From positions 1 to 42,855 of IMG/VR virus record IMGVR_UViG_3300020219_000027: DNA of 42,855 bases, one strand, 5' to 3'. Origin of the DNA: a virus. The translations under genes and the position numbers were made by a program. The notes below the pieces were generated by a model. That model worked only from the letters and a program-made list of their open reading frames with translations. It had not been told where the DNA came from and did not search any database. Positions 1 to 42,855 of this stretch are shown here, one piece after another (the first letter of the stretch is position 1; the number at the start of each line of letters is the position of its first letter).

Positions 1-299
1 CTATCAGCCCGCCCGCCCCGGCCATCCAGGCCCCTATCTACTCCGCCGACCAAGAGCCGGAAGAGGAAGACGAGGAAGAGGACGCGCTGAACAGGTATCC
101 CACCTATCCCGTGGTTGTTAAACCTACCCGCAAAGCTAACCGTAAGAAGCAGTCCCGCGTACCGGCAAAAACTCCGGCAATCTCCATCCCCTCTCGGGCG
201 TCCAATCTCACCGCCGGGGCCATCTCGGTTGATGGGTTTGTACCCGCGCAGGATGGTCAGGCCGATCAACACGATTTAACAACAGGTTGGAACGATTAA
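1..299 (+). CDS. First late gene, 3' part (continuation of the 42606 gene)
   Basis: The frame is open from base 3 and ends at TAA 297-299. It encodes a Pro/Ala-rich linker, an acidic run (EPEEEDEEED) and a basic segment (KPTRKANRKKQ), then a Gly/Asp-rich tail. The GTG at 111 is a possible internal start but is unnecessary because the frame joins the right-end gene. Joining the ends with or without collapsing the shared 9 bases keeps the frame, because 9 is a multiple of 3. Function unknown. Charge-segregated, low-complexity tails are common in phage structural accessory proteins (inference). Confidence 0.65.
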   Translation, partial: ISPPAPAIQAPIYSADQEPEEEDEEEDALNRYPTYPVVVKPTRKANRKKQSRVPAKTPAISIPSRASNLTAGAISVDGFVPAQDGQADQHDLTTGWND

Positions 300-301
300 T
301 T

Positions 302-619
302 ATGTCATCTCAATATTCTGGCTCACTCATAGGAACGGCCATTCCACTCTTCCACCAGACCCCCGTGGTGGCGGTCGCCTTCCCCTCGGCCACTAACGGC
401 AATCTACCCCGCGTTCGCAGCATGTACATTCTCAGTGATATCTCGGTTCCGCTCATCATGACCCTCGGAGCCGCAGAGGTACGCATCCCAGCCAACACCA
501 GCCTTGGCGCCGACTTCTTCGAGCGCTTCAAACTAGACCAGGCCCCGACCTTTCGCCTAGCCACATCCACCGCCCCCCTCTCCACCGAGGCTATCGCGGT
601 CCTTCTCATAGGGGAATAA
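302..619 (+). CDS. Small hypothetical virion-like protein (105 aa)
   Basis: The ATG at 302 follows the previous stop by 2 bases and is preferred over an upstream in-frame TTG at 287. The protein is beta-rich in appearance (alternating hydrophobic residues, many Ser/Thr/Pro) with no signal peptide or membrane segment. It ends AVLLIGE one base before the next ATG, so the two are probably co-translated. No family recognised. Its place in the late block beside a fibre-like protein suggests a virion or tail accessory role (inference). Confidence 0.65.
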   Translation: MSSQYSGSLIGTAIPLFHQTPVVAVAFPSATNGNLPRVRSMYILSDISVPLIMTLGAAEVRIPANTSLGADFFERFKLDQAPTFRLATSTAPLSTEAIAVLLIGE

Positions 620-620
620 G

Positions 621-1139
621 ATGGGACAAATCATCGTTGGCCGCCCCGGCGGCCTGGCCTCCGTCGCAACCTTTCAGACCTTTGTTGGTCGCACGACCTC
701 AAACGTTATCCGCAACAACACCTCCGACGGCGCCGATAACGCCACCATGCTCATTGGCGGCGGCGGGACGATTTCGCAGGTACAGGGCGCATTTCTTGAA
801 TTGCAGGGCAACGAAGTGGCCAGCGTGGGCGGTCGGTTCTTCATTATAAGCGGTAACGTAGCGACCGGCAATATCGGCTTCCAAACCTCCCACGCCTCTG
901 CTTCCATCCTATTTAACAGCGCCACCGGGTCTCCGACCTGGTCTATGGACGGCAATGGCGACTTCCTACAGAACGCCACCAACGGGCGCAGAATACAGTT
1001 TAACAGGGCTAATCAAACTTTCAATTTCGCAGGCACTATGGCGACATCCTCTGCCACAGTGGGCACCACAGCCGTGGCCAACTGGATCGAGTGTCAAGTC
1101 GCCGGAGTCACGCGATTTATACCCAGCTATGCCGCCTAG
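621..1139 (+). CDS. Tail fibre/spike-like structural protein (172 aa)
   Basis: A Gly/Ser/Thr/Asn-rich, beta-strand-like sequence with short repeats such as GNVATGNIGF and GNGDFLQN. The C-terminus (WIECQVAGVTRFIPSYAA) resembles the last strand of many phage fibre or appendage proteins whose ends read 'v.G.tryiP.y'. At 172 residues it is too short to be a whole fibre. It could be a tip or capsid-decorating appendage. The protein at 9062 has a similar composition. Family placement rests on sequence style, not on a catalytic motif. Confidence 0.6.
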   Translation: MGQIIVGRPGGLASVATFQTFVGRTTSNVIRNNTSDGADNATMLIGGGGTISQVQGAFLELQGNEVASVGGRFFIISGNVATGNIGFQTSHASASILFNSATGSPTWSMDGNGDFLQNATNGRRIQFNRANQTFNFAGTMATSSATVGTTAVANWIECQVAGVTRFIPSYAA

Positions 1140-1140
1140 A

Positions 1141-1170
1141 CATGGTGGAATATATATGGTACCATGGACA
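1141..1170. promoter_or_regulatory. Inverted repeat in the gap before the 1187 gene
   Basis: The gap between the fibre-like gene and the next small gene contains CATGGT and ACCATG arms around an AT-rich core, including the perfect palindrome ATGGTACCAT. It may be an operator or RNA hairpin. Nothing else is evident there. Confidence 0.3.
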
Positions 1171-1186
1171 GAACATGGAGTAGCGT

Positions 1187-1399
1187 ATGATCGCACCGCG
1201 AGCGACCCTAATTAAAGTCTTAAAAATACTAGAGCAGGTCCAGCTCGGCGACATCGGCATTAGCGCTCTCACTAGTGCCCGAGAGGCGATCTCTGTGGTT
1301 GGCAACACGCTACCGCAAGACATCGCGGAAGAGGTGCCCGGCGCTAGGTTGATCTATGACATCCCCGCATCTACGGGGCCCAAGAGTGAGGCCACTTAA
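1187..1399 (+). CDS. Small hypothetical protein (70 aa)
   Basis: ATG start 15 bases after a GGAG-like stretch. The protein is mostly helical in appearance (ATLIKVLKILEQVQLG), slightly acidic, with no membrane segment. Its stop overlaps the ATG of the metalloprotease by one base (TAATG), so the two are probably translationally coupled. No family recognised; being coupled to a secreted protease, it could be an intracellular partner, but nothing in the sequence shows this. Confidence 0.55.
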   Translation: MIAPRATLIKVLKILEQVQLGDIGISALTSAREAISVVGNTLPQDIAEEVPGARLIYDIPASTGPKSEAT

Positions 1400-2136
1400 T
1401 GTGCCGCTCACATCGTTCGGTTTTCTTTTCTTTGTTTATCTCCTTGGCTTCTTCGCTGGCGCTTTTGTCGTCGGCGTCTGGGCAGTCTATACCGTTGCGG
1501 GTTATCGGCGTTCCCGGACCGCACTCCTTGACCGCAGCCGAGTTGGACTCTGTGTCCCGTGCGGGCGCGGAGTTGTTATCGTCGGCGGGTGTGCCTGTCC
1601 AACTGAGACGGATCCTGCTATTAGCCACGGACCCATGTGCCCACATTCCAAAGACATTAACTGATGCACAACGAAATTTTTATTGTTACCGTCTTGACGC
1701 CTTCCGCAATAGGCGAGTGGATGGCCGTTGGCTTACCTACACCCTCCAGCCTCCCATGTTTTCGGGAAGTACAAGTTTCATTGGTGGCTTCGCTTCTGGT
1801 ATCTGCACGAGATCAAACTATACGAGATTTGCTTCAGGGAATGGAATCGTCCGAAGCCTTCCGGCAAACCTGCCCAGGCTTAACAGCAGTGCGGGTATTC
1901 TCGCCCACGAGCTGGCCCACTTGCTGGGAGCGCAGCACGACTCCAGTAATTGCAACATCATGTTCCCAGAGCTTGCCAACTGTCTTAACCAAGGCATAGG
2001 ATTTAAGTTTAACCCGTTGGCCCTAACGCAAATTTCACGTTGTAGGTCACGCCGTTTTGTTTTAAGGGCCCGTGGTATCACCTCTATCGCCAGATGCTCA
2101 AGTACGCGAGTGGTCTCGCTACCTAGCAGAAGTTAG
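1399..2136 (+). CDS. Secreted metzincin-type zinc metalloprotease
   Basis: The N-terminus has a basic start, a hydrophobic core and a likely cleavage site near residue 28 (SSASGQ), typical of a Sec signal peptide. Residues 170-180 read HELAHLLGAQH, the extended HExxHxxGxxH zinc site of metzincins (ligands H170, H174, H180; catalytic E171). CNIM at 185-188 supplies the Met-turn, as in adamalysin/reprolysin-like enzymes. Several Cys suggest disulfides in an oxidising compartment. The last ~30 residues are Arg/Ser-rich and overlap the terminase start by 65 bases, so they are probably dispensable. Predicted role: periplasmic or extracellular proteolysis. The substrate is unknown, and such an enzyme beside terL is unusual. 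Confidence 0.85.
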   Translation: MCRSHRSVFFSLFISLASSLALLSSASGQSIPLRVIGVPGPHSLTAAELDSVSRAGAELLSSAGVPVQLRRILLLATDPCAHIPKTLTDAQRNFYCYRLDAFRNRRVDGRWLTYTLQPPMFSGSTSFIGGFASGICTRSNYTRFASGNGIVRSLPANLPRLNSSAGILAHELAHLLGAQHDSSNCNIMFPELANCLNQGIGFKFNPLALTQISRCRSRRFVLRARGITSIARCSSTRVVSLPSRS

Positions 2137-3682
2137 GGCCAAGGACGGCCCAAGAGCATACTGGCAACTCGTGCGCCAGCTTTGCCTGCGCTCACCATGG
2201 TTCATCACCCGAGTGGTCCTTCAGTATCACTGGATGGACGAGGACCTGCACGGCAGGCAGCTTTTAGGTTTCTACGAGACAAACGCGGGTAAGGACACAG
2301 CGGTGTTCATTCCTCGCGGTCACGGCAAGACGCTGACTAGCGCCAGCCGGATCATCCACAAGATACTCAATAATCCGAATACCTCAATCATGTATTCGTC
2401 CGCCACGGAAGAACTGGCCTCTGACTTCTGCGCCATGGTCGGCCAAGAGTTAATGAACAATGAGTATCTACAAAATGCTTTTCCAGACATACTGCCGCAG
2501 TCTAAACAACAGATCGAGAGCTGGGGCAAGAAGGACGGCTACTCCCTACCGGGCCGCAAGCCCCGTGTAGATCCGACCCTCTTCGCCTTATCCTTACTGG
2601 GGAATCCCACAGGTAAACACCCCGACGAGGTATTCATAGACGATCTAATCGTCATGAAGAACAACAACGCCGCGGGCTACGAGAAGGCAGAGCGCTTCAT
2701 CAAGGAGTGCAAAATGCTACTCCCCGCCCAGTCCTGCCTCACCCTTACGGGCACGAGATGGGGCGATGGCGATCCCTATGGGAAGATTATAGAAGGCAAG
2801 ATTCACGGCCAGCAGGGCCCATTTGCCACGATGGTTCTTTCATGCTACGAGGACGACAACCCTAAGAAGCCCCCGATTTATCCCGAGAAGTGTCGTTGGA
2901 CAGCCAAGACCCCTAGCGGATGGACACACGCCAAACTAGAGGCGCGCCGGGCACCGGAGCCAGAGGGCGGACTAGGCAGCTATTTTGACGCGCAGATGCG
3001 CAATGACCCAGCCCCAGAAGAGCGGCAGGACATCCGAGTTGGTGACATTAATAAGTATTACAAAGATGATATGCCCTCTACCAAACTGGGGCATGTTCGA
3101 GCTTTCGGTATTGAAGTACTCGGTGGCGGCGCCCCCATTATATCCCTGGTGAATGAGCAAGCCGACGAGCTTCGCTTTGACATTCCGGTGGTAGAGATAG
3201 GGCGCAGAACGTCACGAGGCGAGACTAAGGCCGACCGTATACGCGCCGCAATGGAGCCGGTTGTTAGGGCCGGTAGATGTTACGCGCAGCCATGGATGCT
3301 CGGTGAGGCAGGAGATAGCGCCGGCTTCGGCTATGAAGTGAGGCGACTAGGCGTAGCCAAACACGACGACATCGTTGACACATTCAGCATGATCATCGAG
3401 CTAGTTGGCGCCAGCTTCCCCGACAATAACGTAAAGCTCCTTGATGTTTACATTGGGGCCGATCTAGCCTGGACCCAAGAGCGCAAATCGGATCACACCG
3501 TCGTCATGGCCGTGGCTGTAGACGCCGAGCGCAATTTCTGGATACTCGATTACGACAGATTCCAGATTAGCCAAGCGAGCGAAATAGCAGCCCGCCTTAT
3601 CAAATTTTTCCGCAAATGGTCGCCCGAAGAGGGAACTACGCCTGGGCAAGTAAAGCGTAATTTTGCACTAACATATAAGTAG
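2072..3682 (+). CDS. terL: Terminase large subunit with a permuted nuclease domain
   Basis: GTG start with AAGGG a few bases upstream. Residues ~79-87 contain a Walker A variant (PRGHGKT), residues 186-191 a Walker B (EVFIDD), and LTGTRWGDGDP (~225-234) matches the coupling motif of phage packaging ATPases. The nuclease motifs appear out of order. Motif II (FGIEVLGGG, E348) and motif III (KHDDIVD, D432/D433/D436) come first. The beta-hairpin with motif I (IGADLAW...SDHT, D464) comes last, followed by the strand and helix that normally precede motif II. In canonical TerL the order is I, II, III. The protein packages DNA into the capsid through the portal and cuts it. All predicted catalytic acids are present, so a working permuted fold is plausible. 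Confidence 0.93.
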   Translation: MVSPLSPDAQVREWSRYLAEVRAKDGPRAYWQLVRQLCLRSPWFITRVVLQYHWMDEDLHGRQLLGFYETNAGKDTAVFIPRGHGKTLTSASRIIHKILNNPNTSIMYSSATEELASDFCAMVGQELMNNEYLQNAFPDILPQSKQQIESWGKKDGYSLPGRKPRVDPTLFALSLLGNPTGKHPDEVFIDDLIVMKNNNAAGYEKAERFIKECKMLLPAQSCLTLTGTRWGDGDPYGKIIEGKIHGQQGPFATMVLSCYEDDNPKKPPIYPEKCRWTAKTPSGWTHAKLEARRAPEPEGGLGSYFDAQMRNDPAPEERQDIRVGDINKYYKDDMPSTKLGHVRAFGIEVLGGGAPIISLVNEQADELRFDIPVVEIGRRTSRGETKADRIRAAMEPVVRAGRCYAQPWMLGEAGDSAGFGYEVRRLGVAKHDDIVDTFSMIIELVGASFPDNNVKLLDVYIGADLAWTQERKSDHTVVMAVAVDAERNFWILDYDRFQISQASEIAARLIKFFRKWSPEEGTTPGQVKRNFALTYK

Positions 3683-3687
3683 GATTT

Positions 3688-3840
3688 ATGAAAGCGAAAC
3701 ATAGCATCAACTCAAAGAAGATGTCTATTCCTTCAAAGCCTGCATCGCATCAGATTACCATTGAGGGGACTAAAATCTCCGGTGGTAGTCGCGAGCAGTC
3801 CATCCCCAGTAGCCCAACGGTTATTAAGGGTGGGAAGTAA
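3688..3840 (+). CDS. Small basic hypothetical protein (50 aa)
   Basis: ATG six bases after the terL stop, preceded by AGGA. It encodes a short Lys/Ser/Pro-rich peptide (starts MKAKHSINSKK) ending at TAA 3838-3840. The position between terL and portal and the lack of an overlapping alternative support it. No family; too short for domain assignment. Confidence 0.5.
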   Translation: MKAKHSINSKKMSIPSKPASHQITIEGTKISGGSREQSIPSSPTVIKGGK

Positions 3841-3850
3841 TAGCATCGCA

Positions 3851-3870
3851 GCCGGGGGTCAAACCCCGGC
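3851..3870 (+). promoter_or_regulatory. GC-rich hairpin just upstream of the portal start
   Basis: GCCGGGG and CCCCGGC form a perfect 7-bp stem around GTCAAA, 15 bases before the portal ATG. There is no U-run, so it is not a simple terminator. It may limit or tune portal translation. Confidence 0.4.
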
Positions 3871-3884
3871 GCTTCAAGGCCGCC

Positions 3885-5990
3885 ATGAAGAATGAGATCG
3901 TTTCCAAAACTAAGAAGTCGTCCGACGCCGAGCTGCGCCGCATCCGTGCTGTCACCAGCCAGATAAAGCGTTGCACCGATCAGACTGGGGCGATCCGCGC
4001 CAACTGGGCCGACAATCAAACCATGTTCCGATATGGTTCACAGTTTACCGGGAAGCAGCCCTGGCAATCTGAGTTTTCCGTTAATAACTTCGCCAAGTCC
4101 ATCCGCGCCGCGCAAGGGCACATGGTCAACACCCTAGTTAATCAACCCGACTGGTGGGACCTGACCCCCAAGAACGCCCGCAACCAAAGGGCCACTTTCC
4201 TCGCTCGCCCTATCAAGGCACTACTCAACTACCATCTAGAAGCCGCCAATTTCAAACGCCACGCCGGCACCTTCCTCATGCAGTCCCTCATTTCCCTGGG
4301 GATCATTCAAGTTGGCTTTACCAAGAAAATGGTTCTCAACCCTGAGTGGGTACTAGAGAAGACCAAACAAGAGCGCCGCAAAGAACAGTCCCGCCTCTCG
4401 CGCTCGGTCGCCAATCCAGAGACTACCGACGACACCGACCTGGCCGCCCAGATGGAGCAGGCCATTGAAGAGCTAATGTCTGAAGCGCAGGGCGAACCGC
4501 CCCGACCAGCCGCGCAGCAGTTGAAGCAGTACATTCAATATGGCTGCCTCGATTTCAAGGAGCCCATCCCCGACTTCTTCTACTACGAGCCGACCGCTCA
4601 TTATATGCAAGAATCCTCGTGGTGCGCCTTCGAGTATCAAGTCACCCTGTCCGACCTCAAGCAGCAGGCCCGCATCGGATATCTTTCCAAGTCAGCCGTC
4701 AAGCGCGTCAGTCCAGCCCCCATCGAGGCAAAATGGGCCGAGGCTAATCAGCGCTATAAGGGCAACCAGGAAAATGTATCTTCCGATAAGGTCACCATCA
4801 CCGTATATTACGGCCCCCTTATAGAGGACGGCGAGATCGTCAAGGATATGTATTTTGCCATCATTGCCAACGGGAACGTTATCCTCAAAGACGGCGACTA
4901 CCCCTATTGGGAACCTCCCGGCCACCGGACTCCAGTGGTTGCAGCAGCAGTCCGCCAGATCCCCTTCTCTCCCACGGGTGCCGGTATTGGCGATAACGCC
5001 AAGCAGCTCCAGCGCCAGATGGACTCCAACCTCCAACTTCAATGTGACTCATGGCGGCTGAACATCGGCGGAATTAACGTAGTTAATCGCAACTCCCTTG
5101 TAGATAAATCTCAACTCGATGAGGGCATCTATCCCGGTAAGACCATCGAGGTCCGCGATAAACCCCGCGACGCCTTCGAGCGCGTGACTCTCACGAGCAA
5201 CGTCGAAAATCAAGTAGCCCCTATCAATGAGGTTCTCCGTAACGCCATTGACGATCAGACCGGCAATATGGACGCCGTGTCCTCCGGTCCCAATCTCAGA
5301 AGCCGCACCTCCGCAGCGGAGATTGATCAACGTGTATCCGGCGCTCAGTCGAACCTAAACATCATGGCCTTGGACCTAGAGCAGGACTTCCTGATCCCCG
5401 TCCTCCAAAAGTGCTTAGCCCGCATATTGCAGTTTGGTCTTGGCGAGATACAGAGCAACGCCGAATTGCGTGGCCTCTTCGAGGAGGAGGAATTACAAGC
5501 CCTTCTAGAGCTATCCGATGCAGACCGCCTAGAGGTTATTCAGAGCTTCTTCAAGTTCGAGATTGATGGGTTCTCCGCCAATCAGGACAGGAAAGAGAAG
5601 GCCGCTCGGCTGACAGAGTTTATGCAGGTTGGCAGTAGCAACCCCCTCTTGAACGCGATGGTCAACTGGCCAGAGCTTATTACTCAATATGCGCGTCAGC
5701 TAGACATGGATCCCAACACATCCCTCGTCGTGAATCAGTCCGAAGCGGCTCGCATTGTGGCAGAGAATCAAGTGCTAATGCAAAACGCCTTAGTGCTCCC
5801 TAGCCCGCAAGATAACGACGAGATGCACATGCAGCAACATGCCCCCCTAGCGGGATCACCGTTTGCCACGCAGGCCCTACAGCAGCACGTACAAATGCAC
5901 CAGCAGCAGATGATGCAGAAACAGGCCCAAGCAGAGCAGGGCCAAGGGCAAGGCCAAGAGCAAGGTGGCGGAGAGCCGCCCGCTCAATAG
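3885..5990 (+). CDS. Portal protein (head-tail connector, 701 aa)
   Basis: A large protein directly downstream of terL and upstream of scaffold and capsid, at the normal length for podovirus portals. The N-terminal third contains a portal-like region (KQPWQSEFSVNNFAKSIRA, MVNTLVNQPDWW). The middle is mixed alpha/beta (FSPTGAGIGDNAKQLQRQMD), and the C-terminus is a long Gln/Met-rich tail ending in Gly/Gln repeats, like the flexible barrel end of P22-type portals. It would form the dodecameric DNA channel at one capsid vertex. The ATG at 3885 has only AAGG upstream. The frame stays open back to 3828 without a standard start codon, with an AGGGTGGG sequence there, so an upstream non-standard start is possible. 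Confidence 0.88.
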   Translation: MKNEIVSKTKKSSDAELRRIRAVTSQIKRCTDQTGAIRANWADNQTMFRYGSQFTGKQPWQSEFSVNNFAKSIRAAQGHMVNTLVNQPDWWDLTPKNARNQRATFLARPIKALLNYHLEAANFKRHAGTFLMQSLISLGIIQVGFTKKMVLNPEWVLEKTKQERRKEQSRLSRSVANPETTDDTDLAAQMEQAIEELMSEAQGEPPRPAAQQLKQYIQYGCLDFKEPIPDFFYYEPTAHYMQESSWCAFEYQVTLSDLKQQARIGYLSKSAVKRVSPAPIEAKWAEANQRYKGNQENVSSDKVTITVYYGPLIEDGEIVKDMYFAIIANGNVILKDGDYPYWEPPGHRTPVVAAAVRQIPFSPTGAGIGDNAKQLQRQMDSNLQLQCDSWRLNIGGINVVNRNSLVDKSQLDEGIYPGKTIEVRDKPRDAFERVTLTSNVENQVAPINEVLRNAIDDQTGNMDAVSSGPNLRSRTSAAEIDQRVSGAQSNLNIMALDLEQDFLIPVLQKCLARILQFGLGEIQSNAELRGLFEEEELQALLELSDADRLEVIQSFFKFEIDGFSANQDRKEKAARLTEFMQVGSSNPLLNAMVNWPELITQYARQLDMDPNTSLVVNQSEAARIVAENQVLMQNALVLPSPQDNDEMHMQQHAPLAGSPFATQALQQHVQMHQQQMMQKQAQAEQGQGQGQEQGGGEPPAQ

Positions 5991-5992
5991 AT

Positions 5993-6277
5993 ATGTCAAA
6001 CCAATCGAAGCCTCCGTCTCCTTCTCTCATTGAAGCGGACCGAGTGTTCCACCTAGTCAACGACGTACATTACCGCGAGACTCTCGGAGCCTGGATGCAG
6101 GATGAGATGACAGCGGCTACACACGCCATGGCCACCGAGGACGACCCAGTGAGAAACGCACGAGCGCGTGGCTCCTTCCTCGTTCTTCGCTCCATGGCCG
6201 ACAGGATTCAAGCTTGCCTTAATCGGCGCGAGAATAATAAAGACCAGTTAGTTAAAAACCTTTCGGAGAAACTATGA
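5993..6277 (+). CDS. Hypothetical protein (94 aa) between portal and scaffold
   Basis: ATG two bases after the portal stop; the last four bases overlap the scaffold start (ATGA). Predominantly helical and charged, with no membrane segment or Cys-rich motif. The conserved position in the head operon suggests an assembly or minor head protein (inference). Not recognised. Confidence 0.65.
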   Translation: MSNQSKPPSPSLIEADRVFHLVNDVHYRETLGAWMQDEMTAATHAMATEDDPVRNARARGSFLVLRSMADRIQACLNRRENNKDQLVKNLSEKL

Positions 6278-6930
6278 CAATCACAGCCGCAGATGGAGCC
6301 GCAACTCCCGCCGCAGAACCTACCAAAGTTGAAGCGCCAGCCGTTAAGGTGCCGCCAGTAGACACTCAAGCCATCGAAGCTGCCGCCGATAAGCGCGCCG
6401 CCGACATTGCTGACAAGAAGATCAGGGCGGCCTTTAAGTCGCTATCCGGTGAGCCGGAGAAGAAAGGGGCCCACCCCGTCATTGATCGCCTAATTGAGGA
6501 TCCCGTCGGCCTGCTCAAAACAGTACACGACTCAGCGGTGACTCAAGCAAAAGACGAGCTTCGTAACGAGACTCGCCTGGAACGGGAGATGGCTTCCACA
6601 GCGCAGCCCATCCTTGACCAGTACCCAGATCTGAACGATCACCTAGATTATGTAGATGCGAAGATCCGCTCTCATTTATCTGCCGGACTAGGTGTTCGCG
6701 AGGCCACTCAAAAGGGTCTCGAAGAAGTCTCTAAGAAGCTCGGTCTCAAGTCTGTTTCCGAACAGGACGAGGATCGACGACTGAAAGGCGCCGGCATCCC
6801 ATACGGGAGTGGTTCATCTCATGGTCGCGGAAAAAGCGACGCCCAGGCTTTCGACAATGAGAAATCCACAGCGGATTTTATGCAGGGGTACAAGGACAAA
6901 GTGAAGTCCTTCAAGACCCGTAAAGTTTAA
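6274..6930 (+). CDS. Capsid scaffolding-like protein (218 aa)
   Basis: An Ala/Pro/Glu-rich N-terminus (about 45 residues, low complexity), a long charged helical centre (residues ~50-165) and a basic C-terminus (YKDKVKSFKTRKV) form the usual layout of podovirus scaffolds, whose basic C-terminal helix binds coat protein. It sits immediately upstream of the major capsid gene. Role: transient internal core directing procapsid assembly. Assigned from position, composition and length, since scaffolds share little sequence. Confidence 0.75.
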   Translation: MTITAADGAATPAAEPTKVEAPAVKVPPVDTQAIEAAADKRAADIADKKIRAAFKSLSGEPEKKGAHPVIDRLIEDPVGLLKTVHDSAVTQAKDELRNETRLEREMASTAQPILDQYPDLNDHLDYVDAKIRSHLSAGLGVREATQKGLEEVSKKLGLKSVSEQDEDRRLKGAGIPYGSGSSHGRGKSDAQAFDNEKSTADFMQGYKDKVKSFKTRKV

Positions 6931-6942
6931 TTGGAGTAATTT

Positions 6943-7878
6943 ATGTCACATGCATGGGGGACTTTCTCGTCCCTTATTAACGTAAACGAGCTGTCTGAAT
7001 ATGTTCGTCACGCAGCGCTTGACATGTTGGGCTTTGCTCAGCTATGTAACGCGCCTACTGGCGGAGCGATTGGACGCGAGAAGGGAGATACTGTTCAGTA
7101 TACGTATTACCCTGATGTCACCGTCGCCGGTGGAGAGCTTACTGAAACTGATGAAGTCCCTACCACGTCCGTAACGCCGGTCAAGGGCACGTATGTCATT
7201 AAGGAGTTTGGTAACGCTGTAACGCTTACCTCTAAACTTCAGGACCTTTCGCGCTTGGATGTTGAGTCCGATCTCGTACAGGCCCTTGTTAAAGACATGA
7301 AGCGTCTCGAAAACAGCCAGGCATATGATGCTTTCAATAGCACCCATTGGCTAGCTAGCTTCGCGACCACTGACGAGTTCGTAACTAACAACACCCTAAC
7401 CGCCGCTGCTACGCAGCAGCTAGACTTGGACAACTTGCGTTTTGTTGTTCGACAGGCCGAGAAGCGTTTGATCCCGTACTTTGACGGTGAGAGCTATGTT
7501 TATGCTACTGGCGTAGATAGCTCGGATGCCCTTTGCTATGACACTGTAGTAACCAATCTCCTCAAGGAAGATTCAGGTCGCGCAGCACTCAATGGCGAAG
7601 TCGGTCGTATCGGTCGTTGCCGTATAATTCGTGATACCCAGAAGATCGCCAAAGTTGGTGGATCATCCTCGGGTGCAGGCGCACAGCTCGATGAGGGTTT
7701 CCTTATCGGCGCAGACGCCGTAGTTCACGAAGTGGCAACCCCGTGGGAGATGCGCGCAGAAGATCGCGATCTTGGACGTAAGGTGAAATTAGGATATCTC
7801 GGTAAGATGGCTTGGGTCAAGATGTTGTCCCAGACGCTCCATAGCCGCGAGATGGTTATCAAGGTCGATTCTCAGTAA
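6943..7878 (+). CDS. Major capsid protein (311 aa)
   Basis: Directly follows the scaffold and has a good Shine-Dalgarno (GGAG) before ATG 6943. Length and composition fit an HK97-fold coat protein. The N-terminal arm is followed by features seen in coat proteins of N4/P22-type phages: GDTVQYTYYP, EFGNAVTLTSKLQDLSR, a long spine-like helix (LVQALVKDMKRLENSQAYDAF) and a C-terminal region with GRCRIIRDTQ and a 'GADAVVHE' loop. It would form the icosahedral shell. Family-level assignment (N4 gp56-like) is tentative; the coat role is well supported by context. Confidence 0.87.
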   Translation: MSHAWGTFSSLINVNELSEYVRHAALDMLGFAQLCNAPTGGAIGREKGDTVQYTYYPDVTVAGGELTETDEVPTTSVTPVKGTYVIKEFGNAVTLTSKLQDLSRLDVESDLVQALVKDMKRLENSQAYDAFNSTHWLASFATTDEFVTNNTLTAAATQQLDLDNLRFVVRQAEKRLIPYFDGESYVYATGVDSSDALCYDTVVTNLLKEDSGRAALNGEVGRIGRCRIIRDTQKIAKVGGSSSGAGAQLDEGFLIGADAVVHEVATPWEMRAEDRDLGRKVKLGYLGKMAWVKMLSQTLHSREMVIKVDSQ

Positions 7879-7898
7879 GATCATTAAAGGATTTCTAT

Positions 7899-8282
7899 AT
7901 GTCTAGCTACGATAAGAAAATTGTAGTACACGCAGCTTCCGCCAATGCGGCGGATAATGCGGACCTACTACGAATATTCGTTCCCGCCTTTCGCGAGATC
8001 GAAATTTATGGCCTCCGGGCCCTCATCGGCACAACTGGTGACGCTGGCTCCGGGGTAGAGCTTGTGAATAAGGCCAACGCCATACTTGCTCGCGTGACCA
8101 TGTCGGGGTTATCTGATACCGTTGCGGAATTAAACTTCAGCAATGGACCTATCAACTTCACTAACAACACCTCGTCTGGCACTTTCATCAAATTGCGCCA
8201 AGACGTTGCGGGTGGGGCGGGATCTCTCGTCACCATCTCGATGGACCTTGAGTTCCCAGGAACCAAGCCCAGACTGGCTTAG
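7899..8282 (+). CDS. Capsid decoration/stabilisation-like protein (127 aa)
   Basis: Preceded by AAAGGA and placed immediately after the coat gene, the usual site for cementing proteins. The sequence is beta-rich with Gly/Asn turns (FSNGPINFTNNTSSG) and no signal peptide. It is the last gene before a terminator-like hairpin, so it belongs to the head transcription unit. The decoration role is inferred from position and size; no sequence family is recognised. Confidence 0.6.
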   Translation: MSSYDKKIVVHAASANAADNADLLRIFVPAFREIEIYGLRALIGTTGDAGSGVELVNKANAILARVTMSGLSDTVAELNFSNGPINFTNNTSSGTFIKLRQDVAGGAGSLVTISMDLEFPGTKPRLA

Positions 8283-8288
8283 TTAGTC

Positions 8289-8332
8289 GCCCGCATGCGA
8301 CGCATGGTAGCGTCCTGTAAGTCGGGCTTTTT
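8289..8332 (+). terminator. Terminator-like nested hairpin after the head genes
   Basis: GCCCG (8289-8293) pairs with CGGGC (8323-8327), with an inner GACGC/GCGTC stem, and is followed at once by TTTTT at 8328-8332. It separates the head genes from the tail genes and probably tapers transcription after the highly expressed coat region. Confidence 0.65.
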
Positions 8333-8344
8333 CCTCTGCACATT

Positions 8345-9061
8345 ATGGCCATATACTCAGCCCTCAAAGCAGAAGTCCTAGCCAACGTCGATCACACCGG
8401 CTCCCTGGATGCTGGCCTAGTGGTGCAGAATTGGCTTGTCTCCTGCATACGCTACGTCTCCTCTCGCATGGAGCTACCGGCCCTACGCCTCTCCACATCA
8501 TACACGCTAGTAGCGGCAGACGTGACCGCCGGACGAGTCTCTATTTCCAGTGCTGGCAAACTCAACGCCACATCCTACTCAACGCCCAATCGCCTATTCG
8601 TGCGCTCTAAGGTGGGCGATGCAATTCCAGGCACACCGTTTGAGTATGTAGAGTTCATGCACTACCTAGACCTCAAGGCCAGTCCGGTTGGCAGTAGGGA
8701 GACTAGCCTCTACGCCGATTTCAATGACGACCTACGCCCAGATTTCCCCTATACCATCGACGGCGATAACCTGATTTTTGAAGACCTCGTAGTGGGTAAT
8801 GTTTTGACGTTCTATTACATGAAAGAGCCCGCCGCATATGTCGATGCCAACACCCCGGAAATTCCTAATGAGTTTCAATATATCCTCGTGAACGGTGCCA
8901 CGCTAGCCCTTAAGGAATGGGTTCGCGAGCCCGATAATATCATGGACCCCCACTCCCTCTTCTCTGGTCTGAACGAGCAAATTGTACAAATGGACCTATT
9001 TCTACACGGGCGCCGCAAGCGGTCAATGATCAGAATACACCCTAGTTATTGGACTAAGTAA
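8345..9061 (+). CDS. Putative head-tail adaptor protein (238 aa)
   Basis: First gene after the head terminator. The size and mixed fold (helical N-terminus, beta centre, helical C-terminus with YILVNGATLALKEW) fit the phage adaptor family typified by T7 gp11 and P22 gp4-like connectors, which dock below the portal. The C-terminus is basic (GRRKRSMIRIH). Stop and next start abut (TAAATG). The annotation is by layout: adaptor first, nozzle protein later in the block. Confidence 0.6.
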   Translation: MAIYSALKAEVLANVDHTGSLDAGLVVQNWLVSCIRYVSSRMELPALRLSTSYTLVAADVTAGRVSISSAGKLNATSYSTPNRLFVRSKVGDAIPGTPFEYVEFMHYLDLKASPVGSRETSLYADFNDDLRPDFPYTIDGDNLIFEDLVVGNVLTFYYMKEPAAYVDANTPEIPNEFQYILVNGATLALKEWVREPDNIMDPHSLFSGLNEQIVQMDLFLHGRRKRSMIRIHPSYWTK

Positions 9062-9811
9062 ATGGCGATTCAACCTAAAAATACAGTCGACGTTAAATTT
9101 GATACGGTAGTATCTAAGACCGCATCCGCTGGCGTCATCGTTGAAGGCGCTCGCTTTAAGGCGAACGGTATCGACGCGGTAGCAGCTACCGACTTTCCCC
9201 TAGCCCTCAACGGCGCGGTCCGCTGGCGATTCCTGTCGGCTAGCTCACTGGACTTTAGACCTGAAGCGGACCTAGCGCGCTCTATCGGCACGACCAGCTT
9301 CAACCTGCTCAACCTATACGCGCAGAATATTCTAGTATCTGGCGCCGCGCAGAGTGTGGGTACCGCCTCTAGTCATGTCCTTGAATTTCAGACCAACTCC
9401 GTCAAGGTCGCAGCCTTCGGGACCGCTGGCGATCTGACCATGAACGCCTCTAACGGGGGTAACCTTATATTTACCAGGGATTTGTATGGCGTAGTAGTAG
9501 CTGGCTCCGCTACCTTCGCGGCCACGGGCGCTACTCAGGCGACTGCGGCATTGCTAACCAAGCTCATCACCGTCGTCACCACCGCGACCACCTCCACCCA
9601 GGATGGTATTATTCTTCCCGCCGCCGGCTCCCACCTCTTTAAGCAGTTTATGCTTATTAACGAGTCCGGCGTACTCCTTGATATCTTCCCCGACTCCGGC
9701 TCTAATATTAATGATGCCACAGCCAACACCGCTATCACGATGGCCGATAACACTCGCCGCATCTTTATCGCCATAACGGCCACTCGCTGGATCAGCACGG
9801 CAGCAATCTAA
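9062..9811 (+). CDS. Tail fibre/appendage-like structural protein (249 aa)
   Basis: Contains the phrase common in phage fibres, 'F.PE.D..RSIGT..FNLLNLYAQNI' (residues ~75-100), where each virion feature is described as aligned strands. The C-terminal half is Ala/Thr-rich with a beta domain ending RRIFIAITATRWISTAAI. No enzymatic motif for depolymerase activity is visible. A short trimeric appendage or fibre base is likely. The TAATG join with the next gene indicates translational coupling. Confidence 0.65.
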   Translation: MAIQPKNTVDVKFDTVVSKTASAGVIVEGARFKANGIDAVAATDFPLALNGAVRWRFLSASSLDFRPEADLARSIGTTSFNLLNLYAQNILVSGAAQSVGTASSHVLEFQTNSVKVAAFGTAGDLTMNASNGGNLIFTRDLYGVVVAGSATFAATGATQATAALLTKLITVVTTATTSTQDGIILPAAGSHLFKQFMLINESGVLLDIFPDSGSNINDATANTAITMADNTRRIFIAITATRWISTAAI

Positions 9812-10164
9812 TGGCAGTATCTCAAGTCATCATCGGCGGAACTGAAGCGTATTCGCAGATCAACCAGCTCGCCACACCCATCCAGGTGAAGGCGACGGGC
9901 GGCACACTACTCGGGTGGTTCATAGATAACGACGCCGCAGAGAAGCGGTTTGTCAAGTTGTGGAACACTGCATCCGCCCCCAATCCTGCTACGGACAGTC
10001 CCAAGCTGACCCTTCCCATCCCTAAAAAAATGGCGGCAAATGTCATGGGTCTCGGTATCAACTTCGACCTGGGTATCTGGATCAGTTGTACTAAGGGCCG
10101 CTCCGCCGGTGATACATCCTCCCCGCTCGCTAACGAAGTGGCAGTCAACCTCTTTTACTTATAA
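9811..10164 (+). CDS. Small virion-like protein (117 aa)
   Basis: Start overlaps the upstream stop by one base. A compact beta-type sequence (GGTLLGWFIDNDAAEKRFVKLWNT) resembling small phage structural proteins that describe a one-domain beta sandwich. No catalytic motif. It lies within the tail cluster, so a minor tail or decoration role is likely but unproven. Confidence 0.6.
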   Translation: MAVSQVIIGGTEAYSQINQLATPIQVKATGGTLLGWFIDNDAAEKRFVKLWNTASAPNPATDSPKLTLPIPKKMAANVMGLGINFDLGIWISCTKGRSAGDTSSPLANEVAVNLFYL

Positions 10165-10165
10165 T

Positions 10166-11341
10166 ATGACCCGCTGTGGATTCTTCGATACGCCCGCAGC
10201 CACGGGCACCCAGACCATTACCGGCCTTGGGTTTCGGCCTACGTTCGCCATGTTTTTTCACAGCATGCAAACGACCGATGGCGCCGAAGCGGACGCCTGT
10301 TTAAACCAGGGTTACGCCGTAGAGATAGCCAGCGTCATCACGCAACACGCCCGTTCCGGGCGATCTCAGGAGGGCGGCGTTGCCGGCTCAACGGAATATG
10401 GGAGCGGCGCCTCCCAGACGCTATGTATTCGGGGCAACACCACCACTACGACACTGAACCTAGAGGCGGCGCTCACAGAGTTCAACGACGATGGGTTTGT
10501 TTTAAACTACACCACAGTGCCAGCCGCCGCCACAAGAGTTTTCTATGTGGCAGTACTAATTGAATCCTTGGGCGTGGGCATCATACCATCCCTAGCGCTC
10601 CCCTTCGGGGTATCGACTCCCGTTACCGGCCTGTCCTTCCAGCCGCAGATGGTGATGGGCATGCATCGTGGCAGCGACTCTTGCAACCTGGGGTTTGGCA
10701 CCCCAGGTAGTGAGTTTTCGATGATGTCTAGGAATCGAGACAACGTAGCCTTTGGCTTCTCGCCGGAAATATGGAGTTCCACTGGATCAGTTTTCCTATC
10801 GGGCTATGGAGGCCGAGATGACAGCGTAAATCTGACCGCCATTAACGCCGATGGGTTCTCAGTGATCAAGAATTTAATCACTGATCCCCGCCCGGACTTT
10901 TACTGGCTGGCGCTCGCTGACACTGCGGCAAGCTTCGCCGCTGGATCATTCGTTCCACCACAGTCCGGCACTACAACCATTACCGGCCTCGGTTTCCAGC
11001 CGGCCCTTCTACTACTAATTGGTATGCAGGGGATTGGCATTAGTTCCGCCTACAATAATCAGCTCGGGTTCCGCAACTTTTTCGGCGCGGTCGACTCCGA
11101 TGGGAACCAGTGGTGCTGCGGACAAAACGCCACAACGCTTGCATCACAACCGCGCTATATGAGTTCAACCTCCGCCACAGTGAGGCATGGGCAACTGACT
11201 AATGCACATACCTTTACTTTTAATGAGGACGGGTTTGACATAAGTACAGTTGTGGGCGCCGCCGGTACGGACACCTGCGCCTTCTTAGCCTTCGGGGCCA
11301 GAGACTCGTCCGGCGCACTTCCACTTTTAGGGGTAGGCTAA
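10166..11341 (+). CDS. Repeat-containing tail appendage-like protein (391 aa)
   Basis: The ATG at 10166 lies one base after the previous stop and is preferred over an upstream in-frame start at 10040 that would overlap most of the preceding gene. The protein contains three copies of a motif reading 'ITGLGFRPTFAMFF', 'VTGLSFQPQMVMGM' and 'ITGLGFQPALLLLIG', at residues ~18, ~154 and ~273. Each begins a similar domain of about 120 residues ending near 'DGF'. This is an internal triplication of a beta domain, as in some fibres and receptor-binding proteins. Receptor binding is inference. Confidence 0.65.
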   Translation: MTRCGFFDTPAATGTQTITGLGFRPTFAMFFHSMQTTDGAEADACLNQGYAVEIASVITQHARSGRSQEGGVAGSTEYGSGASQTLCIRGNTTTTTLNLEAALTEFNDDGFVLNYTTVPAAATRVFYVAVLIESLGVGIIPSLALPFGVSTPVTGLSFQPQMVMGMHRGSDSCNLGFGTPGSEFSMMSRNRDNVAFGFSPEIWSSTGSVFLSGYGGRDDSVNLTAINADGFSVIKNLITDPRPDFYWLALADTAASFAAGSFVPPQSGTTTITGLGFQPALLLLIGMQGIGISSAYNNQLGFRNFFGAVDSDGNQWCCGQNATTLASQPRYMSSTSATVRHGQLTNAHTFTFNEDGFDISTVVGAAGTDTCAFLAFGARDSSGALPLLGVG

Positions 11342-11691
11342 TGTCGATTCTTGCAGGCAAAACACATTACATGTCCTTCCGCCACCTCTCCACTGGGCTG
11401 ACCAATCCCGACTGGACCGTGCGTATATTCCAGAATGGGGAGCTACGGCTAGACATCGGGTATGAAGTAAGAGAGGTTTTCCCTTATTATTACACCGTCA
11501 CATTCGACAATGACGGCCCCCATAATTCCCAGTGGATAGCGCTCGCGTTCCCCAAAGCTGCGCCCGGCATGGGGTATACCGATTCCTGGGAAGTCTCTAA
11601 GCCAATCACCGAGGCCGCCGTCACGGCGATTAATTCCCGTATGAACACCGCCGACGGTGGGTTCTTCGGATTTAGCTCTAAGGATAAATAA
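11341..11691 (+). CDS. Small hypothetical tail-cluster protein (116 aa)
   Basis: Overlaps both neighbours by one base (TAATG at each end), showing tight coupling. Aromatic-rich beta-type sequence (VREVFPYYYTVTFDNDGPHNS) with no signal or membrane segment. The fold resembles small phage structural beta domains. Not recognised; a virion role is inferred from position. Confidence 0.6.
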   Translation: MSILAGKTHYMSFRHLSTGLTNPDWTVRIFQNGELRLDIGYEVREVFPYYYTVTFDNDGPHNSQWIALAFPKAAPGMGYTDSWEVSKPITEAAVTAINSRMNTADGGFFGFSSKDK

Positions 11692-13709
11692 TGCGACAGG
11701 ATGGCAGCAAGCGACGCGTCTCTCAGCGATACTCCGTCTTAGGATCACTCCAGGGCAACCGGAGCGACGCGGAAACGCGGGCTGTAGAGTTCCAGATTCT
11801 CAAGAACTGCTACGTAGATGAGCGCATAGGGGCAGTGGTTAAGCGCGGCGGGTCGACAACCGAGACTATTGCTAACGGCCTGGGCACACCACTCGCAGTC
11901 GGTGAGCACCTAGCGCCCGCGCCCGGATCCGCCATCCCCCTGACCAGAACGAGCCTAATTAATTTTTCCGGCAACCACTATCAGTGGAAAGCCAACGCCT
12001 GGTCAGCCGTCCCTAAAACGATCAATACCAACTTCGCCGTGTCCCAACAGGGGCAGATGACGCAGATGGGTACGAAGCTTTATTCGGCATGTGGCCGCCC
12101 CGCTGTCTGGGCGGGCCCAGGATCGACTATCGAGCGAGTTGGGATCCCAGCACCTGTTAGCCCAATTACGGCCACCACGGCGGTCGTGGGCCTTCTGACT
12201 GTTACGGAAACCATCACTTACATCGTAACTTACTTTAATCCGGCCACCGGCCTCGAATCGGACTGGTCTCCGCTGTCCACTAAGATCGGTCCGTTCAATT
12301 TACGCAAGCCGACCCTCACACTTCCGGTCAATGCGGCGCTAACCAATGCAACGCACAAGCGCATCTATCGCACGTTCGACGGGGGCACCGTGCCATATTT
12401 AATAGACACCGTGACCATGGCCACCACCTCCTATGCGGACAATAAGACCGATGCACAGCTAACGGCCAAAGCTGCCCCTGTTGGACGTAAGGCCCTACCC
12501 CCAGATAGCGCTTACATTACGCACACCTACGCCTCTCGAATCTGGCTAGTTGACGCAACCAACCCATATCTGCTAAAATTCTCCTTGCCATACACCGGCT
12601 CTGACGCCGATTGTGAGCTATACCCACACGACTTTTTTGTCGTTGCCAATCAACCCATTACCGGCCTATTGGCAATACCCGGTCGGATGCTGGTTTTTCA
12701 CCCCCGATCCATCTCCTTTATAGCCGGGACATCAGAAGATGATTTCTCGTTCCAGCCCTGGAAAACTGGCGTGGGTACGCTATTCGCCAACTCTATTGCT
12801 ACCGATGGCCAGAAAGTTATTTGCTTGTCGGAGCAGGGTTGGATTGACATTACCGCCACTCCGTCCACCATCTCCCGTGAGATAGATCACGATCTACAAC
12901 CACTCATGGCCGGATCGTACAATTCGTCAATGTATGTTGGCGCCTGCTTCAACCCAGCGATCAAGCAGTTCCTATGCTTCGTGACTGCAGAATCTCGTTC
13001 TTCATGGCCATGGGAAGATACGGTTACAAGTGGCGTTGACATCTGGGAAGATTCCGTTTCGGCTCTCACTGAGCCATGGGAAGACCCCGCCGCCACCAGC
13101 CCCACCGCAGCCCTGCGCGTGAAGATATGGGGCTACAGTCCCGAGCTGTCCGAGCCGGCGAGTAACCGTTGGATGGAATATGAATTTCCTGTAATTACAG
13201 ATCGCAACGTCAGCAGTGCATACCCGACGCTCCTCTATCACCCCAGCCCTAGCTCTGATACTACCGATCCCCAGCAAGACAAGACCTTACTTTGTTTCTG
13301 GTCTGGAACGCAAGGGGGTGTTCGAACCGCATGGAGAAAAGATCAAGGAGTTGATGATGCCACGCCCATCACATCCACCATGCTAACAGGCCGCGTACAA
13401 CCAGGCGATGAGAGTGGACTATATAAGAGGTTCGTTGGTTTTTCGTTTGCCAATGCATACGGCGACCCCTTAGCAGATGGTACCGCCACGCTTCAATATC
13501 TAATGGATTTTGACGACCCACACCTACGCTCATTCTCCGGTTCACTCAAAGCGCTCGCTACCACATCGGGCGACATGAAGCGCTTAACCGAGGGACTAGC
13601 GCGGCATCTACATTTATATATAACTGACACATCAACCAGCACTAGCAAGGTTTTGCTATCTGAATTTCACGTACACTACAGAGAGCGATCTAGAAGGGAT
13701 AATAGATAA
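11691..13709 (+). CDS. Tail nozzle / tail tubular B-like protein (672 aa)
   Basis: Length and layout match the distal tail-tube proteins of short-tailed phages (T7 gp12, P22 gp10). The N-terminus names virion joining loops (ILKNCYVDERIGAVVKRGG). The central region has propeller-like repeats (PATGLESDWSPLS, RTFDGGTVPYLIDTV, ASRIWLVDATNPYLL, GRMLVFHPRSISFIAG), and a C-terminal beta domain follows. WEDS/WEDP motifs near residues 440-465 form a small repeat of their own. It would form the hexameric nozzle below the adaptor and carry receptor-contacting parts. No lytic domain is visible. Confidence 0.75.
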   Translation: MRQDGSKRRVSQRYSVLGSLQGNRSDAETRAVEFQILKNCYVDERIGAVVKRGGSTTETIANGLGTPLAVGEHLAPAPGSAIPLTRTSLINFSGNHYQWKANAWSAVPKTINTNFAVSQQGQMTQMGTKLYSACGRPAVWAGPGSTIERVGIPAPVSPITATTAVVGLLTVTETITYIVTYFNPATGLESDWSPLSTKIGPFNLRKPTLTLPVNAALTNATHKRIYRTFDGGTVPYLIDTVTMATTSYADNKTDAQLTAKAAPVGRKALPPDSAYITHTYASRIWLVDATNPYLLKFSLPYTGSDADCELYPHDFFVVANQPITGLLAIPGRMLVFHPRSISFIAGTSEDDFSFQPWKTGVGTLFANSIATDGQKVICLSEQGWIDITATPSTISREIDHDLQPLMAGSYNSSMYVGACFNPAIKQFLCFVTAESRSSWPWEDTVTSGVDIWEDSVSALTEPWEDPAATSPTAALRVKIWGYSPELSEPASNRWMEYEFPVITDRNVSSAYPTLLYHPSPSSDTTDPQQDKTLLCFWSGTQGGVRTAWRKDQGVDDATPITSTMLTGRVQPGDESGLYKRFVGFSFANAYGDPLADGTATLQYLMDFDDPHLRSFSGSLKALATTSGDMKRLTEGLARHLHLYITDTSTSTSKVLLSEFHVHYRERSRRDNR

Positions 13710-13710
13710 T

Positions 13711-14715
13711 ATGAAGACAGAAGAACTCAGAGCGCAGGGAGCCGCAGCCCTCAAGAAAATAAAGAGGCAGCAAGTCCGAAGGGCGTACTTAAAGAAGCAG
13801 GGGCGGAAGGAGACTAAAGTGCCACGAGCACCCCCTAAGCCAGTCAAGCAGCAGCCAGCCACTATCCAGCCAGTCGGTACCCCTCGACCCGTAACTAACC
13901 AACCCCCTCCTCCTGGAGCAGTTGATAAGGGTACCGACGGCGTTGTAATCGGCCAGCCCGTGAGAAGCGGCGGTGGGCCTACCGATGGGCTCGGCGGCGG
14001 CCCTAGGGCCCCCATGCCCAACGGCGGCGCCGGCGGCCTGCCTAATTTCGGCCAGCCCGGTGGTGGGCCCGCGTTCAGCCCCGGCAACACGCCCGGCCTG
14101 GGACAGTTCGGCGGCTTCGATCCCGGCGGTCTATCTAACGTCCCGCTGCGTAATATGATCGGCAAGATCGCATCGCAGTTTCAGGACGGCTCTATTCAAA
14201 ATTTCAATAGGGCAGCCGGTCGCATGAGAGAGAGACTAGACTCCTCGGGCGCAGCCGATGCGGATCGCATTACTAACGCCAGCGTCGGTAGGGGCTTCGG
14301 AGCCTCGGGTAGCCAAAACACCCAGCTACAACAATCCGCAGCCAACACACAAAACGCGTATGGTCAGGGCCTCGTGGGCCTAGAAACCTCCTTCGAGGAC
14401 AGCCGTCAGAAGGGACTTCAGGGCGCCCTAAACGCCACCGGGCAATTAATCGGTAATGACGAACACGCACAGAGAATTGGCGCAGACATGACCCGTGGCC
14501 GCGAGAACGATGCATCCAACGAACGACGTGGCAGCGAAAACGACGCGTCTAACGAAAGAAACGCCAAGCTGGGCGTGAATAGCGAGTTTCTAAAAAGCAT
14601 GTTCGGCAATCTCTTCAATAATTCCGGCGGCAGCGGCGGTGGTGGCGGTGGCGGCAGCTACAGCGGTGGCGGCAGCAGTAGCAGCGGCGGCTATCGTCAG
14701 TATCCTAATGGGTAG
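13711..14715 (+). CDS. Pro/Gly-rich internal virion (ejection-type) protein (334 aa)
   Basis: A basic helical start (KKIKRQQVRRAYLKKQ), then about 100 residues of Pro/Gly-rich low complexity, a helical Gln/Ala-rich centre (residues ~160-270) and a Gly/Ser-rich tail. The helical part (ASGSQNTQLQQSAANTQNAYGQG) is typical of small ejection proteins released into the host envelope. A short pair of near repeats (ENDASNERRGS, ENDASNERNA) lies near residue 270. Located upstream of three other internal proteins, as in T7/P22 ejection cassettes. Role assigned by composition and context. Confidence 0.6.
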   Translation: MKTEELRAQGAAALKKIKRQQVRRAYLKKQGRKETKVPRAPPKPVKQQPATIQPVGTPRPVTNQPPPPGAVDKGTDGVVIGQPVRSGGGPTDGLGGGPRAPMPNGGAGGLPNFGQPGGGPAFSPGNTPGLGQFGGFDPGGLSNVPLRNMIGKIASQFQDGSIQNFNRAAGRMRERLDSSGAADADRITNASVGRGFGASGSQNTQLQQSAANTQNAYGQGLVGLETSFEDSRQKGLQGALNATGQLIGNDEHAQRIGADMTRGRENDASNERRGSENDASNERNAKLGVNSEFLKSMFGNLFNNSGGSGGGGGGGSYSGGGSSSSGGYRQYPNG

Positions 14716-14733
14716 TGGATCAAGGTACTAACT

Positions 14734-15528
14734 ATGAATTTTAGAGATCTTATTAAATCGCTAGAGGATCAACTCAGCGCCGTAAGGCAGGGCTTCGGCA
14801 ACGATGGCAGCCTAGAGCAACAGCTCCTAACCTCCGCCGCCAATAGTGCCGGCGGAAAGAGGAAGGCCGCACAGGACGCCAAAGACGCTAATCTTCCATC
14901 CGCCGAACAGCGCGGCGAGTTAGCAGCCGCCATGGGCGCAAGGGCAGACCAGCTCGCCGCTGGCAATAGGGCTAAAGAAAAAGCGCGGGTAGACAAGGCC
15001 CGAGAGTCCACAGCGGACGTGCCAGAATCGGAGAGTATCGGCGCCAAGGGCGCTACTGGTGGATTTGACGGATCAGACTTCACAGCCGTCGCTCGCCAGC
15101 TAGCCGCCGACCCTCGCCTATCCCCAGGGATACAGGTAGCCAAAGCTAACCAGGGCCTTTTCGGCAATCTCGTCGATACGATGTTTAACCGTGAGCGCCA
15201 GATGCTCCTAGCCGGCGACGCCCTTAAGCGCGCTAACGCGAAGGATGACCTGGAGCAGGAGCTACTTAAGCAGAAGGCCAAGCAAGGGGATGCATCATTT
15301 TGGGAAGGTAAGCAGGATCGCACGGACGCTAGAAACCTAGCCCAGAGCAACCGAATCCAGGCCGGGCAAGATAAACAAAAGGCGGACCTGGAGGCTAAAA
15401 TCTACAGGGCCCCTAAGCAATCTAAGCGCTGGGAGAGGTCGGACGATACCCGCACCATCGACCCCTTTAATGTAGGCCAGGCCACGGCGGATAAATATTT
15501 ATCTCTCCTAAAGTCTTTCTTAAGGTAG
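14734..15528 (+). CDS. Helical internal virion protein candidate (264 aa)
   Basis: Ala/Gln/Lys/Asp-rich sequence with long predicted helices, several coiled-coil-like heptads and no membrane segment. The second half (QELLKQKAKQGDASFWEGKQDR) is strongly charged. It belongs to the cassette that ends with the 1,261-residue protein, so DNA ejection or the internal core is the likely role. No sequence family recognised. Confidence 0.6.
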   Translation: MNFRDLIKSLEDQLSAVRQGFGNDGSLEQQLLTSAANSAGGKRKAAQDAKDANLPSAEQRGELAAAMGARADQLAAGNRAKEKARVDKARESTADVPESESIGAKGATGGFDGSDFTAVARQLAADPRLSPGIQVAKANQGLFGNLVDTMFNRERQMLLAGDALKRANAKDDLEQELLKQKAKQGDASFWEGKQDRTDARNLAQSNRIQAGQDKQKADLEAKIYRAPKQSKRWERSDDTRTIDPFNVGQATADKYLSLLKSFLR

Positions 15529-15530
15529 TC

Positions 15531-16256
15531 ATGTCTGATATACTAAAACTCCTAGAGGATCTCGTTTTCCGCGCTAGTCAGCAGGTGGTAGACACCGGCA
15601 ACAGTATCGGCAGCACCATTGAAGAGGGCGCCGGTAAATTCATGGACGACGCTAGTAGTATCGGCTCTTCCGTAGGCGGCGCTTTTGAGGCCCTTATGGG
15701 GCAGATCTCATCTCCGCAGAACGCGTCCAGCGCACACAAAGACATCGACACAATCTTCAGGGGGCAGGACCCCCGTCCATCACGATCCCGCCTTCAAGAG
15801 CTAGAGGGTCGCTCTGGCAGCGGCACCCTTTCATTCGTGTCTGGCAGCGGCGAGGAATCCCAATCCGAGTCTAGCAATTCATCTCGGGGGCAATTCTCCC
15901 GAATGGGCGCGGACGCTACGGGTAACTTCGTAGCTAACTATGGCGTACTCCACCGCGCTAATAGTAATGACCAGGCAGCGAAAATGGATCAACTTTTTAC
16001 GTCAACCGCAGCGGATATCGCACAAGCTGGCGGAAGTCAAGCCGAGATAGCTCGCAAACTTCTCACGCTCGCCAAAATCACGGGCAAGCCGTCTAGCGCA
16101 GTGACCTCCATCCTGGCCCAAGTTGACGCCGAGGGCGCTACCCAGGACCAATTGCGAACCCTCATTCAAGAGGCCATGACCAGCCGGAAGCCGGGCGAAT
16201 CTAGCCAGGACATCCTAGCAAGGGTAGTACAAAAGTATAGTACGGGCGAATACTAA
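15531..16256 (+). CDS. Internal virion protein candidate (241 aa)
   Basis: ATG two bases after the previous stop. Ser/Gly-rich N-terminal half with repeated GS/SS stretches, helical C-terminal half (residues ~160-240) of the type RKLLTLAKITGKPSSAVTSIL. No transmembrane segment. Third member of the ejection cassette by position; not recognised by sequence. Confidence 0.6.
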   Translation: MSDILKLLEDLVFRASQQVVDTGNSIGSTIEEGAGKFMDDASSIGSSVGGAFEALMGQISSPQNASSAHKDIDTIFRGQDPRPSRSRLQELEGRSGSGTLSFVSGSGEESQSESSNSSRGQFSRMGADATGNFVANYGVLHRANSNDQAAKMDQLFTSTAADIAQAGGSQAEIARKLLTLAKITGKPSSAVTSILAQVDAEGATQDQLRTLIQEAMTSRKPGESSQDILARVVQKYSTGEY

Positions 16257-16258
16257 CA

Positions 16259-19200
16259 ATGAGCAAGCGCAGTAGCATAGCCGACCTGGCCAACTCATCC
16301 GACCCCATCGTGGCGGATCTGGCTAATAGTATCCTAAATCAAAGTCAGGGACTTCAGGAGCTAGGCATTGACCCAGGGCCGCTGGAGCCGCGCAAATCTT
16401 TACTCATGGAGGGCTTGGATTTAATTGATACGCCACGTCAGTGGATCACCGGCATCATCGACTCAGGGCTGCGCGGAGATCTGGGTCAGCAGGGTATTTT
16501 TGGCGCAGCGGCGCGTGGTGGCAGGGAGGACATATCAACCTCCGATGTGCTTCGACGGGGCGGATATCAGAGCCCTACCGGACGCGCTGGCCTCGGCTTT
16601 ATCGGCGATATATTATCTGATCCCCTTACATATCTCACGCTAGGCACCTCTGGTCTAGCTAAGGCCGGCGGTACGGCTCTATCGACAACGGGTAAGCTTA
16701 AGGGTAGCGAGTTTATCGCCAAGTCCCTATTGAGCGAGACGGCTGGTAGCGCCGCATATGGTACCCGTATGTTGGAATCCAGCATGGCCCTAGACAAGGC
16801 GGGCTCCGCCCTAGGCGCATTAGACATTGGGCAACGCGAGGCTAAACTCTTCCCATTAATAGCCAAGTCGCGAAACGGCTCAACAGACATTACTGCATAT
16901 CTACAGACCCTAACGGAAAATGCCGACAACGCCAAAATCGTAGAGAGCGTGTTCGGAGAAGGTAGTCATCTCCAGGTTGACAAATTAATCGGTCGCTCCC
17001 AGCGCATTGCCCTTGAGGCGAATCTACCCTTCATAGGGGTATTGGATAAGGGCGATACAGCCGCACTCCAAATGGTACAACTTGAAGGCGGGCCTATTGG
17101 CGAAGTCTTCGAGGGTGTTCTCAAGAAGGACGGCGCCAGTCGCGCTATTACCGATGCCGCAGGACTTGCCGGTAAAATCCTTGCGCCCGGTAAGAAGATG
17201 CTCTTCGAGAAACAACTCGGCCAGGAGCAGCTTGTCCGCATCCAGCAGATCGCGCATGAGACCAAACTACGCATGGGTGAGTTTGCCATGAAAGCTGACC
17301 GCACACTCAGGTCGGTTCCTGGCGGTGCCCTCGTGTCCGACATCGCAGGCTCAGCCGCTAAAGCAGGTGCAGCCATCGGCGATCAATTCAAACGCATATT
17401 CGTTGCAAGCTACCTCGGCCCAGATTTCGAGAAGGCCCGTACTGAGTTTATTAACAATAAGGCAGCTAGCGATGTCCTTGCATCTGAAAGTATAGTAAAA
17501 AACTTCGGCGATCTTGCTACCACCCTAGAGGGTAAGACAATGCTGCGCCGTGCAGGGCTATTAATTGACAGCGCCGGCAAAGCGGAGCTAGCGGCACTAT
17601 CTAATCTTGATCCCGATATCGCAGAATCAATCCTTACGAAAATCAACAATACACGCCTCGGCATCGAGGATACGGGTGAGTCGCTTACCGCCCTCTATAA
17701 AAAGGCGAGTCAGATAGACCCCAGCTTTGAGCCATCTGGTCTGGGATTTAATCAGCGAGTACTGCAAAGCCTAGACGCCATGGGCGCAGAGCCAGAACTA
17801 CGCGTAGTCGTCCAGCGTGTACAAGATCACATGGATGGGCTGGTGGTAGATGAGCTGAAAGACGGCCTAAACTACACGCCGCTCGATGCGTATATTCCAC
17901 ATACCTACGTCAATAAGAAAACGATTGACCCGATCACCAGACAGCTCTCAGCATCCGGCCCGGTCAATAGTGGCTTCCTTAAATCCCGTAAATACAACAC
18001 GGTCAACGAAGCCCTCGGCGCCTCCGGTTTAGTAGCGGATACGAACATCCTCAACCTTCTAGCCACGCGTACACGCATGTCACTTATCAAGCGCGGAGAG
18101 GCAGCTTTCGCCCGTCGCTCCTTCGTTCAAGGGGGCATGAGCACAGAGCAGCTTTCAGTACTAGCTAACTCCGCCCTTAAGGGAGATGAGGGTGCTAGCC
18201 GCCTATTAACAGGTAAGGGCTTTCAACTTCCCTCCGCCGCCACACTGGATGACAACTCCGTGCGGAACCTATTGGGCGTAATGCAAGGCCCCTTTAAGGA
18301 CTTCAACCCCAAGCACCTTGAGTCTATGGGCATGAGCGCACAGGAAGCTGGCCGCGTCGCGCTCGATCTCAACTCCGGGGCAATCAGTGATATGGCTTCT
18401 TATGTACGAAATATTCACGCTAATATGTTTGCCATGGGCTCTCGCCCGCGAGATCTTGGTGTGCCACAAAGCATCCTTGGTGAGATTGCTGATAAGGTCA
18501 AAATGCCAGGTTCAACCAAGGAAGTCTACTTACCCAAGGAATTAGCCCGCGCCGTTAGGGAAACTCTAGGTGGCCGCGATTTTCTTAAGAACGCCGCAGG
18601 TAAAAGCGAAATTAGCCAACGCCTATTGAATGTCTCCGACACCGCCGTGGGTTGGTTTAAGCGTATGAACACGCTACCATGGGCGGCTTATTGGTCCCAG
18701 AATCTCATCGGCGATCAACTCTTTAAATTGATGGATGGCGGCATAGTCGCAGCCAGCCCTGGATATCTACAAAAAACTCACGGCATTCTATCAGGCCGCT
18801 CTGCTATTAAAACCCCCTACGGCGTCATCACTCCCGATGTATTTACAAAGGCGCTGAAGCAGGGAGGCATTACGTTCGGCGCCCGTGACTTACGTGGTGT
18901 CCTGGATAACTTCGACGCAATGGATGTCGAGCGCGCCATGACGCAAAAAGGCGGCATCGTTGCCCGCGCCAGAGAAGCCGCTAAGACTGGGCGTAATGCG
19001 ATGGAGTCCGTTGTCGAGGGTGTTAAAGCTGCACAGGAAGGCATGCAGTTCGCTTTCGGCGACATGATGCGTGTTAGCCATATCGTACACCGCCTGGAGC
19101 GCGGAGATACTATATCAGAGGCGATACGGTTAGGACAGGATGCGATGCTCAACTACCGCACCCTATCATCAGTAGAGCAATCCCTCTTCCGTAGATTTTT

Positions 19201-20044
19201 TATGTTTTATGGATTTTTGGGCCAGGGCACTAAGCGTATGGTAGGAGCACTAGCCCAACGACCCGGCGATTTTGCATTACAGATCAAGGCAGCGCGTGGG
19301 GCGGCTGAGCTATTCTCAGCACCCGATGCCGCGCCGTCGGCAGACCAGGTAGATCTCAACCTATTAAAATCCGCAGCATCGGCAGAGCAGGTTTCCTTCC
19401 TCATTGGTAAGGACAAAACGGGTCGATCAATAGTGGGCCGTGGTTTCGGTCTACCCGTTAATACCGTGCTCGGCACCTTCGATATTCAAATGCCGCGCAA
19501 CCTCAAATTAGGGGAGGTGATAGACGCCACCGTGGACAGTACGGCTCGCACATTCCAGAAGGCACTGGCTGCCAGTTCCACGCCAATCGCCAAAGCGGCA
19601 GAACTTATCTCCGGCAAGAATTTATATTTCAATAAACCCCTAGACTCGGCGTTCCTCCGCAAGTGGCCATCGTTTGAAGCGGCGGCACGAAGCGTTCAGG
19701 ACTATCCGGGCGGTAGTATTCCAGCCGTAGCTTTCAAGGCATACAACAAAACCGTGCAGGGTATTCTTGGCGGCGTGGCAGATGGTCAGGGCAATTTCAT
19801 TGTACCGACCAGGACGCATTGGATGCTCACCTCGTTCATCCCAGGCTTTAGTCGTCTACTCTCCACCGCAGCATCGGCTAATAATGCCCAGCTACCAACT
19901 GGAGTGCGCGCACTACGCGGCCTCACCGGCATACGCCCCGAGCCCTTTAATATTGAGCAGGGATACCTACGTACCGTCAAGGACGGCCTAGATCAAACTG
20001 CCCGAGACCAGAGCGCCAACCTACGCAGGGAGGCCCTCGAATAG
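16259..20044 (+). CDS. Large internal virion / DNA ejection protein (1,261 aa)
   Basis: The longest gene in the genome, in the position held by T7 gp16 or the large N4-like internal proteins. The N-terminal region contains a Gly-rich phrase also seen in large phage internal proteins (GFIGDILSDPLTYLTLGTSG, residues ~113-132). The body is almost entirely alpha-helical, with amphipathic segments such as SLFRRFFMFYGFLGQGTKRM (residues ~978-997) that could insert in membranes. No transglycosylase or peptidase motif was found, so peptidoglycan opening must come from another protein. Probable role: forming the ejection conduit across the host envelope. Confidence 0.7.
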   Translation: MSKRSSIADLANSSDPIVADLANSILNQSQGLQELGIDPGPLEPRKSLLMEGLDLIDTPRQWITGIIDSGLRGDLGQQGIFGAAARGGREDISTSDVLRRGGYQSPTGRAGLGFIGDILSDPLTYLTLGTSGLAKAGGTALSTTGKLKGSEFIAKSLLSETAGSAAYGTRMLESSMALDKAGSALGALDIGQREAKLFPLIAKSRNGSTDITAYLQTLTENADNAKIVESVFGEGSHLQVDKLIGRSQRIALEANLPFIGVLDKGDTAALQMVQLEGGPIGEVFEGVLKKDGASRAITDAAGLAGKILAPGKKMLFEKQLGQEQLVRIQQIAHETKLRMGEFAMKADRTLRSVPGGALVSDIAGSAAKAGAAIGDQFKRIFVASYLGPDFEKARTEFINNKAASDVLASESIVKNFGDLATTLEGKTMLRRAGLLIDSAGKAELAALSNLDPDIAESILTKINNTRLGIEDTGESLTALYKKASQIDPSFEPSGLGFNQRVLQSLDAMGAEPELRVVVQRVQDHMDGLVVDELKDGLNYTPLDAYIPHTYVNKKTIDPITRQLSASGPVNSGFLKSRKYNTVNEALGASGLVADTNILNLLATRTRMSLIKRGEAAFARRSFVQGGMSTEQLSVLANSALKGDEGASRLLTGKGFQLPSAATLDDNSVRNLLGVMQGPFKDFNPKHLESMGMSAQEAGRVALDLNSGAISDMASYVRNIHANMFAMGSRPRDLGVPQSILGEIADKVKMPGSTKEVYLPKELARAVRETLGGRDFLKNAAGKSEISQRLLNVSDTAVGWFKRMNTLPWAAYWSQNLIGDQLFKLMDGGIVAASPGYLQKTHGILSGRSAIKTPYGVITPDVFTKALKQGGITFGARDLRGVLDNFDAMDVERAMTQKGGIVARAREAAKTGRNAMESVVEGVKAAQEGMQFAFGDMMRVSHIVHRLERGDTISEAIRLGQDAMLNYRTLSSVEQSLFRRFFMFYGFLGQGTKRMVGALAQRPGDFALQIKAARGAAELFSAPDAAPSADQVDLNLLKSAASAEQVSFLIGKDKTGRSIVGRGFGLPVNTVLGTFDIQMPRNLKLGEVIDATVDSTARTFQKALAASSTPIAKAAELISGKNLYFNKPLDSAFLRKWPSFEAAARSVQDYPGGSIPAVAFKAYNKTVQGILGGVADGQGNFIVPTRTHWMLTSFIPGFSRLLSTAASANNAQLPTGVRALRGLTGIRPEPFNIEQGYLRTVKDGLDQTARDQSANLRREALE

Positions 20045-20078
20045 TGTATCCTGAATGTTTCCAACCCTATAGGAGTGT

Positions 20079-20630
20079 ATGGCACATCTAGTAGCACGGC
20101 CCCCGGCCTGTCTTTTTAGTCTAACTCATCCCGCTCGGTGGGTTGACCCCTATGCTACGGGCGCGGGTGAGGAGCGGCTGATATTGTCGCCCTATGAGAT
20201 CACGGCGCGTGGCAGGCGGGACGACCGTTATGCACGATGGATGTCGTCATTCCCCGGTGTGCGTCCTCCTCGGAAACACCTCTTTCAAGCGGTGCGCGTC
20301 CTGCGCTTCAAGTACGCCGAATCCGGGAAGCGAGACTGGTGGGAGCATTTTCAGGATGCGGCCTTGCGAGTCTACGTCCAGCCGCTAACAGCCTTCGACG
20401 ATAAGCTCCAGCAGCACATACAGTTCTATATGCTGTGCTACGAGGACGCCGAGTTGGTGAACCGATTCTTCCTAGAGAAGGCAGGGACGATGATCGAGCC
20501 CCGCAATCCTATTACCGAAACACACGTATCAGATGATAAGCGCCTGCGTAAAATGAGAGTTATTCCAGTTGAGTGTTGTCAACACGAACGGCATAACACC
20601 ACAGCGGGCAAACTCCCGGACTTGTTATAA
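20079..20630 (+). CDS. Hypothetical protein (183 aa) between ejection and lysis genes
   Basis: Preceded by AGGAG at the correct distance. A cysteine-containing, Arg/aromatic-rich soluble sequence, with a central helical part (KRDWWEHFQDAALRVYVQ) and no signal peptide. The stop is followed one base later by the next ATG. No family recognised; it might act late, in virion completion or lysis timing, but nothing shows this. Confidence 0.6.
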   Translation: MAHLVARPPACLFSLTHPARWVDPYATGAGEERLILSPYEITARGRRDDRYARWMSSFPGVRPPRKHLFQAVRVLRFKYAESGKRDWWEHFQDAALRVYVQPLTAFDDKLQQHIQFYMLCYEDAELVNRFFLEKAGTMIEPRNPITETHVSDDKRLRKMRVIPVECCQHERHNTTAGKLPDLL

Positions 20631-20631
20631 T

Positions 20632-20871
20632 ATGGGCACCCAAGATTCGATTAACCTACGTACCGCCACAGAGCTAGCCACGCTATCAGAACAGGTCAGC
20701 GCGCTAGAACTTATTCAACGTGCCCATGGACATAAGATCGAGGGCATTATGGAGAATCTGACCGCTCTCGTGCATGAGATGAAACTGATCCGCATCGTCC
20801 TATGGGCTATCCTGGCCGTCCTCTCTACTCAAATCCCCTTTATCGAGAAACTCGCCTCTCGCTTAATATAG
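20632..20871 (+). CDS. XhlA-like coiled-coil plus single-TM protein, lysis accessory (79 aa)
   Basis: The ATG at 20632 is chosen over an in-frame start at 20569 that overlaps the previous gene. Residues ~10-50 form a heptad-rich helix (LATLSEQVSALELIQ), followed by one hydrophobic segment of about 18 residues (IRIVLWAILAVLS) and a short end. This topology (soluble coil then C-terminal membrane anchor) matches the phage hemolysin XhlA family that acts with holins. It lies seven bases ahead of the transglycosylase. The lysis role is inferred from topology and neighbours. Confidence 0.6.
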   Translation: MGTQDSINLRTATELATLSEQVSALELIQRAHGHKIEGIMENLTALVHEMKLIRIVLWAILAVLSTQIPFIEKLASRLI

Positions 20872-20877
20872 GTCAAT

Positions 20878-21417
20878 ATGTACGGTGCTATCATCAACGA
20901 TATGGCCATACGGCACGAGTTACCCCCGCCCATTGTAGCTGCCGTTATACTGCAAGAAAGCGGCGGCAATAGTGGGGCTATTCGATATGAGCCCGTGTTT
21001 TTCGATATGTACGTCAAGGATAAGCGCCGTAGCGATCTAGCGGGATGGGTCCCCGATATGAACAGCACCCCCTCGCTATGGACCGAGAAAATAGGACGCT
21101 CCCATTCCTGGGGCCTCATGCAAGTTATGGGCGATACTGCCCGCTGGTGTGGTCGCCTCGTTCCTAGGAGCCAGGACCCCCTAGACCCCGCCCGGTATTT
21201 CACTGCTTTATGCATGCCGGAAATTGGCATTGATATCGGGTGCCGAGTATTAGCCTTCTATCTCGCGAAAGAGTCGACTGGTGATACTGACACCAGGATG
21301 CGCAGGGCCCTCAGCCGTTACAACTCAGGCACACCTAATTCCCTGCGTGGGTTAGCATACGCCGCCAAAGTTCTCGCTCACGTTTCTAGTCGACGATATT
21401 TAAAGATGATGGAATAA
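20878..21417 (+). CDS. Lytic transglycosylase (SLT/goose-lysozyme-like) endolysin
   Basis: Glutamate 27 in ILQESGGNSGAIR is the catalytic acid of the SLT motif 'ES.gn..A'. SWGLMQVMGDTAR (78-89) is the second conserved motif, and RYNSGTP (147-153) is the 'YN.G' motif. At 179 residues it is a bare catalytic domain. There is no signal peptide or wall-binding repeat, so release needs a holin or the enzyme is carried by the virion. It cleaves the MurNAc-GlcNAc bond, leaving anhydro-MurNAc. Flanked by the XhlA-like protein and a secreted protein. Confidence 0.82.
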   Translation: MYGAIINDMAIRHELPPPIVAAVILQESGGNSGAIRYEPVFFDMYVKDKRRSDLAGWVPDMNSTPSLWTEKIGRSHSWGLMQVMGDTARWCGRLVPRSQDPLDPARYFTALCMPEIGIDIGCRVLAFYLAKESTGDTDTRMRRALSRYNSGTPNSLRGLAYAAKVLAHVSSRRYLKMME

Positions 21418-21422
21418 CATAC

Positions 21423-21722
21423 ATGGACATGCATGCAATTAGGGCGCTCCTACAGCGCATCGCGGCGGAACAATCCGCGCAGGAGATGGGCCTCGATATC
21501 GGACAGTCGGGCTCCGGTCCAGGTAGTCAGATTCTGCCAGGCATGGGCGGCCAGCTAGCCAACTCCTCAGAGTCTATTATGGATAGCCAAGACCCACAGG
21601 GCGAACTGGAGCTGTTGCTACAGAATCCAAATGCCGCAATGGATGATCAGCAGTTTCTAACCGATGGCGCTAATAGCGGCATGGATATCCAGTCACTCAT
21701 GCGTATGCTCAAAGGAAGATAA
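21423..21722 (+). CDS. Small acidic hypothetical protein (99 aa)
   Basis: ATG five bases after the lysin stop. Gln/Met/Asp/Gly-rich with a helical start and a Gly/Ser centre, ending in a basic helix (IQSLMRMLKGR). No membrane segment. Could be a virion accessory or a chaperone of the lysis proteins; not recognised. Confidence 0.55.
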   Translation: MDMHAIRALLQRIAAEQSAQEMGLDIGQSGSGPGSQILPGMGGQLANSSESIMDSQDPQGELELLLQNPNAAMDDQQFLTDGANSGMDIQSLMRMLKGR

Positions 21723-21723
21723 C

Positions 21724-22560
21724 ATGTTCAGATTGGCCCTATGTCTAACCGCCGCACTTTTCGCCAGCAACGCACATGCGCGACCATACACCGGCCTAGC
21801 GCTCATCCCTCTGGCAGCACCATCCTTTCCCAAGGAGAAAGCACTTGAAGTCCTCAAAGCCTCCCCCCGGCCAACATTTGCGTTCGTTAACGCGGCTTTT
21901 GGAAATAGTCCGAAAAATATACATTGGCTTATCGACGGTCTGGTTAGTGACCCGCTGGTTAATGCTACTCCCCTTCGCGTTTCTTTTTATCTTTCTTGTG
22001 GACCTTGTAGGCCCCCACGCAGAACGGGACCCTTGGCGCTCGCCAGGTTCAGACCGGACCTCTCGATTGTTCAGCTTAATGGGTTATTGGAAAGACAAGA
22101 TCGGAAAGTAATGTCCGACTGGCGCCGATGGGTAAAGCGTGCCCGCGCTCGGTTCATTGACCCTCGCCCCAATGTAGAGTGGCGTATCTTTGTTGAGCTA
22201 GAGGACAACCTCACCGACAAGGCATATCGCGTTATGCTTGCATCCGCTCGCAAATCCCTCAAGGGTTTGCCCATGCTGCACTTTGCGCGCAACCGTTTCG
22301 GCGCACCATCTAGCGCTACGGGTCGACCGATTGAGGTACATACCTATGGCATTACGGATCAACTCCGCCGAGGCGATGCGATCAATGGCGACGGCGAAAC
22401 TCGCGATCCCACTCAGCGAGAATATGACCAGATGTCGCAGGTCGACTTCCTCCTGTGGCGAGCAGAATGGCAAATGCCCAATACCCCACTCAGAGATAGG
22501 GTATACCGAATGACCGATATTAAATGTTTAAAGCGGGCAATGCGCCGCAAGGCTTGTTAA
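21724..22560 (+). CDS. Secreted protein of unknown function in the lysis region (278 aa)
   Basis: The ATG at 21724 lies one base after the preceding stop; an upstream in-frame start at 21664 would add residues before a clean signal peptide (MFRLALCLTAALFASNAHA, cleavage after ~19). The mature part has alternating strands and helices (PTFAFVNAAFG, VEWRIFVELEDNL, PIEVHTYGITD), consistent with an alpha/beta barrel such as a glycosidase, but I see no definitive catalytic signature. Cys pairs (CGPC) suggest a periplasmic location. Wall or envelope degradation is a reasonable but unproven guess. Confidence 0.65.
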   Translation: MFRLALCLTAALFASNAHARPYTGLALIPLAAPSFPKEKALEVLKASPRPTFAFVNAAFGNSPKNIHWLIDGLVSDPLVNATPLRVSFYLSCGPCRPPRRTGPLALARFRPDLSIVQLNGLLERQDRKVMSDWRRWVKRARARFIDPRPNVEWRIFVELEDNLTDKAYRVMLASARKSLKGLPMLHFARNRFGAPSSATGRPIEVHTYGITDQLRRGDAINGDGETRDPTQREYDQMSQVDFLLWRAEWQMPNTPLRDRVYRMTDIKCLKRAMRRKAC

Positions 22561-22571
22561 GGATTATATAT

Positions 22572-22811
22572 ATGAAGAAACTATTAGCGGCTGCGGACGC
22601 AGCAATGAAGAGAATTCCTGGTGATGGCAAGAAGACTTTAATTGGAGCCGTGCTCACCCTTGCCCTGCACCTCCTACCGGCCCCTTTCGCAGCCCTCATT
22701 CCGTTTGAGGCTCTAGTTGAACTACTAGCGCAGCTATTGCTAGCGGGTGGTTTGGCACATAAGGGAGTCAAGTTAGGCCGTGCAGTAATAGAGGCTCGGG
22801 AGAGTGATTAG
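22572..22811 (+). CDS. Holin candidate, two hydrophobic segments (79 aa)
   Basis: The ATG at 22572 is preceded by AAGGA nine bases upstream; an earlier in-frame start at 22524 lies inside the previous gene. The small protein has two hydrophobic stretches, residues ~20-42 (LIGAVLTLALHLLPAPFAALI) and ~45-60 (EALVELLAQLLLAGGLA), with basic residues at both ends, typical of class II holins. It would form the membrane lesion that releases the lysin. It overlaps the metalloprotease gene by 8 bases. An alternative is a generic inner-membrane pinholin or antiholin. Confidence 0.6.
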   Translation: MKKLLAAADAAMKRIPGDGKKTLIGAVLTLALHLLPAPFAALIPFEALVELLAQLLLAGGLAHKGVKLGRAVIEARESD

Positions 22812-23373
22812 TTTTATACTCTCCATGCTCCTGGGTGTCGCTCAAGCCGAGCCGCCCAGAGCATCCAATATCGCCGTGGGCGTCGTGTGTGATCCTAGGT
22901 TAGATTGCAAGAAATTAACATCGGTCTGGCTCGCAGGTGCCGCCATGTTTACTGGTGATCTAGCTAGTCATGGCATGACGCTCAAATTCGACACCTACGC
23001 CATCTTATCTCCAGGGGAGTATACACAGGAACAGGTGGACGCAATGCGTAATCGCCTGGACATCCTAATCACTTTCGTGCCTAGACTGGCTCCCGGTACG
23101 CTGGGACAAGCTAGCGGTATCGGCGTCTTACACGCCAGGCCGGCTGAGATCTTCTTGGCGGTCAACGCCCACGGATCGCGCTATGAACTAGCACAAACCG
23201 TTCATCACGAACTTGGGCACATATTCGGGGCCTGGCACACGGATGACGGCGCAATGTTCTGGCAGTCACGGGATCTGTGCATCGGATTCAATGAGGATTC
23301 CGTATCCTCCATCCGCGCATACCTGGCATCGATACGTCGGGCCCTAGTATCAGCCGACGATATCATCAAGTAG
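22804..23373 (+). CDS. Second secreted metzincin-type zinc protease (189 aa)
   Basis: GTG start within the end of the holin candidate gene, with GGGAG just upstream; an in-frame ATG follows at codon 8. A short hydrophobic leader (FILSMLLGVAQA) looks like a signal peptide cleaved after ~15. Residues 135-145 read HELGHIFGAWH, the full HExxHxxGxxH zinc site (E136 catalytic), and DGAMFW at 148-153 gives a Met-turn. It is shorter than most metzincins, being essentially the catalytic domain only. The overlap with the holin gene indicates co-translation, hence a role at lysis: perhaps cutting outer-membrane or envelope proteins in place of spanins (inference). Confidence 0.82.
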   Translation: MISFILSMLLGVAQAEPPRASNIAVGVVCDPRLDCKKLTSVWLAGAAMFTGDLASHGMTLKFDTYAILSPGEYTQEQVDAMRNRLDILITFVPRLAPGTLGQASGIGVLHARPAEIFLAVNAHGSRYELAQTVHHELGHIFGAWHTDDGAMFWQSRDLCIGFNEDSVSSIRAYLASIRRALVSADDIIK

Positions 23374-23781
23374 TATTCTAACTGGCGCTAGAGAGATCCC
23401 CTCCAGTCTGGAGTCTAGGTCCTCTAGCGCCTCACGCCACGTATTGCCTCGCGATAACGCCACCCTACCACAAGCCGCGACCTCCGTCATGGCTGCGTCC
23501 TTGTAATACACAATTCTCACCTCAAATATATCTACAGTTTTTCCGGCGATTGGTACCTGTCGTACCGTCACGCGCATATCGCTGTATGAGGTTTCGAACT
23601 TTTTAACCATAGGGGGGCCTTGTGACATATTATTCCAACTTGGGGCAACAGACAGCTTGGACGGTAACGATCCTTTTGGCGAGGGACCCGGACGTAGATA
23701 GCGCGACAACGCCATATACCATATCCCCACTAAACAAAAGCCGATCCCCATTAATATCGCCATGGTCAGCATACGCCGCAT
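23350..23781 (-). CDS. Membrane-anchored hypothetical protein (143 aa)
   Basis: A hydrophobic N-terminus (residues ~5-25, MLTMAILMGIGFCLVGIWYM) then a Pro/Ser-rich linker and a soluble C-terminal domain with alternating strands (IFEVRIVYYKDAAMTEV). Probably an inner-membrane protein with a periplasmic domain. The 3' end overlaps the convergent protease gene by 24 bases, and the 5' part overlaps the collagen-like gene by 152 bases in another frame. Its topology resembles inner-membrane spanins, but no coiled coil is visible. Function unknown. Confidence 0.55.
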   Translation of the reverse strand: MRRMLTMAILMGIGFCLVGIWYMALSRYLRPGPSPKGSLPSKLSVAPSWNNMSQGPPMVKKFETSYSDMRVTVRQVPIAGKTVDIFEVRIVYYKDAAMTEVAACGRVALSRGNTWREALEDLDSRLEGISLAPVRILLDDIVG

Positions 23782-24403
23782 GCTCCATTACAAAATGACC
23801 CTTCTTGCACTCTAACGCGACCCTCGCTTGACCGACGACTTCTTCTTTGACGACCGCTTGGTAACAGCCTTTGAGAGAGATGGGTCCAGCAATACCCGGA
23901 TTGCCATTCGGTCCCTGCGGCCCGACAGGTCCAGCTTGCCCGGTGGCACCACTGCTACCAACGGGTCCTGGCTCACCCCGAAGTCCGTCCGATCCGCTCG
24001 GTCCTGTGTTGCCATTCGCGCCGGTCGCGCCTTGGGGGCCGGTGGCGCCGGGTATACCCTGCTCTCCAGTCGCTCCACTTTGCCCTGTAGACCCAGTAGC
24101 GCCAGCCGGGCCAGTACTACCTTGTGGGCCTCCATCGCCTGTAGCGCCTCTAAGGTCCTCAAGCGCGGAGGGATTGAGAAGAGTGCCTCGCGACTTAAAC
24201 CCACGGGGACAATTTTTCTCCGCATCAACAAAAACAACCCTCTGAACGCGGCTATCATTGTTTGAATCTTTTTTAGCATTTTTTCCTCCACGAAGCGGGT
24301 TGATCTTTTGACACAATCGAGTGGTACCACTTTCGCCAAAGCTGAGTGATGCCGACAACAGGGTCACGGACGATATTAGGGCAGCAGCTAAAACCTTTTG
24401 CAT
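23630..24403 (-). CDS. Secreted collagen-like protein (257 aa)
   Basis: A signal peptide (MQKVLAAALISSVTLLSASLSFG) is followed by a basic region with one Cys pair and about 30 Gly-X-Y triplets (residues ~85-175: GATGDGGPQGSTGPAG and onward). A C-terminal beta domain with several Cys (residues ~180-257) would trimerise the triple helix. Collagen-like repeats in phages normally occur in fibres and lack signal peptides, so this secreted form is uncommon. Possible roles: surface adhesin during infection, or superinfection exclusion. These are inferences. The repeat region also leaves a Pro-rich open frame on the opposite strand, which is a shadow. Confidence 0.8.
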   Translation of the reverse strand: MQKVLAAALISSVTLLSASLSFGESGTTRLCQKINPLRGGKNAKKDSNNDSRVQRVVFVDAEKNCPRGFKSRGTLLNPSALEDLRGATGDGGPQGSTGPAGATGSTGQSGATGEQGIPGATGPQGATGANGNTGPSGSDGLRGEPGPVGSSGATGQAGPVGPQGPNGNPGIAGPISLKGCYQAVVKEEVVGQARVALECKKGHFVMEHAAYADHGDINGDRLLFSGDMVYGVVALSTSGSLAKRIVTVQAVCCPKLE

Positions 24404-24404
24404 A

Positions 24405-24707
24405 TTAACATTTCCCGAAACATAAAGTTACAACGTCAGTTGTATGAGTATACATAAAACCGGCAAAACTTTCACCCTCTCTTTCGTACCGCTGCGTTGG
24501 TAACGAACCATCCGGGCTGGGATACTCTATCGCCTGTCTCAGTTCATCTTGGTCCAGTTCTCCCTGCTTACCATCCAAAAACATGCCCCTGTCTACCTGC
24601 ATCATGCGGGCTTTGGTAACAAACGCGTAGCTGATAGTGCTAAAACTATGACTATCTAGTAAGCGTTCTTCTGGTCCCTGCGACCATGTATATATTGTCT
24701 CATTCAT
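24405..24707 (-). CDS. Hypothetical protein (100 aa) downstream of dUTPase
   Basis: Start overlaps the dUTPase stop by 4 bases (ATGA), giving coupled translation. Soluble, acidic, no membrane segment (middle: FLDGKQGELDQDELRQAIEY). Ends CFGKC, one base from the collagen-like gene start. Not recognised. Confidence 0.6.
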   Translation of the reverse strand: MNETIYTWSQGPEERLLDSHSFSTISYAFVTKARMMQVDRGMFLDGKQGELDQDELRQAIEYPSPDGSLPTQRYEREGESFAGFMYTHTTDVVTLCFGKC

Positions 24708-25123
24708 TTGCCAGTACTCCCAAAACCTTTATCGTTTCTTACTGTTTGCCCTAGCGCTTCGCGGGCCACCTGTTCGCCGTGCCGTGCGTCGAGGTGCGGT
24801 ACTATAATCATCTGCGCCACCCTGTCACCAGGTTCGACTACCAGCGGCGCGTTGCCATAGTTACCCAAAATCACAACGATCTCCCCTCTGTATGACGAGT
24901 CTATCACACCCGCGTGGGCGTAGCATCGCTTCACGGATAGGCTAGACCTTTCTTTAATTATCCCCACAAAACCACTAGGTACGGCGGCGTATATGCCTGT
25001 CTTAATTTGCCCCTGCTTGCCGGGCAATATAATAATCTGCTCCGCCGCCGCTAGATCCCAACCTGCGTCCCCGGCCCTTGGAGGTAGGAGGGGGCCGTGC
25101 CACTTGAACTTCTTCCTTGTCAT
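24704..25123 (-). CDS. dut: dUTP diphosphatase (dUTPase)
   Basis: All five motifs of trimeric dUTPases are visible in order: DAGWDL (19-24), ERSSLS (58-63), AHAGVIDSSYRGEI (69-82, catalytic D75), GDRVAQMIIVP (99-109) and GFGSTG (133-138). At 139 residues it matches the normal subunit length. It hydrolyses dUTP to dUMP plus diphosphate, keeping uracil out of phage DNA and feeding thymidylate synthesis. Its 5' 120 bases lie inside the end of the sigma-factor gene in another frame, so the N-terminus and the sigma C-terminal tail share DNA. Confidence 0.95.
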   Translation of the reverse strand: MTRKKFKWHGPLLPPRAGDAGWDLAAAEQIIILPGKQGQIKTGIYAAVPSGFVGIIKERSSLSVKRCYAHAGVIDSSYRGEIVVILGNYGNAPLVVEPGDRVAQMIIVPHLDARHGEQVAREALGQTVRNDKGFGSTGK

Positions 25124-25712
25124 TCAATATGCCCTTATTGTAGCGCCTGGTAGCGATGGCACGAATCTTTTGCATATAGCGAAAGTGCGCGCTCTTAAAC
25201 GCTGAGTAGCCAATCCCATACTCCCTAGCCAAGTCTATAAATCGTTCACCATCAATAGCGCGCTGCATCGCCTCGCTGCATCCCGTCATGCGTAGTGCGT
25301 TAGTGACACACGCCGCCATCCTGCGCGTATCAACATCTACCTCGGCGCTGCGGTTGGTAACCAACATGTCCCGCCCGGTCTCGTCGCCCACTAGCGCATC
25401 GAGATTTTCCGGCGCGCCAGAGACACGGTTGACCACCTCGCCTTCGAGACGTCCACGGCGTCCAATCTCCCTAGCCGCATTATATGCCACCGTCATCGCC
25501 CATCCCCGGCGCTTACCAGGGTCTCGGCATTGGTCCCAATGCTGCACGATGGAGATCCATGCCGCCTGTACTGCGTCATACGCATCGTCGGTACGCCCTC
25601 CCAAAACGCGGTTCGCCAAACCCCGCATGTCACTGTTATGACTCATGAAAAACGCTTCGAACTCTTCATTAGTGTATGCCATGACGGACATCATAGCTTC
25701 AAAGCCCATCAT
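25002..25712 (-). CDS. ECF-type RNA polymerase sigma factor (236 aa)
   Basis: Region 2-like helices at residues ~35-95 (DAYDAVQAAWISIVQHW, GWAMTVAYNAAREIGRR) and a region 4-like helix-turn-helix at ~150-190 (AMQRAIDGERFIDLAREYGIGYSAFKSA in two pieces) give the sigma2-sigma4 layout of extracytoplasmic-function sigma factors. No region 1 or 3. A basic, Gly-rich tail (~residues 205-236) overlaps the dUTPase gene. It would bind host RNA polymerase and direct it to phage promoters, replacing the missing phage RNA polymerase. Several possible ATG starts lie within the first 14 codons; the one at 25712 is used here. Confidence 0.75.
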   Translation of the reverse strand: MMGFEAMMSVMAYTNEEFEAFFMSHNSDMRGLANRVLGGRTDDAYDAVQAAWISIVQHWDQCRDPGKRRGWAMTVAYNAAREIGRRGRLEGEVVNRVSGAPENLDALVGDETGRDMLVTNRSAEVDVDTRRMAACVTNALRMTGCSEAMQRAIDGERFIDLAREYGIGYSAFKSAHFRYMQKIRAIATRRYNKGILNDKEEVQVARPPPTSKGRGRRLGSSGGGADYYIARQAGAN

Positions 25713-25722
25713 GTGCAAGCGC

Positions 25723-26151
25723 TTAATTAGAATCTTCTACTGTCTGCGAAACTATTCCATCGCTTCTTTGCGTTGGGTTGCGAATCCGCCATGTGCGGCA
25801 ACCGTTACGCACGTCTATGACGCGAACAAAGATCTGCCTAAACTCGCGCCGCAATATCGCTGCATTAAGACTGCGATTTTGATAGACCCAACCGACATCA
25901 CCAACGCTGCGAAGCGGAAGTTGAGCCAGGCGCACTAAACGATTAGAGCGGCCCTTCGTGAAAATTACCGGGTCGCGCCGTGCGGGGCCATTGTTCAACG
26001 CAACCAGCGGCGATGAATTGTGCTCTGCGATTGGCTTCCACAGAAAGCCTAACACTCGCCAGTTCATTTTCTGAGGTACGACGCGCGGGCAATCTTGCGC
26101 CAGTGCTAGAGTAGGTGCCAGGAGTGAGAGAGCGAGAAGTTTTTTAAACAT
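25723..26151 (-). CDS. Secreted hypothetical protein (142 aa)
   Basis: The ATG at 26151 gives a clean signal peptide (MFKKLLALSLLAPTLALAQ); an upstream GTG at 26160 is also in frame and would overlap the previous stop (TAGTG). The mature protein is Arg-rich with paired Cys, of beta character (VIFTKGRSNRLVRLAQLPL). Exported to the periplasm or outside; no enzymatic motif recognised. One of five predicted exported proteins in this phage. Confidence 0.6.
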   Translation of the reverse strand: MFKKLLALSLLAPTLALAQDCPRVVPQKMNWRVLGFLWKPIAEHNSSPLVALNNGPARRDPVIFTKGRSNRLVRLAQLPLRSVGDVGWVYQNRSLNAAILRREFRQIFVRVIDVRNGCRTWRIRNPTQRSDGIVSQTVEDSN

Positions 26152-26159
26152 ATATGCCA

Positions 26160-26606
26160 CTATTGTATCGGTGATTTAACTTGCGGGGAGCCGAATAGTT
26201 TCTGGCCAGCCAGGAGGAATAGGGTCTCCAGGTGTGCCTGCCGACCACCATCCTTCCTGGTCTCTAAATAACTTTTATGAAAACCCTTCCACTCCGCAAC
26301 AAAAGTACGAACCTTGCTCAAGTCTAGGTCTAGGTGGTCAGCAATCCACGCTGCTGTGAACGGTGCGGGCGCGTCGTCGGGATCTGTGTCGAATAGCCAG
26401 GCCCTTGCCTCCACCGGGTCCCCAACAACAACCCCCTTGTATCCCGTCGGACAGGCATCTCGTATTGCATGCAGCATAACCGAGCGGAGCAGGGCGAGGT
26501 GGCGTTCGTGCATCACGTCCTTCGCCTGAACCATATGCAAGTCCGACACCGGACTGTCGCCCCTGAGGGCCCTCACTCTATTTCTGATTGCTTTAGATGC
26601 TGCCAT
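26160..26606 (-). CDS. Hypothetical protein (148 aa)
   Basis: The ATG at 26606 has GGAG immediately upstream and is preferred over a TTG at 26630. Mixed soluble protein with helical segments (MVQAKDVMHERHLALLRSVML) and a central WLFDTDPDDAP. It overlaps the next downstream start by 3 bases. May be a small DNA or RNA-associated factor, but nothing in the sequence defines it. Confidence 0.6.
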   Translation of the reverse strand: MAASKAIRNRVRALRGDSPVSDLHMVQAKDVMHERHLALLRSVMLHAIRDACPTGYKGVVVGDPVEARAWLFDTDPDDAPAPFTAAWIADHLDLDLSKVRTFVAEWKGFHKSYLETRKDGGRQAHLETLFLLAGQKLFGSPQVKSPIQ

Positions 26607-26958
26607 ATCTCCATCCGCTAATATGTGCAAGGCGCCGCACTTGACCAGTGACCAGTGATGCGCGTTCGTGCGGAAGGATGCTGCGCTCTTGCCCGTCCAC
26701 TAATACTACTACCTCATCATTCCTCACCGGCCAAACGTGCATAGGACTCCAGCGCACGGGAACGAATGGTGGAATGTCGGGGCGTAGCGGGCTCTCCTCG
26801 TACTCGGCGGGCTTGATGTCCGTGACTTCGCTATTCGGCAGCCGCGCCATAATCGGCCCAGTCACCTTGGCTATTCGCATCAGTAGGGCCTGCAATTCGC
26901 ACAGGGTGCTAACTGGCAGTGTGATAAATTCAGTATCTCTATTCACGCGCTTCTCCAT
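26593..26958 (-). CDS. Hypothetical protein (121 aa)
   Basis: Overlaps both neighbours by a few bases in the tightly packed leftward operon. N-terminal helix followed by Pro-rich linker and a small beta part (NDEVVVLVDGQERSIL). No family recognised. Confidence 0.55.
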   Translation of the reverse strand: MEKRVNRDTEFITLPVSTLCELQALLMRIAKVTGPIMARLPNSEVTDIKPAEYEESPLRPDIPPFVPVRWSPMHVWPVRNDEVVVLVDGQERSILPHERASLVTGQVRRLAHISGWRYGSI

Positions 26959-27193
26959 GTACCGTCCAGCTCAATAGCTCTGCCAATAGCCGCATGCCCG
27001 CCGCCTTAGCAGGGAACTCATTACTTTCCGCGCCCTTTGCAGTGGTCGCCGCCAACACCACCGCCGCCGTGAACCCCTCACGATATGCTTGCTGAGCGGC
27101 GTCCATGGGCGTCTTCCCCAGGAAATCGATACCCAAACCCTTAGCCGCCGTGTATTGCGCTACCATTAGATCCAAGGCCGTTGGTGTATTCAT
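26939..27193 (-). CDS. Small helical hypothetical protein (84 aa)
   Basis: ATG start 4 bases inside the previous gene's stop. Ala/Leu-rich amphipathic helices (AAQQAYREGFTAAVVLAA) and no transmembrane segment. Not recognised. Confidence 0.55.
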   Translation of the reverse strand: MNTPTALDLMVAQYTAAKGLGIDFLGKTPMDAAQQAYREGFTAAVVLAATTAKGAESNEFPAKAAGMRLLAELLSWTVHGEARE

Positions 27194-27498
27194 ATTTTAT
27201 CTCCAATAATGGGTAACGGTGGAAGACGACCAAAACTTTCCCCCCTGGGCAGATGCGCCTGAACTGCTGCGTCCTTCGCGTAGCCCTGTACAACATTCGC
27301 GAGGGCGAACAAGAAGTCGGCCAGCGCTTCATGTGCAGTAGCTTTGTATTGAGCATGTAGTCCCGCCTTGTCCACTAGCGTGACGAACATTGTCACGAAT
27401 GTTTCGATCCCTATCACCACATGCCCCAGCGTCGCCAGCTCCCGCATGGCTGCGCGGGCAGCGCTAACCGCCTCCATGCTAAATCTTGGATCTGTCAT
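27190..27498 (-). CDS. Small hypothetical protein (102 aa)
   Basis: The ATG at 27498 with GGGAAG upstream is chosen instead of a start at 27654 that would sit within the neighbouring gene. Helical and hydrophobic-rich (HVVIGIETFVTMFVTLVDKAG) but without a clear membrane span. It lies next to the dATP/dGTP diphosphohydrolase-like gene, overlapping it by 20 bases. Not recognised. Confidence 0.55.
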   Translation of the reverse strand: MTDPRFSMEAVSAARAAMRELATLGHVVIGIETFVTMFVTLVDKAGLHAQYKATAHEALADFLFALANVVQGYAKDAAVQAHLPRGESFGRLPPLPIIGDKI

Positions 27499-27841
27499 CT
27501 TCCCCTCCCTTACGTAGCGTGAGCGCCAGTAACATGAGTAGGCAGGACGCGGCATGGGCCAGGTGGGGCATCTTGGTTTCCAGGTCCAGGTCCTCACCCC
27601 TCGCAAATGCGGTAACGTGCCGAAGCGTCGCGCCCAGCAGTCTGCCGTATGCAAAACCCTTCTCCCAGTTACCGGCCCCGTATTTGTCAGCGCCGAAAGT
27701 GAGCACCTTCACTATCGAGTCTAAGGCGTCGAAGGGTATCAGGTCATAGCGCGGCTTATCCCCGTCGTGTTTGATCGCGGCGGGTGGCGGTTTCTCGGCG
27801 ACGTAATTAAGGTCGGATGTGCCATACACTCCTATTGCCAT
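27479..27841 (-). CDS. dATP/dGTP diphosphohydrolase-like protein (dGTP_diPhyd_N type)
   Basis: Strong Shine-Dalgarno AAGGAG before ATG 27841. The sequence from KPRYDLIPFDALDSIVKV through FGADKYGAGNWEKG and LLGATLRHVTAFARGED to HLAHAASCLLMLL matches the phage family annotated as dATP/dGTP diphosphohydrolase, N-terminal (all-alpha, MazG-related). The paired acidic and His residues (D52/Y54 region, E60, H74 region, D84) would hold Mg-nucleotide. Expected activity: converting dNTP to dNMP, adjusting nucleotide pools. The family appears in phages with or without modified bases. No PurZ-type enzyme was seen here. Confidence 0.7.
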   Translation of the reverse strand: MAIGVYGTSDLNYVAEKPPPAAIKHDGDKPRYDLIPFDALDSIVKVLTFGADKYGAGNWEKGFAYGRLLGATLRHVTAFARGEDLDLETKMPHLAHAASCLLMLLALTLRKGGEDDRSKI

Positions 27842-27850
27842 GTGTACTCC

Positions 27851-28510
27851 TTAGAATTTAAACACGCGTGACAGAGCGATGAACAGGCGCCCCTCCATGA
27901 GTATGTCGTGTTTGACATACTTCTCTATCGTCTCTAGCTGCCCCAGTTCGTAGAGATTTTGCACCGCGCCGCCGTCTAGTGTGCGCCCCTCTTCGTCCTT
28001 CAGCGTCTCAATGCCGTAGCTCTCCGCCAAGTCCTTCATCCCATACCCCTTGAAATGAAACATCAGATCAATAGGATCCCATTTACCTTGCGGGCAATTC
28101 AAACTCAAGTCCGCTGCGTTGAGTGCGTGTGATAGGATCGGCAGGTCGAACCCCATGATGTTGTAGCCGACCAGTCGATAGTTATTGATCTCGGCTAAGT
28201 AGTCGACCAGAAATTTCATGATTTTGTTAGGATCATCGGACGCCATGCCCTCGATGTTGGTTACCTGATTACCCGTAATCAATCCCAGTCCAGCCGCCAC
28301 AACCCTAGCGCCGCCAACGCGGAATTTATGACGCTCGGCTAGCCCCTCTATAAATTCCTGCTTATGCTTCGCGATCTTTTCCGGGTCTTTATAATTGGAC
28401 GGTGGGCGATATTCATCTTCCGCTTTTTTGAGATGGGCCTGCGAGATGTTGACCGGAATGGTTTCTAGATCGAAAACTACACTGGTTTGTGAGGGACGGT
28501 TGTATGCCAC
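27851..28510 (-). CDS. DnaQ/PolB-like 3'-5' exonuclease
   Basis: The three exonuclease motifs are present: FDLET (13-17; D14, E16), YNIMGFDLPIL (116-126; D122) and YVKHD (198-202; YxxxD with D202). The spacing fits the stand-alone exonucleases related to the proofreading domain of family B polymerases. No polymerase domain follows and none was found elsewhere. It could proofread, trim recombination ends or degrade host DNA. Overlaps the helicase gene by 34 bases. A conserved WDPIDLMFHFKGYGMKDLA lies between motifs II and III. Confidence 0.82.
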   Translation of the reverse strand: MAYNRPSQTSVVFDLETIPVNISQAHLKKAEDEYRPPSNYKDPEKIAKHKQEFIEGLAERHKFRVGGARVVAAGLGLITGNQVTNIEGMASDDPNKIMKFLVDYLAEINNYRLVGYNIMGFDLPILSHALNAADLSLNCPQGKWDPIDLMFHFKGYGMKDLAESYGIETLKDEEGRTLDGGAVQNLYELGQLETIEKYVKHDILMEGRLFIALSRVFKF

Positions 28511-29949
28511 GGTAAATCCTGGTTGAGAGTAGACATCTTTTCTTTAAGACGTGTTGCTCGCAAATTCGACGCATTATTTCGCACAGCAATCTGCAATGCG
28601 TGAGTCGATCCGATAATTAATAGCAATCTTTTAGCTCGCGTAACTGCCGTGTAGATTAAATTGCGCGTGAGTAACGGACCGTGACTATCATCCACCACCA
28701 GGATGACGCACTCCATCTCCAGCCCTTGCGCCCTGTGTACTGACATCGCAAATGCTAGCGATAGCTGCCGGGCGTTGTGTGGCGAATAGCTAATGATGCG
28801 CCCGTCCCATAGCCGCACCACCAATCCACCAACGGCCTCATTCACTGATTCCACGGTACCCATGTCGCCGTTGAACACCCCCTTGGTATCTATCATGTAG
28901 TTATTGACGCGCTGACACACCATGTCACCCTTGCGAGCGACGCCGTCATGTATGCTGACTCCGGCTGCGGTGCTTGGATTAAGTTTTTGCTGTAGTGCTA
29001 TGTTTAGTTTGACCACGCCGAGCGGTCCAACATTGGTGGGCGCTATCACCACCACCGAATCGGGCCGCACCTTCAACTGTGCAGGGAGCCGGCTTGCGTA
29101 ATGGAGTACGTGCACCAACGCCTCGGCCTGAGTGGCCGCCGGTAGCATGACGACATCACTACTACCGTCGCCGGGCAGTGATAGGGCGGAGACCGTGCCT
29201 TGATTAATGTCAGCCGCTAGTTTGCTGATACCGGAACCCTCGCCCTGCCGGAATATGCGGGTCAAGTACGAAACGCCAACGGGGCCGGATTCGATGAGGT
29301 CCGCGAAGACTCGGCCTGGCCCGACCGACGGTAGTTGATCCTTGTCGCCAACCAACACTAGCACTGCGTAGCGGGGTATGCCCTTCACAAGTGCGGCGCC
29401 TAGGTGGACATCGAGCATCGACGCCTCATCTATAATGAACACGTCCGCCGGAACAGGATCATATTCGTTGTGCAAAAAACCATCCTTCGTCCACCTTAAC
29501 AGGCGATGTATTGTGGATGCCTCCATATTACATACCTGCCCCATGCGCTGCGCGGCTCTTCCCGTAGGCGCAGCTAGGACGACACGCTTACCGAGCTTGC
29601 GGAACGCTTGTGCAATAGAGTTGACCATATAGGTCTTGCCGGAGCCGGGGCCGCCCGTAATGATGTAGGTGCCAATCTGGGGTATCTGGGTCATTGCCTC
29701 GTATTGCTCATCCGACAGGGTGCTGTACGTCTTGCGATGCGCGGGTGATGATTGAAAGGCGCGGGCCTGTGAGTCGTCGACCGTCACATGGTTAGCTATG
29801 GCCAGCTCTGCGGCGAGTGTGTCGCGCTTTGATGCTAGTGTGCCCTCAATACATATACGCTCATCGGGGTCCTGGTGGCCTAGTGGAACCTCGACGTATG
29901 TGTCGCCCTGGCGCTCCGCCTGGAGTATGATGCTATATAAGTCAGCCAT
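28477..29949 (-). CDS. RecD2-like SF1 DNA helicase (490 aa)
   Basis: The ATG at 29949 follows GGCGAGAG; an upstream in-frame start at 30006 adds no recognised domain. Walker A GGPGSGKT (99-106), Walker B FIIDEASM (171-178), GDKDQLPSVGPG (motif III) and TAVTRAKR (motif VI) match SF1B helicases of the RecD/TraA type. The N-terminal ~90 residues are a short, probably non-catalytic region. Translocates 5' to 3' and would unwind DNA at forks or drive annealing, perhaps with the adjacent exonuclease and SSB candidate. Length is close to phage Dda/RecD2 proteins, so the gene appears complete. Confidence 0.88.
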   Translation of the reverse strand: MADLYSIILQAERQGDTYVEVPLGHQDPDERICIEGTLASKRDTLAAELAIANHVTVDDSQARAFQSSPAHRKTYSTLSDEQYEAMTQIPQIGTYIITGGPGSGKTYMVNSIAQAFRKLGKRVVLAAPTGRAAQRMGQVCNMEASTIHRLLRWTKDGFLHNEYDPVPADVFIIDEASMLDVHLGAALVKGIPRYAVLVLVGDKDQLPSVGPGRVFADLIESGPVGVSYLTRIFRQGEGSGISKLAADINQGTVSALSLPGDGSSDVVMLPAATQAEALVHVLHYASRLPAQLKVRPDSVVVIAPTNVGPLGVVKLNIALQQKLNPSTAAGVSIHDGVARKGDMVCQRVNNYMIDTKGVFNGDMGTVESVNEAVGGLVVRLWDGRIISYSPHNARQLSLAFAMSVHRAQGLEMECVILVVDDSHGPLLTRNLIYTAVTRAKRLLLIIGSTHALQIAVRNNASNLRATRLKEKMSTLNQDLPWHTTVPHKPV

Positions 29950-29950
29950 G

Positions 29951-30388
29951 CTACTCTCGCCACTCCTCAACGATGGCGACCTCCTGAGATATTCCCAGGC
30001 GCACACCTTCTGTTACCATAGACGCGGTACGAAACCTAACCATATGATGATTAGCATCGATAGAATAGCGCGCCTCTTTTGCCGATACGTGCAGTGAGTG
30101 CAGTAGATTGTCCGGCCCGATAATCGCGTATGCTAGATTATAATTAGAGAGAGGGGCGCGGCCATAGATATCGTGATGCCAGGGCGGGCGGGTCAGCGTG
30201 ACTAGCGATTCGACGTAGCGACGAGCGCGGGGGCTCATGTCGCAATACCAGAGCCGGCATGCGCCGCGATGCTTAGAGCAAAACTCCACCGCCGCTGCAT
30301 GGTCACCGAGTACGCACAACGGAGTTACGTGCCCCTGCTTGCCGCATGTAGACCACTCTGACACTGGTATGTAAAATCTACTTCGCAC
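29951..30388 (-). CDS. Hypothetical protein (145 aa) upstream of helicase
   Basis: Soluble, Arg/His/Cys-rich with scattered CxxxH-type residues (CSKHRGACRLWYCDMS). Terminates one base before the helicase ATG, so coupling is likely. A zinc-binding role is possible from Cys spacing but not definite. No family recognised. Confidence 0.55.
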   Translation of the reverse strand: MRSRFYIPVSEWSTCGKQGHVTPLCVLGDHAAAVEFCSKHRGACRLWYCDMSPRARRYVESLVTLTRPPWHHDIYGRAPLSNYNLAYAIIGPDNLLHSLHVSAKEARYSIDANHHMVRFRTASMVTEGVRLGISQEVAIVEEWRE

Positions 30389-30623
30389 ATGTATCCAGAC
30401 CTTCGGCCTTTAGGAGGTCCTTGTAATATATCTGGTTGACATGACTGCCTGGGATGCCGTTGCTCATTAGCGTTATACAGCGGTACAGAAACTCGCGGCG
30501 GTCATCATCGCTGAATACCGTGTATGAACTCCAATGCGTGGTAGTTCCAGACCCGCTGGCCTCCGTGTGCTCCCCAATGTCGCATAACCTACGGGCCGCT
30601 CGCTTCTCTGGTATGTGCTTCAT
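30378..30623 (-). CDS. Small hypothetical protein, tandem paralog A (81 aa)
   Basis: Shares with its upstream neighbour the pattern 'RRL/RQL..IG..T', 'GTTTHW/GNTIHY', 'F.D.DRREFL.RC..LMS' and 'YY...L..EGL', so the two arose by tandem duplication. A short basic start, then one compact helical domain with a conserved DRREFL. No signal peptide or known domain. It overlaps the downstream gene by 11 bases. Confidence 0.65.
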   Translation of the reverse strand: MKHIPEKRAARRLCDIGEHTEASGSGTTTHWSSYTVFSDDDRREFLYRCITLMSNGIPGSHVNQIYYKDLLKAEGLDTCAK

Positions 30624-30889
30624 GAATCAATCTCCCCCTTCACTGGACTTAGCCCTTCTTCTTCTAGGAACCTCTGGTAGTACGTATCCTCGCAAGGGTG
30701 ATACTGGGAGCACATGCTCATTAGCTCCACGCACCGCCGCAGAAACTCACGACGATCCTCGTCGAAGAATGTCGTGTAAGCGGGATAGTGTATCGTGTTA
30801 CCAAAACTGTTGCGGTCGTTGCGGGCCATCGTGCGCTTCCCAATCTTGCTGAGCTGACGAGGCGCCCTCTTCTTTTGTGGTGGATTCAT
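30620..30889 (-). CDS. Small hypothetical protein, tandem paralog B (89 aa)
   Basis: Paralog of the 30378 gene (same DRREFL, RC..LMS, YY and EGL positions) with a slightly longer basic N-terminus (PQKKRAPRQLSK). Start overlaps the RNA ligase stop by one base. Divergence between the copies is substantial, so the duplication is old or under diversifying pressure. Function unknown. Confidence 0.65.
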   Translation of the reverse strand: MNPPQKKRAPRQLSKIGKRTMARNDRNSFGNTIHYPAYTTFFDEDRREFLRRCVELMSMCSQYHPCEDTYYQRFLEEEGLSPVKGEIDS

Positions 30890-31986
30890 TAGTCGGTCCC
30901 CCCTTTCACCTTCAGAGGCAGGTCAAAGTCACAGGCATAGTGCTCCCTCTCATACTCTTCGACTATGTGCGCCAGCGAGCCCAGCCGTATGCCCTCGGCG
31001 GACTCGGGCGCGGGCTCGGGCTCAAGGGCTACAAGTCGCCTAGCCTCGGTGCGCGCTGAGTTATACTCCTCTGTCCTTGTGAGGGATTCGTTGAGCAATT
31101 GCTCCTTATACCATTCCGCCAGGCCGGCCACGACGCCACGGGATATACGCTTCCATGCTTCGTTGAATAGCACTGCTTTAATCTCGTCGCCCGCCTCTAT
31201 TTCTATGTCGTTCATAACGTCTCGCATGAGAAACCCAATGTCTTGGGGCGAATCAGATAGCGTACCTAGTTCTCGGGCCCTCATAACCGCCTTTTGCCAC
31301 CGTGCCGGGGTACGATACGCAGCGATGAGACGGTCGTTTAGGTCTCCGCGATTCGGATTTTCCTCCCGCCAGCTATGGGCGTGTACCTCCTTGAACGCCT
31401 CGCTAACGAACTTAGCACGAAGCACCGTTCCGTCGGGACCAAACATGGCGTAGTTCTTCACTACCACGCCCTCGATCTTTTGCGAGCCGAGGATGCTAGT
31501 TCGCTCTAGGTATTCACGGAGCTGCGTAACATCTTCCAGGACGCCATGATGCAGGAGGGGCACCGTTTCCATGCCGAGCCGCCTGAACTCCTCCGCCTTA
31601 ACTACTGGGTCTAGGTACACTTCCTGCGCGGTATTGATATCGAAGCCAATTATATGCCGCACCGGAATCCGGTCATACGCCAGTGCGTTGTGCTTAGCGC
31701 GCCGTAGATATTCGCCGCGATATGTCCAGCCGGGGCGCAGTAGGGACCTTACTTGCTGCGCCGCATCAACCGCCGCCTGAAACATTTTATCCGGCGCCAT
31801 GACGTGTAGCTCCACCCCCTTGCTTCGGCATCGCAGCTCGCCATCGAAAATACCGAATGAGAATTGTGAGCCGTCAATCTTTTCTTCTATAATCACAGGG
31901 CCCTGGAAAATGTCCTGGACGATCTTGTGGCCGACCGGATGTAACTTGCCATACTGGTGCCAGCTTGTGCTGATTGCTTGTTTCAT
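30889..31986 (-). CDS. Rnl2-family RNA ligase (365 aa)
   Basis: EEKIDGSQ at 34-41 is nucleotidyltransferase motif I (adenylated K36). RGEYL (~90-94) is motif III-like, EGVVVKN (~190-196) is motif IV and AKFVSEAFKE (~210-219) contains motif V lysine plus the Rnl2-type 'F.E'. The length is near T4 Rnl2, with an extra helical C-terminal part of about 140 residues. It would seal nicks in RNA duplexes or repair cleaved RNAs, for example after host anticodon-nuclease attack, though no tRNA gene is carried. DNA-ligase activity cannot be excluded. It lies among replication genes. Confidence 0.85.
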   Translation of the reverse strand: MKQAISTSWHQYGKLHPVGHKIVQDIFQGPVIIEEKIDGSQFSFGIFDGELRCRSKGVELHVMAPDKMFQAAVDAAQQVRSLLRPGWTYRGEYLRRAKHNALAYDRIPVRHIIGFDINTAQEVYLDPVVKAEEFRRLGMETVPLLHHGVLEDVTQLREYLERTSILGSQKIEGVVVKNYAMFGPDGTVLRAKFVSEAFKEVHAHSWREENPNRGDLNDRLIAAYRTPARWQKAVMRARELGTLSDSPQDIGFLMRDVMNDIEIEAGDEIKAVLFNEAWKRISRGVVAGLAEWYKEQLLNESLTRTEEYNSARTEARRLVALEPEPAPESAEGIRLGSLAHIVEEYEREHYACDFDLPLKVKGGTD

Positions 31987-32295
31987 TTACTGTTCCCCCT
32001 GTTTATACGCCGGCACCGACATAGCAAGCTCCCACCTCCTGATCGTCCGGCGCTGATGCGTAAATCGCAGGTGTTGATAGGGGCGGAGTAGGCTCACCAC
32101 CAATCGCATGCGCCGCTCGATCTGATGCACCGCATCGTCCTCATCCTTCTGCCCCCCAGCAAACGAGATACTAAGGCCCAGGAAGGCCACCGAGGCCGCG
32201 AGGTCGTCACACCTGGCTTGTATCTCCGCCGCTAATAGTACCCTACGCATCTCCCAGGCCGAGCGCCGAGTTTGTCGTTTCTTTTTTGCGTCCAT
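31987..32295 (-). CDS. Small basic helical protein (102 aa)
   Basis: Arg/Lys-rich ends and long amphipathic helices (EMRRVLLAAEIQARCDDLAAS). No motif recognised. Its stop abuts the RNA ligase start, so a partner in that step is possible but unsupported. Confidence 0.55.
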   Translation of the reverse strand: MDAKKKRQTRRSAWEMRRVLLAAEIQARCDDLAASVAFLGLSISFAGGQKDEDDAVHQIERRMRLVVSLLRPYQHLRFTHQRRTIRRWELAMSVPAYKQGEQ

Positions 32296-32319
32296 AATAC
32301 TCCAGTGTGTTAGTGGTCC

Positions 32320-33333
32320 CTAGAAATCGATGTCATCATCCGCGAACGAGGCCGGCAAATCCTCCGCGGCGGGTCCGGGCGGAGTGATCTCGGCAACCTT
32401 AACCACAGGCGGTGGCTTGATTACCGGCTGGGTTTCTTTAGGTACCCAGTTTGCGCTCTTGATGTATGCATCTCTGACCACAATCGCCTTCTCCCCCATC
32501 GCTTTACGATTCTCGGGCCGCGAGATTGGCGAGGCGGTTAGGCCCAACGTGTAGAATTTAGATGCTGTGCCGTCCTGATTGGTTTCACCTTTGGGCGTGA
32601 GGGTAACAACGAAAGCGTATGCCGGCACTCGCTTCTCGCCAAGCATCTTGCGAAACTCCTGATACTCCGACACGCCCTTTTTCTGCGAGTCTGATATCGA
32701 ACGTCCGCCGATGTCCATCTTGAATACACGCTCACGCTTGATATCCCACATCACCAGCGTGATGCCCGGCTTACATGGTCCAGCCTGGCCCGTATCTTCG
32801 TTGTATCTAGCCATCGGGCATAGGGGAATAAAACCTCCGGTCTTAGTCTTGATGGCGCAGAAACTCAGCTTGCCCTGCCCGTCAACTAGCTGCGCGACAC
32901 GCTCATCTATTTTAGCTTTATCCATGCCGCGAAAGTTAGAGAGGACAGCCGCCACGCCCTGTGTGTCCAGCTTCCGGCACGGTGGCGCCACAATTTTTGG
33001 TGCTGCCTGCTCACCGTTGAACGACTGACACGCGATCTCACCCTTCGAGCCCTTCTTGAATGTGCGTGTGTCGGACGCATACAGAATCACGCCCTTCAGC
33101 TCTGGCACTTTCTCTTCCTCCCATACGCCAGTGCCCTCATTGAATGTGGACAGCTTGAAGCCTGGCATAGGTAGCGCCGGGCCATCGGGCGTAGGATTCA
33201 TGAGCTTGTAATGAGGTCGACGCGGAAACTGCTTCTTGCCTCCACCCGTAGGTCCCGAGAACGCCGGGTCCGAGTCCTCCCTCGCTATCTCCTGAATTGC
33301 CGCTAGGTCTTCCGCTGAAAATTGTAGTGCCAT
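32320..33333 (-). CDS. Putative single-stranded DNA-binding protein (337 aa)
   Basis: First gene of the leftward replication block, with AAAGGA nine bases upstream of ATG 33333. The C-terminus is acidic and ends DDDIDF, like the partner-binding tips of SSB proteins. The body is beta-rich with basic patches and five Cys (IACQSF, PPCRKL, SFCAIK, PLCPMA, GPCKPG) that could hold zinc, as in T4 gp32-like binders. The location upstream of helicase and exonuclease supports a DNA-replication role. The OB fold is not directly visible, so the call is by tail, context and composition. Confidence 0.6.
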   Translation of the reverse strand: MALQFSAEDLAAIQEIAREDSDPAFSGPTGGGKKQFPRRPHYKLMNPTPDGPALPMPGFKLSTFNEGTGVWEEEKVPELKGVILYASDTRTFKKGSKGEIACQSFNGEQAAPKIVAPPCRKLDTQGVAAVLSNFRGMDKAKIDERVAQLVDGQGKLSFCAIKTKTGGFIPLCPMARYNEDTGQAGPCKPGITLVMWDIKRERVFKMDIGGRSISDSQKKGVSEYQEFRKMLGEKRVPAYAFVVTLTPKGETNQDGTASKFYTLGLTASPISRPENRKAMGEKAIVVRDAYIKSANWVPKETQPVIKPPPVVKVAEITPPGPAAEDLPASFADDDIDF

Positions 33334-33387
33334 GATGTTGTCCTTTTATACTTGCCGTAATTTTAATATCCTGGTAGAGTCTACAGT
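33334..33387. promoter_or_regulatory. Divergent promoter region between SSB and zinc-finger genes
   Basis: A rightward sigma70-like pair TTGCCG - 17 bp - TAGAGT lies just before ATG 33388, and a leftward TATAAA lies about 20 bases before ATG 33333. Both divergent units probably start here. The -35 elements are weak. Confidence 0.5.
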
Positions 33388-33939
33388 ATGACGTCGCGCA
33401 TTGACAAAGCCAAGATGGATACTAACTTGCCCGACCTCATTGGTCAAGAAGTTTCACTACGTTGGAACGGTCGTTCGCACGTCGGCCTGTGTCCGTTCCA
33501 CGCAGAAACCTCCCCGTCGTTTAATGTTAGGGAACAGCGTTATCATTGCTTCGGCTGTGGGGCCAAGGGCGACGCGCTAGACTGGTGCCGCAATAAGCTT
33601 GGCATGTCCTTCGCCGAAGCGCTCAACTTCCTTGCCGGTGAAGAAGCCAGGCAGGAGTTTAACGTCGGGGGATTCATAGGTGACCCTGGGGATTTTGAGC
33701 TGCGACGAACTAAGTGCCGAGAGCATCTGACTGGTAGCACTCTGGTCCGCGCCATCCTGGAACCACGCATCCCGAAGGAGCTACGTAAATACGTGCACAT
33801 TAGTGTCGGCACGGTTCCCGATATCGACGAACTAGAATTAATATCCGGCATGTACCGCCTCAGTGGCGACACGCTTGGGCAATACGAGGCATTGCGTATA
33901 TGGGAGGATCTAATAACACAGCGTTGGATTCCGTACTAG
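33388..33939 (+). CDS. DnaG-type CHC2 zinc-finger protein (primase N-terminal domain only)
   Basis: CPFHAETSPSF (35-45) and YHCFGCGAKGDALD (52-65) make the CHC2 zinc site of bacterial primases (C35, H38, C54, C57). The zinc domain recognises the primer start site. At 183 residues it lacks the TOPRIM catalytic core, and no separate TOPRIM gene was recognised. It may therefore recruit host primase, act on a plasmid-like fork, or be a remnant retained for regulation. First gene of the short rightward block. Confidence 0.82.
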   Translation: MTSRIDKAKMDTNLPDLIGQEVSLRWNGRSHVGLCPFHAETSPSFNVREQRYHCFGCGAKGDALDWCRNKLGMSFAEALNFLAGEEARQEFNVGGFIGDPGDFELRRTKCREHLTGSTLVRAILEPRIPKELRKYVHISVGTVPDIDELELISGMYRLSGDTLGQYEALRIWEDLITQRWIPY

Positions 33940-34175
33940 TCAGAATGGCCGAGGCAAGTCGCCCCTTTGCCCTGAAAAACATCCGGGACGGGTGGCCGCA
34001 GTTGAATAACCTACGTTTTGCTTATAAGGTGGCGCGTGATAGTTATCCAGACCTAGCGCAGCGCCTTATACATGCCAAAGACGCGCTCAAGTTCGAGCCC
34101 AACACCGCTAACGGTCGCGTGTTGTTCGCGGTGTGGAAGGAGATTTGTCGGCGTGTAAGAGAGGAGAGAACGTAA
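33900..34175 (+). CDS. Small hypothetical protein (91 aa)
   Basis: Overlaps the zinc-finger gene by 40 bases if the ATG at 33900 (GAGG ten bases upstream) is used; an alternative ATG at 33945 would give a non-overlapping 76-residue product. Helical, basic C-terminus (VWKEICRRVREERT). Ends in TAATG with the next gene. Not recognised. Confidence 0.55.
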   Translation: MGGSNNTALDSVLVRMAEASRPFALKNIRDGWPQLNNLRFAYKVARDSYPDLAQRLIHAKDALKFEPNTANGRVLFAVWKEICRRVREERT

Positions 34176-34531
34176 TGGGTCGGTTTTCGCGAGAGAAGGG
34201 CAAGCGCGGTGAGCGCGAGGCAGCCGAGCTACTCACTCAGTGGGGCCTAGAGGCGCGCCGGGCAGTGCAGTATGCAGGCAGTCCAGAGGGTGGCGCGAGC
34301 GACCTGGTTGTAGCGGGCCTACCCCAACTGCGTATTGAAGTTAAACGGACGGAAACTTCGCTGATTCACCCCTGGCTAGCCCAGCTCAAACTTGATTCAG
34401 TCGGCGCGGATGCTGTCAATGTCATCATGCACAAGCGCAACGGTGGTGAGTGGATAGGTATTATGCCCGCATCCAGCCTAGAGATACTACTGCGAGCGTA
34501 TCAGTGTATGGTCCGTGGACGTGCGGTATGA
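34175..34531 (+). CDS. PDDEXK Holliday-junction resolvase-like nuclease (118 aa)
   Basis: The ATG at 34175 overlaps the previous stop (TAATG) and is preferred over a start at 34133. The N-terminal Glu in GKRGEREAAELL, Asp in GASDLVV and the E-x-K in RIEVKR (residues ~51-56) form the PDDEXK core seen in archaeal-type Hjc resolvases and small phage endonucleases. Length matches Hjc. It would cut four-way or branched DNA, needed before packaging of concatemers. It pairs functionally with the HNH and packaging genes. Confidence 0.72.
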   Translation: MGRFSREKGKRGEREAAELLTQWGLEARRAVQYAGSPEGGASDLVVAGLPQLRIEVKRTETSLIHPWLAQLKLDSVGADAVNVIMHKRNGGEWIGIMPASSLEILLRAYQCMVRGRAV

Positions 34532-34950
34532 CGTCAAGGCGCGAGGCGCGGGCAAGATCGGCACGTAGTAAGCTGAGGAAACAAGCCGCCGGGCGGTGTT
34601 ATAGGTGCGGCGGTCGGCCTCCGTGCGTACCTAAAGGCAGGTGTAGAACGTGTATTCTACGCACCGCAGCCGTTAGGCATCGCGCATCGCTCCCCGTTGT
34701 TATCGCAGCGTGGCGCAAGCACAAGGGTAGGTGTGCATATAGCGGAGTGCGGATTAGGTTGGGCGTCAACGCGTCGTTGGAGCATGTGTTGCCGCGAATG
34801 GACGGGGGCGACTCTGGTGTGGATAATATCGTGTGGGTAGATAACCGCGTTAATAATGCCAAGCATTGTATGCCCATTACTGAGTTTGTCGTTATGTGCC
34901 GCAACGTCTTGACCCACTTTGGATATACTGTAACAAGGGAGAACCTATGA
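34528..34950 (+). CDS. HNH endonuclease with zinc ribbon (140 aa)
   Basis: The ATG at 34528 overlaps the previous stop (ATGA). An N-terminal Cys cluster (CYRCGG, CVPKGRCRTC, residues 24-42) binds zinc, followed by LEHVLPRMDGG and NIVWVDNRVNNAKH (~84-113), the HNH core with E85-H86, N100 and H113. It resembles free-standing phage HNH nucleases, some of which aid packaging while others are homing nucleases. Integration among coupled genes rather than an intron suggests a phage function. Confidence 0.75.
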   Translation: MTSRREARARSARSKLRKQAAGRCYRCGGRPPCVPKGRCRTCILRTAAVRHRASLPVVIAAWRKHKGRCAYSGVRIRLGVNASLEHVLPRMDGGDSGVDNIVWVDNRVNNAKHCMPITEFVVMCRNVLTHFGYTVTRENL

Positions 34951-35276
34951 GCAAATTAGAATTTACGCCGCAGATACGTGTTATCGAAGTACCCGGCGAC
35001 GTGAGTAATGCCAACATCAGCGCCTACGTCAACCGCACGGTCACGCGCACCCTAGCCGACGTGCCTAACTTGTTTGGCCGCTCACCAGCCCGACTGGAGA
35101 CCTTGACCGAACGTCTATTCGTTCTACACTTTCAATCGTCAACCGGAGACAACGAAAATGCCACCGAACTCAGAACTACCCCCGCAGCGGCGGTGGACGT
35201 TGCAAGAAGCGGAGATAGTACGGGCAAACAAAATGCCGGTGCCACGGGGCATGCACGTCCAGCTCGCTCGCGATAA
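34947..35276 (+). CDS. Hypothetical protein (109 aa) with low-complexity tail
   Basis: The ATG at 34947 has AAGGGAGAA upstream and overlaps the HNH stop by 4 bases. The N-terminal 70 residues look folded (IRVIEVPGDVSNANISAYV). The last ~40 are Ala/Thr/Gly-rich and lie over the start of the next gene for 119 bases. Not recognised. Confidence 0.55.
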   Translation: MSKLEFTPQIRVIEVPGDVSNANISAYVNRTVTRTLADVPNLFGRSPARLETLTERLFVLHFQSSTGDNENATELRTTPAAAVDVARSGDSTGKQNAGATGHARPARSR

Positions 35277-35814
35277 CAAGCCCGAGTTTCCGGCCAGTTG
35301 GCGAGTCTGCGGGACCTTCTATACCCGGCCCGACTATCTATGGGTTGCGTATATTGAAACCAAGGGCGGTATGCTAACCGGCAACATGCGCCGTATGTAC
35401 TGGCCCCGGATACACTCCCGCGAAACGCTCGAATGGAAAGCGGCGTGGGGTTTCCGCGTCCGCGCTGAGCACATGGCAGGGTGGCAGTTGGGCCTCCAGG
35501 CTCTGGAGCGCGTCTGGCGGCACGGGTTGGAGGAGGAGGCTATCGGTACCGTGCTACACGTACTGAAGTGGGGCAACGCGGAAGTCGGTTTCGCTTGCGA
35601 GCGTCCATGGGCCGGCATTACCTGCTACACCATGCGCCGGACCTTCAAGAACGGTGGGGCGCCACTCACCATGAAGTTCACAGCCGATAGGGCCTCGGGA
35701 CTCTTCGCGTTATGGGATGAGCTTATGAAGGCGCTGGACAGCCACGGCTATGACAAGCCCATCATCTCTGATAACACTAAATACTCAACGATGAGCGGTG
35801 TATATGACGACTAG
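35158..35814 (+). CDS. Hypothetical protein (218 aa)
   Basis: Soluble, Trp/Arg-rich with a helical centre (WKAAWGFRVRAEHMAGWQLG). No signal or membrane part. It begins inside the previous gene, with CGGAG at the right distance. No family; a DNA-binding role is possible from basic residues only. Confidence 0.55.
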   Translation: MPPNSELPPQRRWTLQEAEIVRANKMPVPRGMHVQLARDNKPEFPASWRVCGTFYTRPDYLWVAYIETKGGMLTGNMRRMYWPRIHSRETLEWKAAWGFRVRAEHMAGWQLGLQALERVWRHGLEEEAIGTVLHVLKWGNAEVGFACERPWAGITCYTMRRTFKNGGAPLTMKFTADRASGLFALWDELMKALDSHGYDKPIISDNTKYSTMSGVYDD

Positions 35815-36190
35815 GCAGGATCAGTTAGATAAGTTCGTGAAAGCCATCCGCGTCACGCAAAGCGTGAACTTCCCCAAACTGGCCAAGGATGTGGGGCTGT
35901 CCTTTACGAGCGACATACTGCCAGCGCTACGCGGTACGGGTCCGCTCCGGGCGCAGGTACAGGAGGTGCTTATCGAGATTAAATACGAACTGCTCAATAA
36001 TAGCCTGGAAATGGCGAAGGCCGGGAAGTCCAAGTACGGGACAAGCCCCGACGCTGCCGCGATTAAGGCGATGATCGGGCATATAGATTCCGGCGTTCTA
36101 TTAGGCGGGGACTCTGAAGATCATGCGAATGGGGCCGACATCTCTAATCACCTAGATAGACTAGGGCTAGCCACCAAGGTTCAATCATAG
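35804..36190 (+). CDS. Small helical DNA-binding candidate, possible terminase small subunit (128 aa)
   Basis: The ATG at 35804 is preferred over a GTG at 35798. The N-terminal segment QSVNFPKLAKDVGLSFTSDI could be a helix-turn-helix, followed by long helices (LRAQVQEVLIEIKYELLNNSLEM) and a low-complexity tail, a pattern like small terminase subunits. No other TerS candidate was found near terL. It ends convergent with the recombinase gene, overlapping by 10 bases. The role is inference. Confidence 0.45.
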   Translation: MTTRQDQLDKFVKAIRVTQSVNFPKLAKDVGLSFTSDILPALRGTGPLRAQVQEVLIEIKYELLNNSLEMAKAGKSKYGTSPDAAAIKAMIGHIDSGVLLGGDSEDHANGADISNHLDRLGLATKVQS

Positions 36191-36936
36191 TCCACGGCGC
36201 GAGTCACAAACCTACGCCTGTCATACCGTGCGACCATCTCCTGATTGGAATGTCCCGTCACGCGTTGCACCTCAGCGTATGACCATCCCGCCACTAGGCA
36301 CCGAGTCACGAACGTGGCGCGAGCGCAATGTGGGCCAAGATTGCCCAGCCCAAGGCTAACTGCCCGCTCCCTAAACTTACTCGATAACCTTTGCGGCCCC
36401 ACTCTGAAGAGCGAGCCCGTGCGGTCATGGATGTACGCCTCTACAATGGGTTGAATTTTCATCGGTATTAATAGCTCCCTATACTTACCATCTTTGGGCG
36501 CTGTAAGTCGCACGGCAAGGCGACCGCCGTCCACTCTGAAGATGTCCCTACGCGCAAGCTTGGCTACCTCTGACCTACGTAGCCCCAGGTAGAAAAGCAG
36601 GGACCAAGCACAGCGCCATCTCAGTATGGGCTCTTCCATAAACCTGCGCACCTCCGCGTCAGACAGGGCGCGAGTAGGCGATACTAGATTGTTCGGATTG
36701 GGGCGCTTGATGCCATGGTCAACTGGCGTACCACAATACCGCAAGTAGCTTTCCACTGCCGAGAGATATAGGTTGCGAGTCGACGCCGATAACTCTGAAA
36801 GCGTAGAAAACCATCCGCGTATGCCCCTTGCGTTGAGCGGTGCGTTGGAATTGGCCCACGAGTCCAGGGCTACGCGATATGCGCGCCTAGTGCTTGGTGC
36901 CTTGTCTATAAAGAAGTCGTCCAAGTCGCTAATCAT
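36181..36936 (-). CDS. Tyrosine recombinase (integrase/resolvase type, 251 aa)
   Basis: Catalytic residues are recognisable: R120 in GLRRSEVAKL, K151 in PKDGKYREL, H203 and R206 in PHCARATF, H229 in VTGHSN and Y238 in ARYDR, in the order and spacing of lambda-type integrases. The core-binding domain (residues 1-90) is short but present. It could mediate lysogeny or multimer resolution. There is no repressor, excisionase or obvious attachment site nearby, so a resolvase role or a lost lysogeny module are alternatives. Confidence 0.87.
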   Translation of the reverse strand: MISDLDDFFIDKAPSTRRAYRVALDSWANSNAPLNARGIRGWFSTLSELSASTRNLYLSAVESYLRYCGTPVDHGIKRPNPNNLVSPTRALSDAEVRRFMEEPILRWRCAWSLLFYLGLRRSEVAKLARRDIFRVDGGRLAVRLTAPKDGKYRELLIPMKIQPIVEAYIHDRTGSLFRVGPQRLSSKFRERAVSLGLGNLGPHCARATFVTRCLVAGWSYAEVQRVTGHSNQEMVARYDRRRFVTRAVDYD

Positions 36937-37285
36937 GCAAGAGTCCTATATAGAAAGAGTACTCCAAGGGCTTGGCCTTGATGGCGTCACAGTCGCGTAT
37001 ATAGCGAAGGTAGTCGCCGAGCTTCGCATGCACGGCCCGTATGCCAGGGCCATCGACCGTCAGGGCATGTGCACCCGTTGCCGTCGCGGCCCCAGCTAGA
37101 AGCTTAGCAGTCCGAAGGTGCTCCACTCTGAACAAGTAGTGCCCAGTCGCAACGTGGTCAATAACGTACCTATCTCCGTCCTTCCTGATTGCCAATTGCG
37201 CGTTAAACATTTTGCCCTCAACCTGGGTATCGGGCTGATTGTCAATGTTTTTAATATAATACGACTCTACCCGATTCTTGCTCAT
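36929..37285 (-). CDS. Hypothetical protein (118 aa)
   Basis: Start overlaps the upstream gene by 4 bases and the stop overlaps the recombinase by 8, so it belongs to the same operon. Mixed soluble fold with VATGHYLFRVEHL and a Gly/Ala stretch. Contains one copy of the ACTCTGAA word. It may regulate or accompany the recombinase, but nothing proves it. Confidence 0.55.
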   Translation of the reverse strand: MSKNRVESYYIKNIDNQPDTQVEGKMFNAQLAIRKDGDRYVIDHVATGHYLFRVEHLRTAKLLAGAATATGAHALTVDGPGIRAVHAKLGDYLRYIRDCDAIKAKPLEYSFYIGLLHD

Positions 37286-37674
37286 TGTACTCCCTTGTTA
37301 CCCGCTGAATGACGTGTCACCTCGGCCCGCACCGCATCGAATACCCGTTGCATCTCTGAATATGTATTCACATTTTCGTCCAGGCTCCAGGCTAGATACG
37401 CCCTACGGGCCGCTGCAACAAGTGCGACCATCGCCTTCACTGTTGCCGTGCTCGTCTCCTGATTCCAGGCAACGCCCCAAACCTCATACTCAGCCCTTTG
37501 CGCGTTTAGCCATGTTAGATGCGCCTCCGCCTCCGCCTCGTGAAATTGCCCCTCGTGCGCCTCGGGTGGGCGTAACAAATCGTGAAAAGCCTCGGTCGAC
37601 CTTCGCCAGGCCGCTCCTGCCCGCCGGGCATGCTCAATGGCCTCCGCTATTTTGTTCATCTCGGTTTGCTTCAT
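37282..37674 (-). CDS. Ala/Trp-rich helical protein, paralog of neighbours (130 aa)
   Basis: Starts MKQTE with the leader TTGATAAGGA..AGCT shared with the 37708 gene. The body is Ala/Glu/Trp-rich helices (HARRAGAAWRRSTEAFHDL), like the next two upstream proteins, suggesting one duplicated family. No membrane segment. Function unknown. Confidence 0.6.
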   Translation of the reverse strand: MKQTEMNKIAEAIEHARRAGAAWRRSTEAFHDLLRPPEAHEGQFHEAEAEAHLTWLNAQRAEYEVWGVAWNQETSTATVKAMVALVAAARRAYLAWSLDENVNTYSEMQRVFDAVRAEVTRHSAGNKGVQ

Positions 37675-37683
37675 AGCTTATCG

Positions 37684-37711
37684 TCCTTATCAAATAGTTA
37701 TACTGAGTTAC
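37684..37711 (-). pseudogene. Degenerate duplicated gene end (LFDKDDKL remnant) in the gap
   Basis: The stretch 37671-37697 on the minus strand reads LFDKDDKL then stop, almost the same as the true C-terminus LFDKDSKL of the gene ending at 37998. Here it lies outside any gene and only carries the ribosome site for the next one. It is the relic of a copied gene end. The listed interval is the intergenic part. Confidence 0.55.
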
Positions 37712-38001
37712 CATTCTGTGTCCTCTTCCTCGTCTTCCTCGGGCCCCTTCCACGCGAGTCGCACAGCGTCAACCCTTGCCCACGCGTCATCCGTGAGGTC
37801 TCCCGCTACCCACGCGGCAGCCCGCAAATTCTCGACCACTTGAAGCTCCTCCGCTGTAGCCCCGAGCGAGTCTGCCCAAGATTGGCGCGCGAAGGCTACC
37901 CAACCGGCGCGTTCCGCGACTTTTTGTAGCGAGAGGGCCTCGGCGATTGCTTCTCTCCATTCTGCTTCTGTACCCATAACTCGTTCCCCTTCTTGTTTCA
38001 T
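37708..38001 (-). CDS. Ala/Trp-rich helical protein, second family member (97 aa)
   Basis: Starts MKQEGE four bases inside the previous gene's stop. Helical (REAIAEALSLQKVAERAGW) and ends in an acidic run (EEDEEEDTEW). Its leader is nearly the same as that of the 37282 gene, evidence for tandem duplication. Function unknown. Confidence 0.6.
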   Translation of the reverse strand: MKQEGERVMGTEAEWREAIAEALSLQKVAERAGWVAFARQSWADSLGATAEELQVVENLRAAAWVAGDLTDDAWARVDAVRLAWKGPEEDEEEDTEW

Positions 38002-38612
38002 AGCTTGCTATCCTTATCAAATAATTGCGTCCACATGTCTTCGTCGGCCTCTATTATAGATATGAGGAGCTGTACCTGTATACGCCTCTCACGTAGTCGC
38101 ACCTGCGCCGAGGGCCAGCTGGAGGATAGGACCTCGGCTTCCGTGGCGCTAGACGATGCCCTATAGGCCGCTATAGCTGCCGACTCATTGGCTGCCCAAT
38201 GTGCCGCGTTCCGTGCCTCGGCCATCCAGCGCGCCTCGGTCGACCCCCAGGGCTGCAAACTCAGTTCATGCGCCTCTTGCCACGCCTGAAAACCCAGCTC
38301 CACTGCCGCATCCAGCTCCAACAATTCTATTTCATCATGCACATACTTAATAACCGCGTCGAGAACCGCGTCGCTACGCACATCATCAGCCAAGCAACGG
38401 ACTCGCCGGGCACTCTGAACCGCGAACATACGTAAACAGAACGTGGTCACCATCTCGGGGCGCAGTACCGCCCTTAGTCGCAAGTCGGGAGGCATGTGGT
38501 CATAGCGTAGCAAATCCAGAACCGTACCTTGCCAGTCTCTTCGTAGAAAAGACGGTACCTGAAGGCCCGGTGTCCATCCGCATACGTCTTGATATGTGAA
38601 AGTTTTTATCAA
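37998..38612 (-). CDS. Ala/Trp-rich helical repeat protein (204 aa)
   Basis: Longest of the three related helical genes. A short N-terminal domain is followed by helices rich in Ala/Glu with 'EARNAAHWAANESAA', of the kind seen in 'putative immunity protein' families, though the match is compositional only. Ends LFDKDSKL overlapping the next ATG. It could be a host-takeover or defence-related factor; unproven. Confidence 0.6.
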   Translation of the reverse strand: MIKTFTYQDVCGWTPGLQVPSFLRRDWQGTVLDLLRYDHMPPDLRLRAVLRPEMVTTFCLRMFAVQSARRVRCLADDVRSDAVLDAVIKYVHDEIELLELDAAVELGFQAWQEAHELSLQPWGSTEARWMAEARNAAHWAANESAAIAAYRASSSATEAEVLSSSWPSAQVRLRERRIQVQLLISIIEADEDMWTQLFDKDSKL

Positions 38613-38881
38613 TGTACCTCCTCATCCGCCTTGACTGGGCCCGCGTCGATAATGGTGTTACCTTCTAGGGTGTCTAGCGTCAACTCCAGCGCCCAGCCTA
38701 CCTGATTCAGGTTCTTGACGGACTCTTGCAGGATGTGAATCGTAGGGGCCAGTGAGCCACGAACTGCAACGCTGCCACTCTGATACGCCTCGATTAGCTC
38801 AACTAGTCTATAGTTAGCCTCCAGAATGCGCTCAACTGCCCCCTCGACGCTTTCCGGTGTGGCCTTTATCTCTCGACTCAT
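38609..38881 (-). CDS. Small helical hypothetical protein (90 aa)
   Basis: Overlaps both neighbours by 4 bases (ATGA). Helical throughout (EGAVERILEANYRLVELIEAY), acidic C-terminus. Not recognised. Confidence 0.6.
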   Translation of the reverse strand: MSREIKATPESVEGAVERILEANYRLVELIEAYQSGSVAVRGSLAPTIHILQESVKNLNQVGWALELTLDTLEGNTIIDAGPVKADEEVH

Positions 38882-39135
38882 AGTTTCTTCCTTGCAATAG
38901 CTGACATGTTAATAGGTGTTTCGACGATAGAAGCCGTACTTGCGCGTATAAACGCCCCCAGGAACGTATCTAGTATATATCCGAAGGGCGCGCCCCTCTC
39001 TGAACTGAATACGCCGATGATGAGCATGTTATCATCAAGCATGGGAATCAGTTTCAGCCGTGCAAGGCTTGTAATGTCCACGTCGTCATACGCATAGCCA
39101 ACGCTAGAATGTTGACGACTCTCGTGTATACTCAT
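38878..39135 (-). CDS. Small hypothetical protein (85 aa)
   Basis: Begins 12 bases downstream of the 39147-39189 hairpin. Mixed alpha/beta with DDNMLIIGVFSSERGAPFG, no signal peptide. Not recognised; expression may be controlled by the leader hairpin. Confidence 0.6.
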   Translation of the reverse strand: MSIHESRQHSSVGYAYDDVDITSLARLKLIPMLDDNMLIIGVFSSERGAPFGYILDTFLGAFIRASTASIVETPINMSAIARKKL

Positions 39136-39146
39136 CGTGTACTCGC

Positions 39147-39189
39147 TAATAATTCAGGGAGTGCCCCTCAAGGCACTCTGGAATTACTA
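39147..39189 (-). promoter_or_regulatory. Structured leader hairpin 1 (shared outer arms)
   Basis: TAATAATTC-AGGGAGTGCC pairs with GGCACTCTG-GAATTACTA around the loop CCTCAA, leaving one bulge. It lies in the gap just upstream of the 38878 gene start. The outer TAATTC/GAATTA arms are nearly the same as in the hairpin at 40638, but the inner stem is different and still complementary. No U-run follows, so simple termination is unlikely. Confidence 0.6.
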
Positions 39190-39191
39190 TA

Positions 39192-39410
39192 CTACGCCTT
39201 GAGAGAGTGAGCCTTCATCGTGACCACATCCGTGTATTCGATTATGCCATCAGATGTAGTGAAGGCCACTCCTCGTCGACGCACTGCCAGGCCTTGCGCC
39301 TCTTGTTCAGCGCTCCACGCTGATGTCGCATCGAGAATAACCACCTGGTGCAATATGCACGTAGTTTTGACCGTTACGATGAACTGCTTAAGCGTAGATT
39401 CGATTGTCAT
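39192..39410 (-). CDS. Small hypothetical protein (72 aa)
   Basis: The ATG at 39410 with GAGG six bases upstream is chosen over a GTG at 39422. Beta-like (QFIVTVKTTCILHQVVILD), no membrane segment. Ends two bases before the hairpin element. Not recognised. Confidence 0.55.
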   Translation of the reverse strand: MTIESTLKQFIVTVKTTCILHQVVILDATSAWSAEQEAQGLAVRRRGVAFTTSDGIIEYTDVVTMKAHSLKA

Positions 39411-39585
39411 GGCGTACCTCACGTTTAGTTAAACATATTTTGCCGTCACCGCACCAACTAGTTTTGAAGCCATCACCCTTTAGTCTCACGTACTCTGAAA
39501 ACTCAGAACCACGTAGCACCACGGTGATTAGATACTCCGTGCCCCCTGGAACGGCGCGGTAAATGCGTTCGCTTCTAGTAATCAT
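39388..39585 (-). CDS. Small basic hypothetical protein (65 aa)
   Basis: Overlaps its downstream neighbour by 23 bases. Basic, beta-type (TEYLITVVLRGSEFSEYVRL) with two Cys. Not recognised. Confidence 0.5.
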   Translation of the reverse strand: MITRSERIYRAVPGGTEYLITVVLRGSEFSEYVRLKGDGFKTSWCGDGKICLTKREVRHDNRIYA

Positions 39586-39827
39586 TCGCCCTCCTTCTTG
39601 ATAATCGCCATTATAAACGGCGGCTTAGGGTCACCCAGATACATATAGGCATCAGGATTCTCGTCAGACCCTAACATGCTTAGTTCTAGCGCCCTGCCAT
39701 CGAACGCCATTGCCCGCACGAGTGCGTCAGCCTGTCTGTTAGCGTCTTCGATTGTCTCCGCCATCATCGTTATATGGTTCACAAAACGTGCATCCCTAGC
39801 TATCGTAACCTTATACTTCTTCAGCAT
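39582..39827 (-). CDS. Small hypothetical protein (81 aa)
   Basis: The ATG at 39827 has GGAG upstream; a start at 39860 is less well placed. Alpha/beta (KKYKVTIARDARFVNHITMM) resembling small single-domain phage proteins. Not recognised. Confidence 0.6.
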   Translation of the reverse strand: MLKKYKVTIARDARFVNHITMMAETIEDANRQADALVRAMAFDGRALELSMLGSDENPDAYMYLGDPKPPFIMAIIKKEGE

Positions 39828-39866
39828 TGTATCTCCATTATTATATATGAGTAACGTCACAGTCCA

Positions 39867-40616
39867 CTAATCACTTGAGCCTTCGAACAGTTTAATTTGA
39901 TTCTCATTATTTCGCGCTGAGTGCTCCAATAAAACCGCACGGCACTCTGAAGATAAGCCTAGTTCATCGTCAGTAAAATGCGTATGCGAATTTCGTAGGA
40001 CTAGGAAAAACTCTTGCGAAATACTCGCAGCGCTGGCAAGAAAAGTAGTAATTCCTTCTAGGGTGAGCCGTAAACCTGAATCAAATAGGCACGTTAGAGT
40101 CTCGGCGTCGTCATCCAGCGCCAAAACTACTTGTTGTGGGCTCGACTCCAGGACCTGGACATGTTCCCATAGGTCCCGATATTGCGGCAGTTCCTCGACG
40201 TCGAGCCGGGAGATGCCGTGAGTACGTAACAGCGTGTAGAGAATGTCATCGAGTCCGCCAGAGTCAATGTGCGCATCAGCATGATTCGCCTCCAGTTCGC
40301 CGAGTAGGTCATCGTCTAGGCAGGGATAACCGCTCAGTGATAGTAGTGCTTCCACAATCTCATCATTGTACCAATCGCCATTCACGAGTATTGAGCCAGC
40401 GTTACGAGATAACACCCTTTGCCATTGCGATTGCGAGTGTTTCCTGTGCCTAAGGAGTTGCGCAATGGCGAAATGGTTAGCTTCGTGCACGAACGAGTCT
40501 GAGTACTCGTGATAATCGGCCGCATTGATAGCGTACCATCCTGCCCTATCCACTAACTGTGTCAGTAGTCCCGGACGAGCTAGCGCAAGGCTAGCAAACG
40601 TATGTTGTGATCCCAT
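39867..40616 (-). CDS. Hypothetical protein (249 aa) in early region
   Basis: The largest gene of this leftward block besides the recombinase. AGGAG precedes ATG 40616. Acidic, His/Leu-rich helical sequence with YSDSFVHEANHFAIAQLL and DDDAETL; 'HEANH' recalls a metal site but is not an HExxH motif. No family recognised. A host-directed or regulatory role is a guess from its place. The leader hairpin 2 lies just upstream. Confidence 0.65.
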   Translation of the reverse strand: MGSQHTFASLALARPGLLTQLVDRAGWYAINAADYHEYSDSFVHEANHFAIAQLLRHRKHSQSQWQRVLSRNAGSILVNGDWYNDEIVEALLSLSGYPCLDDDLLGELEANHADAHIDSGGLDDILYTLLRTHGISRLDVEELPQYRDLWEHVQVLESSPQQVVLALDDDAETLTCLFDSGLRLTLEGITTFLASAASISQEFFLVLRNSHTHFTDDELGLSSECRAVLLEHSARNNENQIKLFEGSSD

Positions 40617-40637
40617 GTCTGTACTCCTATTGTTGGT

Positions 40638-40687
40638 TAGTAATTCAGAGACTACCTCGGTGTGAGTGAGGTAGTCTAGAATGACTA
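40638..40687 (-). promoter_or_regulatory. Structured leader hairpin 2 (shared outer arms)
   Basis: TAGTAATTC-AGAGACTACCTC pairs with GAGGTAGTCT-AGAATGACTA around a 9-base loop, with a perfect 10-bp inner stem AGACTACCTC/GAGGTAGTCT. The outer arms match those of hairpin 1 (39147), and the inner stem is entirely different but still paired. It lies 22 bases upstream of the 39867 gene's start. Confidence 0.6.
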
Positions 40688-40689
40688 TT

Positions 40690-40776
40690 CTATGAGTTTT
40701 CTAACCAATTCTCAAATGCGATATGCGAACGAACAGCTATAGCAAATATGGCGATAACGATAATAATCTCAAACAT
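40690..40776 (-). CDS. 28-residue single-TM microprotein
   Basis: The ATG at 40776 has AAAAGGGA eight bases upstream, a strong Shine-Dalgarno. The product starts MFEIIIVIAIFAIAV: a nearly all-hydrophobic helix, then a short polar end (ENWLENS). It resembles small bacterial or phage membrane peptides that modulate larger membrane proteins. Too small for family assignment. It fills a gap otherwise empty between the 40789 gene and hairpin 2. Confidence 0.5.
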   Translation of the reverse strand: MFEIIIVIAIFAIAVRSHIAFENWLENS

Positions 40777-40788
40777 ACGAAGTCCCTT

Positions 40789-41007
40789 TTAAATAGATTC
40801 AAGTTTTAGACGTTCATTGAGCTGATATCCCGGTGGTGGATTGCAATCTCCCCTTGCTATCGCCATCATTGCGACACGGCCAAAGAATCCCTGTAACTGC
40901 CAAACGAGTCCGGTATCTATCAATAGCTGTAATGCTTCGATGTAATGAGCATCAGAGTAGATATCTGTACTGCCCTCAACGATTCCAACGGCTGTATAAG
41001 TGTTCAC
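40789..41007 (-). CDS. Small hypothetical protein (72 aa)
   Basis: GTG start at 41007 with AAAGGAG six bases upstream. Soluble, with hydrophobic helices (YIEALQLLIDTGLVWQL). Not recognised. Confidence 0.6.
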   Translation of the reverse strand: MNTYTAVGIVEGSTDIYSDAHYIEALQLLIDTGLVWQLQGFFGRVAMMAIARGDCNPPPGYQLNERLKLESI

Positions 41008-41017
41008 GATTACTCCT

Positions 41018-41431
41018 TTAGATTACTGGTAAAACTACTTGAGCGGCTACGTCGTAGATTGCGCGCTGACGGTGTTCATGCGCCAACGCATACGCGGTTT
41101 CTAGTGCCGATTCACTGCCATATCCATGCGTAACTTGCACAGAGATGTCAAACACAAGTGAGCCGGATTCTGCCCAGACGCCAAAGTAGCCAACGATATC
41201 GACCCCAATATTATAATGCTGTACACGAGTAAGGTAGTTATTGAATTGCGCCTGTAATATGTGAATGTCAGCTGACGCATCAACTCGTTTCTCGTGTCCG
41301 TCTATCCCTATCATGTAGCCTTCCCTTAGCTCGACGAGTTTACCATCCATGTTTATGTTTCCGCCACCGTTGGCGATTATCGTTTTGATTGTCTCAATTG
41401 AAACCTTGGCTTCGAGAAAAGATATAAACAT
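41018..41431 (-). CDS. Hypothetical protein (137 aa)
   Basis: The ATG at 41431 is preferred over a start at 41488 because it does not overlap the preceding gene. Mixed alpha/beta fold (YNIGVDIVGYFGVWAESGSL, trimmed), no signal peptide. Not recognised. Confidence 0.55.
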   Translation of the reverse strand: MFISFLEAKVSIETIKTIIANGGGNINMDGKLVELREGYMIGIDGHEKRVDASADIHILQAQFNNYLTRVQHYNIGVDIVGYFGVWAESGSLVFDISVQVTHGYGSESALETAYALAHEHRQRAIYDVAAQVVLPVI

Positions 41432-41432
41432 A

Positions 41433-41657
41433 TTAGTCAATCTCCTGGGCTTTATTGCCTGATAAATACATATCGTGATTAGATGCAAAGTACTTTAGGG
41501 CGTTATCGCGATTTGCGTGAAATGGTAAATACACGTAGACGTTTCTAATGCAACTGAGTTGCAATAACGCTGTATCATATTGATATGATTCGCGAATCAG
41601 CTCATACATAGATGAGCACAATCGGCGCAATAATTCCCCTCCCCCTAGAACGACCAT
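41433..41657 (-). CDS. Small hypothetical protein (74 aa), first gene of the leftward early block
   Basis: ATG at 41657 with a weak ribosome site. Contains Cys and many Tyr/Leu residues (LRRLCSSMYELIRESYQYD). Start of the leftward operon. Not recognised. Confidence 0.5.
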   Translation of the reverse strand: MVVLGGGELLRRLCSSMYELIRESYQYDTALLQLSCIRNVYVYLPFHANRDNALKYFASNHDMYLSGNKAQEID

Positions 41658-42220
41658 TCTACTGTAAATCAGATTGTTAATAACTCATTAATGCATATTG
41701 TTTCGTGCATCATTGCAAGGAGTTAGGCATTAACCTGTTGTACATGCTGGCCGGATAGCTAACCTATTGATATCATTGAGGATCCCGTCTACGAGAAGTG
41801 CCTACGCTTTTTCCCCGCAGTATAGATATAGATGCCAAGTTAGGAGCTAAATAAAAAACGCCTATAAAAAATGGAAGCTGCCGTGGATAAGTACCCGAAG
41901 CTTGCAGGCGCGAGAAGGCTACTGACTTCGAGCGCTTGCAAGAGATGCCGTATAAGCAGGTCGTTTTCCGCAAAGTCACAATTGTGCCATTATTTTAAAT
42001 GGATGTAATCAGATACTTAACGGACCCTGCGCCAATTTCGCCAGCAAGTCCGCGCTGTTGCAAAACAGCCCGTGCGTCATTGTCATCATCACACCACTTA
42101 GGCCATTGACTTCGCTAGGCTTTTTTGTAACTAGCTGGAAACAGAGCACTTGGAAAACCGAATGGTCATTCTACAGATAGGCACCTGAGATCGTTGGGCA
42201 AAAAACGCGCCTTTTAAATC

Positions 42221-42379
42221 TTATATCTTTTTTTCGCTGTCAAGTGCAAACTCCCCCATACCCCCATAGTACGGCGTAATCGCTATCTTGGGGGTAGCGA
42301 CTAGCAGGAGCTGTACATTAGCTGGTAACCAGCCAGCGTATGTTTCCCTGCTCTCGGTTAGCCAATGGTTGGTTCCCAT
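42221..42379 (-). CDS. Possible small leftward gene (52 aa)
   Basis: The ATG at 42379 lies inside the CCAATGG inverted repeat, about 50 bases after a leftward promoter-like pair. The product (MGTNHWLTESRETYAGWL...) has a natural-looking composition, but the ribosome site is weak and no family is recognised. It could be an early regulator or just a chance frame. Confidence 0.3.
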   Translation of the reverse strand: MGTNHWLTESRETYAGWLPANVQLLLVATPKIAITPYYGGMGEFALDSEKKI

Positions 42380-42382
42380 TGG
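42362..42382. promoter_or_regulatory. Operator-like inverted repeat CCAATGG / CCATTGG
   Basis: A perfect 7-bp inverted repeat with a 7-base spacer, downstream of the leftward promoter-like pair. A dimeric repressor or activator could bind here. The 13-bp palindrome GCTGGTAACCAGC lies 29 bases to its left. Confidence 0.45.
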
Positions 42383-42431
42383 TACTGATCTTTCTTCTCT
42401 CTTCCTTTTATTGGCTCTTAGGTAGGAATAT

Positions 42432-42457
42432 ATAAATAGGTATACGTAGTCAATAGA
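42432..42457 (-). promoter_or_regulatory. Leftward promoter candidate (TTGACT ... TATATT)
   Basis: On the minus strand TTGACT is followed after 15 bases by TATATT, close to sigma70 consensus at both boxes though with a short spacer. It would drive the leftward early block. Confidence 0.4.
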
Positions 42458-42486
42458 CAGAAAACGCAGGCGCGTGTGTCTATCAC

Positions 42487-42561
42487 TTGACAAGCTACGC
42501 TAGAACGGTTACTCTGCCATTCCCCCAAGGGACACACACCCCAAACAGGTTATGCTATAAC
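42487..42561 (+). promoter_or_regulatory. Late-side promoter candidates upstream of the first rightward gene
   Basis: TTGACA (42487-42492) is followed after 17 bases by TACTCT, a modest -10. Farther on, TGCTATAAC (42553-42561) is an extended -10 that may work without a -35. A CCCCCAAG/CTTCGGGGG pair (42522-42529 and ~42573-42581) followed by TTTATTTTT could form an attenuator in the leader. Confidence 0.45.
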
Positions 42562-42605
42562 ACACGGTCCATCTTCGGGGGTTTATTTTTATTCGCGGGA
42601 CTACC

Positions 42606-42855
42606 ATGCAAGAAGACGTCGACATGCTCTGCGTTGCTCAATCGAGAGACCCTGGCCCCGTTCGGTTCTCCCAGCCCGTCCCATTCAAGGACCTATTCGA
42701 GCAGGTCCAGAACACGCTTACAGTTAAGAAGATCTTTGCGTTTACCAACGACGGGAGTGGTGGTTTTCACCTCCGGGAGGTGGGTAGCCTTCAGCTATCC
42801 TTCGTGGCTCTCTCCGAGCAAACACAGCCTCCTGCGCCACTCCCCCCTATCAGCC
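42606..42855 (+). CDS. First late gene, 5' part; hypothetical acidic protein crossing the window ends
   Basis: An ATG at 42606 opens a frame that runs off the right edge and continues in the same frame at base 3, ending at the TAA at 297-299. The whole protein is about 180 residues. The N-terminal half looks globular (starts MQEDVDMLCVAQ) and ends in a Pro-rich stretch. I recognise no family. It is the first gene of the rightward late block, just after the long regulatory gap and two promoter-like sequences. An in-frame ATG at 42624 is an alternative start; neither has a strong Shine-Dalgarno. A minor virion protein is a guess from position only. Confidence 0.7.
   Translation, partial: MQEDVDMLCVAQSRDPGPVRFSQPVPFKDLFEQVQNTLTVKKIFAFTNDGSGGFHLREVGSLQLSFVALSEQTQPPAPLPPIS
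42847..42855. repeat. 9-bp terminal identity with bases 1-9
   Basis: The last nine bases, CTATCAGCC, equal the first nine. Since one gene reads through both versions of the join, this is most simply an assembly overlap of a circular or circularly permuted molecule. It could also be a real in-frame 9-bp tandem repeat (Pro-Ile-Ser). Confidence 0.7.

What the first reader, a model, noticed from the sequence alone, without database searches (positions are those of the whole stretch)
2072..3682. Large terminase with circularly permuted nuclease domain
In this TerL the motif I strand-hairpin (IGADLAW...SDHT, D464) and the following strand and helix come after motif II (E348) and motif III (HDD, D436). 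In phage terminases such as T4 gp17 motif I comes first. The sequence upstream of motif II runs straight from the linker (DINKYY) into the motif II strand, so motif I is moved, not duplicated. A continuous open frame with all acids kept suggests a functioning circularly permuted RNase H fold. I do not know of a described phage terminase with this order.
Basis: partly seen in the sequence, partly recalled or inferred. Interest (0 to 1): 0.85.

Follow-up and report, generated by a model that had tools for sequence, protein, structure and literature searches.

The report
Phage DNA-packaging motor, rearranged nuclease domain
Three related, uncultured phages carry a DNA-packaging enzyme whose DNA-cutting domain has its building blocks in rotated order, yet every conserved catalytic residue is kept and the domain is predicted to fold normally; this is a rearrangement I found described for no other phage terminase.

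Summary
Confirmed. The ORF at 2072-3682 is a large terminase (TerL) with a normal N-terminal packaging ATPase (residues 1-330). It is followed by motifs II and III of the RNase H-fold nuclease (331-450: E348, H431-D432-D433, D436) and only then by the motif I beta-hairpin and helix (451-516: D464, D474). Profiles built from 39 canonical relatives, and independently PHROG 38, match the protein in this swapped order. It is not a misassembly: two other IMG/VR viruses (L014, 53% identical; L094, 43%) have the same order, the same cut points and syntenic portal and coat genes, with heavily diverged third codon positions. Some 73 full-length canonical relatives from the same search have motif I first. 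AlphaFold2 gives one compact domain (pLDDT 88, pTM 0.86) with RNase H elements in rotated order. I infer a working two-metal nuclease reached by a circular permutation, fixed once in a small podovirus-like clade. Not shown: nuclease activity, active-site geometry (no model coordinates were available), and the effect of attaching the nuclease to the motor at a different point. The literature held here describes no such terminase. New variant of a known kind.

The parts
2072..3682 (+). Large terminase (TerL) gene, 536 aa, with circularly permuted nuclease domain
2072..3061 (+). N-terminal packaging ATPase and linker (residues 1-330)
   Evidence: PHROG 38 positions 267-525; canonical profile hmm 9-315, i-E 6e-25
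2312..2332 (+). Walker A, PRGHGKT (residues 81-87)
   Evidence: P81, R82, H84, K86 invariant with canonical relatives
2633..2647 (+). Walker B, FIDDL (residues 188-192)
   Evidence: D190 and D191 invariant in the alignments
3062..3421 (+). Nuclease segment carrying motifs II and III (residues 331-450); here it comes FIRST in the nuclease domain
   Evidence: PHROG 38 positions 606-702; all catalytic columns match 39 canonical relatives
3113..3115 (+). Motif II glutamate E348
   Evidence: Invariant in 3 permuted and 39 canonical sequences
3362..3379 (+). Motif III H431-D432-D433...D436
   Evidence: H431, D432 and D433 invariant, D436 nearly so (two canonical rows have N)
3416..3445 (+). New junction: loop joining the motif III helix to the motif I strand (residues 449-458)
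   Evidence: Variable stretch between the three permuted TerLs; structure elements H432-448 then E459-465
3422..3679 (+). Moved motif I segment: three strands and a helix plus C-terminal tail (residues 451-536); here it comes LAST
   Evidence: PHROG 38 positions 545-607; canonical motif I profile i-E 1e-13; strands 459-465, 476-483, 489-497, helix 502-516
3461..3463 (+). Motif I aspartate D464
   Evidence: Invariant in 3 permuted and 39 canonical sequences
3620..3679 (+). C-terminal tail (residues 517-536), ending ALTYK; the canonical ...RFGGV tail is absent
   Evidence: low confidence in the model

Best explanation
This is a genuine TerL whose RNase H-fold nuclease domain has undergone a natural circular permutation in the ancestor of a small clade of podovirus-like phages. 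The canonical order is ATPase, linker, motif I block (beta1-3 and helix A), then motif II-III block (beta4 to last helix). Here the old C-terminus (after the motif III helix) is joined to the old start of beta1 by a short loop. The chain is opened between helix A and beta4, so the ATPase linker now enters at the motif II strand and the protein ends after helix A. Shown: the order, its conservation in three viruses, retention of all catalytic residues, similar conservation of nuclease and ATPase segments, and a confident compact fold prediction. Inferred: D464, E348 and the HDD/D436 cluster still form one two-metal active site that cuts the DNA concatemer as in other TerLs. Inferred: the change came about through in-frame duplication of the nuclease domain followed by trimming of both ends. 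Inferred: the altered attachment point and C-terminus change how ATPase and portal contacts are transmitted to the nuclease.
For: Swapped profile order with matching cut points in the window, L014 and L094. 53% and 43% identity over the full length, collinear with each other. Third positions differ at 63-77% of aligned codons, while amino-acid identity is similar in the three segments. E348, K386, H431, D432, D433, D464 and D474 aligned in every row and D436 in nearly all, against fragments of 39 canonical TerLs. The motif II-III segment alone hits many annotated TerLs, weakly, and the motif I segment alone hits TerLs. AF2 of the domain: pLDDT 87.8, pTM 0.86, order E28-37 H42-55 E62-65 H75-88 E92-94 H122-137 E146-153 E165-172 E178-186 H191-205. 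The same order appears in a model built from the three permuted sequences only. VIA-align: residues 4-142 match PhiV-1 TerL 296-536 (Z 7.2, 134 aligned), so sequential alignment reaches only the linker and II-III block. Canonical TerL and PHROG 38 queries match only this one gene in the three genomes. Portal and coat are syntenic.
Against: Motif II-III similarity of the window protein to the canonical profile is weak on its own (9 bits; L014 reaches 23.5 bits). The high-confidence model used canonical fragments as alignment rows, which biases it towards the RNase H fold; the three-sequence model is less confident (pLDDT about 50 overall, 55-83 in most of the nuclease). PDB Foldseek had no TerL in its listed top 50, as expected for a permuted chain but not proof. 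No biochemical data.
Confidence: 0.9

Rival explanations
1. Assembly or recombination artefact: the canonical gene was scrambled in this contig only.
For: The window is a metagenomic virus record, and no second contig covering the TerL of this same species was found.
Against: Two independent contigs, 53% and 43% identical, have the same order and cut points with heavily diverged third positions. Both junctions are in frame and fall between secondary-structure elements.
Confidence: 0.01
2. The rearranged nuclease domain is a vestige: the acids persist but the domain no longer cuts, and another nuclease makes the packaging cut.
For: No activity data. Vestigial terminase nuclease domains exist (phi29 ATPase CTD, PMC7672431, title and abstract only, listed).
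Against: The catalytic residues are invariant in three divergent viruses, and segments II-III and I are about as conserved as the ATPase. No other TerL-like gene was found with canonical TerL or PHROG 38 queries.
Confidence: 0.07
3. Domain swapping: the C-terminal motif I block completes the nuclease fold of the neighbouring subunit in the terminase ring, not of its own chain.
For: The new C-terminal location would allow it in principle; no evidence here separates cis from trans assembly.
Against: The monomer model is compact and confident (pTM 0.86) with a short, predicted-ordered connection between the motif III helix and the motif I strand.
Confidence: 0.06

Closest known systems
Zobellviridae-type TerLs (Lentibacter phage ICBM1, Roseobacter phage SIO1, VpV262; IMG/VR relatives L015-L093)
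   Same: Homologous ATPase, linker and conserved nuclease residues; TerL lies next to the portal gene in Lentibacter phage ICBM1 and other fetched relatives
   Different: Motif I block precedes motif II-III in all 73 full-length relatives checked; they end in a conserved RFGGV-like tail that is absent here
T7 gp19 / PHROG 38 / NCBIfam NF033889 terminases
   Same: PHROG 38 matches all parts; NF033889 matches the ATPase below its cut-off
   Different: Order of profile positions 545-607 and 606-711 is swapped
T4 gp17 and G20c/P22 nuclease domains (RuvC-like RNase H fold)
   Same: Motif set D, E, HDD and expected two-metal chemistry (PMC5389553 as listed, PMC7617512; family knowledge)
   Different: Canonical strand order; not compared directly here beyond Foldseek/VIA
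Circularly permuted RNase H-like domains reported by CIRPIN (PMC12667903)
   Same: The general idea that RNase H-like domains can be circular permutants
   Different: That text never mentions terminases or phages

Membership tests
Tailed-phage large terminase (TerL) | N-terminal packaging ATPase with Walker A/B | tested here: met
   PHROG 38 E 3.7e-43; Walker A PRGHGKT, Walker B FIDDL
Tailed-phage large terminase (TerL) | C-terminal RNase H-fold nuclease with the motif I Asp, motif II Glu and motif III Asp | tested here: met
   All catalytic columns aligned with 39 canonical TerLs; fold model
Tailed-phage large terminase (TerL) | Genomic place beside portal and head genes | tested here: met
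   Portal-like gene (PHROG 332, head-tail adaptor) 3885-5990 and coat 6943-7878 downstream; syntenic in L014 and L094
Tailed-phage large terminase (TerL) | Packaging ATPase and metal-dependent endonuclease activity | not testable with these tools
   Needs biochemistry
Canonically ordered TerL nuclease (motif order I-II-III, as in T7 gp19 and Zobellviridae) | Motif I block before motif II-III block | tested here: not met
   Order is II-III-I in three viruses. Every canonical TerL checked here has I-II-III, but the order is not needed for the family's chemistry, so TerL membership is kept and canonical-architecture membership is not
Circular permutant of the TerL nuclease fold | Both halves present once, order exchanged, cut points in loops | tested here: met
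   PHROG 38 545-607 and 606-711 each hit once, swapped; secondary structure
Circular permutant of the TerL nuclease fold | Same three-dimensional arrangement and single active site as the canonical domain | tested here: inconclusive
   Confident compact model and partial VIA match to PhiV-1 TerL, Z 7.2, but no coordinates for a permutation-aware superposition

The most novel reading that the evidence does not exclude
The first natural circular permutation of a terminase nuclease domain: a hallmark enzyme of tailed phages in which the motor enters the nuclease at the motif II strand and the free C-terminus sits on a different face, fixed in a phage lineage and therefore changing ATPase-nuclease and nuclease-portal coupling.
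Probability: 0.8. Interest if true: 0.75.

Novelty: new variant of a known kind. Interest (0 to 1): 0.7.

Why it matters
TerL is treated as a universal marker of tailed phages with one fixed architecture, and motor models assume that the linker reaches the nuclease on the motif I side and that the nuclease end contacts the portal. A natural permutant keeps the chemistry but changes both attachment points. It offers a ready-made test of which contacts matter for switching between translocation and cutting. It also warns that profile-based annotation can split or miss such terminases: Pfam reports no nuclease domain for the window protein or L094 and only sub-threshold matches for L014.

Tried and rejected
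Single-sequence scan of viral contigs found no relative; an alignment with distant TerLs gave no usable pattern. Portal scan gave only L010 (98% identical), whose contig ends inside the portal, so it does not cover the TerL. Two scans of bacterial and archaeal genomes found none. A last viral scan with the L094 TerL found only itself. Coat relatives (PTXU04, Vibrio D279) carry a different, canonical TerL. Whole-protein alignment of canonical fragments by MAFFT smeared fragment ends, so a domain-only alignment was used instead. Foldseek against PDB listed no terminase in its top 50 (Maf-like and other alpha/beta folds on top); VIA-align ranked PhiV-1 TerL first. No direct repeat in the gene that would mark a duplication origin. 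Tree: the permuted three form one clade (SH-aLRT 100) beside Zobellviridae-type TerLs, but long branches leave its exact place unresolved. Literature searches for permuted terminases found nothing relevant.

Full report
OBSERVATION. Positions: DINKYY 325-330, E348, H431-D432-D433, D436, D464, S473-D474-H475-T476. PHROG 38 (terminase large subunit) matches with E 3.7e-43. The window is a 42,855-base virus record.

ORDER. I cut the protein into ATPase (1-330), segment B (331-450) and segment C (451-536). Segment C is 23-33% identical to the motif I region of five Zobellviridae-type TerLs, where it directly follows the ATPase. Re-joining the segments in canonical order turns two BLAST alignments into one longer one (71 to 106 bits against P0002). 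Profiles built from 39 canonical TerLs match the window protein as hmm 9-315 at 33-333, hmm 376-489 at 326-445 and hmm 329-391 at 455-517. PHROG 38, which I did not build, shows the same in all three genomes: positions about 260-540, then 606-711, then 545-607. Each block hits once, so motif I is moved, not copied. Segment B alone is weakly similar to the canonical profile in the window protein (9 bits) but reaches 23.5 bits in L014. With more data all its diagnostic residues align, and as a tblastn query it finds annotated terminases, though at weak E-values.

NOT AN ARTEFACT. An alignment-based scan of IMG/VR returned L014 (IMGVR_UViG_3300006805_000011, 40,677 bases), 53% identical and collinear over residues 3-535. 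A second scan gave L094 (IMGVR_UViG_3300023223_000787, 41,083 bases), 43% identical. All three have order II-III-I. In the first of these scans, 73 full-length relatives have the canonical order. Between the three permuted genes 63-77% of third codon positions differ, while amino-acid identity in the two nuclease segments (39-56%) is similar to that in the ATPase (42-55%). This fits purifying selection on the nuclease and excludes shared contamination. The three genomes share TerL, portal and coat genes in the same order, and the three TerLs form one clade, so one permutation event inherited vertically is the simplest reading. Its exact branching point is not resolved because branches are long.

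STRUCTURE. AlphaFold2 with only the three permuted sequences was poor overall (mean pLDDT 51), but in the nuclease it gave strand 342-349, helix 353-366, strand 373-376, helix 386-399, strand 403-405, helix 432-448, strands 459-465, 476-483, 489-497 and helix 502-516. This is the RNase H order started at beta4. A domain-only model (residues 312-536) used an alignment of the three permuted domains plus unaltered fragments of 39 canonical relatives. It reached pLDDT 87.8 and pTM 0.86 with the same order. The second model is biased towards the canonical fold by its alignment; the first is not. VIA-align put PhiV-1 TerL first (Z 7.2, 134 residues, model 4-142 on chain 296-536) and HK97 TerL lower (Z 4.5). 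Both cover only the linker and motif II-III block, as expected from a sequential aligner facing a permuted chain. Z values of this size alone would not be decisive. BFVD hits include many terminases, mostly matched over part of the domain. I had no coordinates and could not measure the active site.

MECHANISM. Most likely the domain is an ordinary two-metal TerL nuclease reached by a different chain path: the ATPase linker enters at the motif II strand, a short loop (about 449-458) closes the old C-terminus onto the motif I strand, and the protein ends after helix A with a new tail (...ALTYK...ALSYK...ANTYR) in place of the canonical RFGGV tail. Order, conservation and fold are shown or predicted here. 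Catalysis, the origin by in-frame duplication and trimming, and altered coupling to ATPase and portal are inference. No trace of duplication remains in the DNA.

KNOWN OR NEW. It is a TerL by ATPase, motif set, position and homology, and departs from known TerLs in motif order. Searches of the paper library for permuted terminases found nothing relevant, and the RNase H superfamily survey PMC3985635 contains no form of the word 'permut' in its main text. CIRPIN (PMC12667903) reports one permuted pair of RNase H-like domains without mention of terminases. No cultured phage in the collection searched gave a match spanning the protein. I therefore call it a new variant of a known kind.

Noticed in passing
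window 1399-2136 (+): ORF overlapping the TerL start encodes a metzincin-like protease signature (HELAHLLGAQHD; Reprolysin_5 E 3e-4, below cut-off), unusual in a phage head module.
   Followed up: partly
L104 (AF189021, Roseobacter phage SIO1) 579-1390 (+) and 4084-3274 (-): The deposited record carries TerL sequence twice in opposite orientations, the minus copy diverging within motif III; probably an assembly fault in that record.
   Followed up: partly
window 25002-25718 (-), 28477-30006 (-), 30889-31986 (-), 36181-36936 (-): Phage-encoded sigma-70 region 2 protein, RecD-like helicase, RNA ligase and tyrosine integrase.
   Followed up: no
window 6943-7878 (+): Coat protein resembles those of Escherichia phage PTXU04 and Vibrio phage D279, whose TerLs are of a different, canonical type, so head and motor genes have different nearest kin.
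   Followed up: partly
L032 4012-4218: A canonical TerL whose motif I (MDVAWTEQRESGGKDPDYT) resembles the permuted clade's DLAWTQERKSDHT; a possible pointer to the parental lineage, or chance.
   Followed up: no
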